Source: Cloacibacterium caeni
GTDB taxonomy: Bacteria; Bacteroidota; Bacteroidia; Flavobacteriales; Weeksellaceae
Length of the DNA: 64,000 nucleotides
NCBI RefSeq assembly: GCF_907163125.1
Contig: NZ_OU015319.1
Location: 806,001 to 870,000, forward strand
Reading direction: 5' to 3'
The notes below the pieces were generated by a model. The model worked only from the letters and a program-made list of their open reading frames with translations, had not been told where the DNA came from and did no database searches. The stretch's first letter is position 1. Every line of letters begins with the position of its first letter. Of this stretch, positions 1 through 64,000 are shown piece after piece. Made by a program: the position numbers and the translations under genes.

Positions 1-110
1 CTGGAAGAGTAATTTTAATCATTTTGGAATCCTAATTTTAATAATGTGCAAAAATAAGGATTTTTTTTGATGTTTCTTAAATTCAGAGCTAATATTAGAA
101 CTTAAAATAG
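1..110. other. window edge without recognisable gene
   Basis: AT-rich stretch before the first terminator. The first four codons in frame 1 read L-E-E-stop, so this could be the very end of a plus-strand gene lying outside the window, but twelve bases cannot support a call. I see no other gene signal here. Confidence 0.4.
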
Positions 111-138
111 AAAACCGAAGAAATTACGCTTCGGTTTT
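111..138 (-). terminator. intrinsic terminator of the 65-residue ORF
   Basis: AAAACCGAAG at 111-120 pairs with CTTCGGTTTT at 129-138. The stop codon of the minus-strand gene lies in the loop, so gene and terminator overlap. Confidence 0.75.
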
Positions 139-321
139 ATTTTGTTCTGTATTGTCTGTTCTGCCATCTTGGTGAAGTTTAGAAGTTTTTTTGACTTGTT
201 TTTCTTCAATTTTAGAAGCGCCTTCTAATCTTGGAGTTTGAGGCAGATTAGGGAAATCTTGATTTTGTTTAGCGTTTTGCGCGTTATTTTCTGCGGTATT
301 TTTTCTTTTATCTTTTTCCAT
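124..321 (-). CDS. small hydrophilic protein of unknown function
   Basis: This 65-residue protein is dominated by Lys, Glu, Asn and Gln and has no hydrophobic stretch, so it is probably cytoplasmic and disordered. I do not recognise a family. Its reality is supported by a compact ORF with an ATG, by position 76 nt downstream of a same-strand gene, and by an intrinsic terminator exactly at its stop codon. It may be the last gene of the operon that starts with the pyrophosphohydrolase at 2011. Short charged proteins of this sort are common in Flavobacteriia and mostly uncharacterised. It could also be a chance ORF, though the terminator argues against that. Confidence 0.6.
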   Translation of the reverse strand: MEKDKRKNTAENNAQNAKQNQDFPNLPQTPRLEGASKIEEKQVKKTSKLHQDGRTDNTEQNKTEA

Positions 322-397
322 GATTTTTGAATTTTTAAGTTATTCAAAATTCTGGAAAATTCTAAGGAAATATGTTATACAATATTGTGAAAAGTTT

Positions 398-1009
398 CTA
401 GAATTTAGATAAATCAAAACTTTGCGTTTCGTCTATGATTTCATAATTCAATGCTTTCGCTAAAACGAAAATTTCATTCAGATTTGTCATTAATTGTTTT
501 CTGCCTTCTGTTCTCAACTTATTTTGGTCAACGGTTTTTTCGGCATTTTTTCTAGCATTATTGGAAATTCTTTTGAAATCTTCTTCGGAAAAACGGTCGA
601 AAAATGAATCGTCAAGCGAAGTGATTTCCGCATCTGTAAAAATCTTGATGTCAGCATTTGGGATTTCTTTGATAATCAGTTTTTTATCAGCAGAATCTAC
701 CTCGATTTTCATTTTTTTTAAATCATAAGTTACTTGTGCTTTTGCTTTGGTAAAAATCACGATTTCTTTTTCACTAGAAGGTAAACCTTTGATTCCGAAA
801 AGTTGATTGGTGATTTTGGTTTTTTGCAAGTTTGAAAAATCTTGTTCTATCACCACCATTTTATTCATTTTAGAAATTTGGTTGGTGAGCACATAGTAAT
901 CTGTAGAAACTTGGTCGTCATTTTTGCCAATATTTCTAAAAAAATAAACGAGCAATAAAGTAAGGATTACACCTAAGGTAAAACCAATGATTTGTTTAAT
1001 GTAATTCAT
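398..1009 (-). CDS. DUF4230 family membrane-anchored protein
   Basis: This 203-residue protein has one N-terminal hydrophobic segment (about residues 5-25, IIGFTLGVILTLLLVYFF) and a soluble remainder that is expected to lie in the periplasm. The soluble part has the DUF4230 pattern: a section with TKAKAQVTYDLKKMKIEV followed by a long charged helix near FSEEDFKRISNNARKNAEK. The function of DUF4230 is not established. Its ATG shares one base with the stop codon of the thioredoxin gene (TAATG), which suggests translational coupling with the secreted redox protein just upstream. A role in the cell envelope is inference only. Confidence 0.75.
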   Translation of the reverse strand: MNYIKQIIGFTLGVILTLLLVYFFRNIGKNDDQVSTDYYVLTNQISKMNKMVVIEQDFSNLQKTKITNQLFGIKGLPSSEKEIVIFTKAKAQVTYDLKKMKIEVDSADKKLIIKEIPNADIKIFTDAEITSLDDSFFDRFSEEDFKRISNNARKNAEKTVDQNKLRTEGRKQLMTNLNEIFVLAKALNYEIIDETQSFDLSKF

Positions 1010-1533
1010 TATTTTTTGATAATGTTCAATAAATCTTTTTCAATAAAACCAGTTTCTGGTTCTTCGGTTATTCTACCAATTTCCTTGCCATATTTTTCTA
1101 CGATTATTGTAGGAACGTGCGTAATGTTATATTTTACTTCTTCACCATCTGGAGCTTGTTTCTGTCTGTTTACCCCAATGATTTGGAGTTTGCTTTCAGG
1201 GAATTTGGTTTCTTCTAGAATTTTCATCAGTCTAGGGAAATTTCTTTTGCTGTCTCCGCACCAAGTTCCTAGAAATACGATGATATTATATGAATTGATT
1301 TTTTCTTTCTTTAAGCCTTCTAGAGCGGTTTTGTCGATAGGATAGATGGTGTAATTTTCATCATACCAAGCTTTGTAAGGCTCTTTTTGAAATTGGTCTA
1401 AAGATTGGCTTCCTAGAAGCATTTTTCCGTATTCTGGAGTGTCAATTTCTCTATTGATGATTACTTTTTGAGCGCAAGAATTAAGTGCCATACCTAAAAT
1501 GATTAATGTGATTATTTTTTTCATTTTTTTCAA
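1009..1533 (-). CDS. thioredoxin-fold lipoprotein with a single active-site cysteine
   Basis: The 174-residue product begins with a lipoprotein signal (MKKMKKIITLIILGMALNSC, lipobox L-N-S-C) and continues with a thioredoxin-like domain from about residue 80. The active-site segment reads FLGTWCGDSKRN, that is C-G-D-S instead of the classical C-x-x-C, and the cis-Pro loop is visible as ITHVPTII. Loss of the second cysteine means it cannot act as an ordinary dithiol oxidoreductase. CxxS thioredoxin-fold proteins can act on mixed disulfides or have non-redox roles. The gene lies 10 nt downstream of the pyrophosphohydrolase gene and overlaps the DUF4230 gene by one base, so the three are very likely co-transcribed. 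Confidence 0.8.
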   Translation of the reverse strand: MKKMKKIITLIILGMALNSCAQKVIINREIDTPEYGKMLLGSQSLDQFQKEPYKAWYDENYTIYPIDKTALEGLKKEKINSYNIIVFLGTWCGDSKRNFPRLMKILEETKFPESKLQIIGVNRQKQAPDGEEVKYNITHVPTIIVEKYGKEIGRITEEPETGFIEKDLLNIIKK

Positions 1534-1543
1534 AATTATGTGT

Positions 1544-2011
1544 TTATTTTTCTAATATACTTTTTAGATTTGCACTAGAATAGTACTTATTTTTTAAAAC
1601 TTTATTGTCTGAAACTCTGTATACATTATATTTATCTCCAGATTTTTCGTAATAAGCTTCTTCTCCTTTAGAAGTGTAAAATTCTACAGTTTCTTGGGCT
1701 TTTTCTTCTGTTTCACAAGCTTTTGACATGTTAGAACGCTGTACTTCATTAAACAAATCTACAAATTTTTCGCCTAAACCAAATTCAAGAACTGCGCCAG
1801 AAAGTACATATTGTAAATCACAAAGTGCATCTGCAATTTCTACGATGTCTTGGTCTTCAATGGCTTGTTTCAGTTCGTTTAATTCTTCCTGAAGTAAAGC
1901 TATTCTTAGGTTGCATCTTTCTGCAGAAGGAATCTGTGGATTTTCTAAAATAGGTGCGTTGAAAGTTCTGTGAAATTCTGCAACTTGGTTTAAACTGTCA
2001 ATTTTTTCCAT
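1544..2011 (-). CDS. MazG/PRA-PH superfamily nucleotide pyrophosphohydrolase
   Basis: This 155-residue protein carries the all-alpha NTP pyrophosphohydrolase signature: LLQEELNELKQAI gives the E-E-x-x-E metal-binding motif at about residues 41-45 and IADALCDLQYVL gives the second helix motif with Asp residues at about 60-70. Such enzymes hydrolyse nucleoside triphosphates, or phosphoribosyl-ATP in HisE, to monophosphate and pyrophosphate with Mg. There is no his gene nearby, so a house-cleaning role is more likely than histidine synthesis. It is the first gene of a four-gene minus-strand run. A TAnnTTTG box lies directly upstream. The substrate cannot be told from sequence. Confidence 0.75.
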   Translation of the reverse strand: MEKIDSLNQVAEFHRTFNAPILENPQIPSAERCNLRIALLQEELNELKQAIEDQDIVEIADALCDLQYVLSGAVLEFGLGEKFVDLFNEVQRSNMSKACETEEKAQETVEFYTSKGEEAYYEKSGDKYNVYRVSDNKVLKNKYYSSANLKSILEK

Positions 2012-2038
2012 TTAATTAATTTGAAGTTGAATTTTGAA

Positions 2039-2046
2039 CAAAAATA
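2039..2046 (-). promoter_or_regulatory. -7 box of the pyrophosphohydrolase operon
   Basis: The minus strand reads TATTTTTG (TAnnTTTG) about 30 nt before the ATG at 2011. No well-placed TTG was found at -33, so this is a partial match. Confidence 0.45.
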
Positions 2047-2070
2047 TAATTTAAAATCGACAAATAAATA

Positions 2071-2095
2071 AAGGCAACTAAATTTTAGTTGCCTT
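2071..2095 (-). terminator. terminator of the metalloprotease gene
   Basis: Near-perfect inverted repeat AAGGCAACTAAA / TTTAGTTGCCTT lies 24 nt past the minus-strand stop codon at 2120. Confidence 0.7.
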
Positions 2096-2119
2096 CATGA
2101 TTAAATTTAATGAATGATT

Positions 2120-5100
2120 TTATTCTTTGATGAAAATCTTAGAAACTTGCTCTATTTTTAGGATATAATTACCTTTTGGAAGACCATTTACATGAATGGT
2201 ATCATTCGTGAGTTTTCCTTTTTGAACTAATTTTCCAGAGAAATCTAGGATTTCGTAGTTAGAATTGTTTTTTAGGTTTTTCACCATCATTACATCTCCT
2301 TTTACAGGATTTGGAAGAATCACTACATCTGTAGGATTTAATGTAGTGTCTTTCACGCCTAGTGCACTTGCAGGATTTGCAATTCCAAGATTATCACAAT
2401 TAGGAACTGTAGTTGTAATAGCAAGAACGTCCCATTCTGATGGAGTATATACTGGATTTGGAATAATTACATTTCTTCTTAAATCCGTGTCTTTAGCAAA
2501 ATTAGAAGAACTATTAAATGTTCCTACAACATCAATCAATGTACTATTTTTGAATAAACCTACTGGGTCATTACCGTTAAAATCTATTGGGGCACTACCT
2601 ACACTTTGCGCAGTAAAGCTACAAGGTAATGAGGTGGAAGTGTTTTTAAGTACAAGAGTAGATTTTGGGTTAATTGTGCCTGTGAGTTTAAGTTCGTTAT
2701 TCCATGCGCCGGAACCATCTGCTTGTTTCTTTATAGAGTATGAACTTAAAGAAATTGCAGAAAGAGTAGGATTGGTAATTTCTAGTACTTTATTATTGCT
2801 AGTACCTTCGTAATATTCTGAAATGTAAAGTTCTGTAGCGGCAGGAGCAGCTAAAGTGGTTACAGAAACTGCATTGCTTAATGGAGAAACATTTCCTGCA
2901 TCATCTTTTGCTTTTACTGTAAAAATATAAGTAGTAGATGCGCTAAGTCCAGTTACTGTGTAAGGAGAGTTATTTACGTTAGCGATTAACGCTCCATCTT
3001 TGTAAATTTCATAAGCAGTTACGCCAATATTATCTGTAGCTCCTGTAAATGTTAAAGTTGTAGAAACATTTGTAGTTCCAGAAGCTGACAGTGAAGGAGC
3101 TGTAGGAGCCTCTGTGTCTGGAGCTAATGTCGTAACTGTAACAGCGTTGCTGCTTACAGAAATATTATTAGAAGCATCTTTTGCTTTTACCGTGAAAACA
3201 TAACTTGTAGAAGCAGATAATCCTGTTACTGTGTAAGGAGAAGTGGTAGAATTTGCAACCAAAGTTCCATCTTTGTAAATATCATAACTTGCCACTGCTA
3301 CGTTATCAGTAGCTCCTGTCCAAGATAATGTAGTCTTGGTAGAAGTTGTATTATTTGCTGATAAGGTAGGAGCTGTAGGATTTTCTGTATCTGGTGCGGT
3401 TATGGAAAAATTAGCAGTATTTACATTAAAGAAAATATTTCCAGATGCTTTTACCATAAATCTACAAGTATTACTTGTAACACTAGGAATGGTAACACTT
3501 TGTGATCCATCATTAGGAGTTCCAGTAATTAGAGTAGACCAAGTGTTTCCTGAGTCTGTAGAAAGTAATATGTCTACATTTGCAGCAAGCGTATTGGTAT
3601 TGGCTACATTCCAAGTTACATTTTGACTTGAACCTTGAGGATAAGAAATCCCTGCAGCGTTCTGAGAAGTAATAATTAAAGGTCCTGCAGTTGAACTTAC
3701 AGTGACCATCATATCATCATAAGCATTTCCTGCACCATTAGCTTTATTATCTCTCGCTGTAAATCTAAATTTTAAAGTTCTGCTTACAGATGGTAAAACT
3801 TCTACGTTAAGTTCTAAACCAGCAGTTGTAGTTGCGCCATTTAGAACGGAACTCATTTTAGGGAAATATCTAACAGGAGATGTTGTAGGACTGTAAGATC
3901 TAAAAGCAGGACCAGTAGTTTTAGTTGCCGAAGGGTCAGAAACTGTAGAATTTTGAACATCCATCTGTTCCCATGTGTATGTTAGTGCATCTCCGTTTGA
4001 GTCAGAAGCACTACCAGTTAGCATAAAAGGAGTACTTTTTGGAATGGTAAAATCAGCTCCAGCATTTGCAGTAGGAGCGTTATTTCCAGTAGGGGTATTT
4101 ACAGAGCAGCTTCCACTTGTACTTTTTACATATTCTGTAATTTGTTGAATAGATACTGCGTGAAAATAAGGATCTGAATGCGCTTGTACATCTTCTGTAG
4201 TGATACCTGCGTATCCCATAATTGTAGAGCCACTTCCAGGTTCTACTTGAGCAATCGTGTATTCTTCAGAATCTGTAAAAGTGTGGTTTCCACCAAATTG
4301 GTGTCCTATTTCGTGTGCTACATAATCTATATCGAAACTGTCACCAGAAGGTACGTCATCTGCTGGTGAAGTATATCCTTGACCTTTATACCAATACCAT
4401 TGTTCAGTAGCATCATAAGTAGTGCTGTTATTACAAACGCAACCGATACATCCTGCATTTCCACCACCACCACTTGCTCCGAATAAGTGACCAATATCAA
4501 ATTTACTGTCACCAATTCCGTAAGTAGTTCCATGTAATACATTCATTAGTTCTGTGTTCCAAGCGCCATCTGCTCCAGCAGTTGCATTAGAGTAAGGGTC
4601 TGTAGATGCAGAAGTAAATATAATATTTTCCTGTTCGGGAATAAGAACTAATCTTATCGCAAAATCATTCTCGAAAACACCATTTACTCTAGTCATGGTG
4701 TTATTCATGGCTGCAAGAGCAAGAGCTTTAGTTCCACCAAAATATTGAGTGTATTCTCCAGTACAAGATAATGCTAAGCGATAAGTTCTCAATAAGCCAT
4801 CATCTGCACTTAAGATTTTTCCCATTTTTAGACCGTCGGTAGAACTTTTTGCTGAAGTAGCGCATTCAAATTTGTTTTTTGAACTTCCTTTGTCTGATTT
4901 TTTATATACTACATAAGTAGAATTGTTATTGTCATAAGGTTCTACAAAAACTGCTTCTTTGCCAAGTCTTAACTGCATAGACGAAAGTCCAAGAGGAGAA
5001 AGGCTGAAATAAATTTTTGCAGATTTTCCATCAATGCTTTCACCATAATAGGTTGCTATTTCTGGATGTGCAGCTTCTAGTTCTGGTGAGAAGTTAGAAG

Positions 5101-5380
5101 TCTTATAAATGCTGAAATTTTGAAATTCACTTTCAGAAACGGGAAACGAAACTGTAACCGCAGATTTTGAAAGTTTGGTTGTTTTTCTAGGGGATTCCGA
5201 AATAATTTGTTTCAGTTTATCTACATCTAGATTAAACAGAGTGGGCGTGCTAATTGCTCTTTTGTTTACTTTAATTTCTTTGTTGTTTAGATTCTTTGCG
5301 GGTGTCCACAAGTTGTCTTTTTGTCCAAAAATTAAAGTAAAACAAAGAATAGCAAAAAGAGAAAGTAGTGTCTTCTTCAT
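2120..5380 (-). CDS. secreted reprolysin-like metalloprotease with FN3, lamin-tail and T9SS domains
   Basis: I start the protein at MKKTLLSLF (5380; 1086 residues) because a signal peptide ending in IFGQ follows at once; the 14 upstream codons do not look like one. In order it has a signal peptide, a propeptide-like region to about residue 190, a metzincin domain with HEIGHQFGGNHTF (HExxHxxGxxH, about residue 354) and a Met-turn GSTIMGYAG, a beta-rich region, two consecutive fibronectin type III repeats (about 660-845), a lamin-tail-like domain starting at ELYISEYYEG (about 850), and a T9SS type A sorting domain (ILPNPVKGD to the end). It should be exported through Sec and then the type IX system. 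The substrate is unknown. A promoter and a terminator of its own flank it. Confidence 0.9.
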   Translation of the reverse strand: MKKTLLSLFAILCFTLIFGQKDNLWTPAKNLNNKEIKVNKRAISTPTLFNLDVDKLKQIISESPRKTTKLSKSAVTVSFPVSESEFQNFSIYKTSNFSPELEAAHPEIATYYGESIDGKSAKIYFSLSPLGLSSMQLRLGKEAVFVEPYDNNNSTYVVYKKSDKGSSKNKFECATSAKSSTDGLKMGKILSADDGLLRTYRLALSCTGEYTQYFGGTKALALAAMNNTMTRVNGVFENDFAIRLVLIPEQENIIFTSASTDPYSNATAGADGAWNTELMNVLHGTTYGIGDSKFDIGHLFGASGGGGNAGCIGCVCNNSTTYDATEQWYWYKGQGYTSPADDVPSGDSFDIDYVAHEIGHQFGGNHTFTDSEEYTIAQVEPGSGSTIMGYAGITTEDVQAHSDPYFHAVSIQQITEYVKSTSGSCSVNTPTGNNAPTANAGADFTIPKSTPFMLTGSASDSNGDALTYTWEQMDVQNSTVSDPSATKTTGPAFRSYSPTTSPVRYFPKMSSVLNGATTTAGLELNVEVLPSVSRTLKFRFTARDNKANGAGNAYDDMMVTVSSTAGPLIITSQNAAGISYPQGSSQNVTWNVANTNTLAANVDILLSTDSGNTWSTLITGTPNDGSQSVTIPSVTSNTCRFMVKASGNIFFNVNTANFSITAPDTENPTAPTLSANNTTSTKTTLSWTGATDNVAVASYDIYKDGTLVANSTTSPYTVTGLSASTSYVFTVKAKDASNNISVSSNAVTVTTLAPDTEAPTAPSLSASGTTNVSTTLTFTGATDNIGVTAYEIYKDGALIANVNNSPYTVTGLSASTTYIFTVKAKDDAGNVSPLSNAVSVTTLAAPAATELYISEYYEGTSNNKVLEITNPTLSAISLSSYSIKKQADGSGAWNNELKLTGTINPKSTLVLKNTSTSLPCSFTAQSVGSAPIDFNGNDPVGLFKNSTLIDVVGTFNSSSNFAKDTDLRRNVIIPNPVYTPSEWDVLAITTTVPNCDNLGIANPASALGVKDTTLNPTDVVILPNPVKGDVMMVKNLKNNSNYEILDFSGKLVQKGKLTNDTIHVNGLPKGNYILKIEQVSKIFIKE

Positions 5381-5403
5381 AGTTAATTTTTTAAAAAGGA
5401 CAA

Positions 5404-5432
5404 CAAAGCTAGTAAATATCAATCAATAGCAA
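5404..5432 (-). promoter_or_regulatory. promoter of the metalloprotease gene
   Basis: On the minus strand TTG (5432-5430), an 18-nt spacer and TAGCTTTG (5411-5404) fit the Bacteroidota sigma consensus. The ATG at 5380 follows. Confidence 0.65.
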
Positions 5433-5491
5433 GTAATTAAATTAATAAATTTTTAAAAAGTTAATATTTGTGTTAAATTTAATTCACAAAA

Positions 5492-5516
5492 AAGCCATAC
5501 TTAAAAAGTATGGCTT
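5492..5516 (-). terminator. terminator of the acyl-CoA dehydrogenase gene
   Basis: AAGCCATACTT / AAGTATGGCTT with a 3-nt loop. On the minus strand it is followed by a run of T. Confidence 0.75.
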
Positions 5517-5536
5517 GATACATTGAATTTATGTTT

Positions 5537-6676
5537 TTATCTTGTAATTTCTCTACCAATTACTAATCTTTGGATTTCAGAAGTCCCTTCTCCTATGGTG
5601 CAAAGTTTAGAATCTCTATAGTATTTTTCCGCTGGGAAGTCTTTAGTATAGCCATAACCACCGAAAATCTGAAGAGCGTTGTTCGCAATTCTAACGCAAG
5701 CTTCTGATGCGTAAAGTTTTGCCATAGCGCCTTCTTTGGTCATTTTTTGCTTATTGTTTTTAAGTTCTGATGCTCTTTGGATGAGTAATTCTGCTGCGTC
5801 AATTTCTGTTGCCATATCAGCTAACATAAAATTTACCGCTTGAAAATTAGAAATAGATTTCCCGAATTGATGCCTTTCTTGAGCATATTTCAGAGCAGCT
5901 TTATATGCACCTCTTGCAATTCCTAAACTCAGAGCAGCAATAGAAATTCTACCTCCATCAAGGATTTTCATAGCTTGTTTAAAACCATCACCTACTTCTC
6001 CTAATCTGTTAGAATCTGGAATTCTAACATTGTCAAAAATCAATTCTGCAGTTTCAGAAGCTCGCATTCCGAGTTTATTTTCTTTTTTGCCAGAAGTAAA
6101 TCCAGGCATTCCTTTTTCTAAAACAAAAGCAGTAGAATTATTAGGTGCTCCTTTTTCGCCAGTTCTGGTCATTACTACAGCAATATCTCCAGAAATAGCA
6201 TGGGTAATGAAGTTTTTAGCACCATTAATCACCCATTCGTCACCATCTTTTACAGCAGTGGTAGACATTCCTCCTGCATCAGAACCTGTATTATGTTCGG
6301 TTAAACCCCAAGCTCCAATGACTTGACCACTCGCTAATTTTGGTAACCATTTTTTTCTTTGTTCTTCATTTCCAAATTCATAGATATGATTAGTACAAAG
6401 TGAATTATGAGCAGCTACAGAAAGACCAATAGAAGGGTCTACTTGTGAAATTTCATCTAAAATAGTTACGTATTCATGATAGCCCAATCCAGAACCTCCA
6501 TATTCTTCTGGAATGATGATTCCCATAAATCCCATTTCGCCCAGTTTATGGAATAAATCTACAGGGAAAGTTTGACTTTCGTCCCATTCCATAATGTGAG
6601 GTCTAATGTTTACTTCTGCAAAATCTCTTGCAGTTTCGGCTATCATTTTGAGATTATTTAATATTTCTGTGTTCAT
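5537..6676 (-). CDS. acyl-CoA dehydrogenase
   Basis: FAD-dependent enzyme of 379 residues from the ATG at 6676 (MNTEILNN); an upstream in-frame extension to 6718 overlaps the promoter and is not used. Family signatures are GAWGLTEHNTGSDAGGMST in the middle domain, near-C-terminal FGGYGYTKDFPAEKYYRDSK, and TIGEGTSEIQR, whose first Glu is at the position of the catalytic base of medium and short chain enzymes. It catalyses alpha,beta-dehydrogenation of an acyl-CoA and passes electrons to ETF. Chain-length preference cannot be told by eye. It stands alone between two T9SS cargo genes, with its own promoter and terminator. Confidence 0.92.
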   Translation of the reverse strand: MNTEILNNLKMIAETARDFAEVNIRPHIMEWDESQTFPVDLFHKLGEMGFMGIIIPEEYGGSGLGYHEYVTILDEISQVDPSIGLSVAAHNSLCTNHIYEFGNEEQRKKWLPKLASGQVIGAWGLTEHNTGSDAGGMSTTAVKDGDEWVINGAKNFITHAISGDIAVVMTRTGEKGAPNNSTAFVLEKGMPGFTSGKKENKLGMRASETAELIFDNVRIPDSNRLGEVGDGFKQAMKILDGGRISIAALSLGIARGAYKAALKYAQERHQFGKSISNFQAVNFMLADMATEIDAAELLIQRASELKNNKQKMTKEGAMAKLYASEACVRIANNALQIFGGYGYTKDFPAEKYYRDSKLCTIGEGTSEIQRLVIGREITR

Positions 6677-6691
6677 AAATTTTTGTTTGCT

Positions 6692-6720
6692 CAAATATAA
6701 TTTAAAAACTTTATGCACAA
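6692..6720 (-). promoter_or_regulatory. promoter of the acyl-CoA dehydrogenase gene
   Basis: Minus strand TTG (6720-6718), 18-nt spacer, TATATTTG (6699-6692); the ATG at 6676 is 15 nt further on. Confidence 0.65.
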
Positions 6721-6837
6721 AAGAGTTTTTTTTGAAGGAATTTTAAAAATAGAAAATTTTTATCATGTTGTTTTTTAACATGTTGATTGTCAGGTTTTAT
6801 AAAGGTAAACTTAGTTTTTTTATGTTAAATAAAGTAG

Positions 6838-6845
6838 TATATTTG
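6838..6845 (+). promoter_or_regulatory. -7 box of the nuclease gene
   Basis: TATATTTG lies 18 nt before the ATG at 6864. This position also supports the MKKFLLF start over the longer reading frame, whose first codons would lie upstream of the promoter. Confidence 0.5.
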
Positions 6846-6863
6846 TGTCCCCATAAAATTAAG

Positions 6864-8750
6864 ATGAAGAAGTTTTTACTATTTTTATTTATCGTGCCAA
6901 TAAGTTATTGTGCACAGATTCCTGTTGGTTATTATAACGGAACTGAAGGATTAACTGGCTATGCACTAAAAAGTAAAGTGCATGAAATTATTTCACAAAA
7001 AATATTTTCTTATAGTTACAATCAAATAGGACCACTGTATGCTTACACAGATTTAGATAAATATTATGAAAATGATAACACCATTTTAGATATTTATTCT
7101 GAAAAACCTACCGCTGCAGAAAGTTTTAATTATGATTTGTCACAAAATATAGGTTCTGCTACAGCCGAAGGTCAGGGCTGGAATAAAGAACATGGAATGC
7201 CTCAAAGCACTTATTACGGAATGTATCCTATGTATTCTGATATGCATTATTTAATTCCTGCAGATGCGTATATCAACCAAAGAAGAAGTAATTATCCATA
7301 TGCTAGAAATAAAGGAGAAAATATTACTTTTTCTAATGGAAGTAAATATGGTAAATCTACAACTCCAGGCTACACCAATACTGTTTTTGAACCTATTGAT
7401 GAATTCAAAGGAGATGTGGCGAGATATTTATTATATTTTGCAGTAAGATACGAAGGTAATCTGAACCTTTATAATCATCAACTTTCTACTATGCCTCTTG
7501 ATGGAAGCGAAGAAAAAGCTTTTGAAGATTGGTATATTACTATGCTTAAGGATTGGAATGAACTAGACCCTGTTTCTCAGAAAGAAAGAGATAGAAATAA
7601 TGCAGTATATGCTATTCAAAAAATAAGAAATCCTTTCATAGACCATCCAGAATGGGTTAATATGATTTGGAGTGAAACACCAGATGCAGTTGCTCCTCAA
7701 GCTCCTTCTAATTTGTCGATTTCGCAACTGGGCAAGAATTTTGTTACCCTTTCGTGGACGTCAAGTTCAGATACAGATGTATTAGGATATAAAGTTTATG
7801 TAAATGGAACTTATGTAAAATATTCTAAAACCAATTCGGTTACCATTGATAGATTATCTCCTTCTACAGCATATAATGTGACTGTAAAAGCCTATGATAA
7901 AGGATATTTACTTTCTCCAGATAGCAATCAAATTTCTGCAACTACTTTGTCATCAGATAATTTTGCTAAAGATTTAATGATTACCAAATACATTGAGGGA
8001 ACTACAAGTAGTACTTCTGATGTTTACAATACTGCTATTGAAATTACTAATCTTACTGGTCACGATGTGAATTTAGGTAACTATTATTTAAATATAGAAT
8101 TTAAAGGTACTACATCTTATTATTTATCAGACCCATATCAATTAGAAGGGAAAATTGCTCACGGTGAAAGTATTGTGATTATTAATCCTAAATCTAATTT
8201 TGATGCAGTAGATGTTAATCAATATAAATTTGTGACCAATTCTACACCATTAACCTTTACGGGAAGTCAATATGTAGAACTTTCTTACGGTACTAAAACC
8301 ATAAAAACTGCTTCTACCAATAATTATGAAATGTTATTTGAAACGGTAGATGCTGTAGGTTCAAGAGGAATTTCTAATACGAATGCCGATAAATCACTTT
8401 ACAGAAAATCTAATATAAGCAATCCTAATTATGCTTTTAATACCTCTGAATGGACAGAATACGGAATGAATTATGCAACAGGTTTAGGAAGTTTCTTAGC
8501 TGCAAATGAACCTGAAAAAGTAGATTTAGCATTTGAAATTTATCCAAATCCAGTTACTGAAAAGCTTTATGTAACGGGTAAAAATCTTTCTAAAGTTTCA
8601 AAAGCTGCTATCTATGATGTTTCGGGAAAATTAATTCAAGAAATTAATAATCCTTTCAATAATTTTAATAGCATTGATGTTTCAAATTATAAAACAGGTA
8701 TTTATATTTTAAAAATTGATGAAAATTCTTATAAATTTTTGAAAAAGTAA
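6864..8750 (+). CDS. secreted endonuclease I-like nuclease with FN3, lamin-tail and T9SS sorting domains
   Basis: The protein is 628 residues from MKKFLLFLF, a signal peptide ending near SYCAQ. The N-terminal third (about residues 18-270) is endonuclease I-like, with the EndA-type core GWNKEHGMPQST and DMHYLIPADAYINQRRSNYP. Then come a fibronectin type III domain (about 275-365), a lamin-tail domain (about 375-540) and a type A T9SS C-terminal domain (FEIYPNPVTEKLYV to the end). It should be secreted through the type IX system and cleave nucleic acid non-specifically, perhaps for nutrient use or biofilm turnover. The FN3-LTD-sorting layout resembles that of the protease encoded just upstream on the other strand. 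Confidence 0.88.
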   Translation: MKKFLLFLFIVPISYCAQIPVGYYNGTEGLTGYALKSKVHEIISQKIFSYSYNQIGPLYAYTDLDKYYENDNTILDIYSEKPTAAESFNYDLSQNIGSATAEGQGWNKEHGMPQSTYYGMYPMYSDMHYLIPADAYINQRRSNYPYARNKGENITFSNGSKYGKSTTPGYTNTVFEPIDEFKGDVARYLLYFAVRYEGNLNLYNHQLSTMPLDGSEEKAFEDWYITMLKDWNELDPVSQKERDRNNAVYAIQKIRNPFIDHPEWVNMIWSETPDAVAPQAPSNLSISQLGKNFVTLSWTSSSDTDVLGYKVYVNGTYVKYSKTNSVTIDRLSPSTAYNVTVKAYDKGYLLSPDSNQISATTLSSDNFAKDLMITKYIEGTTSSTSDVYNTAIEITNLTGHDVNLGNYYLNIEFKGTTSYYLSDPYQLEGKIAHGESIVIINPKSNFDAVDVNQYKFVTNSTPLTFTGSQYVELSYGTKTIKTASTNNYEMLFETVDAVGSRGISNTNADKSLYRKSNISNPNYAFNTSEWTEYGMNYATGLGSFLAANEPEKVDLAFEIYPNPVTEKLYVTGKNLSKVSKAAIYDVSGKLIQEINNPFNNFNSIDVSNYKTGIYILKIDENSYKFLKK

Positions 8751-8762
8751 TTTTGTGATTGC

Positions 8763-10094
8763 CTATTTCAGGTATAATCGCATTTTAGCTTCATCTTCGG
8801 GTTTTGCTTTCATTTTTTCAAAAATGGTAGATTCTTTCGGGAAACTAATTCTGTAATAGATGATTTTATTGGCATAATATCTGAAATAAGGATGGTTTTT
8901 CAACCAATCTTCGGGAGCATCTAATAAACTAAACTTTAGAACATTCATATTATTTAGCGGAGAGATATTAATAAGTTTCTCCGCTAAATTTTTGTCAATA
9001 TTATATGTTTCTAAAATCTGACTGCTTTTCACAAAACCACCCAGTTTATTTCTAAAACCAATGAAACTTGCAGCAGATTTTTCGTCGAAACCAAATTCTA
9101 TAAGTTGCTGAAACGTTATTTTATTCAAATCTGTTTTGCTAAAATCAGTAGCTATTTTAGCCTTTTCAGGAAGGTTTTGTGCTGTATTTTCTGAAGTTTT
9201 TTGAGTGAAATTCAATTTAATATAAGGTTTCAATTCATTAAATTTCTCTTCTGAAATCACAAAGCATTTTTTAATATCTTCTAATGATTTGAAGCTGCCT
9301 TTCAGATTGCGTTCTCTATAATTTACAATTACAATAGCTTGTTTTTCGCTAAAACCCAATTTTTGCCAACCATTTGTATCTAAAGTGTTTGGGTCAAATT
9401 CGAAATATTGAATTTTCGGTTTTTCGGAAGCTATATTTTGGTATTTTCTTTCAAAATTTTCGGGTGTTTTTTCTGGAAGAAGCAAGAAAGGAGAGAGTTT
9501 TTGGTAATTTTCTGGACTGATGATGAAACATTCTTTAAATTTTTCTTTACTCACAAAACTTCCGCCTAAATATTGCTTGTATTTAATGATCGCAGCAGCT
9601 TGTTTCTCCGAAAAACCTAATTTTTCCCAATCTTTTTGAGAATATTGGTCTGGATTGAATTTACCTTTCATTTGGAGCTCTTTATGCTCAAATTTTGTAA
9701 AATTTTTCTGCGAATTTTTAGAATTATTTTCGGGTAAAAGAATGTAGGGTTCTAGTTCTGCAAACTTTTCTTCGGAGATAGAATAGCATTTTTTCAGTTG
9801 TTCTTTAGAAGTGAAATTTCCGCCAACAATTTCTTTATATTTTAAAATGGTTTTCACTTGTTTGGCAGTAAAACCTAAGTTTTCCCATTGTTTTTCATTG
9901 AGCTGATTTGGGTCAAATTCAGTCAGAAATAGTTGAGGTTCATTGCTATTTGTAAAATGAATTTCAGGGAATTTTGTTTCTTGTTTTCCTTTGTAAACAA
10001 GATAACTTAACTGAAATATGACAATGAAAATTCCGAGTAAAGAAAGAGCATAGAATTGCTTTTTCCTTATTTCAAAAGGTAATTTGGGTTTCAT
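8763..10094 (-). CDS. membrane-anchored protein with tandem ComEA-like helix-hairpin-helix repeats
   Basis: 443 residues from the ATG at 10094 (an upstream TTG at 10112 falls inside the promoter box). One transmembrane helix near residues 15-35 (FYALSLLGIFIVIFQLSYLVY) is followed by at least three near-identical units of about 65 residues: FDPN..L...WE.LGF..KQ...I..YK...GG.F.SKE.LK.C..IS.E....L.P(Y/F)(I/L), and a fourth, diverged unit near DLNKITFQQLIEFGF. This is the helix-hairpin-helix pattern of ComEA, which binds DNA in the periplasm during natural transformation. ComEA itself usually has a single unit; here several follow one another. DNA binding is inference from the fold. Confidence 0.8.
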   Translation of the reverse strand: MKPKLPFEIRKKQFYALSLLGIFIVIFQLSYLVYKGKQETKFPEIHFTNSNEPQLFLTEFDPNQLNEKQWENLGFTAKQVKTILKYKEIVGGNFTSKEQLKKCYSISEEKFAELEPYILLPENNSKNSQKNFTKFEHKELQMKGKFNPDQYSQKDWEKLGFSEKQAAAIIKYKQYLGGSFVSKEKFKECFIISPENYQKLSPFLLLPEKTPENFERKYQNIASEKPKIQYFEFDPNTLDTNGWQKLGFSEKQAIVIVNYRERNLKGSFKSLEDIKKCFVISEEKFNELKPYIKLNFTQKTSENTAQNLPEKAKIATDFSKTDLNKITFQQLIEFGFDEKSAASFIGFRNKLGGFVKSSQILETYNIDKNLAEKLINISPLNNMNVLKFSLLDAPEDWLKNHPYFRYYANKIIYYRISFPKESTIFEKMKAKPEDEAKMRLYLK

Positions 10095-10109
10095 GGTGTT
10101 TGTTTTACC

Positions 10110-10117
10110 CAAATATA
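10110..10117 (-). promoter_or_regulatory. -7 box of the helix-hairpin-helix gene
   Basis: TATATTTG on the minus strand 16 nt before the ATG at 10094. It overlaps the alternative TTG codon at 10112, which therefore would not be transcribed. Confidence 0.5.
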
Positions 10118-10149
10118 AGAATTTTCAGAAAAAAAACTAAATGAAATTT

Positions 10150-10497
10150 TTAAACGGCTTCGTCTCTATCTAATAAAGAATTTTTGAGTTTCAAAAGTTC
10201 AGATTTCACAAATTCTAAACGGTCTAAAACTTCTACCGTTTCATTGATTTTTTGATTGGTAGTAAGTGCAATTCTGGCGCCGTCTAAAGTATAACCCTTT
10301 TCTTTTACGAGATGATAAATGATTTTAAGATTTTTGATGTCTTCTGGAGTAAAATAACGGTTTCCTTTTTTGTTTTTCTTAGGTTTTATAATAGGAAATT
10401 CTTGCTCCCAATATCTGATTAAGGAAGCATTTACACCGAAAGCTTTTGAAACTTCTCCTATAGAATAGTATAATTTGTCTGGTAAATTGAGTTTCAT
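10150..10497 (-). CDS. MerR family transcriptional regulator
   Basis: This 115-residue protein starts with a MerR winged helix-turn-helix (YYSIGEVSKAFGVNASLIRYWEQEFPIIKPKKNKKGNRYFTPEDIKNLKII, about residues 10-60) followed by a short coiled dimerisation helix. It lacks the metal- or drug-binding C-terminal part of longer MerR proteins, and no effector can be inferred. It lies upstream of the helix-hairpin-helix gene on the same strand with 55 nt between, but that gene appears to have its own promoter box. Close homologues are single-copy genes in many Flavobacteriia; targets are unknown to me. Confidence 0.88.
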   Translation of the reverse strand: MKLNLPDKLYYSIGEVSKAFGVNASLIRYWEQEFPIIKPKKNKKGNRYFTPEDIKNLKIIYHLVKEKGYTLDGARIALTTNQKINETVEVLDRLEFVKSELLKLKNSLLDRDEAV

Positions 10498-10516
10498 AGT
10501 CTATAAAATCGAATTT

Positions 10517-10524
10517 CAAAGATA
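10517..10524 (-). promoter_or_regulatory. -7 box of the MerR gene
   Basis: TATCTTTG on the minus strand 19 nt before the ATG at 10497. Confidence 0.45.
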
Positions 10525-10577
10525 GAAATTTTTTTGTTTTAAAGCGCTATCGTAACTTGCCAAGAAATTTAAATCTC

Positions 10578-11477
10578 ATGTTTAAAAAAATCACTGCATT
10601 TTTCTTCGCTTTCTTTCTGATTGTGAATTGTTCTTCAAAAAAATCCATAATATCAAACGATTTGGTTCAAAAAAATGCAGAAATAGAGCTTGTTTCCAGC
10701 CAATTTAGCTTCACAGAAGGTCCTGCTTCTGATGCGTTTGGAAATGTTTATTTTACAGATCAACCGAATGACAAAATTTACGTTTGGAACTGGAAAACCA
10801 ATCAAATTGAAGAATTTCTAGATAAAACAGGAAGAGCTAACGGAACTTTTTTTGACCAAAAAGGAAATTTACTGACGTGTTCTGATGAAAACGGAGAAAT
10901 TTGGAAAATCAACGAAGATGGAGTAGCAGAAGTGTTAACCACCAGTTTTGAAGGCAAAAGATTAAACGGTCCTAATGATTTATGGGTGGATGAAAACAAC
11001 GGAATTTACTTTACAGACCCTTTATATGTGAGAGATTATTGGAAAAATTTCAAACAAGAAATTCAAGAAAAAAACTTGTATTACAGAAATTCTGATGGTA
11101 AAATTGCCAAATTAGATACTTTCACTCAACCCAATGGAATTGTAGGAAGTCAGAAATTGAAAAAATTGTACGTTTCTGATATTGATGCCAATAAAACTTA
11201 TGTGTATGACATTCAAGGAGATGGGAAATTGGCAAATAAAAAATTATTTTGCAATTTAGGTTCAGATGGAATGACTTTAGATAATCTCGGAAACCTTTAT
11301 TTAACTGGAAAAGGAGTGACGGTTTTTAATAAAAATGGAGAACAAATTCATCATATTTCTGTGCCAGAAAATTGGACGGCAAATGTAACTTTCGGTGGCG
11401 AAAATTTCTCTACTCTGTTTATAACTGCTTCTAAATCAGTTTACACGCTAAAAATGAATGTTTCAGGAATTAAATAA
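10578..11477 (+). CDS. SMP-30/gluconolactonase-like lipoprotein
   Basis: 299 residues from the ATG at 10578; the upstream TTG at 10557 is ignored because MFKKITAFFFAFFLIVNCSS is a clear lipoprotein signal with the cysteine at residue 18. The mature part is a six-bladed propeller of the SMP-30/LRE type: FTEGPASDAFGNVYFTDQPNDKIYVW, LNGPNDLWVDENNGIYFTDPLY and TQPNGIVGS. Family members are calcium- or zinc-dependent lactonases acting on sugar lactones. The acidic residues expected of the metal site (E of TEGP, N and D of GPNDLW) are present, so catalysis is plausible. It probably faces the periplasm. A shared terminator separates it from the convergent helicase gene. Confidence 0.85.
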   Translation: MFKKITAFFFAFFLIVNCSSKKSIISNDLVQKNAEIELVSSQFSFTEGPASDAFGNVYFTDQPNDKIYVWNWKTNQIEEFLDKTGRANGTFFDQKGNLLTCSDENGEIWKINEDGVAEVLTTSFEGKRLNGPNDLWVDENNGIYFTDPLYVRDYWKNFKQEIQEKNLYYRNSDGKIAKLDTFTQPNGIVGSQKLKKLYVSDIDANKTYVYDIQGDGKLANKKLFCNLGSDGMTLDNLGNLYLTGKGVTVFNKNGEQIHHISVPENWTANVTFGGENFSTLFITASKSVYTLKMNVSGIK

Positions 11478-11490
11478 AAATCGAAATAAA

Positions 11491-11518
11491 AATGCCAAAG
11501 AAATTTATCTTTGGCATT
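11491..11518. terminator. bidirectional terminator between the SMP-30 and helicase genes
   Basis: AATGCCAAAGA / TCTTTGGCATT with a 6-nt loop, A-rich on the left and T-rich on the right. It sits midway between two convergent stop codons. Confidence 0.75.
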
Positions 11519-11522
11519 TATT

Positions 11523-12830
11523 TTAATAAGCGATTTCCATTTTTATTTTCTTGCCTTTTAGCTTTTCGTTGGCAAGTTTTTTCAGAACATCTTTCACTTT
11601 GTTTCGGGCAACTGCAACGTAAGAAGTAGTGTCTTTTACTTCAATGATGCCAATATCATCTTTAGACAATTCTCCTTTTTTGATAAGGTAACCTACAATA
11701 TCTACTTTGTTGACTTTGTCCTTTTTTCCTGCGCTTATATAAATCGTTTGGAAAGGCGTTTTTGCCGGAATTCTGTAATTTTCAGTAATGTTTTCTTCTG
11801 GCGTATTTCCTTTAATGAAAGGGAAATTTTCTTCCTCAGTCATAATTAAATAAGCAAAACCTTTAGCATGCATTCTTGCAGTTCTTCCGTTTCTGTGGAT
11901 GAAAGCGTCTTCTTTTGGTGGTAATTGATAATGCACAATAGATTCTACTTCTGGAATGTCTAAACCTCTGGAAGCCAAATCGGTAGTGATTAAAATTCGG
12001 GTAGAATCATTTCTGAATTTCAACAAAGCGCGTTCTCTTTCGTCTTGTTCCATACCACCGTGAAAGGTTTCTCTATCGATGCCTTTTTCTCTTAAAAGTT
12101 CAGAAATTCTATCCACAGCATCTCTGTGATTGCAGAAAATTAGCGTTCTTTTGTTCCCGATTTTACAAATGAGTTTAAAAAGTGTTTCCAGTTTTTCTTC
12201 TGGAATCGTCATCACTTTTTTCAGTTGAATATTAGGTTTTGCTTCGCCTAATTTCAAAAAATTGAGGGTTTTTTCGTTGTTTAATCCTACAAATTTCGGG
12301 ATATTATCCATCGCAGTTGCAGAAGTAAGAAAACGCTGAGAAATATTTTTTAAAGAGCTGATAATTAAATTCATATCTTCTTCAAAACCTAATTCTAAAG
12401 CTTTGTCGAATTCATCTAAAACCAAAGTTTTAATGGTTTTCGGCTCGAAATTATTATTTTTGAGATGATAAGAAATTCTTCCTGGAGTTCCTATTAATAC
12501 AGCAGGAGCTTCAGTAAGATTGTTGATTTCAATTTTTTTATCGTGACCACCATAGCAAATAGTTACCTTAAAATCGGTTCCCATATTTTTGAAAACTTGT
12601 TCTATTTGCAGTGCCAATTCTCTTGCCGGAACCAGAATAATCGCTTGAATTCCCGAAATATCTTTTTGCAAATTTCTAAGCACAGGAAACAAAAATGCGA
12701 GCGTTTTTCCCGAACCTGTTGGGGAAAGTAAAATGATATCTTGTTCGTTTTCAGATGATTGAAAGGTAGATTTCTGCATTTGATTCATTTCCTGAATCTG
12801 CAGTTTTTCATAAATTGGTTGTAATTCCAT
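11523..12830 (-). CDS. DbpA-like ATP-dependent RNA helicase (DExD box)
   Basis: The 435-residue protein has all helicase motifs in order: SPTGSGKT (I), PARELALQ (Ia), TPGR (Ib), LDEFD (II, DEFD instead of DEAD), TSAT (III), HGGMEQDERERALLKF (IV region), TTDLASRGLDIP (V) and HRNGRTAR (VI). The last 75 residues (SAGKKDKVNKVDIVGYLIKK onward) match the RNA-binding domain of DbpA, which in Escherichia coli targets 23S rRNA hairpin 92 and helps 50S subunit assembly. The short N-terminus keeps only part of the Q motif. A role in ribosome assembly is therefore likely. A TAnnTTTG box sits so close to the ATG that the mRNA may be almost leaderless. Confidence 0.88.
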   Translation of the reverse strand: MELQPIYEKLQIQEMNQMQKSTFQSSENEQDIILLSPTGSGKTLAFLFPVLRNLQKDISGIQAIILVPARELALQIEQVFKNMGTDFKVTICYGGHDKKIEINNLTEAPAVLIGTPGRISYHLKNNNFEPKTIKTLVLDEFDKALELGFEEDMNLIISSLKNISQRFLTSATAMDNIPKFVGLNNEKTLNFLKLGEAKPNIQLKKVMTIPEEKLETLFKLICKIGNKRTLIFCNHRDAVDRISELLREKGIDRETFHGGMEQDERERALLKFRNDSTRILITTDLASRGLDIPEVESIVHYQLPPKEDAFIHRNGRTARMHAKGFAYLIMTEEENFPFIKGNTPEENITENYRIPAKTPFQTIYISAGKKDKVNKVDIVGYLIKKGELSKDDIGIIEVKDTTSYVAVARNKVKDVLKKLANEKLKGKKIKMEIAY

Positions 12831-12834
12831 TTTG

Positions 12835-12842
12835 CAAATTTA
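12835..12842 (-). promoter_or_regulatory. -7 box abutting the helicase start codon
   Basis: The minus strand reads TAAATTTG ending 4 nt before the ATG at 12830. If used, transcription would begin at or next to the start codon. Confidence 0.4.
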
Positions 12843-12951
12843 AGGTAAAGGTTTGGGTTTGTCAGAAACTTATTAATAATGCCTTAAATTAAGGTCTTGA
12901 TTAAGTATATTTTAAGCGGAATAATTCTTTGAAAATTAGCAGAAAAAGGCA

Positions 12952-12981
12952 TTGCTATTTTGTAAAAAGTTTGTATTTTTG
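12952..12981 (+). promoter_or_regulatory. rpsA promoter
   Basis: TTG (12952-12954), a 19-nt spacer and TATTTTTG (12974-12981) match the Bacteroidota housekeeping promoter. It leaves a leader of about 110 nt before the rpsA ATG. Confidence 0.75.
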
Positions 12982-13099
12982 CACCACTTTTGTGGAAGTA
13001 GTTTTGGCGAAGTAAAACATTAGTAATTAACATCTTCCGTATTTTTTAGAATCCACATTATGCCAAAGCTAAAAAAGAAGGAATACAAATTTTTTTATT
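12982..13099 (+). promoter_or_regulatory. structured rpsA leader (candidate)
   Basis: The leader has competing complementary segments. CCAC (12984) can pair with GTGG (12992). GTGGA (12992) can also pair with TCCAC (13052). TTTGGC (13003) can pair with GCCAAA (13062), and GGAAG (12994) with CTTCC (13034). The pairs GTGGA-TCCAC and TTTGGC-GCCAAA interleave, as in a pseudoknot. S1 represses its own translation in E. coli, so a similar role is plausible but not shown here. Confidence 0.4.
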
Positions 13100-14878
13100 A
13101 TGTCTGAATTGACAAACCAAGAAGCATTATTAAATGCAAACGTAGCACCAGAACAATTTGATTGGGATTCTTTTGAATCAGGTCTTGACGCTGATGCAAG
13201 AAAAGAAAAAAATGATTTAGAAGAAATCTACAAAGGTTCTCTTAATGATCTTTCTGAAACTGATGTTATCATCGGTAAAGTAGTAAGATTAACAGACAAA
13301 GAAGCGATTGTAGATATCAATTTCAAATCAGAAGGTGTAATTTCTCTTAACGAATTCCGTTACAACCAAGGTCTTAAAGTAGGTGATGAAGTAGAAGTAA
13401 TGGTAGACAGAAGAGAAGATAAATCTGGTCAATTACAATTATCTCACAAAAAAGCTAGAACGCTTAAAGCTTGGGATAGAGTAAATGAATACCATGAGTC
13501 TGGAGAAATCGTAAACGGTTTCGTAAAATCTAGAACTAAAGGTGGTATGATTGTAGATGTTTTCGGTATCGAAGCATTCTTACCAGGTTCTCAAATTGAT
13601 GTTAAACCAATCAAAGATTACGATCAATTCGTAGGTAAAACTATGGAATTCAAAGTGGTGAAAATCAACCCTGAGTTCAAAAACGTAGTTGTATCTCACA
13701 AAGCGTTAATCGAAGCTGATATCGAAGGTCAGAAAAAAGAAATCATCGCTCAATTAGAGAAAGGTCAAGTTCTTGAAGGAACAGTTAAGAACATTACTTC
13801 TTACGGTGTATTCATAGATTTAGGAGGTGTAGATGGTCTTATCCACATTACAGATCTTTCTTGGTCTAGAGTTAACCATCCATCAGAAATCCTTTCAGAC
13901 GGACAAGTGGTGAAAGTGGTTATCCTTGATTTCGATGATGAGAAAACTAGAATCCAATTAGGTATGAAGCAATTAGAAGCTCATCCTTGGGATGCTCTTT
14001 CTGCTGACTTAAAAGTAGGTGACAAAGTAAAAGGAAAAGTAGTAGTTCTTGCTGACTATGGTGCATTCGTAGAAGTTGCTCCAGGTGTAGAAGGTCTTAT
14101 CCACGTTTCTGAAATGTCTTGGTCTACTCACTTAAGATCTGCTGGTGATTTCGTGAAAATTGGTGACGAAGTAGAGGCTGTAGTTCTTACTTTAGATAGA
14201 GAAGAAAGAAAAATTTCTTTAGGAATTAAGCAATTAACTCCAGATCCATGGGCTGATATCCAAACTAAATATCCAGTTGGTTCTCAACACGTTGGTACTG
14301 TAAGAAACTTCACTAACTTTGGTGTATTCGTAGAACTAGAAGAAGGAATTGATGGTCTTATCTATATTTCTGATCTTTCTTGGACTAAGAAAATCAAGCA
14401 TCCATCTGAGTTCTGTGCTGTAGGTGATAAACTAGACGTAATCGTTCTAGAATTAGATACTGAAGCTAGAAGACTTTCTTTAGGTCACAAACAATTGACT
14501 GAAAATCCTTGGGATAAATTCGAAACTAAATATGCAGAAGGAACTGTTCACTCAGGAAAAGCTACAGATGTTTTCGATAAAGGTGCTCAAGTTCAGTTCG
14601 AAGATGCTGAAGTAGAAGCTTTCGCTCCTTCTAGATTATTAGAAAAAGAAGATGGTTCTAAAATCAAAAAAGGTGAAACTGCTGATTTCAAAGTAATCGA
14701 GTTCAACAAAGAATTCAAAAGAGTAGTAGTATCTCACACTGGTATCTTCAGAGATGAAGAGAAAAAAGCTGCAAAGGAATCTAAACCAGCTGCATCTTCT
14801 TCAGGTGAAGAAAAATCTACACTTGGTGATATTGATGCTTTGGCAGAATTAAAGAAAAGAATGGAAGAAGGTAAATAA
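13100..14878 (+). CDS. rpsA: 30S ribosomal protein S1
   Basis: 592 residues with an acidic N-terminal part followed by a series of S1 (OB-fold) repeats. The clearest units begin at GQVLEGTVKNITSYGVFIDLGGVDGLIHITDLSW, GDKVKGKVVVLADYGAFVEVAPGVEGLIHVSEMSW and GSQHVGTVRNFTNFGVFVELEEGIDGLIYISDLSW; weaker repeats lie before and after, giving about six. S1 binds mRNA and helps initiation at the 30S subunit. This matters particularly in Bacteroidota, where Shine-Dalgarno sequences are rare. The C-terminus ends in a low-complexity Lys/Ala/Ser/Glu tail. The coding sequence uses strongly preferred codons, as expected for a highly expressed gene. Confidence 0.97.
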   Translation: MSELTNQEALLNANVAPEQFDWDSFESGLDADARKEKNDLEEIYKGSLNDLSETDVIIGKVVRLTDKEAIVDINFKSEGVISLNEFRYNQGLKVGDEVEVMVDRREDKSGQLQLSHKKARTLKAWDRVNEYHESGEIVNGFVKSRTKGGMIVDVFGIEAFLPGSQIDVKPIKDYDQFVGKTMEFKVVKINPEFKNVVVSHKALIEADIEGQKKEIIAQLEKGQVLEGTVKNITSYGVFIDLGGVDGLIHITDLSWSRVNHPSEILSDGQVVKVVILDFDDEKTRIQLGMKQLEAHPWDALSADLKVGDKVKGKVVVLADYGAFVEVAPGVEGLIHVSEMSWSTHLRSAGDFVKIGDEVEAVVLTLDREERKISLGIKQLTPDPWADIQTKYPVGSQHVGTVRNFTNFGVFVELEEGIDGLIYISDLSWTKKIKHPSEFCAVGDKLDVIVLELDTEARRLSLGHKQLTENPWDKFETKYAEGTVHSGKATDVFDKGAQVQFEDAEVEAFAPSRLLEKEDGSKIKKGETADFKVIEFNKEFKRVVVSHTGIFRDEEKKAAKESKPAASSSGEEKSTLGDIDALAELKKRMEEGK

Positions 14879-14902
14879 TCTTCCTGAGATTTCATAAATT
14901 TT

Positions 14903-14937
14903 AAACCGTCTCATTTTATAAATGAGGCGGTTTTTTA
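14903..14937 (+). terminator. rpsA terminator
   Basis: AACCGTCTCATTT / AAATGAGGCGGTT (one G-T pair) followed by TTTT, 25 nt past the stop codon. Confidence 0.8.
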
Positions 14938-15008
14938 TGTTTAACCTATAACTCATTGATTTACTTGTCATTGATTTCAGTTTTTATCAATAAAAATTGC
15001 AAAAGATA

Positions 15009-15040
15009 TTTGTTTGTTTCAAAGAAAATTAATAATTTTG
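15009..15040 (+). promoter_or_regulatory. rplS promoter
   Basis: TTTG (15009-15012), a 20-nt spacer and TAATTTTG (15033-15040). It is followed by a leader of about 70 nt with the stem GAAAGC (15064) / GCTTTC (15085). Confidence 0.7.
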
Positions 15041-15111
15041 CAACCTGTTAATCAACCTCTGACGAAAGCCGTGAACGTTGTTTAGCTTTCCAAAAATTAT
15101 TTTTATAAAAA

Positions 15112-15465
15112 ATGGATTTATTAAAGTACGTACAAGACAAGTACATTGCTAAAAAAGAATTCCCAGAATTCAAAGCTGGTGATACCATTACTGTGTATTA
15201 CGAAATTAAAGAAGGTAACAAAACGAGAACTCAGTTCTTCAAAGGAGTTGTAATCCAATTGAGAGGAACAGGTGCTACTAAAACTTTCACCATCAGAAAA
15301 ATGAGCGGTGATGTAGGTGTAGAAAGAGTTTTCCCAATCAACATGCCTGCTTTACAAAAAATTGAAGTAGATAGAAGAGGAAAAGTTAGAAGATCTAGAA
15401 TTTTCTACTTCAGAGATCTTAGAGGTAAGAGAGCAAGAATCAAAGATGCTGCTTACAAAAAGTAA
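15112..15465 (+). CDS. rplS: 50S ribosomal protein L19
   Basis: 117 residues, the normal length for L19, with family blocks FKAGDTITVYYEIKEGNKTRTQFFKGVVI, TFTIRKMSGDVGVERVFP and GKVRRSRIFYFRDLRGKRARIKD. L19 lies at the subunit interface of the ribosome. It follows rpsA but has its own promoter and terminator, so it is probably a separate unit. The usual bacterial neighbours trmD and rimM are absent. Confidence 0.98.
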   Translation: MDLLKYVQDKYIAKKEFPEFKAGDTITVYYEIKEGNKTRTQFFKGVVIQLRGTGATKTFTIRKMSGDVGVERVFPINMPALQKIEVDRRGKVRRSRIFYFRDLRGKRARIKDAAYKK

Positions 15466-15487
15466 TCACCTCTCTAGAAAAAAGAAT

Positions 15488-15521
15488 AAAAGCATTCCAA
15501 AAATTTTTGGAATGCTTTTTT
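15488..15521 (+). terminator. rplS terminator
   Basis: AAAAGCATTCCAAAA / TTTTGGAATGCTTTT, a long stem followed by T, about 25 nt after the stop codon. Confidence 0.85.
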
Positions 15522-15553
15522 ATTTTATGGAATCTAAGAATTTTTAATTTCTA

Positions 15554-15588
15554 TTCATCACATCATCACATCACCACATCATCACATT
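15554..15588. repeat. short tandem CATCACAT-type repeat
   Basis: The segment is built of repeated ATCAC/ATCATC units (CATCACATC-ATCACATCACC-ACATCATCACATT). It lies just before the stop codon of the minus-strand regulator. No coding or structural role is evident. Confidence 0.7.
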
Positions 15589-15590
15589 AA

Positions 15591-16136
15591 CTAGGGTTCA
15601 AAAGCTTCAAATTTTCCGTTTTCGTAGAAGAAAACAATTCTCTTAATCTTGTTTTCAGTAGGTGAATTTGTAATTGATTGATTTACAATATTTTGAACTT
15701 CTGAAATGTCTTCCTGAACTTCTAATCGCTGAGAATCGCTTATTTTTTCTTTTTTTGGAGTAGGGAAAGATGTATTAGATTCTCGCGGTGTTTCTTTTTG
15801 AAGATTTTCTTGAATGAAAATTTCATTTTTATAATCTTCATCAATTAATGTAAAAAGATCAGGCGAAGAATTTTCTTCCTCTAGATTTATTTTTGATTCG
15901 CTAGTGGATAGAGCAGAATTATTTTGTAGCATTTCTCCCTGACCTAAAATGATCCAGTCCCAATTGATTTCTGGAAATCTGTTTTTAATCTTGACAATGA
16001 ATTCTAGGGAAGGTTTATTTCTTCCCGAAATGATATGTGAAATACTGGAACGCTGAACATCTATTTCGTCTGCAAAATCTGATGCGGTAAATCCAGAATA
16101 TTCTAAAATTTTAGTAAATCTGTCATTTATATTCAT
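15591..16136 (-). CDS. XRE-family helix-turn-helix regulator
   Basis: 181 residues from the ATG at 16136 (MNINDRFTKIL); the longer frame adds a hydrophobic, unlikely N-terminus. Residues 1-65 form a Cro/CI helix-turn-helix (FTASDFADEIDVQRSSISHIISGRNKPSLEFIVKI). The remainder is polar, rich in Ser, Glu and Asn, with a short basic and aromatic C-terminus (NKIKRIVFFYENGKFEAFEP). It lacks the S24 peptidase domain seen in many phage-type repressors, so it is probably a simple DNA-binding protein. Palindromes upstream may be its own operators. Such genes are frequent in Weeksellaceae; the regulon is unknown. Confidence 0.82.
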   Translation of the reverse strand: MNINDRFTKILEYSGFTASDFADEIDVQRSSISHIISGRNKPSLEFIVKIKNRFPEINWDWIILGQGEMLQNNSALSTSESKINLEEENSSPDLFTLIDEDYKNEIFIQENLQKETPRESNTSFPTPKKEKISDSQRLEVQEDISEVQNIVNQSITNSPTENKIKRIVFFYENGKFEAFEP

Positions 16137-16137
16137 G

Positions 16138-16214
16138 TTACAAATGTAATAATTATAATTTACATAAGTGAATACAATTGTAAACAAAGAAAAAATTTAC
16201 AATTTCACAATTGT
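16138..16214. promoter_or_regulatory. candidate operator array upstream of the XRE regulator
   Basis: Three palindromes lie in phase: TTACAAATGTAA (16138-16149), TACAATTGTA (16173-16182) and ACAATTGT (16207-16214). Their centres are 34 and 33 bp apart, about three helical turns. The first one overlaps a minus-strand TACATTTG box. Autoregulation is inference. Confidence 0.4.
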
Positions 16215-16304
16215 ATAAATATGACTAAAACCATTATGGATAAAGAATTTTATGTAATTTACAATATTAAAATTCTAAATTATTTTTCTAATAAAGCACA
16301 AAAA

Positions 16305-16326
16305 AAACTCTCATTACTGAGAGTTT
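16305..16326 (-). terminator. terminator of the TerC-family gene
   Basis: AAACTCTCA / TGAGAGTTT with a 4-nt loop. On the minus strand it is followed by a T run, 7 nt after the stop codon. Confidence 0.8.
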
Positions 16327-16332
16327 AAGTTT

Positions 16333-17430
16333 TTATTCGTGATGATGAAGATGCTTTTCATCGTCTGGATTAAATTTCAGTTTCCTGTCTTTTTTCTTCT
16401 CTGGAAAAAGTAATGAGAAGAATACACTAGCTCCTAAAATGCTTACAATGATTAACAAGGAATGCGTAGTAGTAAAGCCCCATTCTTCTAGATAACTATG
16501 TCCTAGCATTTTTAACCCAATGAATGTGAGTAATGCTGCTAAACCTATTTTTAAGAATCTAAACTTATCGATAATTCCTGCTAATAGGAAGAACATAGAA
16601 CGAAGTCCGATAATCGCAAAAATGTTTGAAAAGAAGACAATATAAGGATCTTTAGTCACCGAAAATATTGCAGGAATAGAATCTACTGCAAAAATCAAAT
16701 CGGTAAATTCTATGATGATAAGAACTAAGAACAATGGGGTAAGTTTCTTAACTCCGTCAATTCTTACAAAGAATTTACTGCCTACAAAATGAGGATGAAC
16801 TTTAAAATATTTATTGGCAAATCTTACAACTGGGTGGTTCTGAGTATCTATTTCCTCATCTTTATCTTTATCCACAAACATTTTAATACCTGTAAATACT
16901 AAAAATGCTCCAAATACATACATTATCCAGCTGAATTTCTCAATTAAAGCTGCACCTACGAAGATGAAGATGAAACGCATTACGATAGCGCCTAAAATGC
17001 CCCAAAAAAGAACTCTGTGATAATTTCTTTGTGCCACCCCGAAAGCTGTAAATACCAACACGATTACAAATATATTATCTACTGATAATGCATATTCTAC
17101 TACATAACCTGTAAGATATTCTAATCCTAAATTCTGATTATAAAGTGCAATACTGTGCTCTAAATCATTCGGAATTATTGTAACAGGATGGTGATGTTTA
17201 TTAATTACCGTTTGTAATTTCTCAATACTATCAATTCCGTGGAGCATATGTCCATAAGTAATCAACAAAAAATAAAAGCCTAAAGACAAACAAACCACAA
17301 AAAAACTCATTAATCCAGCTTGTTTCAGCGAGATGGTGTCTGATTTTTTGTGCAATAGTCCTAAGTCTAAAGCTAATATGAAAAAGATAAATACTACAAA
17401 TGATAGTAAAAACAAAGTCTCGTTTGACAT
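16333..17430 (-). CDS. TerC/Alx family integral membrane protein
   Basis: 365 residues with about nine hydrophobic segments. The family core is visible as EYLTGYVVEYALSVDNIFVIVLVF and LIIIEFTDLIFAVDSIPAIFSVT, whose acidic residues lie within membrane helices. TerC/Alx proteins are linked to metal (manganese) efflux, tellurite resistance or pH response, and may help load metal into exported proteins. Between helices there is a His-rich loop (INKHHHPVTIIP, about residue 95), and the tail ends in HLHHHE. A second, shorter TerC paralogue is encoded at 43092-43850. A well-formed promoter lies upstream and a terminator directly downstream, so it is monocistronic. Confidence 0.9.
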   Translation of the reverse strand: MSNETLFLLSFVVFIFFILALDLGLLHKKSDTISLKQAGLMSFFVVCLSLGFYFLLITYGHMLHGIDSIEKLQTVINKHHHPVTIIPNDLEHSIALYNQNLGLEYLTGYVVEYALSVDNIFVIVLVFTAFGVAQRNYHRVLFWGILGAIVMRFIFIFVGAALIEKFSWIMYVFGAFLVFTGIKMFVDKDKDEEIDTQNHPVVRFANKYFKVHPHFVGSKFFVRIDGVKKLTPLFLVLIIIEFTDLIFAVDSIPAIFSVTKDPYIVFFSNIFAIIGLRSMFFLLAGIIDKFRFLKIGLAALLTFIGLKMLGHSYLEEWGFTTTHSLLIIVSILGASVFFSLLFPEKKKDRKLKFNPDDEKHLHHHE

Positions 17431-17789
17431 AAATTTTAAAATTTTAAGTGGTCAAAGATAACCATAATTAAGAAAATTTCAATATTTTACATTTGTAAAT
17501 ATATGAAATCTGAAAACTTTATTAACATTAAAAATGTTTAATGGTATAACTCTACAAATGGTTTTACCAACAAGATTTAAGTATTAAAGTAAATATATAA
17601 ATTAACTTTATATAAATTTCATAAAATACTGATTTTGTATATTTTATATTTTTTATTTATTAAAAATGTAATTAACAATTTTTTCCACAGACATTATGAC
17701 TTTTTTTATTATTTAAATAATTTACAAATGTTAATTAGGAGATTAATTCTTTTTATAGTATTTTTGAGTTTTCAAAATTTATCCACATT
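17431..17789. other. AT-rich divergent intergenic region
   Basis: About 360 bp between divergent genes. It holds the terC promoter, a palindrome TTTACATTTGTAAA at 17486-17499 just upstream of that promoter's -33 element, and a TATTTTTG box at 17759-17766 that may serve the M14 peptidase gene. I see no convincing ORF or RNA gene. Confidence 0.6.
17453..17482 (-). promoter_or_regulatory. promoter of the TerC-family gene
   Basis: Minus strand TTG (17482-17480), a 19-nt spacer and TATCTTTG (17460-17453), about 23 nt before the ATG. Confidence 0.7.
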
Positions 17790-18896
17790 ATGCATTCTAC
17801 TTTTCAGTATCAGAAAAACCCTAATTTCCCAAATCGTTATATTTCGCCTAAAAGCCTTCAAAATTTTCTACAAGAGAATCTCAGCGATTATATTACTTTA
17901 ATGGGTACTTCTACTCTAGGCGAGCCTATTTATCAATTTTCTTATGGTTCTGGTGATATTAAGGTCTTGGCTTGGTCTCAGATGCACGGAAATGAGAGTA
18001 ATTCTACTCACTGTATGTTGGATTTGTGGTATTCTTTAGAATCTCAACCTCACCTTAAAGAGAAATTATTCCAAAATATATCCTTAGATTTCATTTTTAT
18101 GCTCAATCCGGATGGTTCTAAGGTTTGGTTGCGCAGAAATTCTCTTGATATAGACATGAATAGAGACTATTTACAGAATGCAAGCTGCGAAATGAAGCTC
18201 TTAAAAGAAATTGCGTTTTCTAAAAAGTATGATTACGCACTGAATTTGCACGAACAGAGAACAATTTTTTCTACAGATGGTAAAAATCCCGCTACTTTAT
18301 CATTTTTAGCGCCTTCAGAAGATTATGACAGAACTGTTACCGAAAATCGTAAAAAAAGTATGGCGGTTATTGCTAGTATATATAATGTATTGAGAATGCA
18401 AATTCCTAATCAGATTGCAAGATATTCTGATGAGTTTTACCCAACTTCTACTGGTGATAATTTCATGAGAGCTGGGATTCCAGTAATTTTATTTGAAGGT
18501 GGTCATTTTCCTGATGATTATCAACGTTTTGGGACTAGAAAATATTACACTATTGCTTTATATACAGCGCTTTCTAGTATTGGATTGTTAGATAGAAAAA
18601 CGTTTGGTTATGAAACATATTTCGAAATTCCAGAAAACAAAGAATCGCATTTTGATGTTATTTATAGAAATGTGAAACTTAATACCGATTTTGAATGCGT
18701 ATTAGATGTTGCGGTTCAGTATAAAGAAGAGATTAAAGAAGGAGAAGAGGAAATATCTTTTGTTCCTATTGTAGTAGAAGTGGGAGATCTGCACAGAAAA
18801 AAAGGTTGGAAAGAAATAGATTGCACTGGCAAAAAGTTTATTTCTCAAAATAAATTTCCCAAATTAGATGCGGTTCAGAATTTCACAATAGAATAG
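17790..18896 (+). CDS. M14 family zinc carboxypeptidase-like protein
   Basis: 368 residues without a signal peptide. Zinc ligands are seen in SQMHGNESNS (HxxE, about residue 66) and NLHEQR (about residue 155). The substrate-binding NPDGSKVWLRRNSLDIDMNRDY block is typical of M14, and FEGGHFPDDYQRF (about residue 235) offers the catalytic Glu. M14 enzymes usually remove C-terminal residues; intracellular members can process peptidoglycan peptides or modified tails. The C-terminal 100 residues look like an additional small domain. An ATG at 17790 is preferred because an overlapping longer frame is only an AT-rich artefact. Confidence 0.85.
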   Translation: MHSTFQYQKNPNFPNRYISPKSLQNFLQENLSDYITLMGTSTLGEPIYQFSYGSGDIKVLAWSQMHGNESNSTHCMLDLWYSLESQPHLKEKLFQNISLDFIFMLNPDGSKVWLRRNSLDIDMNRDYLQNASCEMKLLKEIAFSKKYDYALNLHEQRTIFSTDGKNPATLSFLAPSEDYDRTVTENRKKSMAVIASIYNVLRMQIPNQIARYSDEFYPTSTGDNFMRAGIPVILFEGGHFPDDYQRFGTRKYYTIALYTALSSIGLLDRKTFGYETYFEIPENKESHFDVIYRNVKLNTDFECVLDVAVQYKEEIKEGEEEISFVPIVVEVGDLHRKKGWKEIDCTGKKFISQNKFPKLDAVQNFTIE

Positions 18897-18936
18897 TAGA
18901 TTTTTTAGAAATAGCAATCGAATTATATCGTATAAC

Positions 18937-18969
18937 CTAACTTTTTTTGAAAATTAGTTAGTTTTTTTT
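18937..18969 (+). terminator. possible terminator after the M14 peptidase gene
   Basis: CTAACT / AGTTAG with a loop of about 13 nt followed by eight T, 40 nt after the stop codon. The stem is short. Confidence 0.45.
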
Positions 18970-19107
18970 GTGAACAAAAATTTTCAATAGAAAAATTGAA
19001 TAATTGATATTAATCATAAAAGTTTACAAATTTTTTAGCTTAAATAATTGATTGATAATATTTTAATTTTTTTATTTTTTCAAAAAGTTTACAAAAAATT
19101 TTAGGCA

Positions 19108-19141
19108 TTGTTAAATTTAACATAAAGTAGTTGTATTTTTA
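19108..19141 (+). promoter_or_regulatory. probable promoter of the ribonucleotide reductase gene
   Basis: TTG (19108-19110) and TATTTTTA (19134-19141) with a 23-nt spacer, longer than ideal. No cobalamin riboswitch (B12 box) is visible in the upstream 280 nt. Confidence 0.4.
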
Positions 19142-19175
19142 TTTACTTTTGATTCGTAAAAAATTAAATATAACT

Positions 19176-22100
19176 ATGGAGAAGGTAACAACTAATTTTG
19201 CCTATGAAGAAACACTAAAATACTTCAAAGGAGACGATTTAGCAGCCAGAGTTTGGGTAACCAAATATGCATTGAAAGATTCTGATGGGAATATTTATGA
19301 AAAAACACCTGATGATATGCACCAAAGAATTGCTTCTGAGGTTGCGAGAATAGAAAAAAAATATCCCAATCCGCTTTCCGAAGCAGAAATTTTTGATCTA
19401 ATAAAAGACTTTAAATACATTATTCCGCAAGGAAGTCCGATGACGGGAATTGGGAATAATTTTCAGATTGCTTCGCTTTCAAACTGCTTTGTAATCGGCA
19501 ACGGAAATGATAGCGATTCTTACGGAAGCATTATGAAAATAGACGAAGAGCAAGTTCAACTCATGAAGCGTAGAGGTGGAGTTGGTCACGATTTGTCATA
19601 CATTCGTCCAAAAGGTTCTGCGGTAAAGAATTCTGCGCTTACTTCTACAGGTTTAGCGCCGTTTATGGAGCGTTATTCTAATTCTACCAGGGAAGTAGCC
19701 CAAGATGGAAGAAGAGGCGCTTTAATGCTTTCTGTGTCGATAAATCATCCCGATTCTGAAGATTTTATCAATGCTAAATTAGAGCAAGGAAAAGTAACAG
19801 GAGCGAATATTTCTGTGAAAATAGATGATGAATTTATGAAAGCGGTAAAAACTAATAGTGAATATCAACAGAAATATCCTATTTACAGCAAGAATCCTAA
19901 ATATACCAAGACTATTTTTGCAGAAGATTTATGGAAAAAAATAGTCTATAACGCTTGGAAATCAGCAGAACCAGGAATTCTATTCTGGGATACGATTATC
20001 AGAGAGTCTATTCCAGATTGTTATGCAGATTTAGGTTTTGAAACGGTTTCTACCAATCCTTGTCTTACTGGTGATACTTGGATTATGACTAAAAATGGTG
20101 CGAAAAGAATTTATGATTTGGTAGGTAAAAAATATTTTGCTTGGGTTGATGGAAATCTTTTTCCTTCTACAGATGAAGGATTTTTTAAGACAGGTTTTAA
20201 ACCTATTTTTGAAATAACAACTAAGAGAGGTTTGAAACTAAAAGGAACTGATAATCATTTAATTAAGAAACTTAATTCTAAAAAAAGACAAGAAAAAACC
20301 TTTGATTGGATAGAACTAGGGAACCTGAAAAAAGGCGATAAAATTAGCATCAATAATAATAGAAATGTAAAGAATTTTGACGGTGATTTTAAACTCAATT
20401 TTGAGAAAGGTTGGTTAGTTGGTAATTTATTAGGAGACGGAACATTTGATGGTAATACTGCGATTTTAAGATTTTGGGGAGAAAATAATGCTCAAATGAA
20501 AGAAATTGCGGTAAAATATTTAGAAAATAATGTAAAACATAGAAGCGATTTAGGTTCTGGAAATGATAAAAAAATTATCAGCATTAAATCTAAAGGACTT
20601 TATGAATTGTGTGAAGAAATTAATTTTGATAAGAGCAAAAAAATTTCTGATGCGATAGAAAAAACTGATTATCAATTTTATAGAGGTTTTTTTAGTGGTT
20701 GGTTTGATGCAGATGGAACTGTCTTAAATAATACAGAAAAAGGAATTTCGGTGAGATTGTCTTCTTCAGATTTATATAATTTAGAAATTGCTCAAAGAAT
20801 GCTTTTGAGGTTAGGTATTTTTTCTACCGTTTCAAAATTAAGAAGAGAAAGTCAAGAAAAACTTTTACCAGACGGAAAAGGAGGATTGAAATCTTACAAA
20901 ATTAAAGACCAGCACGAATTGATTATTTCAAAAGATAATGTATTGATTTTCAGAGATTTAATAAATTTTAAAGACGAATTTAAAAAATCTAAATTAGAAA
21001 CTGCAATTGCTTCTCTTAACAAAAGAGGTTTGTACAAAGAAACTTTTTTAGATGAAGTTTTAGATATAAAATATTGTGGCGAAGAAGAAGTTTTTGACTG
21101 CCAAATTATGGGTGCTAATGAATTTGATGCCAATGGTATTAATGTTCATAATTGTGGCGAAATCCCGCTTTGTCCTTATGATTCTTGTAGATTAATTGCG
21201 ATAAATCTTTATTCTTACGTAGAAAATCCATTTACCAAAAAAGCGAAATTCAATTTTGAATTATTCAAAAAACATGCAGCTTATGCACAAAGAATGATGG
21301 ATGACATCATCGATTTGGAAATGGAGAAAATTGATGCAATTTTGGCAAAAATTGAAAAAGACCCAGAAAACGAAGAAATAAAACATACTGAAAAACAACT
21401 TTGGGAAAAAATCCGCAAGAAAACTCTTCAAGGAAGAAGAACAGGAGTAGGAATTACGGCAGAAGGTGATATGTTGGCGGCTTTAAATTTAAGATATGGA
21501 AGCAAGGAAGCCAATGAGTTTTCAGTAGAAGTTCATAAAACGTTGGCTCTTTCTGCGTATCGTTCTTCGGTAGAAATGGCGAAAGAAAGAGGTGCTTTTG
21601 AAGTTTTTAATGCAGAAAAAGAAAAAAACAACCCTTTCATTTTGAGATTAAAAGAAGCAGATGAAAATCTGTATCAAGATATGGTGAAATATGGCAGAAG
21701 AAATATCGCTTTATTAACCATTGCACCAACTGGAAGTACCAGTTTGATGTCTCAGACTACTTCAGGAATTGAACCGGTATTTTTGCCTGTTTACAAGCGT
21801 AGGAGAAAGGTAAATCCTAATGATAAAGATGTAAGAGTAGATTTTGTAGATGAAGTGGGAGATTCTTGGGAAGAGTACATTGTTTTCCATCATCATTTTA
21901 AAACTTGGATGGAAGTGAATGGTTATGATATTTCTAAAAATTATTCCAACGAAGAAATTCAAGATTTAATCGAGAAATCTCCTTACTACAAGGCTACTTC
22001 TAATGATATTGATTGGCTCAGCAAAGTGGAAATGCAAGGTGCCATTCAAAAATGGGTAGATCATTCTATTTCGGTGACCATTAACATTCCGAATGAAGCC

Positions 22101-22808
22101 ACAGAAGAATTGGTGAATCAACTTTACATCAAAGCTTGGGAAGTGGGTTGCAAAGGAGTTACGGTTTACAGAGATGGTTCTAGAAGTGGAGTTTTGGTAG
22201 CTGCTGATGATAAAAAGGAAGAAAAAGATGAGGAAGAAGCTACTTCATCTTTAGAAGCTTTCCCTACTAAAAGACCTCAGATTTTAGAAGCTGATGTGGT
22301 GAGATTCCAAAATAATAAAGAAAAATGGATTGCTTTTGTAGGTTTGGTTAATGGTAGACCTTACGAAATTTTTACAGGTTTGGCAGATGATGAAGAAGGA
22401 ATTATGCTTCCACGTTGGGTAAATGAAGGTTTGATCATTAAAAACAGAGACGAAAACGGTGTTTCTAGATATGATTTCCAATTCAAAAATTTAAGAGGGT
22501 ATAAAACTACTATTGAAGGACTTTCTCATAAATTTAATCCAGAATTCTGGAATTATGCGAAACTCATTTCAGGAACTTTAAGACACGGAATGCCAATTGA
22601 AAACGTAGTAGAATTAATCAACAGATTAGAGCTAGATTCTGAATCTATCAATACTTGGAAAGCGGGAGTTGCAAGAGCTTTAAAGCGCTATATTCCTGAT
22701 GGAACTGAAGTTGACGGACAAAAATGCAGCAATTGTGGTTCTGACCAAGTGGTTTATCAAGAAGGTTGCCTGATTTGTAAAAATTGTGGAAATTCTAAAT
22801 GTGGATAA
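19176..22808 (+). CDS. nrdJ: adenosylcobalamin-dependent (class II) ribonucleotide reductase precursor with intein
   Basis: 1210 residues from the ATG at 19176; removal of the 364-residue intein leaves an 846-residue enzyme. The host protein has the class II pattern: SLSNCFVIGN near residue 100, the NPCGEIPL active-site loop (split by the intein), LTIAPTGSTSLMSQTTSGIEP, and a C-terminal zinc-ribbon-like tail CSNCGSDQVVYQEGCLICKNCGNSKCG. Class II enzymes reduce ribonucleotides to deoxyribonucleotides using adenosylcobalamin to make the radical, with or without oxygen. The gene is monocistronic. No nrdA, nrdB or nrdD is in the window, so whether this is the only reductase cannot be told. Confidence 0.93.
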   Translation: MEKVTTNFAYEETLKYFKGDDLAARVWVTKYALKDSDGNIYEKTPDDMHQRIASEVARIEKKYPNPLSEAEIFDLIKDFKYIIPQGSPMTGIGNNFQIASLSNCFVIGNGNDSDSYGSIMKIDEEQVQLMKRRGGVGHDLSYIRPKGSAVKNSALTSTGLAPFMERYSNSTREVAQDGRRGALMLSVSINHPDSEDFINAKLEQGKVTGANISVKIDDEFMKAVKTNSEYQQKYPIYSKNPKYTKTIFAEDLWKKIVYNAWKSAEPGILFWDTIIRESIPDCYADLGFETVSTNPCLTGDTWIMTKNGAKRIYDLVGKKYFAWVDGNLFPSTDEGFFKTGFKPIFEITTKRGLKLKGTDNHLIKKLNSKKRQEKTFDWIELGNLKKGDKISINNNRNVKNFDGDFKLNFEKGWLVGNLLGDGTFDGNTAILRFWGENNAQMKEIAVKYLENNVKHRSDLGSGNDKKIISIKSKGLYELCEEINFDKSKKISDAIEKTDYQFYRGFFSGWFDADGTVLNNTEKGISVRLSSSDLYNLEIAQRMLLRLGIFSTVSKLRRESQEKLLPDGKGGLKSYKIKDQHELIISKDNVLIFRDLINFKDEFKKSKLETAIASLNKRGLYKETFLDEVLDIKYCGEEEVFDCQIMGANEFDANGINVHNCGEIPLCPYDSCRLIAINLYSYVENPFTKKAKFNFELFKKHAAYAQRMMDDIIDLEMEKIDAILAKIEKDPENEEIKHTEKQLWEKIRKKTLQGRRTGVGITAEGDMLAALNLRYGSKEANEFSVEVHKTLALSAYRSSVEMAKERGAFEVFNAEKEKNNPFILRLKEADENLYQDMVKYGRRNIALLTIAPTGSTSLMSQTTSGIEPVFLPVYKRRRKVNPNDKDVRVDFVDEVGDSWEEYIVFHHHFKTWMEVNGYDISKNYSNEEIQDLIEKSPYYKATSNDIDWLSKVEMQGAIQKWVDHSISVTINIPNEATEELVNQLYIKAWEVGCKGVTVYRDGSRSGVLVAADDKKEEKDEEEATSSLEAFPTKRPQILEADVVRFQNNKEKWIAFVGLVNGRPYEIFTGLADDEEGIMLPRWVNEGLIIKNRDENGVSRYDFQFKNLRGYKTTIEGLSHKFNPEFWNYAKLISGTLRHGMPIENVVELINRLELDSESINTWKAGVARALKRYIPDGTEVDGQKCSNCGSDQVVYQEGCLICKNCGNSKCG
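20061..21152 (+). other. LAGLIDADG intein inserted in the ribonucleotide reductase
   Basis: In-frame insertion of 364 residues (precursor residues 296-659). Block A starts with Cys1 (CLTGDTWIMTKNG). Block B has the T-x-x-H type motif GTDNHLI (His at intein residue 66). Two LAGLIDADG-type motifs are WLVGNLLGDGTF (about 118-129) and FFSGWFDADGTV (about 211-222), both keeping their acidic residues. Block F is VFDCQIMGANEF and block G ends INVHN, then C as the +1 residue. All residues needed for splicing are present, and the endonuclease could be active. The flanks join as NP-CGEIPL, the catalytic loop of the host enzyme. The intein region looks more AT-rich than the exteins. Confidence 0.95.
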
Positions 22809-22908
22809 AAATAGGGTGTTAGATGATGGATGCTGGAAGTTTACAAAATAACTGTTTATTTTGTATTTCGTAGAAATCTAAATAATTTTATTCAATTTAT
22901 AAACAATG

Positions 22909-22933
22909 AGCCACAAATTTTTGTGGCTTTTTA
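22909..22933 (+). terminator. terminator of the ribonucleotide reductase gene
   Basis: AGCCACAAA / TTTGTGGCT followed by TTTT, 100 nt past the stop codon. It overlaps the -33 part of the next promoter. Confidence 0.75.
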
Positions 22934-22950
22934 ATTTTCTAATATCTTTG
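22921..22950 (+). promoter_or_regulatory. promoter of the amino acid permease gene
   Basis: TTG (22921-22923), exactly 19 nt, TATCTTTG (22943-22950). The TTG lies in the 3' arm of the preceding terminator. Confidence 0.65.
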
Positions 22951-23032
22951 ATAGTCTTAAAAAATTCAAAATTTATTTACCTTAATCCAAAAGGAAGTAA
23001 ATTTTGAATTTTAAACTTGAAACAAAAACTCT

Positions 23033-24445
23033 ATGAATAAAAAATTAAAACTTTGGGACGCAACCATGCTCGTGATGGGTTCCATGATTGGAAGCGGAAT
23101 TTTCATTGTTTCTGCGGATATGATGAGAAATCTCGGTTCTGGATATTGGCTCATCGTCGTGTGGATAATTACCGGAATTATGACGGTTGCAGCCGCTTTA
23201 AGCTATGGCGAACTTTCGGCGATGTTTCCAAAAGCAGGTGGACAATACACTTACATTACAGAAATTTTCGGGAAAAGACTCGGATTTTTGTATGGTTGGG
23301 GAATGTTTACCGTGATTCAAACAGGTACCATTGCAGCAGTTGCGGTAGCTTTTGGGAAATTTTCGGCGTATCTTTTTCCCGCGCTCAATGATGCGGCTCC
23401 GCTTTTCCAAAGTGGCGAATTTAAAATTACTTGGATTCAAATCCTTGGTATTGCGGTGATTTTGTTGCTCACTTACATCAATACTCGAGGTGTAGAAAGT
23501 GGAAAACTTCTTCAAAATATCTTCACAGGTTCTAAAATTGTCGCGCTTTTAGGCTTGATTTTTTTAGGATTTATTTTGGTTAAAAACTCTTTCTTGGCAG
23601 ATAATTTTAGTTTCGATTGGGAAGCTTTTAATAATATCACCAAAGATGCTAAAGGTAATTTTTTACAATTAGGTTGGGAAAAAATCTCTGGAGCTACCGT
23701 GTTGGGTGGAATTGCAGCCGCAATGGTTGGTTCTGTGTTCAGTTCTGTAGCTTGGGAAAACGTGACTTTTGTTTCTGGGGAAATAGAAAATCCACAGAAA
23801 AATGTGGTAAAATCTATGGTTTTGGGTACAATTTCTGTGATGACGCTTTACCTTTTGGTAAATTTCGTTTATCTGAATGCTTTAGACCGAGATTCCATCG
23901 CATTTGCTGCGAATGATAGAGTAGCTGTTGCTGCTTCGGAAAAGATGTTTGGTAGCGTAGGAACGATTATTATGGCGGTTCTGGTGATGATTTCTACTTT
24001 TGGTTGTGTCAACGGAATTGTTTTGGCAGGATCTAGAGTTTTTCAGACGATGGCAAAAGATGGACTTTTCTTAAAATCTGCTATCGAAAATAATAAAAAT
24101 GGCGTTCCCGAAAAATCTCTTTGGATGCAGGGAATATGGGCTTCACTTCTCGCTTTGAGCGGACAATACGGCGATTTATTGGATATGATTTCCTTTGTGA
24201 TTGTTTTGTTTTACATGATTACCGTTTTTGGAGTAATTTATATGAGAATAAAACAACCAAATGCAGAAAGAAGCTACAAAACGTGGTTATATCCTGTTAC
24301 GCCTATCATTTATTTGTTGATAGGAACAGCGTTTTGTGTACTTTTATTTATTTACAAACCGAATTACACTTGGCCAGGATTGCTGCTTATTTTAATTGGT
24401 TTGCCAGTGTATTATTTGATTAATAGAAGGAATTCTGAGAAGTAA
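23033..24445 (+). CDS. APC-superfamily amino acid permease
   Basis: 470 residues with about twelve transmembrane helices. The N-terminus has the APC signature MLVMGSMIGSGIFIVSADM, whose G-S-G-I-F unwound helix binds the substrate backbone, and later LLTYINTRGVESGKLLQNIFTGSKI and AAAMVGSVFSSVAWENVTFVSGEIENPQKN, typical of LAT/basic-type permeases. Substrate amino acids cannot be chosen by eye. The base composition is a little higher in G and C than that of its neighbours. The gene stands alone with its own promoter. Confidence 0.9.
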   Translation: MNKKLKLWDATMLVMGSMIGSGIFIVSADMMRNLGSGYWLIVVWIITGIMTVAAALSYGELSAMFPKAGGQYTYITEIFGKRLGFLYGWGMFTVIQTGTIAAVAVAFGKFSAYLFPALNDAAPLFQSGEFKITWIQILGIAVILLLTYINTRGVESGKLLQNIFTGSKIVALLGLIFLGFILVKNSFLADNFSFDWEAFNNITKDAKGNFLQLGWEKISGATVLGGIAAAMVGSVFSSVAWENVTFVSGEIENPQKNVVKSMVLGTISVMTLYLLVNFVYLNALDRDSIAFAANDRVAVAASEKMFGSVGTIIMAVLVMISTFGCVNGIVLAGSRVFQTMAKDGLFLKSAIENNKNGVPEKSLWMQGIWASLLALSGQYGDLLDMISFVIVLFYMITVFGVIYMRIKQPNAERSYKTWLYPVTPIIYLLIGTAFCVLLFIYKPNYTWPGLLLILIGLPVYYLINRRNSEK

Positions 24446-24477
24446 ATAATTAAAAAAATAAAGAAATTAATGAATAG

Positions 24478-24501
24478 AGTCGGGCTTTTGTTCGACTTTT
24501 T
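24478..24501 (+). terminator. probable terminator of the permease gene (decayed palindromic repeat)
   Basis: GTCGGGC / GTTCGAC with G-T pairs, then a T run. The preceding AATAGA and the stem resemble the GGGCTTTAGCCC repeat elements at 48.4 and 62.5 kb. Confidence 0.5.
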
Positions 24502-24534
24502 TGTTGCGAATAGATTTAAAATTATTTATTTGGG

Positions 24535-24951
24535 TTAAAAATTATACATAAAATTATTTAATTGTCCATCTGAGCTTTTAAGATGAACGATATCCATTAA
24601 TTCTTCAAAATAACCACAAATTCTTTCTCTATTTTCGGTATCTAATTCAAGGTAAATGTCTGAAAATCTGTTTAATCCAATTTTAATTGCTTTTTGAAAT
24701 TCTTCTTCGTCGGTATTGCCACTTTTGATAATTTTTTGAAAATCATTGGCTGCTAAATTTATTTTTTCAGTTAAAATAGGCTTTAATTTTTCATTTCCAA
24801 TACCAGGGTATAATATTTTCATATCTACCTGAAATTTTTCCTTTTTTTTGAATGCTTCAATTTTATCAAAAGCAGTTTTGTCAACCTTAATATATGTTTT
24901 TTGACAGGAAGTTATGAATATAAATGATAGAAAGAGGAATAAATTTTTCAT
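24535..24951 (-). CDS. small lipoprotein, probably DUF4844
   Basis: The 138-residue protein begins with a lipoprotein signal (MKNLFLFLSFIFITSCQK, Cys at residue 16). The C-terminal half (RFSDIYLELDTENRERICGYFEELMDIVHLKSSDGQLNNFMYNF) resembles DUF4844 proteins of Flavobacteriia as I recall them. Function is unknown. It is encoded after, and on the same strand as, a small membrane protein with 45 nt between, so the two may be co-transcribed. The assignment to DUF4844 is by memory of the C-terminal pattern and needs a profile search. Confidence 0.6.
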   Translation of the reverse strand: MKNLFLFLSFIFITSCQKTYIKVDKTAFDKIEAFKKKEKFQVDMKILYPGIGNEKLKPILTEKINLAANDFQKIIKSGNTDEEEFQKAIKIGLNRFSDIYLELDTENRERICGYFEELMDIVHLKSSDGQLNNFMYNF

Positions 24952-24996
24952 TTTGTAATTTAGATTTTGTGACTTTTTCTATTTGGAAATTTTTTA

Positions 24997-25488
24997 TTAT
25001 TTCTCTGTAAAAAACTTTTTAATCTTCATTATTATTTTTTGTAATAAAGTAAATTCGTTTCCAATATTTTTACAATTCAAGGCAATTATAAATTCAGGCA
25101 AATTTGCATAAACATTTATTTTCAGTGTTGCAATTTTTTTGTTTTTATCATTAAATATGGTTATAAACTCGTTCCCAGAATCGTCAATTCCATTTTTATA
25201 TCCTGTTAAATTTTTTATTTTAATTTCCTTTCTGAAAAACAACAAGTTCTTATAAATTAATTTTTCATTTTGAATTCTAGCTTGAATCAACTCATAATAA
25301 CCTGTTTTTACAAGTTGATAGATTAATATAAAGAATATAAAGATGAAATAAGCAAACCATAAATAATGTCCTTTTAAAATCATATTTTGATATGCTCCTT
25401 CAATAAAGAGAAATGGTAAAGTAAATGAAATAAGGGTTAGTGAAAATCTAAAAAAAATAATTAGATAATTTTTTATTTTTAGTTTCAT
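24997..25488 (-). CDS. small membrane protein of unknown function
   Basis: 163 residues with two N-terminal transmembrane helices (about residues 8-30 and 40-60) followed by a soluble part rich in Lys, Ile and Asn with beta-strand character (KLIYKNLLFFRKEIKIKNLTGYKNG). This resembles PH-like or YcxB-like small membrane proteins in layout, but I cannot name a family. Very AT-rich codon use. It may share a transcript with the lipoprotein gene at 24535-24951. Confidence 0.6.
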   Translation of the reverse strand: MKLKIKNYLIIFFRFSLTLISFTLPFLFIEGAYQNMILKGHYLWFAYFIFIFFILIYQLVKTGYYELIQARIQNEKLIYKNLLFFRKEIKIKNLTGYKNGIDDSGNEFITIFNDKNKKIATLKINVYANLPEFIIALNCKNIGNEFTLLQKIIMKIKKFFTEK

Positions 25489-25609
25489 TGAGTTAGTAGG
25501 GTTTGCTTTTGAGTAAATCTTTGTTTCAAATTAAGTCGAACACGTAAATATACACAATTCGCATAAATTTTCTCAAAAAAAATCCCGAAATTTGACTAAA
25601 ATATCTTTC

Positions 25610-26536
25610 ATGTCGCATTCTCACGATCACGGTCATAGTCACGTTCCAGCGCTAGATTTAAACTCTAAAAAACTAAGAAACGCTTTTTACATTGGGATTT
25701 TCCTTAATTCAGCTTTTGTAATTATAGAAGCGGGAGTTGGTTGGTCTCAGAATTCATTGGCTTTGCTTTCAGATGCAGGACATAATCTCAGTGATGTAGT
25801 GAGCTTGATTTTGGCACTCATTGCCTTTAAATTAATGTATTCAAAGGCTACACAATCTTATACTTACGGTTATAAAAAAGTGACGGTTTTGGTGGCTTTG
25901 CTTAATGCTTTAATACTTTTTGCGGCAGTGGGCGGAATTATTTTTGAAGCGGTTTTCAGATTTTATAATCCTCAACCTTTGCAAGGAAAAGTAATGGCAA
26001 TTGTGGCGTTTATTGGTATTATAATCAATGCGTTGACTGCTTATTTTTTCATGAAAGATAAAGACAAAGACCTCAATATTAAAGGCGCTTATTTACACAT
26101 GGCTGCAGATGCTTTGGTGAGTTTGGGTGTGGTAATTGCTGGTGTTGTGATTATCTTTACCAATTGGTTTTGGTTAGATTCTGTGATGAGTATTGTGATT
26201 GCTTTGGTTATTCTCTACGGAACTTGGAGTTTGTTTACTCAAAGTCTAAAATTGGCTCTTGATGGAGTTCCGGAAGGAGTAGATTTCAATAAATTAAAGG
26301 AGCAAATTCTGGGAATAGAAGGAGTGAAAGATTTCAAGCATCTTCATATTTGGGCATTAAGTACTACAGAAAATGCATTAACTGCTCATCTTCAAGTTGA
26401 AAAATCACTTTCTCACAATGAAATTGAAAAGTTGAAAGATAAAGTAAAACATGAATTAGAGCATTACAATGTGCATCATACAACACTTGAAATTTACTTT
26501 AACGACAGAGAATTCTTGGAAGAGGAAATGCTTTAG
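25610..26536 (+). CDS. cation diffusion facilitator (CDF) metal exporter
   Basis: 308 residues from the ATG at 25610; the upstream TTG is ignored because the histidine-rich N-terminus MSHSHDHGHSH is typical of CDF starts. Six transmembrane helices are visible with the metal sites of helix 2 (ALLSDAGHNLSDVV) and helix 5 (YLHMAADALVSLGVV). A C-terminal cytoplasmic domain with conserved histidines (DFKHLHIWALSTTENALTAHLQV) follows. The HxxxD type sites point to zinc export, as in CzcD/ZitB proteins. No metal regulator is adjacent. Confidence 0.92.
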   Translation: MSHSHDHGHSHVPALDLNSKKLRNAFYIGIFLNSAFVIIEAGVGWSQNSLALLSDAGHNLSDVVSLILALIAFKLMYSKATQSYTYGYKKVTVLVALLNALILFAAVGGIIFEAVFRFYNPQPLQGKVMAIVAFIGIIINALTAYFFMKDKDKDLNIKGAYLHMAADALVSLGVVIAGVVIIFTNWFWLDSVMSIVIALVILYGTWSLFTQSLKLALDGVPEGVDFNKLKEQILGIEGVKDFKHLHIWALSTTENALTAHLQVEKSLSHNEIEKLKDKVKHELEHYNVHHTTLEIYFNDREFLEEEML

Positions 26537-26587
26537 AAATATGAGTTATGAAATATGAAGTAAGAAGTATGAGTTTTTTTAACAAAA

Positions 26588-26622
26588 AAAAATCCTATTC
26601 AATAATTTCTGAATAGGATTTT
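26588..26622. terminator. bidirectional terminator between the CDF and transhydrogenase genes
   Basis: AAATCCTATTC / GAATAGGATTT, A-rich before and T-rich after, lying between convergent genes. Confidence 0.8.
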
Positions 26623-26648
26623 GTATTTCTGTGTTTTCTTTGAGAGTA

Positions 26649-28055
26649 TTACAGATTTTTAATCTCAGAGATTAAATCTTGCAAAACTTTTTTTGCATCT
26701 CCGAAAAGCATTGAAGTTTTTGGTCTGTAGAATAATTCGTTTTCAATTCCTGCGTAACCAGGTTTCATACTGCGTTTATTTACGATGACGTTTTTAGTCA
26801 ATTCAACTTCTAAAATAGGCATTCCGTAAATAGGAGAGGAAGTGTCTTCTTTTGCTGCAGGGTTTACTACGTCATTTGCTCCTAGAATTAACACTACATC
26901 TGCAGTTGAGAACTCTTCATTGGCTTGTTCCATTTCCATTAATTTTTCATAAGGAACATCGGTTTCTGCCAAAAGTACGTTCATGTGTCCTGGCATTCTA
27001 CCAGCAACTGGATGTATCGCGTAGAAAACATCTACACCTTTACTTTCTAATAATTTTTCTAATTCATGACAAGCATGTTGAGCCTGAGCTACTGCTAAAC
27101 CATAACCTGGGACAATCATTACTTTGCTAGCGTAAGTCATTAAAACTGCGGTATCGCTCAACGTGATTTCTTTCACAGTTCCGCCAGAAGGAGAAGTTCC
27201 GCCAGAAGATTTTGCGCCGCCTCCAAATGAACCAATCAATACGTTTAATAAAGAACGATTCATGGCGTTACACATTAAGATGGTTAATAAAGTTCCAGCT
27301 GCTCCTACAAGGATACCACCAGTTAACATTACTTTGTTGTCGTATAAAAATCCTCCACAAGCTGCGGCAACTCCCGTAAATGAATTTAAAAGTGAAATTA
27401 CAACAGGCATATCTGCACCACCAATTGGGAATACGAAAAGTAATCCGTAAAGCGTAGATAATCCAAAAATGACATAGAATAAATAAGCATTTTCTGGACT
27501 GAAAGTCATAACCAAATAAACTGATAATCCCAAAATAGCCAATAAAATAGCGATATTTAAGAATTGTTGACCAGGAAAAGCAAAATCTTTTTTAATGTTT
27601 CCATTCAGTTTTCCCCAAGCAATCATACTTCCTGCAAATGATACAGAACCGATAATTAATCCTAAAAGGATAATAGAAAGTGTTCCTAAATTTACTTCGC
27701 CAGTAGTATTGTGTGATAAGTGATTGAATTCAACCAAAGAAATTAAAGCAGCACAAGCTCCTCCCATTCCGTTGAAAAGGCTCACCATTTGTGGCATTGC
27801 CGTCATTTTTACTTTTTTGGCAGCAAGAGCTCCCACGATTGTTCCGATGAGGATTCCACCAAAAATCCAACCGTAATTTCCTAATTTTTGACCTTCTTCA
27901 TCTTGATAAAGAAAAATAGTTCCTAAAATGGCTACTACCATTCCTGCTGCTGCTAATAAATTTCCTTTTCTAGCAGTAGCTGGATTCGAGAGCATTTTTA
28001 ACCCTAAAATAAAGGTCACTGAACCAATGAGGTATAATATTGTAAGTAGTCCCAT
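26649..28055 (-). CDS. pntB: NAD(P) transhydrogenase subunit beta
   Basis: 468 residues. The first part has about nine transmembrane helices and the last 180 residues form the NADP-binding domain III, with VMIVPGYGLAVAQAQH, YAIHPVAGRMPGHMNVLLAE, VLILGANDVVNPAAKED and NKRSMKPGYAGIENELF. Together with the two alpha polypeptides it couples proton entry to hydride transfer from NADH to NADP. It is the last gene of the three-gene operon, 6 nt after the preceding stop codon. Confidence 0.96.
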   Translation of the reverse strand: MGLLTILYLIGSVTFILGLKMLSNPATARKGNLLAAAGMVVAILGTIFLYQDEEGQKLGNYGWIFGGILIGTIVGALAAKKVKMTAMPQMVSLFNGMGGACAALISLVEFNHLSHNTTGEVNLGTLSIILLGLIIGSVSFAGSMIAWGKLNGNIKKDFAFPGQQFLNIAILLAILGLSVYLVMTFSPENAYLFYVIFGLSTLYGLLFVFPIGGADMPVVISLLNSFTGVAAACGGFLYDNKVMLTGGILVGAAGTLLTILMCNAMNRSLLNVLIGSFGGGAKSSGGTSPSGGTVKEITLSDTAVLMTYASKVMIVPGYGLAVAQAQHACHELEKLLESKGVDVFYAIHPVAGRMPGHMNVLLAETDVPYEKLMEMEQANEEFSTADVVLILGANDVVNPAAKEDTSSPIYGMPILEVELTKNVIVNKRSMKPGYAGIENELFYRPKTSMLFGDAKKVLQDLISEIKNL

Positions 28056-28061
28056 GATTTT

Positions 28062-28370
28062 CTATTTTTTCTTTTTACTAAACATTTCCAGCATTCGATC
28101 TGTTACTACAAAACCTCCTACCACATTAAGCGTTCCTAAAATCACCCCGAGAAATCCTAAAATTAAGGCCAAGTAATTGTCTGGTTCAGCTTTTCCCATT
28201 ACAATAATTGCCCCAATAATCACTACTCCGTGAATCGCATTTGCGCCACTCATTAGAGGAGTGTGTAGTACACTAGGTACATGACCTATCACTTCAATTC
28301 CTACAAAAATCATCAGAATTACAATGTAGATGATTTGTTGGTATTGAGAAATCCACTCTATAATATTCAT
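28062..28370 (-). CDS. NAD(P) transhydrogenase subunit alpha, membrane part
   Basis: This 102-residue polypeptide is the small domain II part of the alpha subunit, with about three transmembrane helices (IVILMIFVGIEVIGHVPSVLHTPLMSGANAIHGVVIIGAIIVMG). The motif VLHTPLMSGANAIHG is highly conserved in transhydrogenases. In Escherichia coli this segment is fused to the NAD-binding part in PntA; here it is separate, the split form found in many bacteria (often called pntAB or pntA2). It is 12 nt downstream of the NAD-binding subunit gene. Confidence 0.95.
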   Translation of the reverse strand: MNIIEWISQYQQIIYIVILMIFVGIEVIGHVPSVLHTPLMSGANAIHGVVIIGAIIVMGKAEPDNYLALILGFLGVILGTLNVVGGFVVTDRMLEMFSKKKK

Positions 28371-28382
28371 AAAAATTTTGTT

Positions 28383-29519
28383 TTAGTTATTCATTGAAGG
28401 AGAGAGTATAGATTTTACTCTATCGTTAATAATTTCGCCATTGTGGGTAATACAAGCACCTTTTACCAAATCGTCTTCCCAGTTGAGGTTAAGGTTTGCA
28501 TCTTTGTCAATGATGAGTTGTAAGAAGTTCACCATATTTTTTCCGTACAATTTACTTGCGTCAGAAGGCATGGTAGATTGTAGAGAAGAATTTCCAATAA
28601 TAGAAATGCCGTTATAATTTACCGTTTCGTTATTTTTAGTAAATGGAGTATTACCACCGGTAGAAGCGGCTAAATCTATAATTACAGAGCCGTTTCTCAT
28701 AGAATTCAGCATTTCTTCGGTAATTAAAATCGGAGCTTTTTTACCAGGAATTTGTGCTGTAGTGATAATGATATCAGATTTTGCTACACTTTCAGCGATA
28801 CGTTGTTGTTGCTTTTGTTTGTATTCTTCGGTTTGTTCTACTGCATAACCGCCAGCTGTACTGGCATCTGCAGCGCCTTCTACTTCTACAAATTTAGCGC
28901 CAAGACTCATTACTTCTTCTTTTACCGCAGGTCTTGTATCGAAAACCTCTACTACAGCGCCTAATCTTTTTGCGGTAGCAATGGCCTGTAAACCAGCAAC
29001 TCCAGCTCCTAAAATAAGCATTTTTGCAGGAGCAATACTTCCTGCAGCAGTCATAAACATTGGGAAATACCTTCCGTAAGAATTAGCAGCGAGTAAAACT
29101 GCTTTGTAACCTGCAATATTGGCTTGAGAACTTAATACGTCCATTGCTTGTGCTCTGGTCGTTCTAGGAAGCATATCTAGAGAAAAAGTAGTGATTTTTC
29201 TTTCAATTGATTTAATGATGTTTTCTCCGTTAGATAAAGGTTGATAAACACCTAAGAGAATTTTAGAATGAACTTTGGCAAAATCCTCATTTTCAAGAGG
29301 ATGAATAGACAATAAAATGTCTGCTTGTTCTAATACTTCGGCTCTAGATTTAATTTCTGCGCCTACTTTTTCATATTCTTGGTTATTATTAAAGGATTTA
29401 TCACCTGCACCAGATTCTACAACTATTTTATTTCCTTTTTTAATGAGTGCTGCTGCAGATTCTGCAAGTAAAGAAACTCTTGTTTCGAAAGAAGGTTCTT
29501 TTAATACACCTATAATCAT
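28383..29519 (-). CDS. pntA: NAD(P) transhydrogenase subunit alpha, NAD-binding part
   Basis: 378 residues from the ATG at 29519 (MIIGVLKEPSFETRVSL); a longer frame adds eight unlikely residues that overlap the promoter box. The N-terminal alanine dehydrogenase/PNT domain is followed by a Rossmann fold with MLILGAGVAGLQAIATAKRLGAVVEVFDTRPAVKEE and the transhydrogenase signature around IITTAQIPGKKAPILITEEM. It binds NADH in the cytosol and passes hydride to PntB. First gene of the operon pntA-pntA2-pntB. Confidence 0.95.
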   Translation of the reverse strand: MIIGVLKEPSFETRVSLLAESAAALIKKGNKIVVESGAGDKSFNNNQEYEKVGAEIKSRAEVLEQADILLSIHPLENEDFAKVHSKILLGVYQPLSNGENIIKSIERKITTFSLDMLPRTTRAQAMDVLSSQANIAGYKAVLLAANSYGRYFPMFMTAAGSIAPAKMLILGAGVAGLQAIATAKRLGAVVEVFDTRPAVKEEVMSLGAKFVEVEGAADASTAGGYAVEQTEEYKQKQQQRIAESVAKSDIIITTAQIPGKKAPILITEEMLNSMRNGSVIIDLAASTGGNTPFTKNNETVNYNGISIIGNSSLQSTMPSDASKLYGKNMVNFLQLIIDKDANLNLNWEDDLVKGACITHNGEIINDRVKSILSPSMNN

Positions 29520-29540
29520 TTTATTAATTTTAAATATTTT

Positions 29541-29548
29541 CAAATATA
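29541..29548 (-). promoter_or_regulatory. -7 box of the transhydrogenase operon
   Basis: TATATTTG on the minus strand, 21 nt before the ATG at 29519. No well-spaced TTG was found. Confidence 0.5.
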
Positions 29549-29730
29549 AACCTATTTTTTGACAATCGGAAAATGATTTATTTCATGTACAAGTTATTAT
29601 TGTGAATGAATAGTATTAAAAATTATTAAATTCATAATCATTATGTAACATATATCACATTAATATTTCTAAATTTTTATTCTGCACCTTTTTTCAAAAA
29701 TAGTATCTTTACCAGCAAATTTTTTGAAAT

Positions 29731-30570
29731 ATGAATATAGATTGGAAAACGGCTAAAGAATACGAAGATATCACGTACAAAAAGTGCAATGGAGTAGCGA
29801 GAATTGCTATTAACAGACCAGAAGTTAGAAATGCTTTTCGTCCTAAAACCACTTCAGAATTGTATGATGCTTTTTATGATGCTTATGAAGATTCTAGCAT
29901 TGGTGTGGTTTTATTAACAGGTGAAGGTCCAAGTCCTAAAGATGGCGGTCATGCTTTTTGTAGTGGTGGCGACCAGAAAGCTCGTGGTCATCAAGGTTAT
30001 GTAGGTGATGATGGAAGACATCGTCTCAATATTTTAGAAGTTCAAAGATTGATTCGTTTTATGCCAAAAGTAGTGATTGCTGTGGTAAACGGTTGGGCAG
30101 TTGGCGGAGGTCACTCTCTTCATGTGGTTTGTGATTTGACTTTGGCAAGTGAAGAACATGCAATTTTCAAACAAACTGACGCAGATGTTACTAGTTTTGA
30201 TGGGGGTTACGGTTCGGCATATTTAGCAAAAATGGTAGGTCAGAAAAAAGCCAGAGAAATTTTCTTTTTAGGAAGAAATTATTCTGCGAAAGAAGCGGAA
30301 GACATGGGAATGGTAAATGCGGTAATTCCTCACGCTGAGTTAGAAGAAACTTCTTATCAATGGGCGCAAGAAATTTTGGCGAAATCTCCAACTTCTATCA
30401 GAATGCTGAAATTTGCGATGAATTTAACGGATGACGGAATGGTTGGCCAACAAGTTTTCGCAGGTGAAGCAACTAGATTAGCATACATGACTGAAGAAGC
30501 CAAAGAAGGCAGAAACGCATTTTTAGAAAAACGTAAACCAGATTTCGGCGATAATCAGTGGATATCTTAA
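29731..30570 (+). CDS. menB: 1,4-dihydroxy-2-naphthoyl-CoA synthase
   Basis: 279 residues of the crotonase superfamily with the MenB pattern: RPEVRNAFRPKTTSELYDAF, AFCSGGDQKARG, VNGWAVGGGHSLHVVCDLTLAS, QTDADVTSFDGGYGSAYLAKMVGQKKAREIFFL and the C-terminal FGDNQW. It closes the naphthoquinone ring of menaquinone from succinylbenzoyl-CoA. It is followed by menA, the next-but-one step, and the two are probably co-transcribed despite a repeat-filled spacer. A TATCTTTA box lies 20 nt upstream. Confidence 0.96.
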   Translation: MNIDWKTAKEYEDITYKKCNGVARIAINRPEVRNAFRPKTTSELYDAFYDAYEDSSIGVVLLTGEGPSPKDGGHAFCSGGDQKARGHQGYVGDDGRHRLNILEVQRLIRFMPKVVIAVVNGWAVGGGHSLHVVCDLTLASEEHAIFKQTDADVTSFDGGYGSAYLAKMVGQKKAREIFFLGRNYSAKEAEDMGMVNAVIPHAELEETSYQWAQEILAKSPTSIRMLKFAMNLTDDGMVGQQVFAGEATRLAYMTEEAKEGRNAFLEKRKPDFGDNQWIS

Positions 30571-30653
30571 TTTGGTTGACGGTTGTTAGTTGATAGTTGT
30601 CAGTTTTCTGAAATTATTTGCCAACAACCAATAACCAACAACTAACAACTAAA
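30571..30653 (+). repeat. menB-menA spacer with degenerate inverted repeat
   Basis: The left half is built of GGTTGTTAGTTGATAGTTG-type units and the right half of CAACAACCAATAACCAACAACTAACAACT-type units in opposite orientation. The transcript could fold into a long imperfect hairpin. It is not followed by a T run, so it need not terminate. Confidence 0.65.
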
Positions 30654-31583
30654 ATGATTGATTGGATAAAAGCAGCTCGTTTGCGTACTTTACCGCTTTC
30701 GATGAGCGGAATTATTATGGGTTCTTTCATTGCAAGATGGAAACTCCTAGAACAAGGAAAAACTTGGGACTGGACTATTTTTGCTTTGGCACTTTTGGTG
30801 ACTTTGCTTTATCAAGTTTTGTCAAACTTTGCCAATGATTATGGTGATGGCGTAAAAGGAACCGACCAAAATAGAATAGGAGAGGCAGAACAACGTGCGG
30901 TAGCTTCTGGTAAAATTTCTGCAAAGCAAATGCGAAACGCTATGTTTTTGTTTGCCTTTTTATCATTAGTGGCGACTTTAGTTCTGTTGTACAAAGCATT
31001 TTTCCCTTATTTTATTAATGAATTTTACACTTTTATAGGATTGGGAGTTGCGTGTATTTTAGCAGCAATTGGTTATACTGTTGGTAAAAAACCTTATGGT
31101 TATCTTGGTTTAGGAGATATCATGGTTTTTATCTTTTTCGGGCTGGTTTCTGTGTGCGGAAGTTACTTTCTGTTCACTAAATCTTTTGATTGGGATATGC
31201 TTTTACCTGCTTCTGCAATAGGTTTGTTGAGTGCAGCAGTTCTGAATCTCAATAATATGAGAGACATTGAAAACGACGAAAAATCAGGCAAAAAAACGCT
31301 TGCATTAAGATTAGGTTTTAAAAATGCGATGATTTATGAAATGGTTATTCTCATGCTTCCACCGATTTTGGTTTTGATTTATATGTTTCTTGAAGGTTTA
31401 GAAGAACAAGGAAAATATTATGCATTTATTTTCTTTATTACTGTTTTTCCTTTGACCGCTTTGCGCAGAAAAATGATGGAAGTAAAAGAACCAAAAGAAT
31501 TAGACCCATTCTTAAAACAAGTAGGAATCATTACTTTATTAATGAGTGTTTTGGTGGCTTTTGGATTGAATTATTTTGCGTAA
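30654..31583 (+). CDS. menA: 1,4-dihydroxy-2-naphthoate polyprenyltransferase
   Basis: 309 residues from the ATG at 30654; the longer frame would translate the repeat spacer. It is a UbiA-superfamily protein with eight to nine membrane helices. The first Asp-rich motif is NFANDYGDGVKGTDQNR (about residues 60-76) and the second is NNMRDIENDEKSGKKTLALRLG (about 200). These Asp motifs bind the magnesium-prenyl diphosphate. It attaches the prenyl tail to dihydroxynaphthoate to make demethylmenaquinone. The position after menB supports the assignment over other UbiA enzymes. Confidence 0.95.
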   Translation: MIDWIKAARLRTLPLSMSGIIMGSFIARWKLLEQGKTWDWTIFALALLVTLLYQVLSNFANDYGDGVKGTDQNRIGEAEQRAVASGKISAKQMRNAMFLFAFLSLVATLVLLYKAFFPYFINEFYTFIGLGVACILAAIGYTVGKKPYGYLGLGDIMVFIFFGLVSVCGSYFLFTKSFDWDMLLPASAIGLLSAAVLNLNNMRDIENDEKSGKKTLALRLGFKNAMIYEMVILMLPPILVLIYMFLEGLEEQGKYYAFIFFITVFPLTALRRKMMEVKEPKELDPFLKQVGIITLLMSVLVAFGLNYFA

Positions 31584-31633
31584 GCTGGAAGTCGGAAGTC
31601 AGAAGCTGGAAGATGAAAGTTTGAAGTTTTTTT

Positions 31634-31702
31634 GTTCCGTAGGAACGAAATGTGTGTAGAAAAAAAGTATCACAAAAAAAGCGTTCCGTAGGAACGCAAT
31701 GT
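31634..31702. repeat. two copies of the GTTCCGTAGGAACG palindromic repeat
   Basis: Copies at 31634-31653 and 31681-31702 share GTTCCGTAGGAACG followed by (A/C)AATGT. The first continues as GTGTAGAAA. The second lies directly before the start codon of the lipoprotein gene. A short direct repeat of GGAAGT/GGAAG units precedes them. Confidence 0.8.
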
Positions 31703-31707
31703 TAAAT

Positions 31708-32139
31708 ATGAAAAATTTATTCCTTTTATTCTTTTCGTTCATTATGATTATTAGTTGTAATATTAAATATGAAGATTCAAAAAATTGTTATGATGAAAGT
31801 TTTGCTTATTTTTCCAATAATAATGTTACTACTGTTGAAGAATTAGATTGTGAAGAACAAAAAATTGTAAAAGAGCAAATTAATAAAGCATTAAAAGAAA
31901 ATGAATTCGTTTCAAATAGTAGAAATGAAAACCAATATTATAAACAATGTGTAGTTTCTTATAATAAAAAAGGAGAAAAAATAATCTGGGTAAATTGTAT
32001 AAGAAAAAATATTGGTCATGAAAATGAATGGAAAAAAGGCATATTAGAAATGTTAGATGGGGGAGATAATTATTTTAATTTAAAAATAAATATAAGAACG
32101 AAAAAATATTATGAAATGTATGTTAACGGATTTGCATAA
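31708..32139 (+). CDS. small lipoprotein of unknown function
   Basis: 143 residues from MKNLFLLFFSFIMIISCN, a lipoprotein signal with Cys at residue 17. An ATG 9 nt upstream belongs to the palindromic repeat and is less likely to be the start. The mature part is very rich in Asn, Lys and Glu with four more cysteines and a C-terminal beta-like section (YFNLKINIRTKKYYEMYVNGFA). I do not recognise a family. It is more AT-rich than the neighbouring genes. Its repeat-framed position resembles that of the GIN-domain lipoprotein at 35.3 kb. Confidence 0.65.
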   Translation: MKNLFLLFFSFIMIISCNIKYEDSKNCYDESFAYFSNNNVTTVEELDCEEQKIVKEQINKALKENEFVSNSRNENQYYKQCVVSYNKKGEKIIWVNCIRKNIGHENEWKKGILEMLDGGDNYFNLKINIRTKKYYEMYVNGFA

Positions 32140-32154
32140 TAATATTAATTAATC

Positions 32155-32835
32155 ATGAAAATAAAATTCCTCGGACAAAACTGTTTTTTGTTCACTTATA
32201 ATGGTAAAAATATTCTTTCTGACCCTTTTTATAATTTTCAGAAAGAGCAAACAGGATTTGATATTTCTGCACAAAAAATTGATTATGTGCTCATTACTCA
32301 TGCTCATGGTGATCACATTGCAGATGTAAGAGAAGTGTTGCAACATCATCCAGATGCTACAGTGATTGGTCAACCAGAAATTTGTGGTTATTTTAATCAT
32401 CCTAATTCTATTGATATTAATTTTGGAGGTTCTGCCAAGTTCGATGACATGAAAATTTCTATGGTTCCTGCACATCATACTTCTAGTTTCCCAGATGGAA
32501 CTTATGGCGGTCAACCTTGCGGTTATATGTTTAGATTCCAAGGTAAAAACTTATATTTTGCGGGAGATACAGGTGTAATGGCAGATATGGAGTTGTTTCC
32601 AAGACTTTTCGGGGAAATTACAGCTGCTATTCTTCCGATTGGTTCACATTATACCATGTGTGCAAGAAAAGCGAGTTTTGCAGCAGCAGAATTATTGAAA
32701 ACCAAAAGAGTGATTGGTTGTCATTTTGATACTTTCGAGCCGATAAAAATTAATCACGATTCGGCGAAACAATTGTTTGCAGAAAGAAATATTGAGTTTT
32801 TGATTCCAGAATTGGGAGAAGAATTTGAAGTATAA
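32155..32835 (+). CDS. UPF0173-type metal-dependent hydrolase (metallo-beta-lactamase fold)
   Basis: 226 residues. The zinc-binding motif VLITHAHGDHIADV (HxHxDH, about residue 48) and later VPAHHTSS, YFAGDTGVMADM and CHFDTF give the usual set of metal ligands. The order of motifs matches the UPF0173 group of small metallo-beta-lactamase-fold hydrolases. The natural substrate is not established. It follows the lipoprotein gene by 15 nt and could be co-transcribed with it, although no functional link is apparent. Confidence 0.88.
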   Translation: MKIKFLGQNCFLFTYNGKNILSDPFYNFQKEQTGFDISAQKIDYVLITHAHGDHIADVREVLQHHPDATVIGQPEICGYFNHPNSIDINFGGSAKFDDMKISMVPAHHTSSFPDGTYGGQPCGYMFRFQGKNLYFAGDTGVMADMELFPRLFGEITAAILPIGSHYTMCARKASFAAAELLKTKRVIGCHFDTFEPIKINHDSAKQLFAERNIEFLIPELGEEFEV

Positions 32836-32871
32836 TTTTCTGAAAAATTTCAAAAAAAGACATAAAAAAAT

Positions 32872-32964
32872 GGCAAGCTACCTAAATCACACCGCTACGA
32901 CCGATTACCTTTGCTGCGTTCCCACCCTGGAGGATTCTCAGGAGCTGGTTGTTTAGGACTTGCC
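32872..32964 (-). ncRNA. ffs: signal recognition particle RNA, small bacterial type
   Basis: On the minus strand the RNA starts GGCAAGTCCTAAA and ends TTTAGGTAGCTTGCC, which pair to close one long hairpin. The apical part reads CCAGGGTG-GGAA-CGCAGCAAAGG: a GGAA tetraloop with the asymmetric and symmetric internal loops that bind Ffh. The RNA is followed by a T run (rho-independent end) and is preceded by a good promoter. The exact ends may differ by a few nucleotides. It targets ribosomes making membrane proteins to the translocon. Confidence 0.9.
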
Positions 32965-32968
32965 GTTG

Positions 32969-32997
32969 CAAAAATACTGAATTAATTTAAAATTCAA
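32969..32997 (-). promoter_or_regulatory. promoter of the SRP RNA
   Basis: Minus strand TTTG (32997-32994), a 17-nt spacer and TATTTTTG (32976-32969), ending 4 nt before the first paired base of the RNA. Confidence 0.65.
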
Positions 32998-33038
32998 AAT
33001 CTAATCTCGTATTTTCGAGAAAAATTTTTAAAAATAAA

Positions 33039-33617
33039 ATGAGTAAAAACGTTTATACATTTGGTTTTCTGATATTTATCGCAACCATGTTAGTGTTCTT
33101 TGGAGTGTATTTTTTTGGTTATAATACCAATTATTTTAACACAAGTATGCTTCTTAATGCATTTTTAATGCCTGCGCTTTATACTTTAGGTGCTTATTTT
33201 TCGGTGACAACTTACAAAAAAGAAGTAAAAGAAATAGGTTTTAGAGATGCTTTTGGTAGAGCTTTTAAACCGATGTTTATTGGTGGTTTTCTTTCCATGT
33301 TTAGCATTTTTGCATTTCTGAATTATGTAGATACAGATGCTAAAGATTTACTGAATCACCAATATGTAGAGCGTCAAAAAACAGAGCTTGACAATGAGTA
33401 CAACAAAGCAAAACAGATTTTAGCTAAAAAAGAAGACAAAGAAGAACTAGACAAAAAGTATCAAGAAAGATTGCAGAGTTTTGCGCCAGAATTGGTAAAA
33501 GATAAAGATATGTTTACCTTCAGAAACTTCACGTATTTTTTCGCTGCAGTTTTGGTATTTTATACTATTCTGTCTACATTCTTCGGAACTTTCTTTAGAA
33601 ATAAAACTTTAGAATAA
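33039..33617 (+). CDS. DUF4199 family membrane protein
   Basis: 192 residues with four transmembrane helices: two near the N-terminus, one near residue 85 and one near 170. Between the last two is a long charged helical segment (YVERQKTELDNEYNKAKQILAKKEDKEELDKKYQERLQ) likely to form a coiled coil. This is the DUF4199 layout common in Bacteroidota; its role is unknown. Its stop codon overlaps the next ATG (TAATG), and a glycosyltransferase gene follows, so the three make an operon. Confidence 0.8.
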   Translation: MSKNVYTFGFLIFIATMLVFFGVYFFGYNTNYFNTSMLLNAFLMPALYTLGAYFSVTTYKKEVKEIGFRDAFGRAFKPMFIGGFLSMFSIFAFLNYVDTDAKDLLNHQYVERQKTELDNEYNKAKQILAKKEDKEELDKKYQERLQSFAPELVKDKDMFTFRNFTYFFAAVLVFYTILSTFFGTFFRNKTLE

Positions 33618-34162
33618 TGAGTTTAAAAACTACTGTTTCCAGAAATTTGACGGGCAAAAAAGTTCTTACTTTTTTCGTGTTGTCAAGTGTGGTTTATTTT
33701 GCCATGATTTTTTTTACGATTCCAAAATTGACTGATTTTGCGAATGGTTTACAGATTTTTGACATGAAACCAAATGGTTACAGTTTTACTTATGCCAAAG
33801 AACTTTTAGGAAATCTAGGGAAGAGTGGCAGAAATTTTTATCTGTTTCGTCAGTTGCCATTAGATTTCGTATATCCTCTCTTGTTTATGATGAGTAACAT
33901 TCTGATTTTGAGTTTCTTTCTTAAGAAAATTGGCAAATTAGAATCTTGGTTTCTTTTGGTTTTATTCCCTGTAATTGCTGGATTTTTCGATTATTTAGAG
34001 AATTTCGGTCTTATTTATTTACTCACTTCTTATCCTAAAATCTCAGAAATAGGCGTGAGAATAATCAGCACATTTACTGTAATAAAAAGTCTATTTACAA
34101 GCTTATATTTTGTAATTTTGCTGTTCGTTTTAGCGATATTAATTTTCAAAAAAATAAAATAA
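33617..34162 (+). CDS. membrane protein of unknown function
   Basis: 181 residues with four predicted membrane helices (about residues 15-33, 85-105, 115-135 and 155-178). The motif GFFDYLENFGLIYLLTSYP in the third section is the most distinctive feature. I do not recognise a named family. It overlaps the DUF4199 gene and is followed after 6 nt by a glycosyltransferase gene, so translational coupling is likely. A link to lipid-linked sugar metabolism is inference from position only. Confidence 0.7.
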   Translation: MSLKTTVSRNLTGKKVLTFFVLSSVVYFAMIFFTIPKLTDFANGLQIFDMKPNGYSFTYAKELLGNLGKSGRNFYLFRQLPLDFVYPLLFMMSNILILSFFLKKIGKLESWFLLVLFPVIAGFFDYLENFGLIYLLTSYPKISEIGVRIISTFTVIKSLFTSLYFVILLFVLAILIFKKIK

Positions 34163-34168
34163 TTTTTA

Positions 34169-35122
34169 ATGAATCTATCCGTTGTAGTTCCTTTATTAAA
34201 CGAAGAAGAATCTTTGCACGAACTTTATGCAAGAATAAATAAAGTGTGCCAAGAAAACCAATTGTCTTACGAAATTTGGTTCGTAGATGATGGAAGTACA
34301 GATTCTTCTTGGCAAATTATAGAAAATTTATCCAAAGAAAATCATCATGTTCACGGCATTAAATTTTCTAGAAACTATGGGAAATCTCAAGCATTACATG
34401 CCGCTTTTGAGAAAGTACAAGGCGATGTAGTGATTACAATGGATGCAGATTTGCAAGATTTTCCAGAAGAAATTCCTGAATTATACAACAAAATTGTAGT
34501 CGAAAAATACGACTTAGTTTCTGGTTGGAAGAAAAAACGTTTTGACAATGTGATGACCAAAAATCTTCCTTCAAAACTCTTCAATTCTGCTGCAAGAAAT
34601 CTCTCTGGAGTAGAATTACACGATTTTAACTGTGGTTTAAAAGCTTACAGAAAACAAGTGGTAAAATCGGTAGATGTTTACGGAGATTTACACCGATGGA
34701 TTCCTGTTTTGGCAGCAAATGCAGGTTTCAAGAGAATCACCGAAAAACCAGTTCAGCACCAAGCCAGACCTTATGGAACATCTAAATTCGGGACAGAAAG
34801 ATTTATCCGTGGTTTTCTCGATTTAATTACGCTTTGGTTCGTAAGCAAATTTGGAGGAAGACCAATGCACTTCTTCGGAGCAGTGGGAACTTTAATGTTT
34901 ATTTTCGGGTTTTTCTCAGCATTTTGGTTGGGTGCAACCAAATTAGTTGACGTGTATTATTATCACGTTTATGGTAATTTAATCGCCGAAAATCCTTGGT
35001 TTTACATCGCTTTAACTATGATGATTATGGGAACATTACTTTTTGTAGCAGGATTTTTAGGAGAACTCATTATCAGACAAAGTAGAGGTCATAAGAATTA
35101 TCATATTGAAGAGGTGATTTAA
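34169..35122 (+). CDS. family 2 glycosyltransferase, polyprenyl-phosphate sugar type
   Basis: 317 residues. The GT2 catalytic domain shows VVPLLNEEESL, WFVDDGSTDSSW, ITMDADLQDFPEEIPEL (DxD type) and RFIRGFLDLITLWFVSKFGGRPMHFFG. Two C-terminal membrane helices follow (about 230-250 and 270-295). This matches the GtrB/ArnC/DPM1-like group that transfers a sugar to undecaprenyl phosphate on the cytosolic side of the inner membrane. The donor sugar is not known. It is the last gene of the DUF4199 operon. Confidence 0.9.
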   Translation: MNLSVVVPLLNEEESLHELYARINKVCQENQLSYEIWFVDDGSTDSSWQIIENLSKENHHVHGIKFSRNYGKSQALHAAFEKVQGDVVITMDADLQDFPEEIPELYNKIVVEKYDLVSGWKKKRFDNVMTKNLPSKLFNSAARNLSGVELHDFNCGLKAYRKQVVKSVDVYGDLHRWIPVLAANAGFKRITEKPVQHQARPYGTSKFGTERFIRGFLDLITLWFVSKFGGRPMHFFGAVGTLMFIFGFFSAFWLGATKLVDVYYYHVYGNLIAENPWFYIALTMMIMGTLLFVAGFLGELIIRQSRGHKNYHIEEVI

Positions 35123-35158
35123 TTTGAAAATGTGCTAATTTGAAAATTTGAAAATAAA

Positions 35159-35292
35159 AAGTTCTGTAGGAACGAAACGTTTGTAGAAATAATAAAACAA
35201 ACAGCAGAGTTCCGTAGGAACGACAGATATTATAACGTCGGAATTTATTCCAAAAAAATGAAAAATAAAATCATTCCGTAGAAACGCAATGT
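35159..35292. repeat. three copies of the GTTCCGTAGGAACG palindromic repeat
   Basis: Copies at 35161-35180 (GTTCTGTAGGAACG, then AAACGTTTGTAGAAA), 35209-35228 (GTTCCGTAGGAACG) and 35273-35292 (ATTCCGTAGAAACGCAATGT). The last lies just before the start codon of the GIN lipoprotein gene. They match the copies at 31.6 kb. Confidence 0.8.
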
Positions 35293-35297
35293 AAAAA

Positions 35298-36011
35298 ATG
35301 AAAAATATCACAAAACTTTTCCTTTACCTTAATCTCTGCCTTACACTTTTGGCTTGCTCTAATATTTCTCCAAGTGGTGAAATAGAAGTGAAAGATGTAA
35401 CGGTAGAAAATTTCACTAAATTGAATCTTAAAGGAGATTTCAAAGTGTTTTTTGCGAAAGGAAATCAGAATTTGGTAAGTGTAGAAACATATCCTAATGT
35501 TTACAAAAATCTAGATATAGAAGTAGAAAACGGAATTTTAACCATCGAAGAAAATCGAAAAACAAACCAAGTAGATTTTTACAATATCACTATTTTTGGT
35601 AAAAACGATTTAAATGAGGTTTCGCTTTCTGATAAAGTAGAAATGAATGTTTCTGGACAAGTAAAAACACCAGAATTTTCACTTCATCTAAAAGGAAATT
35701 CTAAATTTATGGGAGCGGTAATTGCACCAAAAAGCAAAATAGAAATGGCAGAGAAATCTAATGCCAATATTCTAGGAGAAACTAAAAACTTGAATTTAAA
35801 ATTAGCAGATTCTGCAAGTATAATGGCACCGTATTTTTATGTAGAAAGTTTAGAAATTCTTAGTAAAAATGGAGCTTCTGCAGGATTAAACATAGATCAA
35901 GAAATGAAAGGAACTCTAGAAAATACCTCAAAACTCATTTTCTACGGAGAACCGCTCAATAAATTGACAAGAAAAGACAAAGCTTCTGTAGAAAACAGAA
36001 AATTGAAATAA
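35298..36011 (+). CDS. GIN-domain (DUF2807) lipoprotein
   Basis: 237 residues with a lipoprotein signal (MKNITKLFLYLNLCLTLLACSN, Cys at residue 20). The body is a DUF2807 head-GIN beta-helix: VENFTKLNLKGDFKVFFAKGNQNLVSVE, then successive strands in which Asn, Ser and Gly repeat (LSDKVEMNVSGQVKTPEFSLHLKGNSKFMGAV). Such proteins are probably exposed on the outer membrane or in the periplasm; the function is unknown. The gene is preceded by three palindromic repeats and followed by a different repeat element, so it is isolated. Confidence 0.85.
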   Translation: MKNITKLFLYLNLCLTLLACSNISPSGEIEVKDVTVENFTKLNLKGDFKVFFAKGNQNLVSVETYPNVYKNLDIEVENGILTIEENRKTNQVDFYNITIFGKNDLNEVSLSDKVEMNVSGQVKTPEFSLHLKGNSKFMGAVIAPKSKIEMAEKSNANILGETKNLNLKLADSASIMAPYFYVESLEILSKNGASAGLNIDQEMKGTLENTSKLIFYGEPLNKLTRKDKASVENRKLK

Positions 36012-36027
36012 AGAACTTACGATTTGT

Positions 36028-36105
36028 TATTCTGAGATAAACAAAGTGTAGCAAAGAATCTATTTTAAGAGATACTTCATTCCGTTTCACTGCATTCAGA
36101 ATGAA
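36028..36105. repeat. REP-like palindromic element
   Basis: The element begins TTATTCTGA and ends TCAGAATGA, with GCAAAGAATC and AGATACTTC forming an inner imperfect stem. Similar elements are dispersed in flavobacterial genomes. It fills most of the spacer between the GIN lipoprotein and phosphohexomutase genes. Confidence 0.7.
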
Positions 36106-36144
36106 AGAACATTAAAATTATTAAAAAACAAAAAATTTAAATAT

Positions 36145-37857
36145 ATGACAACTTTGGAAAAAGCAAAACTTTGGTTATCAGATACTTTTGATGCAGAAAC
36201 CAGAGCAACAGTTCAGAATTGGATTGATACCAATTCTCCAGAATTAGAAGACAGTTTTTACAGAGAATTAGAATTCGGGACTGGCGGAATGAGAGGAATT
36301 ATGGGAGTAGGAACAAATCGTCTAAATAAATATACGTTGGGTCAAGCTACACAAGGTTTGGCAAATTATCTTCATCAGCAATTTCCAGGTGAGGAAATTA
36401 AAGTAGCGATTGCTTATGACGTAAGAAATAACTCTAAAGAATTTGGTAAAATGTGTGCAGATGTTCTTACTGCAAACGGAATTAAAGTGTTGCTTTTCAA
36501 AGAACACAGACCAACTCCAGAACTTTCTTTTACGGTTCGTGATAAAAAATGTAATGCAGGAATTGTTTTGACGGCTTCTCACAATCCACCAGAATATAAC
36601 GGTTACAAAGTATATTGGAATGATGGAGCACAAGTAGTTCCACCAAATGATGAAAATATCATCAAAGAAGTTTACGCTACAAAATTCGACGAAATTAAAT
36701 TCAACGGAAATGATGATTTAATCGAATGGATTGGCGAAGAACAGGATGATGTGTACATCGATACTTGTATGGAAAATTCATTGTACCAAAATATTGGTAG
36801 AGATAATGTAAACATCGTTTTCACTTCTATTCACGGTACTACTTACACTACGATTCCTAAAGCTTTAGCAAAAGCAGGTTTCACCAAAGTAGATTTGGTA
36901 AAAGAACAAATGATTCCTTCTGGAAATTTCCCAACGGTAGAATCTCCGAATCCTGAAGAGCCAAAAGCGCTTTCTATGGCGGTAGATTTGGCAAATATTA
37001 CCAACGGCGATATTGTTATCGGTTGTGATCCAGATGGCGACAGATTAGGAATTGCGGTAAGAAATCTAGATGGCGAAATTCAGTTGTTGAATGGTAACCA
37101 AACCAATATGATTTTGACGTATTACATTCTTGACCAATGGAAAAAAGCAGGTAAAATTACAGGAAAAGAGTTTATCGGTTCTACGATTGTAACTTCTGAC
37201 TGTTTCTTTGATGTAGCTGAAAAATTTGGAGTAGATTGCAAAGTAGGATTGACTGGTTTCAAATGGATTGGTAAAATGATTCGTGATGTAGAAGGTCAAG
37301 AAAAATTCATTTGTGGTGGGGAAGAATCTTTCGGATTTATGACAGGAGATTTCGTAAGAGATAAAGACAGTTGTGGTTCTATTTTATTGGCTTGTGAAAT
37401 TGCAGCTTGGTGCAAAGCAAACGGTAAAACCATGTATCAATACATGATTGATATTTACAAAAATGTTGGCGTTTACCAAGAAGCTTTAGTAAATGTAGTA
37501 AGAAAAGGAAGAACTGGTGCCGAAGAAATTGCTCAAATGATGGTAGATTTCAGAGAAAATCCTGTAAAAGAATTGGCAGGTTCTAAAGTTTTGGAAGTAA
37601 AAGATTTCCAAGAACAAACTTGTCTTAATGTAATTACAGGAGAGAGAAAAGTAATGAATGATATTCCGAAATCTAATGTGTTAATCTATTACACAGAAGA
37701 CGGAACTAAAGTTTGTATCAGACCTTCAGGAACCGAGCCGAAGATTAAATTCTATTTTTCTGTGAAAGATAAAATTGAAAACGAAGCAGATTTCAAGGCT
37801 AAACAAGCTTCTCTGGAACAAAAAATCAATGAAGTAAAAAAAGATTTAAAACTATAA
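36145..37857 (+). CDS. phosphoglucomutase/phosphomannomutase family protein
   Basis: 570 residues of the alpha-D-phosphohexomutase family. The catalytic serine loop is TASHNPPEYNGYKVYW (about residue 145), the metal-binding loop is CDPDGDRLGIAV (about 295), the sugar-binding loop is CGGEESFGFMTGDF (about 390), and the phosphate-binding loop is RPSGTEPKIKFYF near the C-terminus. It interconverts hexose 1- and 6-phosphates; length and the GTGGMRG start point to the eukaryote-like PGM2 subgroup. Monocistronic, with a long terminator hairpin downstream. Confidence 0.93.
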   Translation: MTTLEKAKLWLSDTFDAETRATVQNWIDTNSPELEDSFYRELEFGTGGMRGIMGVGTNRLNKYTLGQATQGLANYLHQQFPGEEIKVAIAYDVRNNSKEFGKMCADVLTANGIKVLLFKEHRPTPELSFTVRDKKCNAGIVLTASHNPPEYNGYKVYWNDGAQVVPPNDENIIKEVYATKFDEIKFNGNDDLIEWIGEEQDDVYIDTCMENSLYQNIGRDNVNIVFTSIHGTTYTTIPKALAKAGFTKVDLVKEQMIPSGNFPTVESPNPEEPKALSMAVDLANITNGDIVIGCDPDGDRLGIAVRNLDGEIQLLNGNQTNMILTYYILDQWKKAGKITGKEFIGSTIVTSDCFFDVAEKFGVDCKVGLTGFKWIGKMIRDVEGQEKFICGGEESFGFMTGDFVRDKDSCGSILLACEIAAWCKANGKTMYQYMIDIYKNVGVYQEALVNVVRKGRTGAEEIAQMMVDFRENPVKELAGSKVLEVKDFQEQTCLNVITGERKVMNDIPKSNVLIYYTEDGTKVCIRPSGTEPKIKFYFSVKDKIENEADFKAKQASLEQKINEVKKDLKL

Positions 37858-37878
37858 ATATTTTAATCTAATGCTTTT

Positions 37879-37934
37879 AAGTTCACAGAAGTTTAACAAA
37901 TCTTTAGGTTTTTAATCTTTTGTGAACTTTTTTA
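37879..37934 (+). terminator. terminator of the phosphohexomutase gene
   Basis: AAGTTCACA (37879) / TGTGAACTT (37921) with a long AT-rich loop, then six T. Confidence 0.6.
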
Positions 37935-37981
37935 TTTTATTTAAATTTGAAAAATCATTAACAACAAAATCTTAATAAAAA

Positions 37982-39235
37982 GTGGTTTCAAAACTCGCTC
38001 AAAACCTTATCGGTTCAGAAATTATTAAAATCGGTAATCAAGTAAACGAACTCAAAGCTCAAGGAGCTGAAATTGCCAACCTAACCATCGGTGATTTAGA
38101 TTCTAACATTTATCCTATTCCTGCAGGATTAAAACAAAATATTCAGAAAGCTTACGCGGATAATTTAACCAATTATCCTCCTGCAAATGGTTTGCTTTCA
38201 TTAAGAAAAGCAGTGGCAAAAGACATCAAATCTCGTTGGGATTTAGATTATTCTCCAGATGATATTTTGGTTTCTGGTGGTTCTAGACCTTTAATTTACG
38301 CTACTTTTAAAACTATTGTAGACGAAGGCGACAAAGTAGTTTACGCCGTTCCTTCTTGGAATAATAACCACTACGCTTACTTAACTTCTGCCAATGCAGT
38401 TGAACTAGAAGTTACTCCAGAAGATAATTTTTTGCCAACAGCTGATGTAATTACCCCACATTTAGAAGGTGCAGTTTTATTGGCGCTTTGTTCTCCGCTT
38501 AACCCAACTGGAACCATGTTTACCAAAGAACAGCTTTCAGAAATTTGTGAGGCGGTAATTGCAGAAAATAAAAAAAGAGGAGAAGGCGAAAAGCCACTTT
38601 ACTTAATGTACGACCAAATTTATGCAATGCTTACGTTTGGTGATTCAGAACATTTTAATCCGGTTTCTCTTTATCCAGAACTTAGAGATTACACCATTTA
38701 TATCGATGGAACTTCTAAATGTTTTGCAGCAACTGGAGTTAGAGTAGGATGGAGTTTTGGGCCAACTAAAGTGATTGATAGAATGAAAGCGCTATTAACA
38801 CACGTTGGAGCTTGGGCGCCGAAACCAGAACAACAAGCAGTAGCTGAGTTTTTAGATAATACACCAGCTGTAAACGAATTTGTGAATGATTTTAAAGGTA
38901 AAATTGCGCACAGTTTAGAAGTTCTACATGCTGGAATTCAAGAAATGAAATCTAAAAATTTCGCGGTAGATAGCATTAAACCAATGGGTGCCTTATATTT
39001 AACCATTAAATTAGATTATGTAGGAAAAACCACTGAAGACGGAAAGGTTTTGAAAGATTCTACCGATTTAGTTTTCTATTTAATCGAAAAAGCAGGAGTA
39101 GCATTAGTGCCATTTTCAGCATTTGGAAATTCTAGAGAAATGCCTTGGTTTAGAGCATCAGTTGGCGCTTGTTCAGTAGAAGATTTACAAAAAATGTTCC
39201 CAAAACTAGAAGCTGCTTTAAGCAAACTAAAATAA
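37982..39235 (+). CDS. PLP-dependent aminotransferase (fold type I, aspartate aminotransferase-like)
   Basis: 417 residues starting with GTG at 37982: an in-frame TAA lies two codons upstream and no early ATG exists, so the GTG is needed. The family features are ANLTIGDLDSNIYPIP, YPPANGLLSLRKAV, SPLNPTGTMFT, MYDQIYAML and the PLP-binding lysine in DGTSKCFAATGVRVGWS, followed by a C-terminal FRASVGACS with the carboxylate-binding Arg. The amino acid substrate cannot be set by eye. It is separated from the hexomutase by a terminator and is probably transcribed alone or with the small gene after it. Confidence 0.9.
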   Translation: MVSKLAQNLIGSEIIKIGNQVNELKAQGAEIANLTIGDLDSNIYPIPAGLKQNIQKAYADNLTNYPPANGLLSLRKAVAKDIKSRWDLDYSPDDILVSGGSRPLIYATFKTIVDEGDKVVYAVPSWNNNHYAYLTSANAVELEVTPEDNFLPTADVITPHLEGAVLLALCSPLNPTGTMFTKEQLSEICEAVIAENKKRGEGEKPLYLMYDQIYAMLTFGDSEHFNPVSLYPELRDYTIYIDGTSKCFAATGVRVGWSFGPTKVIDRMKALLTHVGAWAPKPEQQAVAEFLDNTPAVNEFVNDFKGKIAHSLEVLHAGIQEMKSKNFAVDSIKPMGALYLTIKLDYVGKTTEDGKVLKDSTDLVFYLIEKAGVALVPFSAFGNSREMPWFRASVGACSVEDLQKMFPKLEAALSKLK

Positions 39236-39259
39236 GTTATAAGCTATAAGTTATGAATT
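39236..39259. repeat. left inverted repeat flanking the four-helix bundle gene
   Basis: TTATAAGCTATAAGTTATGAATTATGAG lies between the aminotransferase stop and the next ATG. Its reverse complement pattern recurs downstream of the gene at 39611-39655. Confidence 0.7.
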
Positions 39260-39616
39260 ATGAGTGAAAGCATTGTAGGAAAGAAGAGTTTTGAATTTGC
39301 CGTGAGAATTATAAATTTTTACAAAAAATTTTCTCATGAAAACAAAGAATATGTTTTATCTAGACAGATTTTGCGTTCAGGAACTTCAATTGGTGCAAAT
39401 GTAAGAGAAGCGTTAAATGCACAAAGCAAAATGGATTTCATTCATAAATTCTCAATAGCTCAAAAAGAATGTGATGAAACAATCTATTGGCTTGAATTAT
39501 TAAAAGAAACAGAATATATTTCAGATGAAATTTACAATGATTTGAAAAATCCTGCTGTAGAAATTCTTAAAATAATCAGAAGCATTATCATTACTACAAA
39601 AAATAAAAACTCATAA
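39260..39616 (+). CDS. four-helix bundle protein (23S rRNA intervening-sequence protein family)
   Basis: 118 residues, almost all helical, with the family motif LSRQILRSGTSIGANVREALNAQSKMDFIHKFSIAQKECDETIYWLELL. Proteins of this family were first found encoded in intervening sequences of 23S rRNA genes. Related proteins (Avd) accompany diversity-generating retroelements, where they bind nucleic acid with the reverse transcriptase. Here the gene is free-standing, without a reverse transcriptase or rRNA nearby, and it is framed by inverted AT-rich repeats. The function is unknown. Confidence 0.88.
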   Translation: MSESIVGKKSFEFAVRIINFYKKFSHENKEYVLSRQILRSGTSIGANVREALNAQSKMDFIHKFSIAQKECDETIYWLELLKETEYISDEIYNDLKNPAVEILKIIRSIIITTKNKNS

Positions 39617-39655
39617 CTTATAATTCATAATTCATAATTCATAACTTATAACTAA
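39611..39655. repeat. right inverted repeat flanking the four-helix bundle gene
   Basis: CTCATAACTTATAATTCATA-ATTCATAATTCATAACTTATAA: three tandem ATTCATA units between AACTTATAA ends. It runs in the opposite orientation to the repeat at 39236-39259 and overlaps the end of the gene. Confidence 0.7.
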
Positions 39656-40393
39656 ATGAAGATTATCGCTGTCATTCCAGCTCGTTACGCTGCAAGTAGA
39701 TTTCCGGGGAAATTAATGCAGAATTTAGGCGACAAAACTGTAATTGCTACCACTTACAAAAATGTAGTGGAAACTAAGTTATTTGATGAGGTTTTCGTGG
39801 CGACTGATTCCGAAATTATTTTTGAAGAAATCACCAAAATCGGTGGAAAAGCTGTAATGACGGGTGAACACGAAACGGGAAGCGACAGAATAGCAGAAGC
39901 GGTTCAAAATATTGATTGCGATATTGTGATTAATGTTCAAGGAGATGAGCCTTTCTTGAAAACTGAGCCTTTGAAACAATTGATTCAAGTTTTTAAAAAT
40001 GATGTAGACAAAGAAATTTCATTGGCTTCGCTTAAAATCAGGTTAAAGGAAAAGGAAGAAATCGAAAATCCGAATAATGTAAAAGTTATTACAAATTTAC
40101 AGAATTTTGCGATGTATTTCAGTCGTTCTGTAATTCCTTATCCTAGAGAAACCTCTGTAGAACACCTATATTACAAGCATATTGGTGTTTATGCTTTCAG
40201 AAAAGAAGCATTGTTGAAATTTGCTAATTTAGAAATGACTCCACTTGAAATTTCAGAAAAAATAGAAGCGATTCGTTATCTGGAAAACGGAATGAAAATC
40301 AAAATGATAGAAACAGATTTCATTGGGGTAGGAATAGATGTTCCCGAAGATTTAGAAAAAGCGAAAGCAATTTTAAGTAGGGACAAGTCGTGA
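39656..40393 (+). CDS. kdsB: 3-deoxy-manno-octulosonate cytidylyltransferase (CMP-Kdo synthetase)
   Basis: 245 residues, the usual length. Signature motifs are [18 protein letters not shown] at the N-terminus, [36 protein letters not shown] and the later [24 protein letters not shown]. It activates Kdo with CTP for lipid A-Kdo synthesis in the cytosol and shows that the organism makes Gram-negative lipopolysaccharide or lipooligosaccharide. Its ATG directly follows the repeat array. Confidence 0.96.
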
Positions 40394-40439
40394 CTTCTCC
40401 AAAAAGAAGAAAATTAATTTGAAAATTTGAAAAATTAAG

Positions 40440-40468
40440 TTGGTTTTCGTTTCAAAATCATATATTTG
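40440..40468 (+). promoter_or_regulatory. promoter of the LolA-like gene
   Basis: TTG (40440-40442), 18 nt, TATATTTG (40461-40468), 21 nt before the ATG. Confidence 0.65.
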
Positions 40469-40489
40469 GAATCTCGTAAAAAAGATTGA

Positions 40490-41152
40490 ATGAAAAAGAT
40501 ACTATTAATCGCAACAATTCTAGTAACCACCATATTTTCGGCGCAAACTGCTAAACAAATTATTGATAAAAATATTGAGTTAACAGGAGGCTTAACCAAC
40601 TGGAAACTGCTGAATTCTATTATATTACAAGGAAAAGTAATTCTGGGCGTAAATGATGAATATCCTATGAGAATTTATCAGCAAAGACCTAATCTTACGA
40701 AAACAGTAGTATTCATCGGGAATAAAGAAAATGTAATCGAAGGGTATGATGGTAAAAACGGTTACGCGATGAATTACGTGGTGAATAAGCTTCAGGTTCA
40801 AAAAAATTACGTTCCAGAAAGCTTTGACACAGATTTCATCGATTATGAGAACAAAGGTTTTACCGCACAAGTTCTAGGGAAAGAAAAAGTAGGAGAAAGA
40901 GATTGTTATAAGGTAGAACTGACTAAAAATGTGAATAAAACCGTTTATTATTTTGATGTTCAGAACTATTTATTGCTGAAAGAAGAAAAGAAAGACGAAA
41001 CATTGGTGTATTCTGATTTCAAAAAAGTGAATAATTTGGTAATGCCTTTTAGAATTGAAGCAACTACGCCGAAAAAAGAAGGAGATTACGTGATGATTCT
41101 TTATAAAATTGAAGTTAACAAAGCCTTTCCTGCCAATACTTTTAAGTTCTAA
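40490..41152 (+). CDS. periplasmic LolA/LolB-like lipoprotein-sorting domain protein
   Basis: 220 residues with a signal peptide (MKKILLIATILVTTIFSAQTAKQ). The body resembles the outer-membrane lipoprotein-sorting superfamily: an N-terminal helix IIDKNIELTGGLTNWKLLNS followed by antiparallel strands ending in LKEEKKDETLVYSDFKKVNNLVMPFRIEATTPKKEGDYVMILYKIEVNKAFPANTFKF. The closing phrase is typical of these proteins in Bacteroidota. It lacks the features to call it the true LolA carrier. Monocistronic with its own promoter and terminator. Confidence 0.75.
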   Translation: MKKILLIATILVTTIFSAQTAKQIIDKNIELTGGLTNWKLLNSIILQGKVILGVNDEYPMRIYQQRPNLTKTVVFIGNKENVIEGYDGKNGYAMNYVVNKLQVQKNYVPESFDTDFIDYENKGFTAQVLGKEKVGERDCYKVELTKNVNKTVYYFDVQNYLLLKEEKKDETLVYSDFKKVNNLVMPFRIEATTPKKEGDYVMILYKIEVNKAFPANTFKF

Positions 41153-41180
41153 TAAAACTTTACGATAAAAAATTTCTATG

Positions 41181-41212
41181 ACTGCAATTTCTTTGGATTT
41201 TGCAGTTTTTTT
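41181..41212 (+). terminator. terminator of the LolA-like gene
   Basis: ACTGCAA / TTGCAGT with a 12-nt loop, followed by seven T. Confidence 0.65.
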
Positions 41213-41243
41213 ATGACTAAATTTGAAATCAAATAAAATCAAA

Positions 41244-41780
41244 ATGAAAAAAATATTATTTATTCTTATGGCATTTTTTGGACTTTTTTCTTCGCAGGCG
41301 CAACAAGCAAAATCCATTCATTCTTTTAAAGTGAAAGCTTTAGACGGTAAAACCATTGATTTTTCTAAGTTTAAAGGTAAGAAAATCTTGATTGTAAACA
41401 CAGCGTCAGAATGCGGTTTTACATCACAGTATGAAGGTTTACAGAAGCTGTACGAAACGTATAAAGACCAATTGGTGATTGTAGGTTTTCCTGCAAACAA
41501 TTTTGGTGGGCAAGAACCAGGAAGCAATGAAGAAATTGGTGCTTTTTGCAAAAAAAATTATGGAGTTACTTTTCCGATGGCGGCTAAAGTTTCTGTGAAA
41601 GGAAAAGATATTGCTCCCATTTTTAAATTTTTAACAGACAAAAAACTAAACGGAGTAAAAAGCACATCTATTCTTTGGAACTTCGAGAAATTTTTGCTTA
41701 ACGAAAAAGGAGAGTTAATCGATACTTTTGTAAGTACTACGAAACCTACTTCTGAATCTATTACGAAATATTTTAAATAA
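41244..41780 (+). CDS. glutathione peroxidase family protein, exported
   Basis: 178 residues from the ATG at 41244 (MKKILFILMAFFGLFSSQAQQ), a signal peptide, so the enzyme should work in the periplasm. The peroxidase core has the peroxidatic cysteine in NTASECGFTSQYEGLQKLY, the catalytic glutamine in GFPANNFGGQEPGSNEEI and the tryptophan in ILWNFEKFLL. It is the cysteine, not selenocysteine, type and most bacterial members use thioredoxin rather than glutathione to reduce peroxides. No paired reductase is adjacent. Confidence 0.92.
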   Translation: MKKILFILMAFFGLFSSQAQQAKSIHSFKVKALDGKTIDFSKFKGKKILIVNTASECGFTSQYEGLQKLYETYKDQLVIVGFPANNFGGQEPGSNEEIGAFCKKNYGVTFPMAAKVSVKGKDIAPIFKFLTDKKLNGVKSTSILWNFEKFLLNEKGELIDTFVSTTKPTSESITKYFK

Positions 41781-41812
41781 AGAATCAAGAATAAAGGCAA
41801 AAGATAAAAGTT

Positions 41813-41842
41813 AACCGCAAAGTAATTTTTGCGGTTTTTTAT
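41813..41842 (+). terminator. terminator of the glutathione peroxidase gene
   Basis: AACCGCAAA / TTTGCGGTT (a few loop bases) followed by TTTTTT. Confidence 0.75.
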
Positions 41843-41910
41843 TTTAAATCTGCATAATCAGCGAAATCTGCGGGAAATAGATAATAAAATTTGTGTATTC
41901 GTGGCAATTA

Positions 41911-42567
41911 TTATTCTTTTCCTTTCTCTGCAAAACTGAAAATACTGCCTAATTTTATTTTAGAATATCCGTAAGATTTTATTTTCGATGAATTCACCAA
42001 AGCTTGTGCTAAAATGTCTGTTGGCAATGGTTTTTGAGATTCTAAAACGCCAAATTTATTGGCAAATTTTATAATTCTAGCTCCTAAAACTTCACCAGTT
42101 CTGTCAGTGTTTTTTCGATCGAGCATTCCGGGTTGGAAAATGGTAACTTTATTAAAATGAAGCTTTTTTACTTCTTCTTCTAATTCGCCCTTCATTCTAG
42201 AATAGAAAATTTTAGAATTAGGATTGGCTCCATAAGCAGAAACCAAAACGAAATCTTCCACGCCATTTTCTTTGGCAGTTTTGGCAAATTGCAATTGATA
42301 ATCAAAATCTACTTTTCGCTGTGCTTCCTTGCTTCCTGCATCTTTCAAGGTAGTTCCGAGGCAAGAAAAAGCGACATCACCTTTTACCAAATCTTTCCAT
42401 TCTTCTGGCTTTTCGAAATTTACTACATGAAATTTCACTTTCTCAGAAGTAGATTCTACAGGTTTTCTTACAAAAGCATGAATTTCTTCGAAATCTTTGT
42501 CTTGACTTAGTTTTTGAACCAAATCTTTTCCTGTAGCGCCAGTTGCTCCTATAATTAAAGCCTTCAT
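41911..42567 (-). CDS. NAD(P)-binding SDR-type oxidoreductase (atypical)
   Basis: 218 residues with the Rossmann start MKALIIGATGATGKDLVQKL (GxTGxxG) and later DVAFSCLGTTLKDAGSKEAQRKVDFDYQ, FVLVSAYGANPNSKIFYSRMKGELEEEVKKL and TIFQPGMLDRK. This is the atypical short-chain dehydrogenase group that includes HTATIP2-like proteins; the YxxxK pair is present as Y-S-R-M-K. Substrate and role are unknown. It is a lone minus-strand gene. Confidence 0.82.
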   Translation of the reverse strand: MKALIIGATGATGKDLVQKLSQDKDFEEIHAFVRKPVESTSEKVKFHVVNFEKPEEWKDLVKGDVAFSCLGTTLKDAGSKEAQRKVDFDYQLQFAKTAKENGVEDFVLVSAYGANPNSKIFYSRMKGELEEEVKKLHFNKVTIFQPGMLDRKNTDRTGEVLGARIIKFANKFGVLESQKPLPTDILAQALVNSSKIKSYGYSKIKLGSIFSFAEKGKE

Positions 42568-42702
42568 AACAAAATTTTTAAAGGGATTGATAAAGTGATA
42601 AATATTACTTTAAAATTAAGAAAAAATTGAATATGATTTAGTATTTTTGTTAAAACTAATAACAACATTGTCACTTATTATTCCCAATCATGATTTACGC
42701 TA

Positions 42703-43056
42703 ATGGAAGCTGAAGAAATCCGTAATTATTGTCTCAACAAAAAAGGAGTTACGGAAGGTTTTCCGTTTGATGAAACTACTTTAGTCTTTAAAGTAGGTGG
42801 TAAAATGTTTCTATTAATGGCTTTAGAAAAGCAACCATTGGTCTTTTCGGCAAAAAATACTGCAGATTATAACGAAGAACTGCGAGAGCAATATTCCCAA
42901 ATTTCTGGCGCTTATCACATGAACAAAACACATTGGAATTCTGTAATTTGTGAAGGATTGAAGCCAGAATTCATTAAAAAACTTATTGATGATTCATATC
43001 AATTGGTGTATAAAAGTTTAACGAAGAAAATAAAATTAGAAATTTTAAATTCATAA
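42703..43056 (+). CDS. MmcQ/YjbR family protein
   Basis: 117 residues. Family features are EEIRNYCLNKKGVTEGFPFDETTLVFKVGGKMFLLMAL and SGAYHMNKTHWNSVICEGLKPEFIKKLIDDSYQLVYKSL. These compact alpha/beta proteins have a double-psi, CyaY-like fold and are often labelled DNA-binding, with little direct proof. It ends at a terminator shared with the convergent TerC gene. Confidence 0.88.
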   Translation: MEAEEIRNYCLNKKGVTEGFPFDETTLVFKVGGKMFLLMALEKQPLVFSAKNTADYNEELREQYSQISGAYHMNKTHWNSVICEGLKPEFIKKLIDDSYQLVYKSLTKKIKLEILNS

Positions 43057-43057
43057 A

Positions 43058-43087
43058 AAAAGCATTCAGAAATTCCTGAATGCTTTG
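43058..43087. terminator. bidirectional terminator
   Basis: AGCATTCAG / CTGAATGCT with a short loop between the convergent MmcQ-like and TerC genes; preceded by A7 and followed by TTTG. Confidence 0.75.
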
Positions 43088-43091
43088 TGCT

Positions 43092-43850
43092 TTATAAAAC
43101 ATCTTTATCAAGGTGCTGTTCTTCTTCTTTGTAATGTTCGTGAAGATGTACAGGTTCAGATTTTTTGGTCGTTTTCATTTGAATAATATTTACCAAAAGC
43201 GAAAATGCCATAGCGAAATAAATATAACCTTTCGGAATTTCTTTGCCAAAACCTTCCACGATTAGTGAGAAACCAATCAATAGCAAGAATGAAAGTGCTA
43301 AAATTTTAAAAGCAGGGTGTTTATTCACAAAATTGCTGATAGGTTCTGCTGCAAAAAGCATGATAATCACCGTTACAATTACCGCTACATACATTACCCA
43401 AACTTCTTTTACCATTCCTACTGCGGTAATAATAGAGTCGACAGAGAACACCAAATCCATTAATAAAATTTGGAATATCACTTGTCCGAAACTCGTTACA
43501 ATCATGGTTTTGGTTACATCGCCATCTTCGCCTTCCATTTTATGATAAATTTCGGCGGTACTTTTGTAGAGTAGGAATAAACCTCCAAGAATTAAAATCA
43601 AATCTTTACCAGAAATTCCCGTCTCGAAAACGGTAAATAAATCTTGGTCTAGTTTCATGATTTGACTAATCAAAAGTAATAAACCAAGTCTCATCACTCC
43701 TGCAAGAATAAGCCCGATTCTTCTGGCTTTTTTCTGTTGGTTTACAGGTAATTTATTCGCCAAAATAGAAATGAAAATAACATTGTCTATTCCTAGAACG
43801 GTTTCTAGTGCGATAAGAGTAAGTAAAGAAATAATAATTTCTGCTTCCAT
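43092..43850 (-). CDS. TerC family membrane protein (short type)
   Basis: 252 residues with seven membrane helices. The two TerC core motifs are LIALETVLGIDNVIFISILANKLP and FQILLMDLVFSVDSIITAVGMV, each with acidic residues in the membrane. It has the length of YgdQ/YceF-like TerC proteins, shorter than the paralogue at 16333-17430. The C-terminus is His-rich (VHLHEHYKEEEQHLDKD). Metal export is a likely but unproved role. A minus-strand TAGTTTTG box lies 22 nt upstream (43872-43879). Confidence 0.9.
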   Translation of the reverse strand: MEAEIIISLLTLIALETVLGIDNVIFISILANKLPVNQQKKARRIGLILAGVMRLGLLLLISQIMKLDQDLFTVFETGISGKDLILILGGLFLLYKSTAEIYHKMEGEDGDVTKTMIVTSFGQVIFQILLMDLVFSVDSIITAVGMVKEVWVMYVAVIVTVIIMLFAAEPISNFVNKHPAFKILALSFLLLIGFSLIVEGFGKEIPKGYIYFAMAFSLLVNIIQMKTTKKSEPVHLHEHYKEEEQHLDKDVL

Positions 43851-43938
43851 AGTTTTATTTTATGATTTTCACAAAACTATAGAAACTTATGAATCTAATT
43901 TTATAAAATCTGATTGAAAATTTATATGATTCTAACTC

Positions 43939-44865
43939 TTAACTAAAGTTAAAATTTTCGGTCAAAACCTTGTCTTCATCTAATCTTTCGATAAGTTTTT
44001 CTAGCGATTCGAATTTAATTTCTTCGTGTAAAAAATATCTGAATTTTACCGTAATAACTTCGCCATAAATATCTTGATTGAAGTCTAAAATGTATACTTC
44101 TGCAGTCAATTTATCACCATTTACAGTTGGATTAGTGCCAATGCTCATCATGCCTTTGTAAAATTGGTCTTTCACAAAAACTTCTACAATATACGCACCT
44201 TTTTTAGGCAAGAGTTTCAGTTCGTCTATTTCTAGATTTGCAGTAGGGTAACCAATTGTTCTTCCTAGTTTTTTCCCGTCAATTACTTTTCCAGAAAGAG
44301 AGTAGGAATAACCCAGCATTTTATTGGCGCCAACGATGTTTCCGTTACCTAAGCAATTTCTGATTTTAGTAGAACTGATGTTGAAATCATCTTCATTTTT
44401 GATGGCTAGTAATTGTTCTACAGTAAAGTCTAATTCGTTAGAAATTTTTTGAAGCAATTCAAAGTTTCCAGATTTATTTTTCCCGAAAACGTGGTCGTGA
44501 CCTATGATAATGTGTTTTACATTCAGTTTTTTGATGAGAATTTCACGGATAAATTCTTCGCCAGTTAAGTTTCTGAAGTGTTCATCAAATTTTTGTAAAA
44601 ATAAAATGTCAATTCCAGCCTTTTCCAGTAAAAAAAGTTTTTCTTCTAAAGTGTTGAGCAGTTTAAGGTCGTCAGTTGGGTTGAAAATTTTCCTTGGATG
44701 TGGCCAAAAGGTGAGCAAAGAAGTCTCTAAATTATTTTTTTTTGCCTTGTCTTTCAATTGATTGATGATGGAAATATGACCGAGATGAACTCCGTCAAAC
44801 ATTCCTAAAGAAAGAACTTTAGGAGATTTTTCGTGATAAAAATTTAAATCTTCTATGAGTTTCAA
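43939..44865 (-). CDS. ribF: bifunctional riboflavin kinase/FMN adenylyltransferase
   Basis: 308 residues. The N-terminal FAD synthetase part has SLGMFDGVHLGHISII and HIIIGHDHVFGKNKSGNFELL with the nucleotidyltransferase signature; the C-terminal kinase part has GKVIDGKKLGRTIGYPTANLEI and KKGAYIVEVFV. It makes FMN and FAD from riboflavin. It is divergent from atpD, with a spacer of about 100 nt that carries both promoters. No FMN riboswitch is visible, as expected for ribF. Confidence 0.95.
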   Translation of the reverse strand: MKLIEDLNFYHEKSPKVLSLGMFDGVHLGHISIINQLKDKAKKNNLETSLLTFWPHPRKIFNPTDDLKLLNTLEEKLFLLEKAGIDILFLQKFDEHFRNLTGEEFIREILIKKLNVKHIIIGHDHVFGKNKSGNFELLQKISNELDFTVEQLLAIKNEDDFNISSTKIRNCLGNGNIVGANKMLGYSYSLSGKVIDGKKLGRTIGYPTANLEIDELKLLPKKGAYIVEVFVKDQFYKGMMSIGTNPTVNGDKLTAEVYILDFNQDIYGEVITVKFRYFLHEEIKFESLEKLIERLDEDKVLTENFNFS

Positions 44866-44909
44866 AACCGCTTACATTTTCTGTGTGCAAAGATGAAAAA
44901 AAATATTGA

Positions 44910-46478
<1,569 letters not shown>

Positions 46479-46479
46479 T

Positions 46480-46555
46480 AAATTTTAAATGTTAAATTTT
46501 AGATTTTAGATTTGATTTCAACAATTTAAAATTTAAAATCTATAATCTATAATTT
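46480..46555 (+). repeat. atpD-atpC spacer with degenerate inverted repeat
   Basis: The left part has TTTTAGATTTTAGATTT and the right part AAATCTATAATCTATAA in the reverse sense, forming an imperfect AT-only hairpin. It resembles in style the spacers at 30.6 and 39.6 kb. Confidence 0.6.
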
Positions 46556-46562
46556 GAAAAAA

Positions 46563-46847
46563 ATGAATATTAAAATATTAACTCCGGAATTTGTAGTTTT
46601 TGATGGCGAAGTAGATTCAGTTCTTCTTCCTGGAAAAAATGGTGATTTCCATATCATGAAAAACCACGCCGCTATTGTTTCTTCTTTAGTGAATGGTAAA
46701 GTAAGAGTTTTCACAAATGAAATTCAGAATGAAAATTTTGCAAAATTCTTTACCAAAGAAAACGAAAAGAACAGTGTTTTTTCTTATTCTATCAACAGTG
46801 GTGTAGTAGAATTTAGTAATGATAAAGGAATAATCCTTTGTGATTAA
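46563..46847 (+). CDS. atpC: F1 ATP synthase subunit epsilon (N-terminal beta domain form)
   Basis: 94 residues from the ATG at 46563 (MNIKILTPEFVVFDGEVDSVLLPGKNGDFHIMKNHAAIVSSLVNGKVRVF). The beta-sandwich domain is complete, but the C-terminal helical domain found in E. coli epsilon is missing, a common condition in Bacteroidota. The loss of the helices removes the inhibitory hairpin. The gene's terminator has been split by an IS3-family element just downstream. Confidence 0.94.
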   Translation: MNIKILTPEFVVFDGEVDSVLLPGKNGDFHIMKNHAAIVSSLVNGKVRVFTNEIQNENFAKFFTKENEKNSVFSYSINSGVVEFSNDKGIILCD

Positions 46848-46865
46848 AATTCTTCACAATAAATT

Positions 46866-46882
46866 AAAAACTCGAGCAATTT
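46866..46882 (+). terminator. 5' half of the split atpC terminator
   Basis: AAAAACTCGAGCAA followed by TTT. It pairs with TGCTCGAGTTTTT at 48313-48325, now 1.4 kb away beyond the IS element. Joined at the TTT they give a 13-bp stem, a 4-nt loop and a T tail. Confidence 0.8.
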
Positions 46883-46910
46883 TAGACTGCACCCAAAAGT
46901 TTAGACAAAA

Positions 46911-47699
46911 TTAAACAATATTTTCAAAGGAAAGAGTTCGGTACTGTACCGGACTCTTTCCTTTGAGATTGAGTCTTATTCTATCATTGTTGTAATAGTG
47001 AATGTACTTCACTATTTCCTTCTTAAGTTCCTGAATGGAACCAAACTTTCTGGTATAAAACATTTCTGATTTTATCGTTCCAAAAAAGTTTTCTATCACC
47101 GCATTGTCCAAACAGTTTCCTTTTCGGGACATACTTTGAATAATACCTTTTTCTTTTAATATATTTTGATAAGCTTTCATTTGATATTGCCAACCTTGAT
47201 CAGAATGTAGAATGATGTTCTGTGTAGATTTTACTTTTCTGAATGATTTCTTTAGCATTCTGATGATTTGGCTAAACACAGGTCTTTCAGATAAGTCAAA
47301 ACTGACAATTTCACCATTAAATAAATCGATGATTGGAGATAGGTAAAGTTTATTACCCGATACATTAAACTCTGTAACATCGGTTGCCCATTTCTGATTA
47401 GGAGTGTCCGATTTGAAATTCCTCTGTAGAACATTGGGCGCAATTTTCCCTTGCTCTCCCTTGTAAGATTTATATTTCTTCACTCGGATAATACTCTTTA
47501 AACCTAATATTTTCATAAGTCGTAAAACAGTTTTGTGATTAATCAAAATTCCTTTTTCTTTCAAAAGCAAAGTAATTCTTCTATAGCCCAACCTTCCTTT
47601 GTGACGATGATAAACCTGCTTAATCATTTCTTTTATTTCCGCATATTTATCTTTCATTTGAAAGCGTTTTCGATAGTAATAAAAACTGCTTCTTGCCAT
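46911..47699 (-). CDS. IS3-family transposase OrfB (DDE integrase domain)
   Basis: 262 residues from the internal ATG, with the DDE integrase core: WATDVTEF, LHSDQGWQYQ and the later Glu in SRKGNCLDNAVIENFFGTIKSEMF. HTH_21-type segment near HRHKGRLGYRRITLLLKEKGI. The open frame continues upstream of this ATG to the frameshift site inside orfA (KAIEELRQDFDLAVLLNCTSMARSSFYYY), so in life it is most likely made as the C-terminal part of an OrfAB fusion. It ends 28 nt inside the left end of the element. Confidence 0.93.
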   Translation of the reverse strand: MARSSFYYYRKRFQMKDKYAEIKEMIKQVYHRHKGRLGYRRITLLLKEKGILINHKTVLRLMKILGLKSIIRVKKYKSYKGEQGKIAPNVLQRNFKSDTPNQKWATDVTEFNVSGNKLYLSPIIDLFNGEIVSFDLSERPVFSQIIRMLKKSFRKVKSTQNIILHSDQGWQYQMKAYQNILKEKGIIQSMSRKGNCLDNAVIENFFGTIKSEMFYTRKFGSIQELKKEIVKYIHYYNNDRIRLNLKGKSPVQYRTLSFENIV

Positions 47700-47740
47700 C
47701 GATGTACAATTCAGCAGTACTGCTAAATCAAAGTCCTGCC

Positions 47741-48265
47741 TTAACTCTTCGATGGCTTTGGATTTTTCCTTTCCTGAATTAAGGCTTCTAACTTTTTTAA
47801 AATGGCGTTCTCGGCTTCTAAATAATAAATCCTCTCCAACAGTTCTTCCTCCCTTGTTAAGGGTTTGCCTGTTTTCTTTTTTTTTCGCTTGTAATTACTC
47901 ATGGTTTTAGGTCTTCCTCTGGGTCTGTTTTCTAAACCTAAAATACCATTTTTTTTATAATTACGCTGCCAACTAAGAATACTGGACTCCGCAGGAATAT
48001 TAAACCTTCTCGACGCTTCTTTTAAACTTAAATTCTCTTTCTCAATTACTGATAAAATCTTTAATTTAAAATCTTTTGTGTAATGCGTATTGGAAAGCCG
48101 AACAAGTCCTGAAACTCCATAAAGTTCATAAAATTTTATCCATTTACGAACCAAGGAACCACAAACTCCAATGCGTTTTCCTAAATCGTCTGTTCCAATA
48201 TCCCCTTTGTGATATCTCTTTATAGCTTTTAATTTAAAGTCTACTGAATATTTACTTTTCCCCAT
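47741..48265 (-). CDS. IS3-family OrfA (helix-turn-helix protein)
   Basis: 174 residues from the ATG at 48265 (MGKSKYSVDFKLKAIKRYHKGD), which lies inside the element; the longer frame runs out through the inverted repeat. It has two helix-turn-helix segments, IGTDDLGKRIGVCGSLVRKWIKFY and LSLKEASRRFNIPAESSILSWQRNY, then a basic region and a C-terminal leucine-zipper-like helix (EELLERIYYLEAENAILKKLEAL). The zipper codons hold the slippery A-AAA-AAG used to reach orfB. Confidence 0.93.
   Translation of the reverse strand: MGKSKYSVDFKLKAIKRYHKGDIGTDDLGKRIGVCGSLVRKWIKFYELYGVSGLVRLSNTHYTKDFKLKILSVIEKENLSLKEASRRFNIPAESSILSWQRNYKKNGILGLENRPRGRPKTMSNYKRKKKKTGKPLTREEELLERIYYLEAENAILKKLEALIQERKNPKPSKS
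47792..47798 (-). other. programmed -1 frameshift heptamer
   Basis: On the minus strand A-AAA-AAG occurs with AAA and AAG as zero-frame orfA codons (Leu-Lys-Lys). After a -1 slip the frame is open through VRSLNSGKEKSKAIEEL into OrfB. This is the classical IS3-family signal. Confidence 0.75.
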
Positions 48266-48312
48266 AAAAAATGCCCCTAAAAAGTGTCTAACTTTTTGGG
48301 GGCAGTCCATTT

Positions 48313-48328
48313 TGCTCGAGTTTTTTGC
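48313..48328 (+). terminator. 3' half of the split atpC terminator
   Basis: TGCTCGAGTTTTTT is the complement of the half at 46866-46879. The IS3-family element separates the two arms. Confidence 0.8.
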
Positions 48329-48355
48329 TATAAATAATGGAATTATCTTTATTTT

Positions 48356-48420
48356 CAATAGAGTCGGGCTTTAGCCCGACTTTTTAATTTTTAATTTCAT
48401 TGGCTTTAGCCAAAACTTAA
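48356..48420. repeat. double-hairpin repeat element (GGGCTTTAGCCC type), copy at 48.4 kb
   Basis: CAATAGA, then GTCGGGCTTTAGCCCGAC, T5, an AT spacer and TTGGCTTTAGCCAAAACTTA. The same order of parts occurs at 62458-62530. The second hairpin overlaps the stop codon of the radical SAM fragment. Confidence 0.8.
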
Positions 48421-48857
48421 AGTGTAAGTATGGTGCCATGTTCTTTCAAAGTTTGCATCTGCTTAGAATACCAAAACAATTCGAAATCATCAAAATCTAA
48501 TTCATATTTTGCTTTTAACTGGTTGAAAGTTAAGTTTTTATCAGCATGAATAGAAATTTCATCAATTGTTTCAAGAAGCCAAACTGCTTTTTCTTTTTCT
48601 AAATTGATACTAAAAACATTGGTCTTTTCATGGAACGTAAGTGTTGCCATTTCCCAAGAATTTCCTTTCTTTGATTTCGTGAAAAACTCAACCAAAGGTT
48701 TCGCTCCTGCCCAAATAATTTTAGCATTCGGTTTGGTGCTAAAGTGATCTTCTTCTAATAGACAATCGTGAATATAATCAGGATGAATAGTGGTTTTAGG
48801 AATTTTAAATTCAAACCATTCTTGCAGCGGATTTTCAAAACAAATTCCATGCATATA
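48417..48857 (-). pseudogene. 3' fragment of the IS-disrupted radical SAM gene
   Basis: 145 residues from an accidental ATG (MHGICFENPLQEWFEFKIPK) that was an internal Met codon. Restoring the pre-insertion sequence joins LKKSLFNY of the 5' part to MHGICFEN here in frame. The fragment has no radical SAM or cobalamin motif and appears to be the C-terminal domain. On its own it is unlikely to be translated usefully. Confidence 0.88.
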
Positions 48858-48859
48858 AT

Positions 48860-50215
48860 CAACACTTCGCTAAAAAGCTCAAGCCGCAATCTTTCCAAAA
48901 TCAAGGAATAGCTTTATTTTTTCTTTATTTTTCGCAAGTTCGGGGTTTATCCCGAACATTGAAATAAACCGACGCATCAGCAATTCGTTGTAATTCTGTG
49001 TTTTAATATCCGCCATCGAAAAAACAACTTCTTCGTTTGGCTTTTCGTCTTTTTTCGGAATCCAGTAAGCTATTTTCGCCAAATTGAGCGCCGTGAGCGA
49101 CATGTTCCAATGGAAATTGAGCTTGCTTCGGCTTCTCGCTTGGCAGTCGTTCAAGCCTGTGAACTGTTTGGCATCACGATACAAAAACTCTATTTGGAAT
49201 CTCAAACGATACATCTCCAAAATCTCGTTCCAATTTTTCAGCAAATCAGTCGAGAAATATATCTTGTGAGACCAAGCTTCTTTCTTGTTTTTCGTGAAGA
49301 CAACAACTAAATTAACATTCATTTTCAATGATTTAGAATGTGCAATCAAACTGTAAATCTTCTCACTTTCAATTTCGGAAACTAATTTGGCATACTCGTT
49401 TTTAAGAGTTTTAAAGTGAATTTTGCCATCATATTTTTGGGGCCTGCCTTTTCCTTTTTTCTGTTCACCTAAGAAAATATATTGCAAGTCTGCATCATCA
49501 CGAAGTCTTGAAACAATGTGAAAACCTGCATCAACAAATGGTTTTACAAAAGTTACTTTGCTGAAATACGCATCTGCTACCAGATATTTTGAGATTTTCA
49601 GCAAGTCATCTTTTTTCTCCATGATTTTACGCACATAAAATGCTATCAATTTTTCATCATCCCGTAGGTCAATGGTTTGAAATCCGAACAAATGAAAGGC
49701 CGTTTTCCTAGCCACGTCTAAAACCGCCATTCCACAAAACTCCAAACCCCATTTTGTTTTTCCTGCACAACCGCTCCAAAAATATCCAACTCCGGGTGTT
49801 TTTTTGCCAGACTTTGAAATATGGCTGGGGTCAAAGGCAAGAGTCGTCCTTCCCTTTACGCTCATCGTTATCAATGTTTTATTGAATGTCAGAAAATCAA
49901 AACTTCGTTCAAAAAAATACCTAAATCTTTGTTCGCAAAAACCAGAAAATCTTTCTAGCTGCAAAAAATTTATCTTTCCTTTAATGCTCAAAAAAAGCAT
50001 CAAAATCAAAAAGAAACTTTTAGGTATCCTACAGTCCAATTTTTCCTCCATTTGCTCAAATGCGGAAAAAACAATACCTTTAACACTGGATAACTCGGAT
50101 TTTTGTATGCTTTTTTTCAAACATAAATATACTGAAAATCAACGAGTTATCCAAATTTTTAAACGCTTATTTTACTGATTTTCAACTGATTATAATACTT
50201 TTTAGCGAAGTGTTG
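48860..50215 (-). mobile_element. IS4-family insertion sequence, 1356 bp
   Basis: Inverted terminal repeats CAACACTTCGCTAAAAAG (48860-48877) and its complement ending at 50215 are perfect over 18 bp. The flanks carry a 6-bp direct repeat TATAAT (48854-48859 and 50216-50221), the target duplication. One intact transposase gene fills the element. The perfect ends and duplication indicate a recent insertion. Confidence 0.95.
48879..50120 (-). CDS. IS4-family transposase
   Basis: 413 residues. The DDE domain shows TTLAFDPSHISKSGKKTPG (first Asp), KYLVADAYFSKVTFV (second Asp) and the family's Y-x2-R-x3-E-x6-K signature in MYRLRFQIEFLYRDAKQ, which supplies the Glu. The start at 50120 is a TTG; the next in-frame Met is residue 24 and would lose conserved sequence. 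A 10-bp inverted repeat (GGATAACTCG, 50143-50152 and 50088-50097) brackets this start and could hide it from transcripts that enter from outside. Confidence 0.93.
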   Translation of the reverse strand: MKKSIQKSELSSVKGIVFSAFEQMEEKLDCRIPKSFFLILMLFLSIKGKINFLQLERFSGFCEQRFRYFFERSFDFLTFNKTLITMSVKGRTTLAFDPSHISKSGKKTPGVGYFWSGCAGKTKWGLEFCGMAVLDVARKTAFHLFGFQTIDLRDDEKLIAFYVRKIMEKKDDLLKISKYLVADAYFSKVTFVKPFVDAGFHIVSRLRDDADLQYIFLGEQKKGKGRPQKYDGKIHFKTLKNEYAKLVSEIESEKIYSLIAHSKSLKMNVNLVVVFTKNKKEAWSHKIYFSTDLLKNWNEILEMYRLRFQIEFLYRDAKQFTGLNDCQARSRSKLNFHWNMSLTALNLAKIAYWIPKKDEKPNEEVVFSMADIKTQNYNELLMRRFISMFGINPELAKNKEKIKLFLDFGKIAA

Positions 50216-50216
50216 T

Positions 50217-51968
50217 ATAATTGAACAACGATTTTTTTAACCCAAAACTAAATTTGCTATGGTCAATTCCGGTTTTATCTTGAAATTCTACATCGTTATT
50301 GGCAAAAGTAATCTCTTTCAAATGAGGAACTACACCAAATTCTTCAGGATTTTTCCCAACAGGAGAATGCGCGGTCATGGCAAATTGATGCCAAAATCCA
50401 CTTTGTAGAATCCCCATTTCGAACATTTGACGAACCATTTCCAAAGAATCGATGGTTTCTTGTTCGGTTTGTGTAGGATAACCGTACATTAAATAGGAGT
50501 GAACCATAATTCCTGCTTCAGTAAAATTTCTGGTGACTTTGGCAACTTGAGCAACAGAAACTCCTTTATTAATGAGTTTTAATAATCTATCAGAAGCTAC
50601 TTCAAGACCACCAGATACAGCTACACAACCTGAAAGTTTCAATAAAAAGCATAAATCTCTGGTAAAGCTTTTTTCAAATCGAATATTTGTCCACCAAGTT
50701 ACCACGAGTTTTCTTCTCAAAATTTCAAGAGCCACTTCTCGCATTAAAGCTGGTGGTGCTGCTTCATCAACAAAGTGGAAACCGTTTTCTCCTGTTTTTT
50801 CGATAAGTTCTTCCATTCTGTCCACCAAAATTTTTGCAGCAATAGGCTCATAAATTTTGATATAATCGAGCGATATGTCGCAAAAAGTACATTTTCCCCA
50901 ATAGCAACCATGAGCCATTGTGAGTTTATTCCATCTTCCATCGCTCCACAAACTATGCATAGGATTTGCGATTTCTATTACAGAAATGTATTGGTCTAAA
51001 GGTAAATCTGTGTAATCTGGTGTCCCAATTTCGGCTTGTTTATAATCGTGTCTTTCGGAATTGTTTTTATAAACAACTTCCCCGTTTTCTAAGAGGAAGG
51101 TTCGTTTGAATAAAGATACTTCAATCTGCTCATAATGACAGACGTTTTCAAAAAGTAATTCTATCGGAAGTTCACCATCGTCTAATGTGATGAAATCAAA
51201 AAATTCAAAAACTCTTTTGTCTTTTAAATCCCTAAGTTCTGTATTGGCAAAACCACCACCAAAAGCCGTTTTAATGTTTGGATAATGATTTTTAATATGT
51301 TGGGCGCATCTAAACGCCGAATACAAATTACCAGGAAACGGAACGGAAAAACAAACCAATTTCGGCTGCGTTTCGAGAAGTTTTTTATCTAAAATTTCAA
51401 GAGTAAAATTATCTACGAAAGTTTTGTCTGATTGGAGTTTTTCATACAATTCGTCAAATGAATTAGCACTTCTTCCCAGTCGTTCTGCATATCTGCTAAA
51501 TCCAAAATTTTCATCAATATTTTCTATAATATAATCTGATAAATCTTCTAAGTAAAGGGTAGCGAGATGCTTTGCTTTGTCTTGTAATCCCATGTTTCCA
51601 AAAGCGTATTCCATATCATCTAACTGATTAAATCTGGAAGCTTCTGGCAAGAAATTCATACTGCAAATTTGCCTTGCAAGTGTTGGTTTTTTGTTTTGAA
51701 GAAAAGCAATAACTTCATCTATGGTTTTGATGTATTCTTCTTTTAACGCAAAAATTCTCTGAGCGTTTTCAGATAAATTTTTGGTCTTTACTTTAAAAAT
51801 TTGGGTAACTCCTTTTTTGGAAAAAATTTCTAAGATGACTTCTATCCCCAAATCGATTTGATAACTCGAAATATTTTTGGTATTGAGAAATCCTTTCAAG
51901 TACGCAGTTGCAGGATACGGCGTATTGAGTTGGGTAAATGGAGGAGTGAGGAGCAGTAAATCTTTCAA
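50217..51968 (-). pseudogene. 5' part of an IS-disrupted cobalamin-type radical SAM gene
   Basis: 584 native residues, after which the frame runs into the IS end (TTLR, stop at 50202). With the 145-residue piece beyond the element the intact protein would be 729 residues. The N-terminal part (LLLLTPPFTQLNTPYPATAYLKGFL onward) resembles the B12-binding fold of B12-dependent radical SAM enzymes. The iron-sulfur motif lies at about residue 350: HGCYWGKCTFCD, that is C-x4-C-x2-C. Further core motifs are VSGGLEVASDRLLKLINKGVS and HSYLMYGYPTQT. The reaction is unknown. The core is intact in this part, so partial activity cannot be excluded. Confidence 0.9.
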
Positions 51969-51982
51969 AAAATGAATTTTTG

Positions 51983-51990
51983 CAAAGGTA
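51983..51990 (-). promoter_or_regulatory. -7 box of the radical SAM gene
   Basis: TACCTTTG on the minus strand 15 nt before the ATG at 51968, which predicts a very short leader. Confidence 0.5.
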
Positions 51991-52020
51991 TGATTTTCCT
52001 ATAGATTTTTGGAATAAAAA

Positions 52021-52048
52021 AATCCGTCAGAAGAGTCTCTAACGGATT
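52021..52048 (-). terminator. terminator of the acyltransferase gene
   Basis: AATCCGTCAGA / TCTAACGGATT (one G-T pair) with a run of T on the minus strand, 24 nt past the stop codon at 52072. Confidence 0.75.
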
Positions 52049-52071
52049 CTATAAGTTTTAATTTTTTACTT

Positions 52072-53346
52072 TTATAAAGGTTTAAATTCTAAACCTTGTT
52101 CAGCAAGAAGTTTTTCTGCTTGTTCTCTATAAACACCATTCACTAATTTATCGTGAATCGCTTCAAAAGCAGCAAGAGTTTCATTGATTTCAGCATCTGT
52201 GTGAGAAGCTGTAGGAATTAATCTTAGAAGAATGCTTCCTTTTGGAATTACTGGATATACCACTACAGAAGTGAAAATTCCGAAATTTTCTCTTAAATCT
52301 TTAACTAGAAGAGTAGCTTCTACTGGTGTCCCTTGCATGAAAACAGGAGTAACACAAGTGTTAGAATTTCCAAGGTTGAAACCTCTGTCTAATAATCCTT
52401 TTTGGAGTTTTTCTACATTTTCCCAAAGTTTAGCTTTGATTTCTGGTCTTGTTCTTAAAAGTTCTAATCTTTTTAAACCTCCAATTACCATTGGCATTGT
52501 CAATGATTTTGCGAAAATTTGTGAACGAAGATTGAACTTTAAGTATCTGATGATTTCTTTGTTTCCAGCGATAAATGCACCGAAACCAGCCATAGATTTA
52601 GCAAAAGTAGAGAAGTACACATCAATTTGGTCTTGGCAACCTTGCTCTTCTCCAGCTCCAGCTCCAGTTTTTCCTAAAGTACCGAAACCATGAGCATCAT
52701 CTACTAATAAACGGAAACTGTATTGTTTTTTGAATTCTGCAATTTCTTTAAGTTTTCCTTGTTGGCCAGTCATCCCGAAAACTCCTTCAGTGATTACTAA
52801 AATACCTCCGCCGTTTTCTTCTGCAACTTTAGTCGCTCTTTTGATATTTTTCTCGAAGCTATCCATGTCATTATGACGAAACATGAAGCTTTTTCCCATG
52901 TGAAGACGAACTCCATCTACAATACAAGCGTGAGAATTAGAATCATAAACAATTACATCATGTCTAGAAACCAATGCATCAATTGTAGATAGCATTCCTT
53001 GGTAACCAAAATTCAATAAATAAGCAGATTCTTTTCCTACGAAATCAGCTAATTCTCTTTCTAATTGTAAGTGTTGTTCTGTTTCACCAGACATTGCTCT
53101 AGCTCCCATCGGATAGAACATTCCGTATTCTGCAGCTGCTTTAGCGTCAGCTTCTAGAACTTCTGGGTGATTACAGAGTCCTAAATAATCATTTGCACTC
53201 CAAAAAATTACTTCTTTTCCTTGGAACTTCATTCTAGGGCCAATTGGGCCTTCTAATCTTGGAAAAATGAAATAACCTTCACCATAATCTGCAAATTGAC
53301 CTAGAGGACCAGGATTTTCTTTAATTCTTTCAAAAATATCTTTCAT
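52072..53346 (-). CDS. alpha-oxoamine synthase family PLP enzyme; probable cysteate (or serine) acyltransferase
   Basis: 424 residues of the serine palmitoyltransferase/KBL/BioF family: FWSANDYLGLCNHPEVLEA, AYLLNFGYQGMLSTIDAL, SNSHACIVDGVRL, LLVDDAHGFGTLG and the PLP lysine in YFSTFAKSMAGFGAF. These enzymes condense an amino acid with an acyl thioester with loss of CO2. The preceding gene encodes a cysteine-synthase-like protein. This arrangement is that of the sulfonolipid pathway in Flavobacteriia, in which a cysteate acyltransferase makes the capnine backbone. Serine palmitoyltransferase for sphingolipids is the alternative, and the sequence alone does not decide between them. Confidence 0.85.
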   Translation of the reverse strand: MKDIFERIKENPGPLGQFADYGEGYFIFPRLEGPIGPRMKFQGKEVIFWSANDYLGLCNHPEVLEADAKAAAEYGMFYPMGARAMSGETEQHLQLERELADFVGKESAYLLNFGYQGMLSTIDALVSRHDVIVYDSNSHACIVDGVRLHMGKSFMFRHNDMDSFEKNIKRATKVAEENGGGILVITEGVFGMTGQQGKLKEIAEFKKQYSFRLLVDDAHGFGTLGKTGAGAGEEQGCQDQIDVYFSTFAKSMAGFGAFIAGNKEIIRYLKFNLRSQIFAKSLTMPMVIGGLKRLELLRTRPEIKAKLWENVEKLQKGLLDRGFNLGNSNTCVTPVFMQGTPVEATLLVKDLRENFGIFTSVVVYPVIPKGSILLRLIPTASHTDAEINETLAAFEAIHDKLVNGVYREQAEKLLAEQGLEFKPL

Positions 53347-53380
53347 TTCGATGATATTGTAGATTTGTATTTTAAATTTT

Positions 53381-53411
53381 AAAAAAATCAGATGCCAAGA
53401 AGGACATCTGA
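53381..53411 (-). terminator. terminator-like hairpin between the two PLP-enzyme genes
   Basis: On the minus strand TCAGATG / CATCTGA with a 10-nt loop, followed by seven T. It may reduce, rather than stop, read-through into the acyltransferase gene, for which I find no clear promoter. Confidence 0.65.
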
Positions 53412-53420
53412 ATTCTATTT

Positions 53421-54467
53421 TTATTTAATGTATTCTGTTTTAAAAACTTCTTCGTAATTATGGACACAATTATTGATGAATCCTTGTTCTTCCATCCATT
53501 TATCACTGTATACTTTGGTAATGTATCTAGAACCGTGGTCAGGGAAAATAAGGACAACTAAATCGTTTTCTGAGAAAGGATTTGCATTTGCATATTGTCT
53601 AAGTGCTTGTAAAACAGCTCCAGTAGTATAACCGCCCATAATCGCTTCTTTAAGAGCAATTTCTCTGGTACAATAAGCGCTCATTTCATCATTTACTCTT
53701 ACAAAATGATCTATTCTGTCAAAAAGTAAAGCGGATGGAATAAGGTTTTTGCCTAATCCTTCAATTTGGTATGAATGAATTTCAGAAGGGTCTATTTCGC
53801 CTGTTTCGTGATAGGTTTTTAGGATAGAACCATCTGCATCTACGCCAATAATTTTAATATCAGGATTTTTTTCTTTTAAAAATTTAGCAGAACCAGAAAG
53901 TGTTCCACCAGTTCCTGTACAAGCAAAAAGATGAGTAATTTTTCCTTCTGTCTGTTCCCAAATTTCTGGACCAGTAGAAGAATAATGTGCGTCTATATTC
54001 AGCTCGTTAAAATATTGATTGATGTAAATAGAATTTGGCGTTTCTGCTGCAATTTTTTTCGCTACTTCATAATAAGAGCGAGGATCATCTGCAGGAACAG
54101 AAGCAGGACAAACGTATACAGTAGCGCCTAAAGCTTTAAGATAAGCAATTTTTTCTGGCTTGGTTTTATCACTTACAGAAAGAATACATTTGTATCCTTT
54201 TATAATACTTACCATAGCGATAGAAAAGCCCGTATTTCCAGATGTGGTTTCTACGATAGTAGCACCAGGAGTTAAAAGCCCTTTTCTTTCGGCAGCTTCT
54301 ATAATATGAAGCGCGATTCTATCTTTAGTAGAATGCCCCGGATTAAAAGATTCTATTTTAGCATAAACTTTTGCTTGAATATCCTTAGTTACTTCATTAA
54401 GTTTCACCATTGGAGTATTACCAATTAACCCGAGAATATTATCAAAAACGTTCGTCATTTTCTTCAT
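53421..54467 (-). CDS. cysteine synthase-like PLP enzyme; probable cysteate synthase
   Basis: 348 residues, fold type II PLP family. The PLP lysine is in SFNPGHSTKDRIALHII, the substrate loop is VETTSGNTGFSIAM, the phosphate-binding loop is ACTGTGGTLSGSAKFL, and GLGKNLIPSALLFD follows. It is longer at the C-terminus than CysK. Together with the acyltransferase gene next to it, it fits the cysteate synthase of sulfonolipid synthesis, which makes cysteate for condensation with a fatty acyl group. Ordinary cysteine synthase or a cystathionine beta-synthase-like enzyme are alternatives. Two Met codons (54467 and 54458) are possible starts. A TAnnTTTG box lies just upstream. Confidence 0.82.
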   Translation of the reverse strand: MKKMTNVFDNILGLIGNTPMVKLNEVTKDIQAKVYAKIESFNPGHSTKDRIALHIIEAAERKGLLTPGATIVETTSGNTGFSIAMVSIIKGYKCILSVSDKTKPEKIAYLKALGATVYVCPASVPADDPRSYYEVAKKIAAETPNSIYINQYFNELNIDAHYSSTGPEIWEQTEGKITHLFACTGTGGTLSGSAKFLKEKNPDIKIIGVDADGSILKTYHETGEIDPSEIHSYQIEGLGKNLIPSALLFDRIDHFVRVNDEMSAYCTREIALKEAIMGGYTTGAVLQALRQYANANPFSENDLVVLIFPDHGSRYITKVYSDKWMEEQGFINNCVHNYEEVFKTEYIK

Positions 54468-54488
54468 TTTTCTCTAAAAAACCGATTG

Positions 54489-54496
54489 CAAAAATA
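54489..54496 (-). promoter_or_regulatory. -7 box of the cysteate synthase-like gene
   Basis: TATTTTTG on the minus strand 21 nt before the ATG at 54467. Confidence 0.5.
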
Positions 54497-54729
54497 AGAA
54501 AAAAATCAAATAAATTTATCATTTTGTCCTAACATTTTGAACGGAAAGCAAATAGAAATGATTTTTTTCATGTTTTTTGTTCAATTCTTTACCAAATTTT
54601 AAGCCAAACAAATGTTTAAATTTATTTTTTCATTTTTTTTCTTAAAATATTCTTAATAAATCGATGTTTTAGAAAATATCAGAATAAAAAAACTTAATTT
54701 CGCAACATTGTAAATTTTTAAAAATTTCT

Positions 54730-57700
54730 ATGAAGAATTGGACTTTCAAAAAATGGAACACCATTTTAGGTTGGGTGGTTTTTGCAATCGCATTTTTCAC
54801 CTATTTATCTACTATTGAACCTAATTTTAGTTTTTGGGATTGCGGAGAATACATTTCATCTGCTGTAAAATTAGAAGTTACTCACGCTCCTGGTGCTGCT
54901 TTATTCCAGTTAATGGGTGCTGTTGCAGCTATTTTTGGCTTTGGAGATGGTTCTAAATATTCTGTAATTATCAATGCTATGTCTGCGCTTTTCAGTGCAT
55001 TCACCATATTATTTTTATTTTGGACAATTACGCATTTCGTAAGAAGACTTTTGAATAAAGACTTCGAAGATGTAACCGTTTCAGACGAAATTGCCATTCT
55101 ATTTGCTGGTGTCATTGGTGCTTTAGCTTTTACTTTTTCAGATACTTTTTGGTTTTCTGCAGTAGAAGGAGAGGTTTATTCTATGTCGTCTATGTTTATT
55201 GCACTTTTGGTTTGGCTCATTACGAAATGGGAAAACGAATATCATGACAGTGATAATGAACGTTGGCTCATTCTAATTTTCTTCATTACAGGACTTTCTG
55301 TAGGAGTTCACATGATGGTGATGTTAGCAGTTCCAGCCGTTTGTTTAGTTTATTATGCTAGAAATTATGAATTTACGTGGAAGAGTTTTATCATTGCTAA
55401 CTTGGTGACACTTTTCATTCTAGCAGTAGTTTTCAAAGGAATTTTCCCAATTATCATGAGTCTTTTCGGTAAATCTGAAATTTTCTTTGTTAATGGATTA
55501 GGCTTACCTTTCCATTCAGGAACAATTGCTGCATTTATCATTTTGTTTGCTTTAATGTATGTAGGAATTTCTTATGCTAGAAAATCTAAAAGCAAATTAT
55601 ATCAAACCATCGCACTATCAGTAATTTATATGATTATTGGTTTTTCTTGTTGGTTAGTCATTCCGATTAGAGCGAATGCAAATCCTCCAATGAACTTGAA
55701 TGATCCAGATAACGCCATCGGTATGCTAGATTATTACAATCGTGAACAATACGGAGATTGGCCAACTTCTTACGGACAAAACTATACTGCATATTTAGAT
55801 AATTATGGTATTGAAAAAAATGATGATGGTAGTTATAAAACGCAAAAAACAGGTGATGTTTACGAAAAAAATGAAAAAACCGGTCGTTATGATATCGTAG
55901 GCGAGCGTTTCAATTACGTTTATTCTAAAGAACATGTAAGCTTTATGCCGAGAATGTTCAATGAAGATGAAACCGTGATGAGCAATTACATTTCTATGTA
56001 TGGAGCGCCAGATTTTGAATTCAATTATGACAATCAGGATATTGCAGATAATCCTCAAGCTAAAGAAGTTTTTGACCAATTAAGACAAAAATTTGAAGAC
56101 GGAAGCATTACGCTTGATGATTACAAACAAGCCAGAGAATATGATTTAATCAAGGTTCATAGACCTACATTAGCACAAAATCTCACGTATTTTGTAGAAT
56201 TTCAAATTGGATATTATTTTGTGAGGTATCTCATGTGGAATTTCGTAGGAAGACAGAATGATTTAGAAGGTCACATGGAAAATACCAATGGAAACTGGGT
56301 TTCTGGTATTCCTGCAATTGATGAAATGCAATGGGGAAGTCAAAAAGATATGCCTGCAAAATTCAAAAATGAAAGCACAGTTTATTTCTTCTTTTTACCA
56401 TTGTTATTGGGAATTTTAGGAGCGTTTTTCCAGTTCAACAAAGATTTTGGAAGATTCTGGGCGCTACTTTCTTTATTCGTGTTAACCAGTTTTGGAATTA
56501 TTTTCTACACCGGTGTAAAACCTTTTGAACCAAGAGAAAGAGATTACGCAATGGTAGGAAGTTTCTACGCCTTTGCAATTTGGATAGGTTTCGGAGCTGC
56601 AGCAATTCTTTGGTATTTACAAGAAAAAATTAAATCAAATGCAGCCACTTGGGTTACAGGAATCGTTTTATTAGGAGTTCCATTAATGATGGGCTTCCAG
56701 AATTATAATTCTCACGATAGAAGTGAACGTTATGCAGCTTATGATTTCGCTTATTCTTCATTAAAATCCCTTCCAAAAAATGATATTTTCTTCGTTTATG
56801 GTGATAATGATACGTATCCAATTTGGGGATTACAAGAAACGGAGCAATTCAGAGATGATGTAAAAGTGGTGAATTTCACGCTTCTAGGAACACCTTGGAA
56901 TATAGACCAAGTAAAACGCAGAACATACAATTCAATGCCAGTTCCGTCAGTTCTTACCCACGAAGAATACAGAGATGGAACCAATGATCAAGTAGTTTTA
57001 CTTTCTGCAGAAGATTGGAATAATTTTATTCAAAATAATGTAGATGCAGGAGTTCCAGAGAGTTTATTTGAGCCTTACAAAAAATATATGGTTCAAGATT
57101 CTATGAACATCAAAGACGCCGTAAATTTCTTGAGAAAAAGAAGTCCAGAAAAAGATGAAATTTTAAAATTACTTTTTGGAGAAGATAAATATGAACGTTT
57201 TAATTTCTTGCCTGTTTCTAGATTTGTTTTACCTGTAAATAAAGCAAATGCCGTGAAATCTGGAATCATTTCTGCTAAAGATTTGCCGAGTACAGTAGAC
57301 CAAATTACCATAGATTACAGAAGAGGAAATATGTTTAAAGCCAATTATATTTTAATGGATATTTTGGCGAATTTCGATTGGAAACGTCCTATCAATTTCT
57401 CTGTGGGCGGAATTTATGATGACGAAAACATTTTCTATTTGAAAGAATATCTTCAATTTGATGGATTCAGTTACAGATTGGTTCCTATTAAAACAGAAGA
57501 AAGAGAAGATGGCGAAATGGGAAGAGTAGATGCTGAAGATTTATATAAAATTGTCAAAAATTACAAATGGGGCAATTTCAAAAATCTAAATGTTCACATG
57601 GACGAAACGTGTACACAGAACATCGTAAGTTACAGAAGTTCTGCAAGTAGAGCTGCAGAAGCATTGACTTTAGAAGGTAAAAAAGCAAAAGCCATCGAAG

Positions 57701-58215
57701 TTTTAGATTTAGCGAGCAGAGAAATTCCTTCTACCAAATATAATGACCCTCGTTCTTTAAGCGCAATGGTTTATGGATATATTGTTGCAGGTCAAGAACA
57801 AAAAGGTTTACAATTGGCAGAGCAATTAAAAAGAGATATTTTCGAAGAATATGACTATTATTTGTCGCTTTCTAAGTATGAACAAAAATATGTGAAAAAA
57901 CAGATGAATGCTCAACCAATCTTGTATTCATTGGTAACAGGAGCAGTTTCTGATGCGTATAAGAAAATCGGTCAAAAAGATAAAGGTTACAATTACTTGT
58001 TAAAATCCATCGAACCAATTGACAAGAGATTTAAAAACTTCATCAGTGATTTACAAATGGCAGGAAAAGAAAAAGCTTTTAAAGAAGCTGAGAAAGTACA
58101 AAAAATCACGCCGTTTTATTCTTATTTGTTCGAAGTGATGAAACCTTATGATTCTACTTATCCAAAAGAAAAAGAAGCAGAAATCACTAGACAAATGATG
58201 AAAGCTACGAACTAG
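54730..58215 (+). CDS. large DUF2723 membrane protein (GT-C glycosyltransferase-like)
   Basis: 1161 residues. The N-terminal 600 residues hold about twelve membrane helices beginning with the DUF2723 signature YLSTIEPNFSFWDCGEYISSAVKLEVTHAPGAALFQLMG; the Asp of WDCGE in the first loop is the expected catalytic or metal position of GT-C enzymes. A central soluble region (YDNQDIADNPQAKEVFDQL) is followed by more helices. The C-terminal third is soluble, with IFFVYGDNDTYPIWGLQE and a helical TPR-like tail. Eukaryotic relatives (TMEM260) are protein O-mannosyltransferases. A role in protein or envelope glycosylation is likely; acceptor and donor are unknown. Confidence 0.85.
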   Translation: MKNWTFKKWNTILGWVVFAIAFFTYLSTIEPNFSFWDCGEYISSAVKLEVTHAPGAALFQLMGAVAAIFGFGDGSKYSVIINAMSALFSAFTILFLFWTITHFVRRLLNKDFEDVTVSDEIAILFAGVIGALAFTFSDTFWFSAVEGEVYSMSSMFIALLVWLITKWENEYHDSDNERWLILIFFITGLSVGVHMMVMLAVPAVCLVYYARNYEFTWKSFIIANLVTLFILAVVFKGIFPIIMSLFGKSEIFFVNGLGLPFHSGTIAAFIILFALMYVGISYARKSKSKLYQTIALSVIYMIIGFSCWLVIPIRANANPPMNLNDPDNAIGMLDYYNREQYGDWPTSYGQNYTAYLDNYGIEKNDDGSYKTQKTGDVYEKNEKTGRYDIVGERFNYVYSKEHVSFMPRMFNEDETVMSNYISMYGAPDFEFNYDNQDIADNPQAKEVFDQLRQKFEDGSITLDDYKQAREYDLIKVHRPTLAQNLTYFVEFQIGYYFVRYLMWNFVGRQNDLEGHMENTNGNWVSGIPAIDEMQWGSQKDMPAKFKNESTVYFFFLPLLLGILGAFFQFNKDFGRFWALLSLFVLTSFGIIFYTGVKPFEPRERDYAMVGSFYAFAIWIGFGAAAILWYLQEKIKSNAATWVTGIVLLGVPLMMGFQNYNSHDRSERYAAYDFAYSSLKSLPKNDIFFVYGDNDTYPIWGLQETEQFRDDVKVVNFTLLGTPWNIDQVKRRTYNSMPVPSVLTHEEYRDGTNDQVVLLSAEDWNNFIQNNVDAGVPESLFEPYKKYMVQDSMNIKDAVNFLRKRSPEKDEILKLLFGEDKYERFNFLPVSRFVLPVNKANAVKSGIISAKDLPSTVDQITIDYRRGNMFKANYILMDILANFDWKRPINFSVGGIYDDENIFYLKEYLQFDGFSYRLVPIKTEEREDGEMGRVDAEDLYKIVKNYKWGNFKNLNVHMDETCTQNIVSYRSSASRAAEALTLEGKKAKAIEVLDLASREIPSTKYNDPRSLSAMVYGYIVAGQEQKGLQLAEQLKRDIFEEYDYYLSLSKYEQKYVKKQMNAQPILYSLVTGAVSDAYKKIGQKDKGYNYLLKSIEPIDKRFKNFISDLQMAGKEKAFKEAEKVQKITPFYSYLFEVMKPYDSTYPKEKEAEITRQMMKATN

Positions 58216-58237
58216 TTTTTCAATTAAAATTCTATAT

Positions 58238-58271
58238 AAAATCCGTTAGAAATTTTCTGACGGATTTTTTT
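58238..58271 (+). terminator. terminator of the DUF2723 gene
   Basis: AAATCCGTTAGAAA / TTTCTGACGGATTT with one G-T pair and a T tail, 24 nt past the stop. Confidence 0.8.
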
Positions 58272-58292
58272 CTGACTGAAAGTCTAAAATCT

Positions 58293-58322
58293 TTGACAGC
58301 GATTTTTTTAAAACTATATTTG
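58293..58322 (+). promoter_or_regulatory. promoter of the GT-C-like membrane protein gene
   Basis: TTG (58293-58295), 19 nt, TATATTTG (58315-58322), 19 nt before the ATG. Confidence 0.7.
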
Positions 58323-58341
58323 TAAAAATTTACACGAAAAA

Positions 58342-59832
58342 ATGTCTGAAACTATACAGAAGTACGCAAAATTTCCTCTTTTGGCAGTTGTTTTTACCGT
58401 ATTGGTAAAACTTCTTTTTTTGCTCACGCATCATATTCAGGAAGATGCTTTTATCACGTGGAGAGTTGCGCAAAACTTATTGGATTATGGTGTTATTGGT
58501 TTCAATGGAGAAACTAAAATTTCTGCTTCTACTACGCATTTGTATGTTTTTGTTTCTTATTTTTTTAATCTGATTTTTGGCAAAGAAGACTTCATTTATC
58601 CATTATTGATTTTCAATTCATTATTGTTTACGATTGGGAGCTATTTTCTTTCAAAATTAATCCTCGAAAATCCTGTACATCAAGCAATTTTTATTTTTTT
58701 ATTTGGCATTTTGCCACCATCTATTAAAATTTCAATTCTCGGAATGGAATACGGAATTCTGTTCTTTCTAGAAATGGCTTTGTTGTATTTTGGGTTCAAG
58801 CAAAATAAAATCTGGGCGCAAATTCTTTTCCCCATTCTCATTCTTTTCACCAGAATAGATACAGTGATTTTCTTAGGTGTCGTCTTTTTGGTCGATATTA
58901 TTTGGAATAAAAAAATTCGTTGGTTCTACATTTTAGGTGGAATGTTAGGAGTTGCCGTTTTGATGAGTTTCAACTGGTTTTACTTCGGTGAATTGGTGAA
59001 TAATACCATTGTTGCCAAAAGTGTGACGTATGCAAAAAACATGAGTTTGGCACTCCAGTGGAAATATTTCCTAATGAATTATGGTAATTTCTGGGGAATG
59101 CTAAAACTTCCAGGAGATTTTAATCCTTTCACGATTTTAGTTTTAGTTTTTGAGCTTTTAGCGTTTTTATACATCATTTCGAAGAAAGAAAGCAAAAACC
59201 TTTTCATCTGGATTAATTTCCTTTTTGGCTGGACAAAACAATTGATTTTTATTTCTCAAAGAAGTTATTTTGATTGGTATTATTGGGTTTCACAGATTTT
59301 GCTTTTTGCAGTGATTTTGGTATTTGTCTTAGAACAAAAAACATATAAATTGTGGTGGATTTCTTTGCTTTTGATTTTCTATATTTTACCGATGGCAGTT
59401 TTTCAAACGGTTCATTCTATCGCCACAGGGAACGGAGAGTGGAATTACAGAAGAAGCATTGGTTTGTTTCTAAAAGACTACGAGAAAGATAAAAATCAAT
59501 ACATTTTGCTAGAACCAGCAGGTTATATTCCTTATTTTTCAGGTTTAAAAGCAATAGATGAAGTTGGTTTGGTGGATAAAGAAATTCAAACCGAAATCAA
59601 AAAAGACAAAACTAATTATTGGAAAAATACCGTTGAAAAAAGGAAACCAATGTATTTATTGGCTCCCAAAAATTTATTTGAAGGAAAAGATGGAAGTTTT
59701 TATCAAGAAAATTATCGATTGTTGAAGGAGTTTAGAATTAAAAATCACTTAAATTCTGACAATAAAATTTTGGAAAAAATATACAGATTAAAACCTTCTG
59801 GAACGGATTATAATCTCTACGAAAGAAAATAA
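58342..59832 (+). CDS. polytopic membrane protein, GT-C/GT39-like
   Basis: 496 residues with about eleven membrane helices and a soluble C-terminal tail of about 120 residues (after YKLWWISLLLIFYILPMAVF). The first periplasmic loop has HIQEDAFITWRVAQNLLDYG, an acidic position comparable to the catalytic Asp of GT-C (ArnT/PMT-like) glycosyltransferases. I recognise the general type but no named family. The C-terminal tail (LEPAGYIPYFSGLKAIDEVGLVDKE) matches a pattern seen in uncharacterised bacterial membrane glycosyltransferases. It follows another GT-C-like gene but has its own promoter. Confidence 0.7.
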   Translation: MSETIQKYAKFPLLAVVFTVLVKLLFLLTHHIQEDAFITWRVAQNLLDYGVIGFNGETKISASTTHLYVFVSYFFNLIFGKEDFIYPLLIFNSLLFTIGSYFLSKLILENPVHQAIFIFLFGILPPSIKISILGMEYGILFFLEMALLYFGFKQNKIWAQILFPILILFTRIDTVIFLGVVFLVDIIWNKKIRWFYILGGMLGVAVLMSFNWFYFGELVNNTIVAKSVTYAKNMSLALQWKYFLMNYGNFWGMLKLPGDFNPFTILVLVFELLAFLYIISKKESKNLFIWINFLFGWTKQLIFISQRSYFDWYYWVSQILLFAVILVFVLEQKTYKLWWISLLLIFYILPMAVFQTVHSIATGNGEWNYRRSIGLFLKDYEKDKNQYILLEPAGYIPYFSGLKAIDEVGLVDKEIQTEIKKDKTNYWKNTVEKRKPMYLLAPKNLFEGKDGSFYQENYRLLKEFRIKNHLNSDNKILEKIYRLKPSGTDYNLYERK

Positions 59833-59841
59833 ATTTACTTA

Positions 59842-60375
59842 ATGAAATACTGTGCTTTTTTACGCGGCGTAAACGTAAACGGAACTGCAATGAAAATGGC
59901 GGAAGTCTGTGATATTTTCAAAAAAGCAGGAATGAAAGATGTTTCTAGCGTTTTGGCAACAGGAAATATTTTATTTGAATCTGATGAAGCTCCAGAAAAT
60001 TTAAAACAGAAATTAGAAAAATCACTTTCCGAGCATTTTCAATACGAAGCATTTTTGTTTTTAAAAACTGATGAAGAAGTGAAGGGGATTTTAGAAAATT
60101 CTCCTTTTGAGAAAGACGAAAATCTACATATTTACAGTTTTATTTGTAATTCGGGAGACGAAAATATTTTGATGCAAGAATTTCTAAAAACCAATCATCA
60201 AGAAGAGGAAGAAGCTCAATTAATCAAAGGTAATTTTTATTGGAAAATTCCTAAAGGAAATACGCTTGACAGTGAGTTTGGTAAGATTTTGGGAAAGAAA
60301 TCTTTTAAAAATATTCTAACCAGCCGAAACATCAACACCATTGAAAAAATTGTCAATAAATTTTTAATCCTTTAG
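59842..60375 (+). CDS. DUF1697 family protein
   Basis: 177 residues starting MKYCAFLRGVNVNGTAMKMAEVCDIFKKAGMKDVSSVLATGNILFES, the standard DUF1697 opening, and ending near FGKILGKKSFKNILTSRNINTIEKI, another conserved block. It is a soluble two-domain alpha/beta protein of unknown function, widely spread in bacteria. It lies 9 nt after the GT-C-like gene, so the two are probably co-transcribed. Confidence 0.9.
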   Translation: MKYCAFLRGVNVNGTAMKMAEVCDIFKKAGMKDVSSVLATGNILFESDEAPENLKQKLEKSLSEHFQYEAFLFLKTDEEVKGILENSPFEKDENLHIYSFICNSGDENILMQEFLKTNHQEEEEAQLIKGNFYWKIPKGNTLDSEFGKILGKKSFKNILTSRNINTIEKIVNKFLIL

Positions 60376-60439
60376 GAAAGAGGCAAAGAAAATTTATCCA
60401 TAAATTTAAGTAATTTTAGACCGCTAAAATCATTATAAA

Positions 60440-62431
60440 ATGAAACTAAAACATACAATTATCGCTCTAGCAGCACCTTTCCTTATGAAAGCACAACAGG
60501 TAATGACGCCAGAAATTCTCTGGACGCTTAATAAATTCTCGGTTACTGCAGTAGAACCATCTCAATCTGGGCTATTTTACAGCGTAGGAAAAGTAGATTT
60601 AAAAACTGAAAAAACCAACAAAGAACACTTTTACTACGATTTGTCAAAAAATCAAACTTCTAAAGTTGATTTTGGTAAAAAATCTTTAATTCAGTTGGAC
60701 AAAAACGGAATTTACGCTTCAGAAGGCGATAAAATCTATATTTCTAAAGACAGAGGATTGACTTGGACTGAATTTTATACCATTGGCGATGCAGACAATA
60801 TTATTATTTCTCCTGATGGTAAAAAAATCGCTTTTAGTAAGTCGGTTCACGTAGAAAAATTGTTAGGGAAGGACAAATATTCTGACCTTCCTAAAACGAC
60901 AGCTCAAATTTATACAGATCTTAATCACAGACATTGGGACGCTTGGAATGAAGGAAAATACAATCACGTTTTCGTTTCCAATGTAGGTGAAGATGTTGCG
61001 AAAGCTAAAGATTTATTAGAAAATTTACCTTTTGATTCTCCTCAAAAACCTTATGGTGGAAGCGAAGATTTCGTTTGGAGTCCAGATTCTTCTAAGGTTT
61101 TATACGTTTGCAAGAAAAAATCGGGAAAAGATTATGCAACCAGCACTAATACAGATATTTACGCTTATGATTTAGCTTCTGGTAAAACCGAAAATTGGAC
61201 AGAAGGAATGATGGGTTATGATGTAAATCCTAAGTTTTCGCCAGATGGAAAATCTTTGCTTTGGCAATCTATGGCGAGAGATGGTTATGAAGCAGACAAA
61301 AATGACATTGTAGTGATGGATTTGGCTTCTAAAAAAATCACAAATCTTACTAAATCTTGGGACGAAAGTGTAGTGGGAGATGTAGCATGGAGTCCAGATT
61401 CTAAAAATATTTATTGTTCTACCGCTTACAGAGGTGTAAAACAGCTTTTCCACATCGGTTTAGATGGTAAAGTGAAGCAAATTTCTGGTGGTAATTTTGA
61501 TGTGAATGAAATCATTGCCTTCCAAAGCGGAAACGTTTTGGTAACCAGAACAGATATTAATCATAATGCAGATTTATTTAAAGTTAATGTAAAAGACGGT
61601 AGTATGTTGCAGTTAACTTCTGTAAATGAAAGCACTTACGCTAAATTATCTCAAGGAAAATCTGAACTGAAAATGGTGAAAACTTCAGATGGTAAAGAAA
61701 TGGGAGTTTGGTTCCATTATCCACCGAATTTTGACCCAAATAAGAAATATCCTACACTTTTATATTGTCAAGGTGGTCCACAATCTGCTTTAACTCAGTT
61801 TTTCTCTACCCGTTGGAATTTTGCTTTAATGGCTGCAAATGATTACATCGTAGTTGCGCCAAACAGAAGAGGAATGCCAGGTTGGGGAACCAAATGGAAC
61901 GAAGATATTTCTAAAGATTGGGGAGGACAACCCATCAGAGATTATTTAGCAGCGGCAGATTTTGCAAAAACTTTACCTTATGTAGATGGTGATAGAATGG
62001 CTGCAGTTGGTGCAAGTTACGGTGGTTACAGCGTCTTCATGTTGGCTGGAGTTCATGAAAATAGATTCAAAACGTTTATTGCTCATGACGGATTGTTTGA
62101 TATGAAATCTTGGTACGGAACTACCGAAGAATTATGGTTTGCCAATTGGGATTTAGGTTCGCCTTGGGAAAAACCTTTACCAAAAGCGTATACAGATTTT
62201 AACCCAATCAATTTTGTAGACCAATGGAATAAACCAATTATGGTGATTCAAGGAGGACTGGATTTCCGAGTAGGTTATGAACAAGGTCAGGAAGCTTTTC
62301 AAGCTGCTAAAATGAAAGGTCTTAAAACCAAATTCCTTTATTTCCCTAATGAAAACCACTGGGTTTTACACCCTCAAAATGGTTTAGTTTGGCAAAGAGA
62401 ATTTTTCGATTGGTTGAAAGAAACTTTGTAG
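60440..62431 (+). CDS. S9 family serine peptidase (prolyl oligopeptidase type)
   Basis: 663 residues with a signal peptide (MKLKHTIIALAAPFLMKAQ). Residues about 30-400 form a WD40/TolB-like propeller with repeated phrases such as ISPDGKKIAFSKS, WSPDSSKVLYVCK, FSPDGKSLLWQS and WSPDSKNIYCST. The C-terminal alpha/beta-hydrolase domain has the serine in VGASYGGYSVFML, an Asp in QGGLDFRVGYEQG and the His in FPNENHWVLHPQN. It cleaves short peptides in the periplasm, probably as a dipeptidyl or acylaminoacyl peptidase. It ends at a hairpin repeat that can serve as terminator. Confidence 0.92.
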   Translation: MKLKHTIIALAAPFLMKAQQVMTPEILWTLNKFSVTAVEPSQSGLFYSVGKVDLKTEKTNKEHFYYDLSKNQTSKVDFGKKSLIQLDKNGIYASEGDKIYISKDRGLTWTEFYTIGDADNIIISPDGKKIAFSKSVHVEKLLGKDKYSDLPKTTAQIYTDLNHRHWDAWNEGKYNHVFVSNVGEDVAKAKDLLENLPFDSPQKPYGGSEDFVWSPDSSKVLYVCKKKSGKDYATSTNTDIYAYDLASGKTENWTEGMMGYDVNPKFSPDGKSLLWQSMARDGYEADKNDIVVMDLASKKITNLTKSWDESVVGDVAWSPDSKNIYCSTAYRGVKQLFHIGLDGKVKQISGGNFDVNEIIAFQSGNVLVTRTDINHNADLFKVNVKDGSMLQLTSVNESTYAKLSQGKSELKMVKTSDGKEMGVWFHYPPNFDPNKKYPTLLYCQGGPQSALTQFFSTRWNFALMAANDYIVVAPNRRGMPGWGTKWNEDISKDWGGQPIRDYLAAADFAKTLPYVDGDRMAAVGASYGGYSVFMLAGVHENRFKTFIAHDGLFDMKSWYGTTEELWFANWDLGSPWEKPLPKAYTDFNPINFVDQWNKPIMVIQGGLDFRVGYEQGQEAFQAAKMKGLKTKFLYFPNENHWVLHPQNGLVWQREFFDWLKETL

Positions 62432-62457
62432 AAATCAGAAATAGATTTTTATTTTAT

Positions 62458-62530
62458 CAATAGAAACGGGCTTTAGCCCGTTTTTTCTTTTTTTGTATAT
62501 TTGATTTGGCTTTAGCCGAAACTTATTTTA
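62458..62530. repeat. double-hairpin repeat element (GGGCTTTAGCCC type), copy at 62.5 kb
   Basis: CAATAGA, then AAACGGGCTTTAGCCCGTTT with a T run, an AT spacer and TTTGGCTTTAGCCGAAACTTA. The first hairpin lies 30 nt after the S9 peptidase gene and can act as its terminator. The second lies just before the glycosylase start codon at 62533. Confidence 0.8.
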
Positions 62531-62532
62531 AA

Positions 62533-63024
62533 ATGCAAAAAATTTCTTCATTTCCTCCAATCATTAATTATGAGTCAAAGATTCTGATTTTAGGCTCTAT
62601 TCCAGGAATTAAATCTTTGGAAATGAAGCAATATTACGCACATCCTCAAAATAAATTCTGGAAAATTATTTGTGAAATTTTTAATGAAGAATTTACAACA
62701 GATTATACTGAAAGAATTAAAATTTTAGAAAAATATCACGTCGCACTTTGGGACGTAATAGACACTTGCGAAAGAAAAGGAAGCCTAGATTCTGAAATCC
62801 GAAATGAAGAGGCTAATAAAATAGGAGAGTTGCTGCATAATTATCCTAACATAAAAGCTATTTTCTGCAACGGACAAAAATCTTATAAAAATTTGCAAAA
62901 AATTCCACCGAAAGATTTTCATCTGCCAATTATTGTTTTGCCTTCTACAAGTCCTGCTCATGCAAGTTTGAAGTATGAAGAAAAATTATTATCTTGGCAG
63001 AAAATTAAAAACTATTTACCATGA
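62533..63024 (+). CDS. DNA-deoxyinosine glycosylase (uracil-DNA glycosylase superfamily)
   Basis: 163 residues from the ATG at 62533; the longer frame would translate the repeat. Superfamily motifs are ILGSIPGIKSLEMKQYYAHPQNKFWKII at the start and IVLPSTSPAHASL near the end, the latter with the active-site His region. The order of motifs fits the family annotated as DNA-deoxyinosine glycosylase, related to MUG/TDG. It removes deaminated bases from DNA. The stop codon overlaps the next gene by 4 bp. Confidence 0.88.
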   Translation: MQKISSFPPIINYESKILILGSIPGIKSLEMKQYYAHPQNKFWKIICEIFNEEFTTDYTERIKILEKYHVALWDVIDTCERKGSLDSEIRNEEANKIGELLHNYPNIKAIFCNGQKSYKNLQKIPPKDFHLPIIVLPSTSPAHASLKYEEKLLSWQKIKNYLP

Positions 63025-63680
63025 AAAAACTATTTATTTCTTTCGTTTTACTATTTCCATTATTTGTTTTTTCTCAAGAATATCTGTTTGATTATATGTT
63101 AAAATCTACTGTAAAGAGAGAAAATCCTGATTATAATTATCAAAGCTATGACATGGTAAACTCCAAAAACCATAATTTATATATGGAAGTTGGTAGAAAT
63201 AATATTAATCATAATTACTATTCAATCCTTGTTGATAATGATAAAAAAATTGTAAGCAGATTTAATCTTACAGATGTTAACAAAAATCCCATTGACTTTA
63301 TATATGAGAGAGGTTTTGAGATATTAAATGATTATAAGGTTTATTATAATTTTTTTAATTTAAAAATTGAAAACGTTGGAGAATTAAAATATAAAATTAC
63401 TCCCGAAAAAATATTGAAGCCAGCAAATCAGATTTTTGAGATGGAAGTGCAATTAGAAAAATTTGAAGATGACTTAATTATTATAAATTTTGAGCCTCTT
63501 TCACATGAACAAGAACTTCAAATAGAGACGCTTATAAAAGATAAATTAAAGTCAGAAAATCAGATTGGAAATTTTTATATAAAGGAAATAAAGATTAAAT
63601 ATTTTAAAAAATCAACTATGATTAAAAATGTTATTCCACAAAAGGTAGATGTGATTTTGGACTTAAGTAAAGTTAAATAA
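63021..63680 (+). CDS. secreted protein of unknown function
   Basis: 219 residues with a signal peptide (MKKLFISFVLLFPLFVFSQEY). The mature part has no recognised domain; it is rich in Asn, Lys and Ile with alternating strand-like segments and a helix near EPLSHEQELQIETLIKDKLKSENQ. It overlaps the glycosylase gene (ATGA), so translational coupling is likely although no functional link is obvious. Very AT-rich. Confidence 0.7.
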   Translation: MKKLFISFVLLFPLFVFSQEYLFDYMLKSTVKRENPDYNYQSYDMVNSKNHNLYMEVGRNNINHNYYSILVDNDKKIVSRFNLTDVNKNPIDFIYERGFEILNDYKVYYNFFNLKIENVGELKYKITPEKILKPANQIFEMEVQLEKFEDDLIIINFEPLSHEQELQIETLIKDKLKSENQIGNFYIKEIKIKYFKKSTMIKNVIPQKVDVILDLSKVK

Positions 63681-63710
63681 TGTCAATTAAAAATAAATAT
63701 CCCAAAACAC

Positions 63711-63742
63711 TTGACAACCCCTGTTTTCATATCGTATATTTG
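63711..63742 (+). promoter_or_regulatory. queA promoter
   Basis: TTG (63711-63713), 21 nt, TATATTTG (63735-63742), 36 nt before the ATG. Confidence 0.65.
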
Positions 63743-63778
63743 CAGGCTTAAAAAATTTAAATAAAATCCGTAAATTTT

Positions 63779-64000
63779 ATGAAAACATCTGATTTCAATT
63801 TTCACTTGCCAGAACATTTATTGGCTGAACACCCTTCAGAACACAGAGACGAAGCAAGATTAATGGTTCTTGACAGAAAGACACAAACCATTGAACATAA
63901 ACTATTTAAAGACGTTATCGATTATTTTAACGAAGACGATTTATTTATCTTTAACAATACCAAAGTTTTCCCAGCTAGACTATACGGAAATAAAGAAAAA
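63779..64000 (+). CDS. queA: tRNA preQ1(34) S-adenosylmethionine ribosyltransferase-isomerase, 5' part
   Basis: The first 74 codons run to the window edge: [33 protein letters not shown], then [30 protein letters not shown]. These are the conserved N-terminal blocks of QueA (the LP..LIA..P and D.L.F.NT.V..ARL..K patterns). QueA transfers the ribosyl part of SAM to preQ1 at the tRNA wobble position to make epoxyqueuosine. The rest lies outside the window. Confidence 0.95.

Follow-up and report, generated by a model that had tools for sequence, protein, structure and literature searches.

A putative mobile class 1 intein at the radical cysteine position of the class II ribonucleotide reductase of Cloacibacterium caeni

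The nrdJ gene of Cloacibacterium caeni, encoding a class II ribonucleotide reductase (RNR), carries a 364-codon insert directly before the codon for the cysteine that aligns with the radical-bearing residue of the enzyme. The insert has the sequence features of a class 1 intein with a LAGLIDADG endonuclease domain. The insert is missing from all of the congeners examined, and the same junction is occupied in reductases of phages, archaea and several bacterial phyla. We consider it very probable that this is a mobile, selfish class 1 intein with a LAGLIDADG homing endonuclease that was acquired horizontally by this one species.

The intein and its host gene

The nrdJ frame lies at positions 19176-22808 (+) of the window (the whole stretch of 64,000 nucleotides that was analysed), is open and in frame throughout, and encodes 1210 residues; a longer frame with a TTG start runs from 19131 (+). 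The complete frame scores 553 bits against TIGR02504 (NrdJ_Z, adenosylcobalamin-dependent reductase), for which the cut-off is 399.95, with both halves matched in order, and its NPCGE loop aligns with that of Thermotoga NrdJ (1xje), which by homology makes it a class II NrdJ interrupted by an intein. Subtracting 364 from 1210 leaves 846 residues for spliced NrdJ, the length given in a sequence-only reading of this DNA, provided that translation starts at the ATG at 19176; in the six congeners NrdJ begins with MEK followed by V, T or I. The window also contains an L19-Flavobacteria ribosomal leader at 15053-15080 (+) and a Bacteroidales small SRP RNA at 32867-32972 (-).

The junctions (marked here by a slash) read STNP/CLTGDT upstream and NVHN/CGEIPL downstream, and the splicing residues are all present: Cys1, T63-x-x-H66 in block B, Asp346 in block F, H363-N364 at the C-terminal end and Cys at +1. 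Together with the empty alleles in homologues (see below), these are the features of a class 1 intein. Searched alone against Pfam, the insert matches Intein_splicing (PF14890) at 1.9e-11, over its cut-off, and LAGLIDADG_3 (PF14528) at 1.3e-17 across intein residues 206-301. Both LAGLIDADG helices carry acidic residues (Asp126 in motif 1, Asp216 and Asp218 in motif 2; Table 1). The earlier reading of an intein starting with Cys, ending in His-Asn and retaining its splicing and LAGLIDADG motifs is borne out.

Table 1. Positions of the nrdJ exteins, the intein and its motifs in the window
Feature	Position	Strand	Basis
nrdJ N-extein, 295 aa, ending in STNP	19176..20060	+	Open frame; TIGR02504; 94-96% identity to six congeners
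Predicted class 1 intein, 364 aa	20061..21152	+	PF14890; AlphaFold2 model; Foldseek; absence in 6/6 congeners
Predicted homing endonuclease domain core with two LAGLIDADG motifs	20409..20723	+	Motif positions; PF14528; I-DmoI matches by profile and fold
LAGLIDADG motif 1 (GDG), GWLVGNLLGDGTF	20409-20447 (intein residues 117-129)	+	Motif positions
LAGLIDADG motif 2 (DADG), GFFSGWFDADGTV	20685-20723 (intein residues 209-221)	+	Motif positions
+1 Cys codon: predicted nucleophile for splicing and the NrdJ radical Cys as judged by alignment	21153..21155	+	1xje alignment; 63/63 junctions
nrdJ C-extein, 551 aa, with Cys-rich tail and stop	21153..22808	+	Open frame; 93-98% identity to six congeners

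These residues are well conserved in an alignment of the C. caeni intein with 18 of its better-matching relatives, picked from 157 loci found by a junction pattern (see below). Cys1, His66 and Asn364 are invariant among the 19 members, Thr63 is kept in 18, and Asp346 and His363 in 17 each. Among the acidic residues of the endonuclease, Asp126 is retained by 15/19 members and Asp218 by 16/19. An AlphaFold2 model of the intein (pLDDT 92.7, pTM 0.91) has an endonuclease fold, and its best solved matches by Foldseek are the endonuclease-bearing inteins TliVMA, PI-PfuI (1dq3), PhoVMA and PI-SceI, for which the TM-score by query is 0.58-0.65 and the rmsd is large, as for domains at differing angles. 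I-DmoI is matched both in fold and by profile. PI-PfuI, an archaeal RNR intein of 454 aa, shares the splicing domain and the LAGLIDADG endonuclease fold (Foldseek E 2.1e-16, TM 0.63 by query, rmsd 7.2) at 18% identity, a likeness of fold.

Intein-free alleles in the genus and family

All seven genomes of the genus have nrdJ, and in the six others (6/6) the insert is absent, with matches to the C. caeni protein ending at residue 296 and restarting at 660. In four of these six the two NrdJ halves are 96% and 98% identical in protein sequence to those of C. caeni. Across a sample of 296 genomes of the family there are 53 full-length nrdJ genes in our listing, that of C. caeni included, a count that leaves out fragmentary genes in G051 and G081 and the shorter, 35%-identical reductase-like frames of 372-579 aa in G223, G230, G246 and G280. 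The other 52 full-length frames are all of 847-876 aa and are without the insert. Comparison with intein-free homologues, which had been proposed as a check, thus indicates that the insert is not a normal NrdJ domain. A single-sequence search with the intein across the order matched 2/395 genomes including its own, the other at only E 4.4e-4, and its own genome was matched just once. For homing tests, the allele with the intein can conveniently be paired with the empty, closely similar alleles of the congeners.

The +1 cysteine and the catalytic loop

In the phmmer alignment with Thermotoga NrdJ (1xje/1xjk), anchored by the CGEI shared within PCGEI, the +1 Cys is matched to chain position 322. 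Cys322 is the radical-bearing residue of that enzyme, with the active-site Asn and Glu on either side, and the proposal that the +1 nucleophile is the equivalent of the class II radical cysteine holds. Because of this geometry unspliced NrdJ is predicted to be inactive, and splicing should be required for NrdJ. The intein would excise itself from the NrdJ precursor after translation, by an acyl shift at Cys1, transesterification to the +1 Cys and cyclisation of Asn364, and excision would restore the NP-CGE catalytic loop. The residue at -1 is Pro, as it also is in the Mth RIR1 mini-intein, which resides in an RNR and is without an endonuclease domain. Since Pro at -1 slows splicing of this related intein, efficient splicing of the nrdJ intein is not guaranteed.

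A recurrent insertion site in ribonucleotide reductases

The C. caeni insert has the form N-(P or L)/C at its upstream end and /C-x-E at its downstream end, with the +1 residue at the radical Cys position, and this arrangement recurs in other reductases. A phage collection contains 26 records that match the intein at E <= 1e-5, a number of which lie in genes for helicases or tape-measure proteins. We inspected five, and in four (SPbeta, a Staphylococcus SPbeta-like phage, a 595 kb phage record and Thermus phage G20c) the intein is directly before the Cys of N(L or P)C-x-E in a class I or class II reductase; in the fifth (MT835482) the reductase junction is absent at the match. One example is the SPbeta bnrdE intein (NC_001884, annotated "encodes putative intein"), which is at the equivalent point, SNL/C...GN/CSE, before the Cys of N-L-C-x-E, and shares the LAGLIDADG_3 and Intein_splicing domains, although its host is a class I NrdE rather than a class II NrdJ, its identity to the C. 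caeni intein is 24.9% over intein residues 1-360, and it ends in Gly-Asn instead of His-Asn. A second example is the putative intein in NrdJm of Thermus phage G20c, also a class II RNR but of the monomeric subclass, with the site as in C. caeni (NP/CLTGDT...GN/CAE) and 24.8% identity by tblastn over intein residues 1-290 (80% of the query); a passage of a published account states that the g20c sequence 'contains a likely intein' (PMC6459318).

A search by junction pattern, which fixes Cys1 and leaves +1 free, gave 56 genome loci and 101 viral loci (157 in total). Reductase exteins were recognised by BLAST with C. caeni NrdJ in 95 of these (36 genome, 59 viral), and the remaining 62, unsorted, may be chance matches, proteins of another kind, or reductases that are cut short or too divergent for recognition by BLAST. 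In every one of the 63 junctions where the C-extein start could be placed (60 distinct inteins) the +1 residue is Cys. Several NrdJ inteins at the NP/C site of C. caeni are of similar length (362-368 aa) and are 38-43% identical to its intein, namely those of a Heimdallarchaeota MAG (L056), a Thermoflexales MAG (L066), genome G617 (L192) and the viral contigs L125, L153, L115 and L159, whereas their exteins are 28-42% identical to those of C. caeni in the alignable parts or are hardly alignable. Both LAGLIDADG motifs are present in the five aligned relatives L056, L066, L115, L125 and L159. We also built a profile from the 19 aligned inteins; though free of any junction pattern, it derives from inteins of the radical-Cys site. 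It matched 35/395 genomes of the phylum at E <= 1e-20, C. caeni included, and NP/C...HN/C is found in all 19 of the best-scoring among the 34 others, one locus ending right at the Cys. Scans of viral_contigs and genome_contigs for degenerate peptides of the intein alone found no relatives; this reflects a limit of the exact-peptide method, as the junction pattern and profile searches found many.

By these sequence comparisons the radical-Cys junction is a recurrent RNR intein site, used in phages, in archaea and in several bacterial phyla, and in both class I and class II enzymes. The position before the radical cysteine stands as the sequence-only reading had it; what is not supported is that the insertion is unusual or special to C. 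caeni, given its occurrence in SPbeta, G20c and 19/19 of the best-scoring phylum genomes. The site may be favoured because its DNA is highly conserved, the +1 nucleophile is ready-made, and sloppy loss would kill the enzyme. Passages of reviews place RNR among the usual intein hosts and catalytic sites among those favoured by inteins (PMC5874633, PMC7765530), and RNRdb reported about 80 curated inteins by 2009 (PMC2795772). In a survey of phage genomes, 16 of the 128 that bear RNR had split RNR genes; the same survey states that inteins, unlike introns, had been reported very rarely in phage RNRs (PMC3653736). None of the literature passages found names the radical Cys as the +1 residue, which the SPbeta record itself shows, and no title listed in the literature searches names the individual C. 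caeni intein. Alone this intein changes little; it appears to be one more arrival, so far confined to one species, in a widespread reductase intein family, and the wider point is the reuse of the catalytic-Cys site across two RNR classes and across cells and phages.

The last intein residue among the 63 placed junctions is Asn in 43, Gln in 19 and Gly in one. Gln is an uncommon C-terminal residue for an intein, yet ends 19/63 at this site, and a review passage describes splicing with C-terminal Gln as slow or efficient depending on the intein (PMC4031507). The single Gly is implied by the C-extein alignment of a Levyibacteriota NrdJ intein (L068; SRG/CGEQ), in which the junction is possibly misplaced.

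We also note the sequence ANPCFTGDT near the C-terminal end of ~350 aa proteins in Celeribacter and other genomes (L035, L036, L043, L049, L057, L067, L074, L078, L079, L081, L084, L086 and L088, with L036 cut by the locus edge). These have no BLAST match to the reductase or intein of C. caeni and may contain another Hint-like domain.

Splicing and dNTP supply

The C. caeni genome encodes an intein-free class I pair side by side, NrdB of 324 aa (PF00268, 4.6e-69) and NrdA of 551 aa (PF02867, 2.6e-108). The suggestion that the dNTP supply of the cell is tied to splicing is therefore not sustained, as NrdAB would bypass the intein. Class I RNR enzymes generally need O2, and a class III NrdD was not found in this genome, so splicing might become important where the class I pair is unable to function, perhaps without oxygen. 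Control of nrdJ by a cobalamin riboswitch was considered and rejected: none is present in the window at the Rfam gathering threshold, and the only one found in the genome (L191, G000:C1:1230232-1230438) precedes an ORF that by eye looks like a TonB receptor, which fits B12 uptake.

We regard as unlikely a reading in which splicing is conditional on redox state, metal, B12 or temperature and thereby controls dNTP synthesis by the class II enzyme. It gains from the identity of the +1 Cys and the radical Cys position, since oxidation of this one thiol would block splicing and catalysis alike, from the Pro at -1, and from the possibility that NrdJ is the sole working reductase without oxygen. According to a 2014 review, no evidence had come to light that conditional splicing plays a physiologically relevant role (PMC4031507); a later paper reports stress-responsive splicing of another intein, in a mycobacterial helicase (PMC6195587). 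However, the intein-free NrdAB leaves dNTP supply as a whole ungated, all six congeners manage without the insert and hence without such a switch, and very different hosts, as well as phages, carry inteins at this site, as a homing preference predicts. Very unlikely, in our estimation, is the more specific proposal that the NP/C-GE site is a redox lock, with precursor building up in oxidising conditions, under which class I RNR works, and maturing in anoxia, where only the B12 enzyme can act, and the intein domesticated as an oxygen-matched switch. That the insertion is degenerate and does not splice, leaving nrdJ as a pseudogene that the cell tolerates since class I RNR is sufficient, would fit the presence of a second reductase and the finding of full-length nrdJ in only 53/296 genomes of the family sample, but the splicing residues tested are all there, the frame is intact and the C-extein protein remains 93-98% identical to the six congeners, and we give this explanation hardly any credence. 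A mobile intein that is a selfish element would account for these observations, and a host regulatory function need not be assumed.

Origin and spread of the intein

The nearest relatives found for the intein are in Heimdallarchaeota (43%), a viral contig (40%), Thermoflexales (38%) and G617 of the same phylum (38%). The exteins of C. caeni are 93-98% identical to those of its intein-free congeners, whereas the reductases that host the closest inteins are 28-42% identical where they can be aligned, or are hardly alignable, and this placement of the nearest kin in far more distant reductases argues for horizontal movement of the intein. Among the twelve loci compared, the most similar exteins outside the family are those of a Thermoanaerobaculia MAG NrdJ (68 and 62%), which has an intein at the same point with no significant match to that of C. 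caeni. In the intein tree the C. caeni sequence is inside a 12-row clade (support 100/99) that holds Heimdallarchaeota, Chloroflexota, Bacillota, cyanobacterial, same-phylum (G617) and viral inteins; within the clade its pairing with a viral contig is weakly supported (92/73), and the sequence was flagged for an unusual composition. The intein has a GC3 of 0.168 and the extein one of 0.262.

Taken together, these observations suggest that the intein either arrived horizontally after the split from the sampled congeners or was lost in each of them, and arrival is the simpler explanation. The endonuclease is probably active, with spread of the intein by homing. Our searches found no close sister intein that would point to the donor.

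Divergence from the nearer congeners is elevated in the 150 bp to each side of the insert, but the flanks give no clear sign of co-conversion, as the intein-free G001 shares the downstream tract. Here, at window positions 21188-21260 (about +35 to +107 past the junction; compared with L018-L023), the flank is mosaic, with C. caeni and G001 sharing variants that resemble G003 and are unlike G002, G005 and G006. This could be a footprint of recombination or of lost homing.
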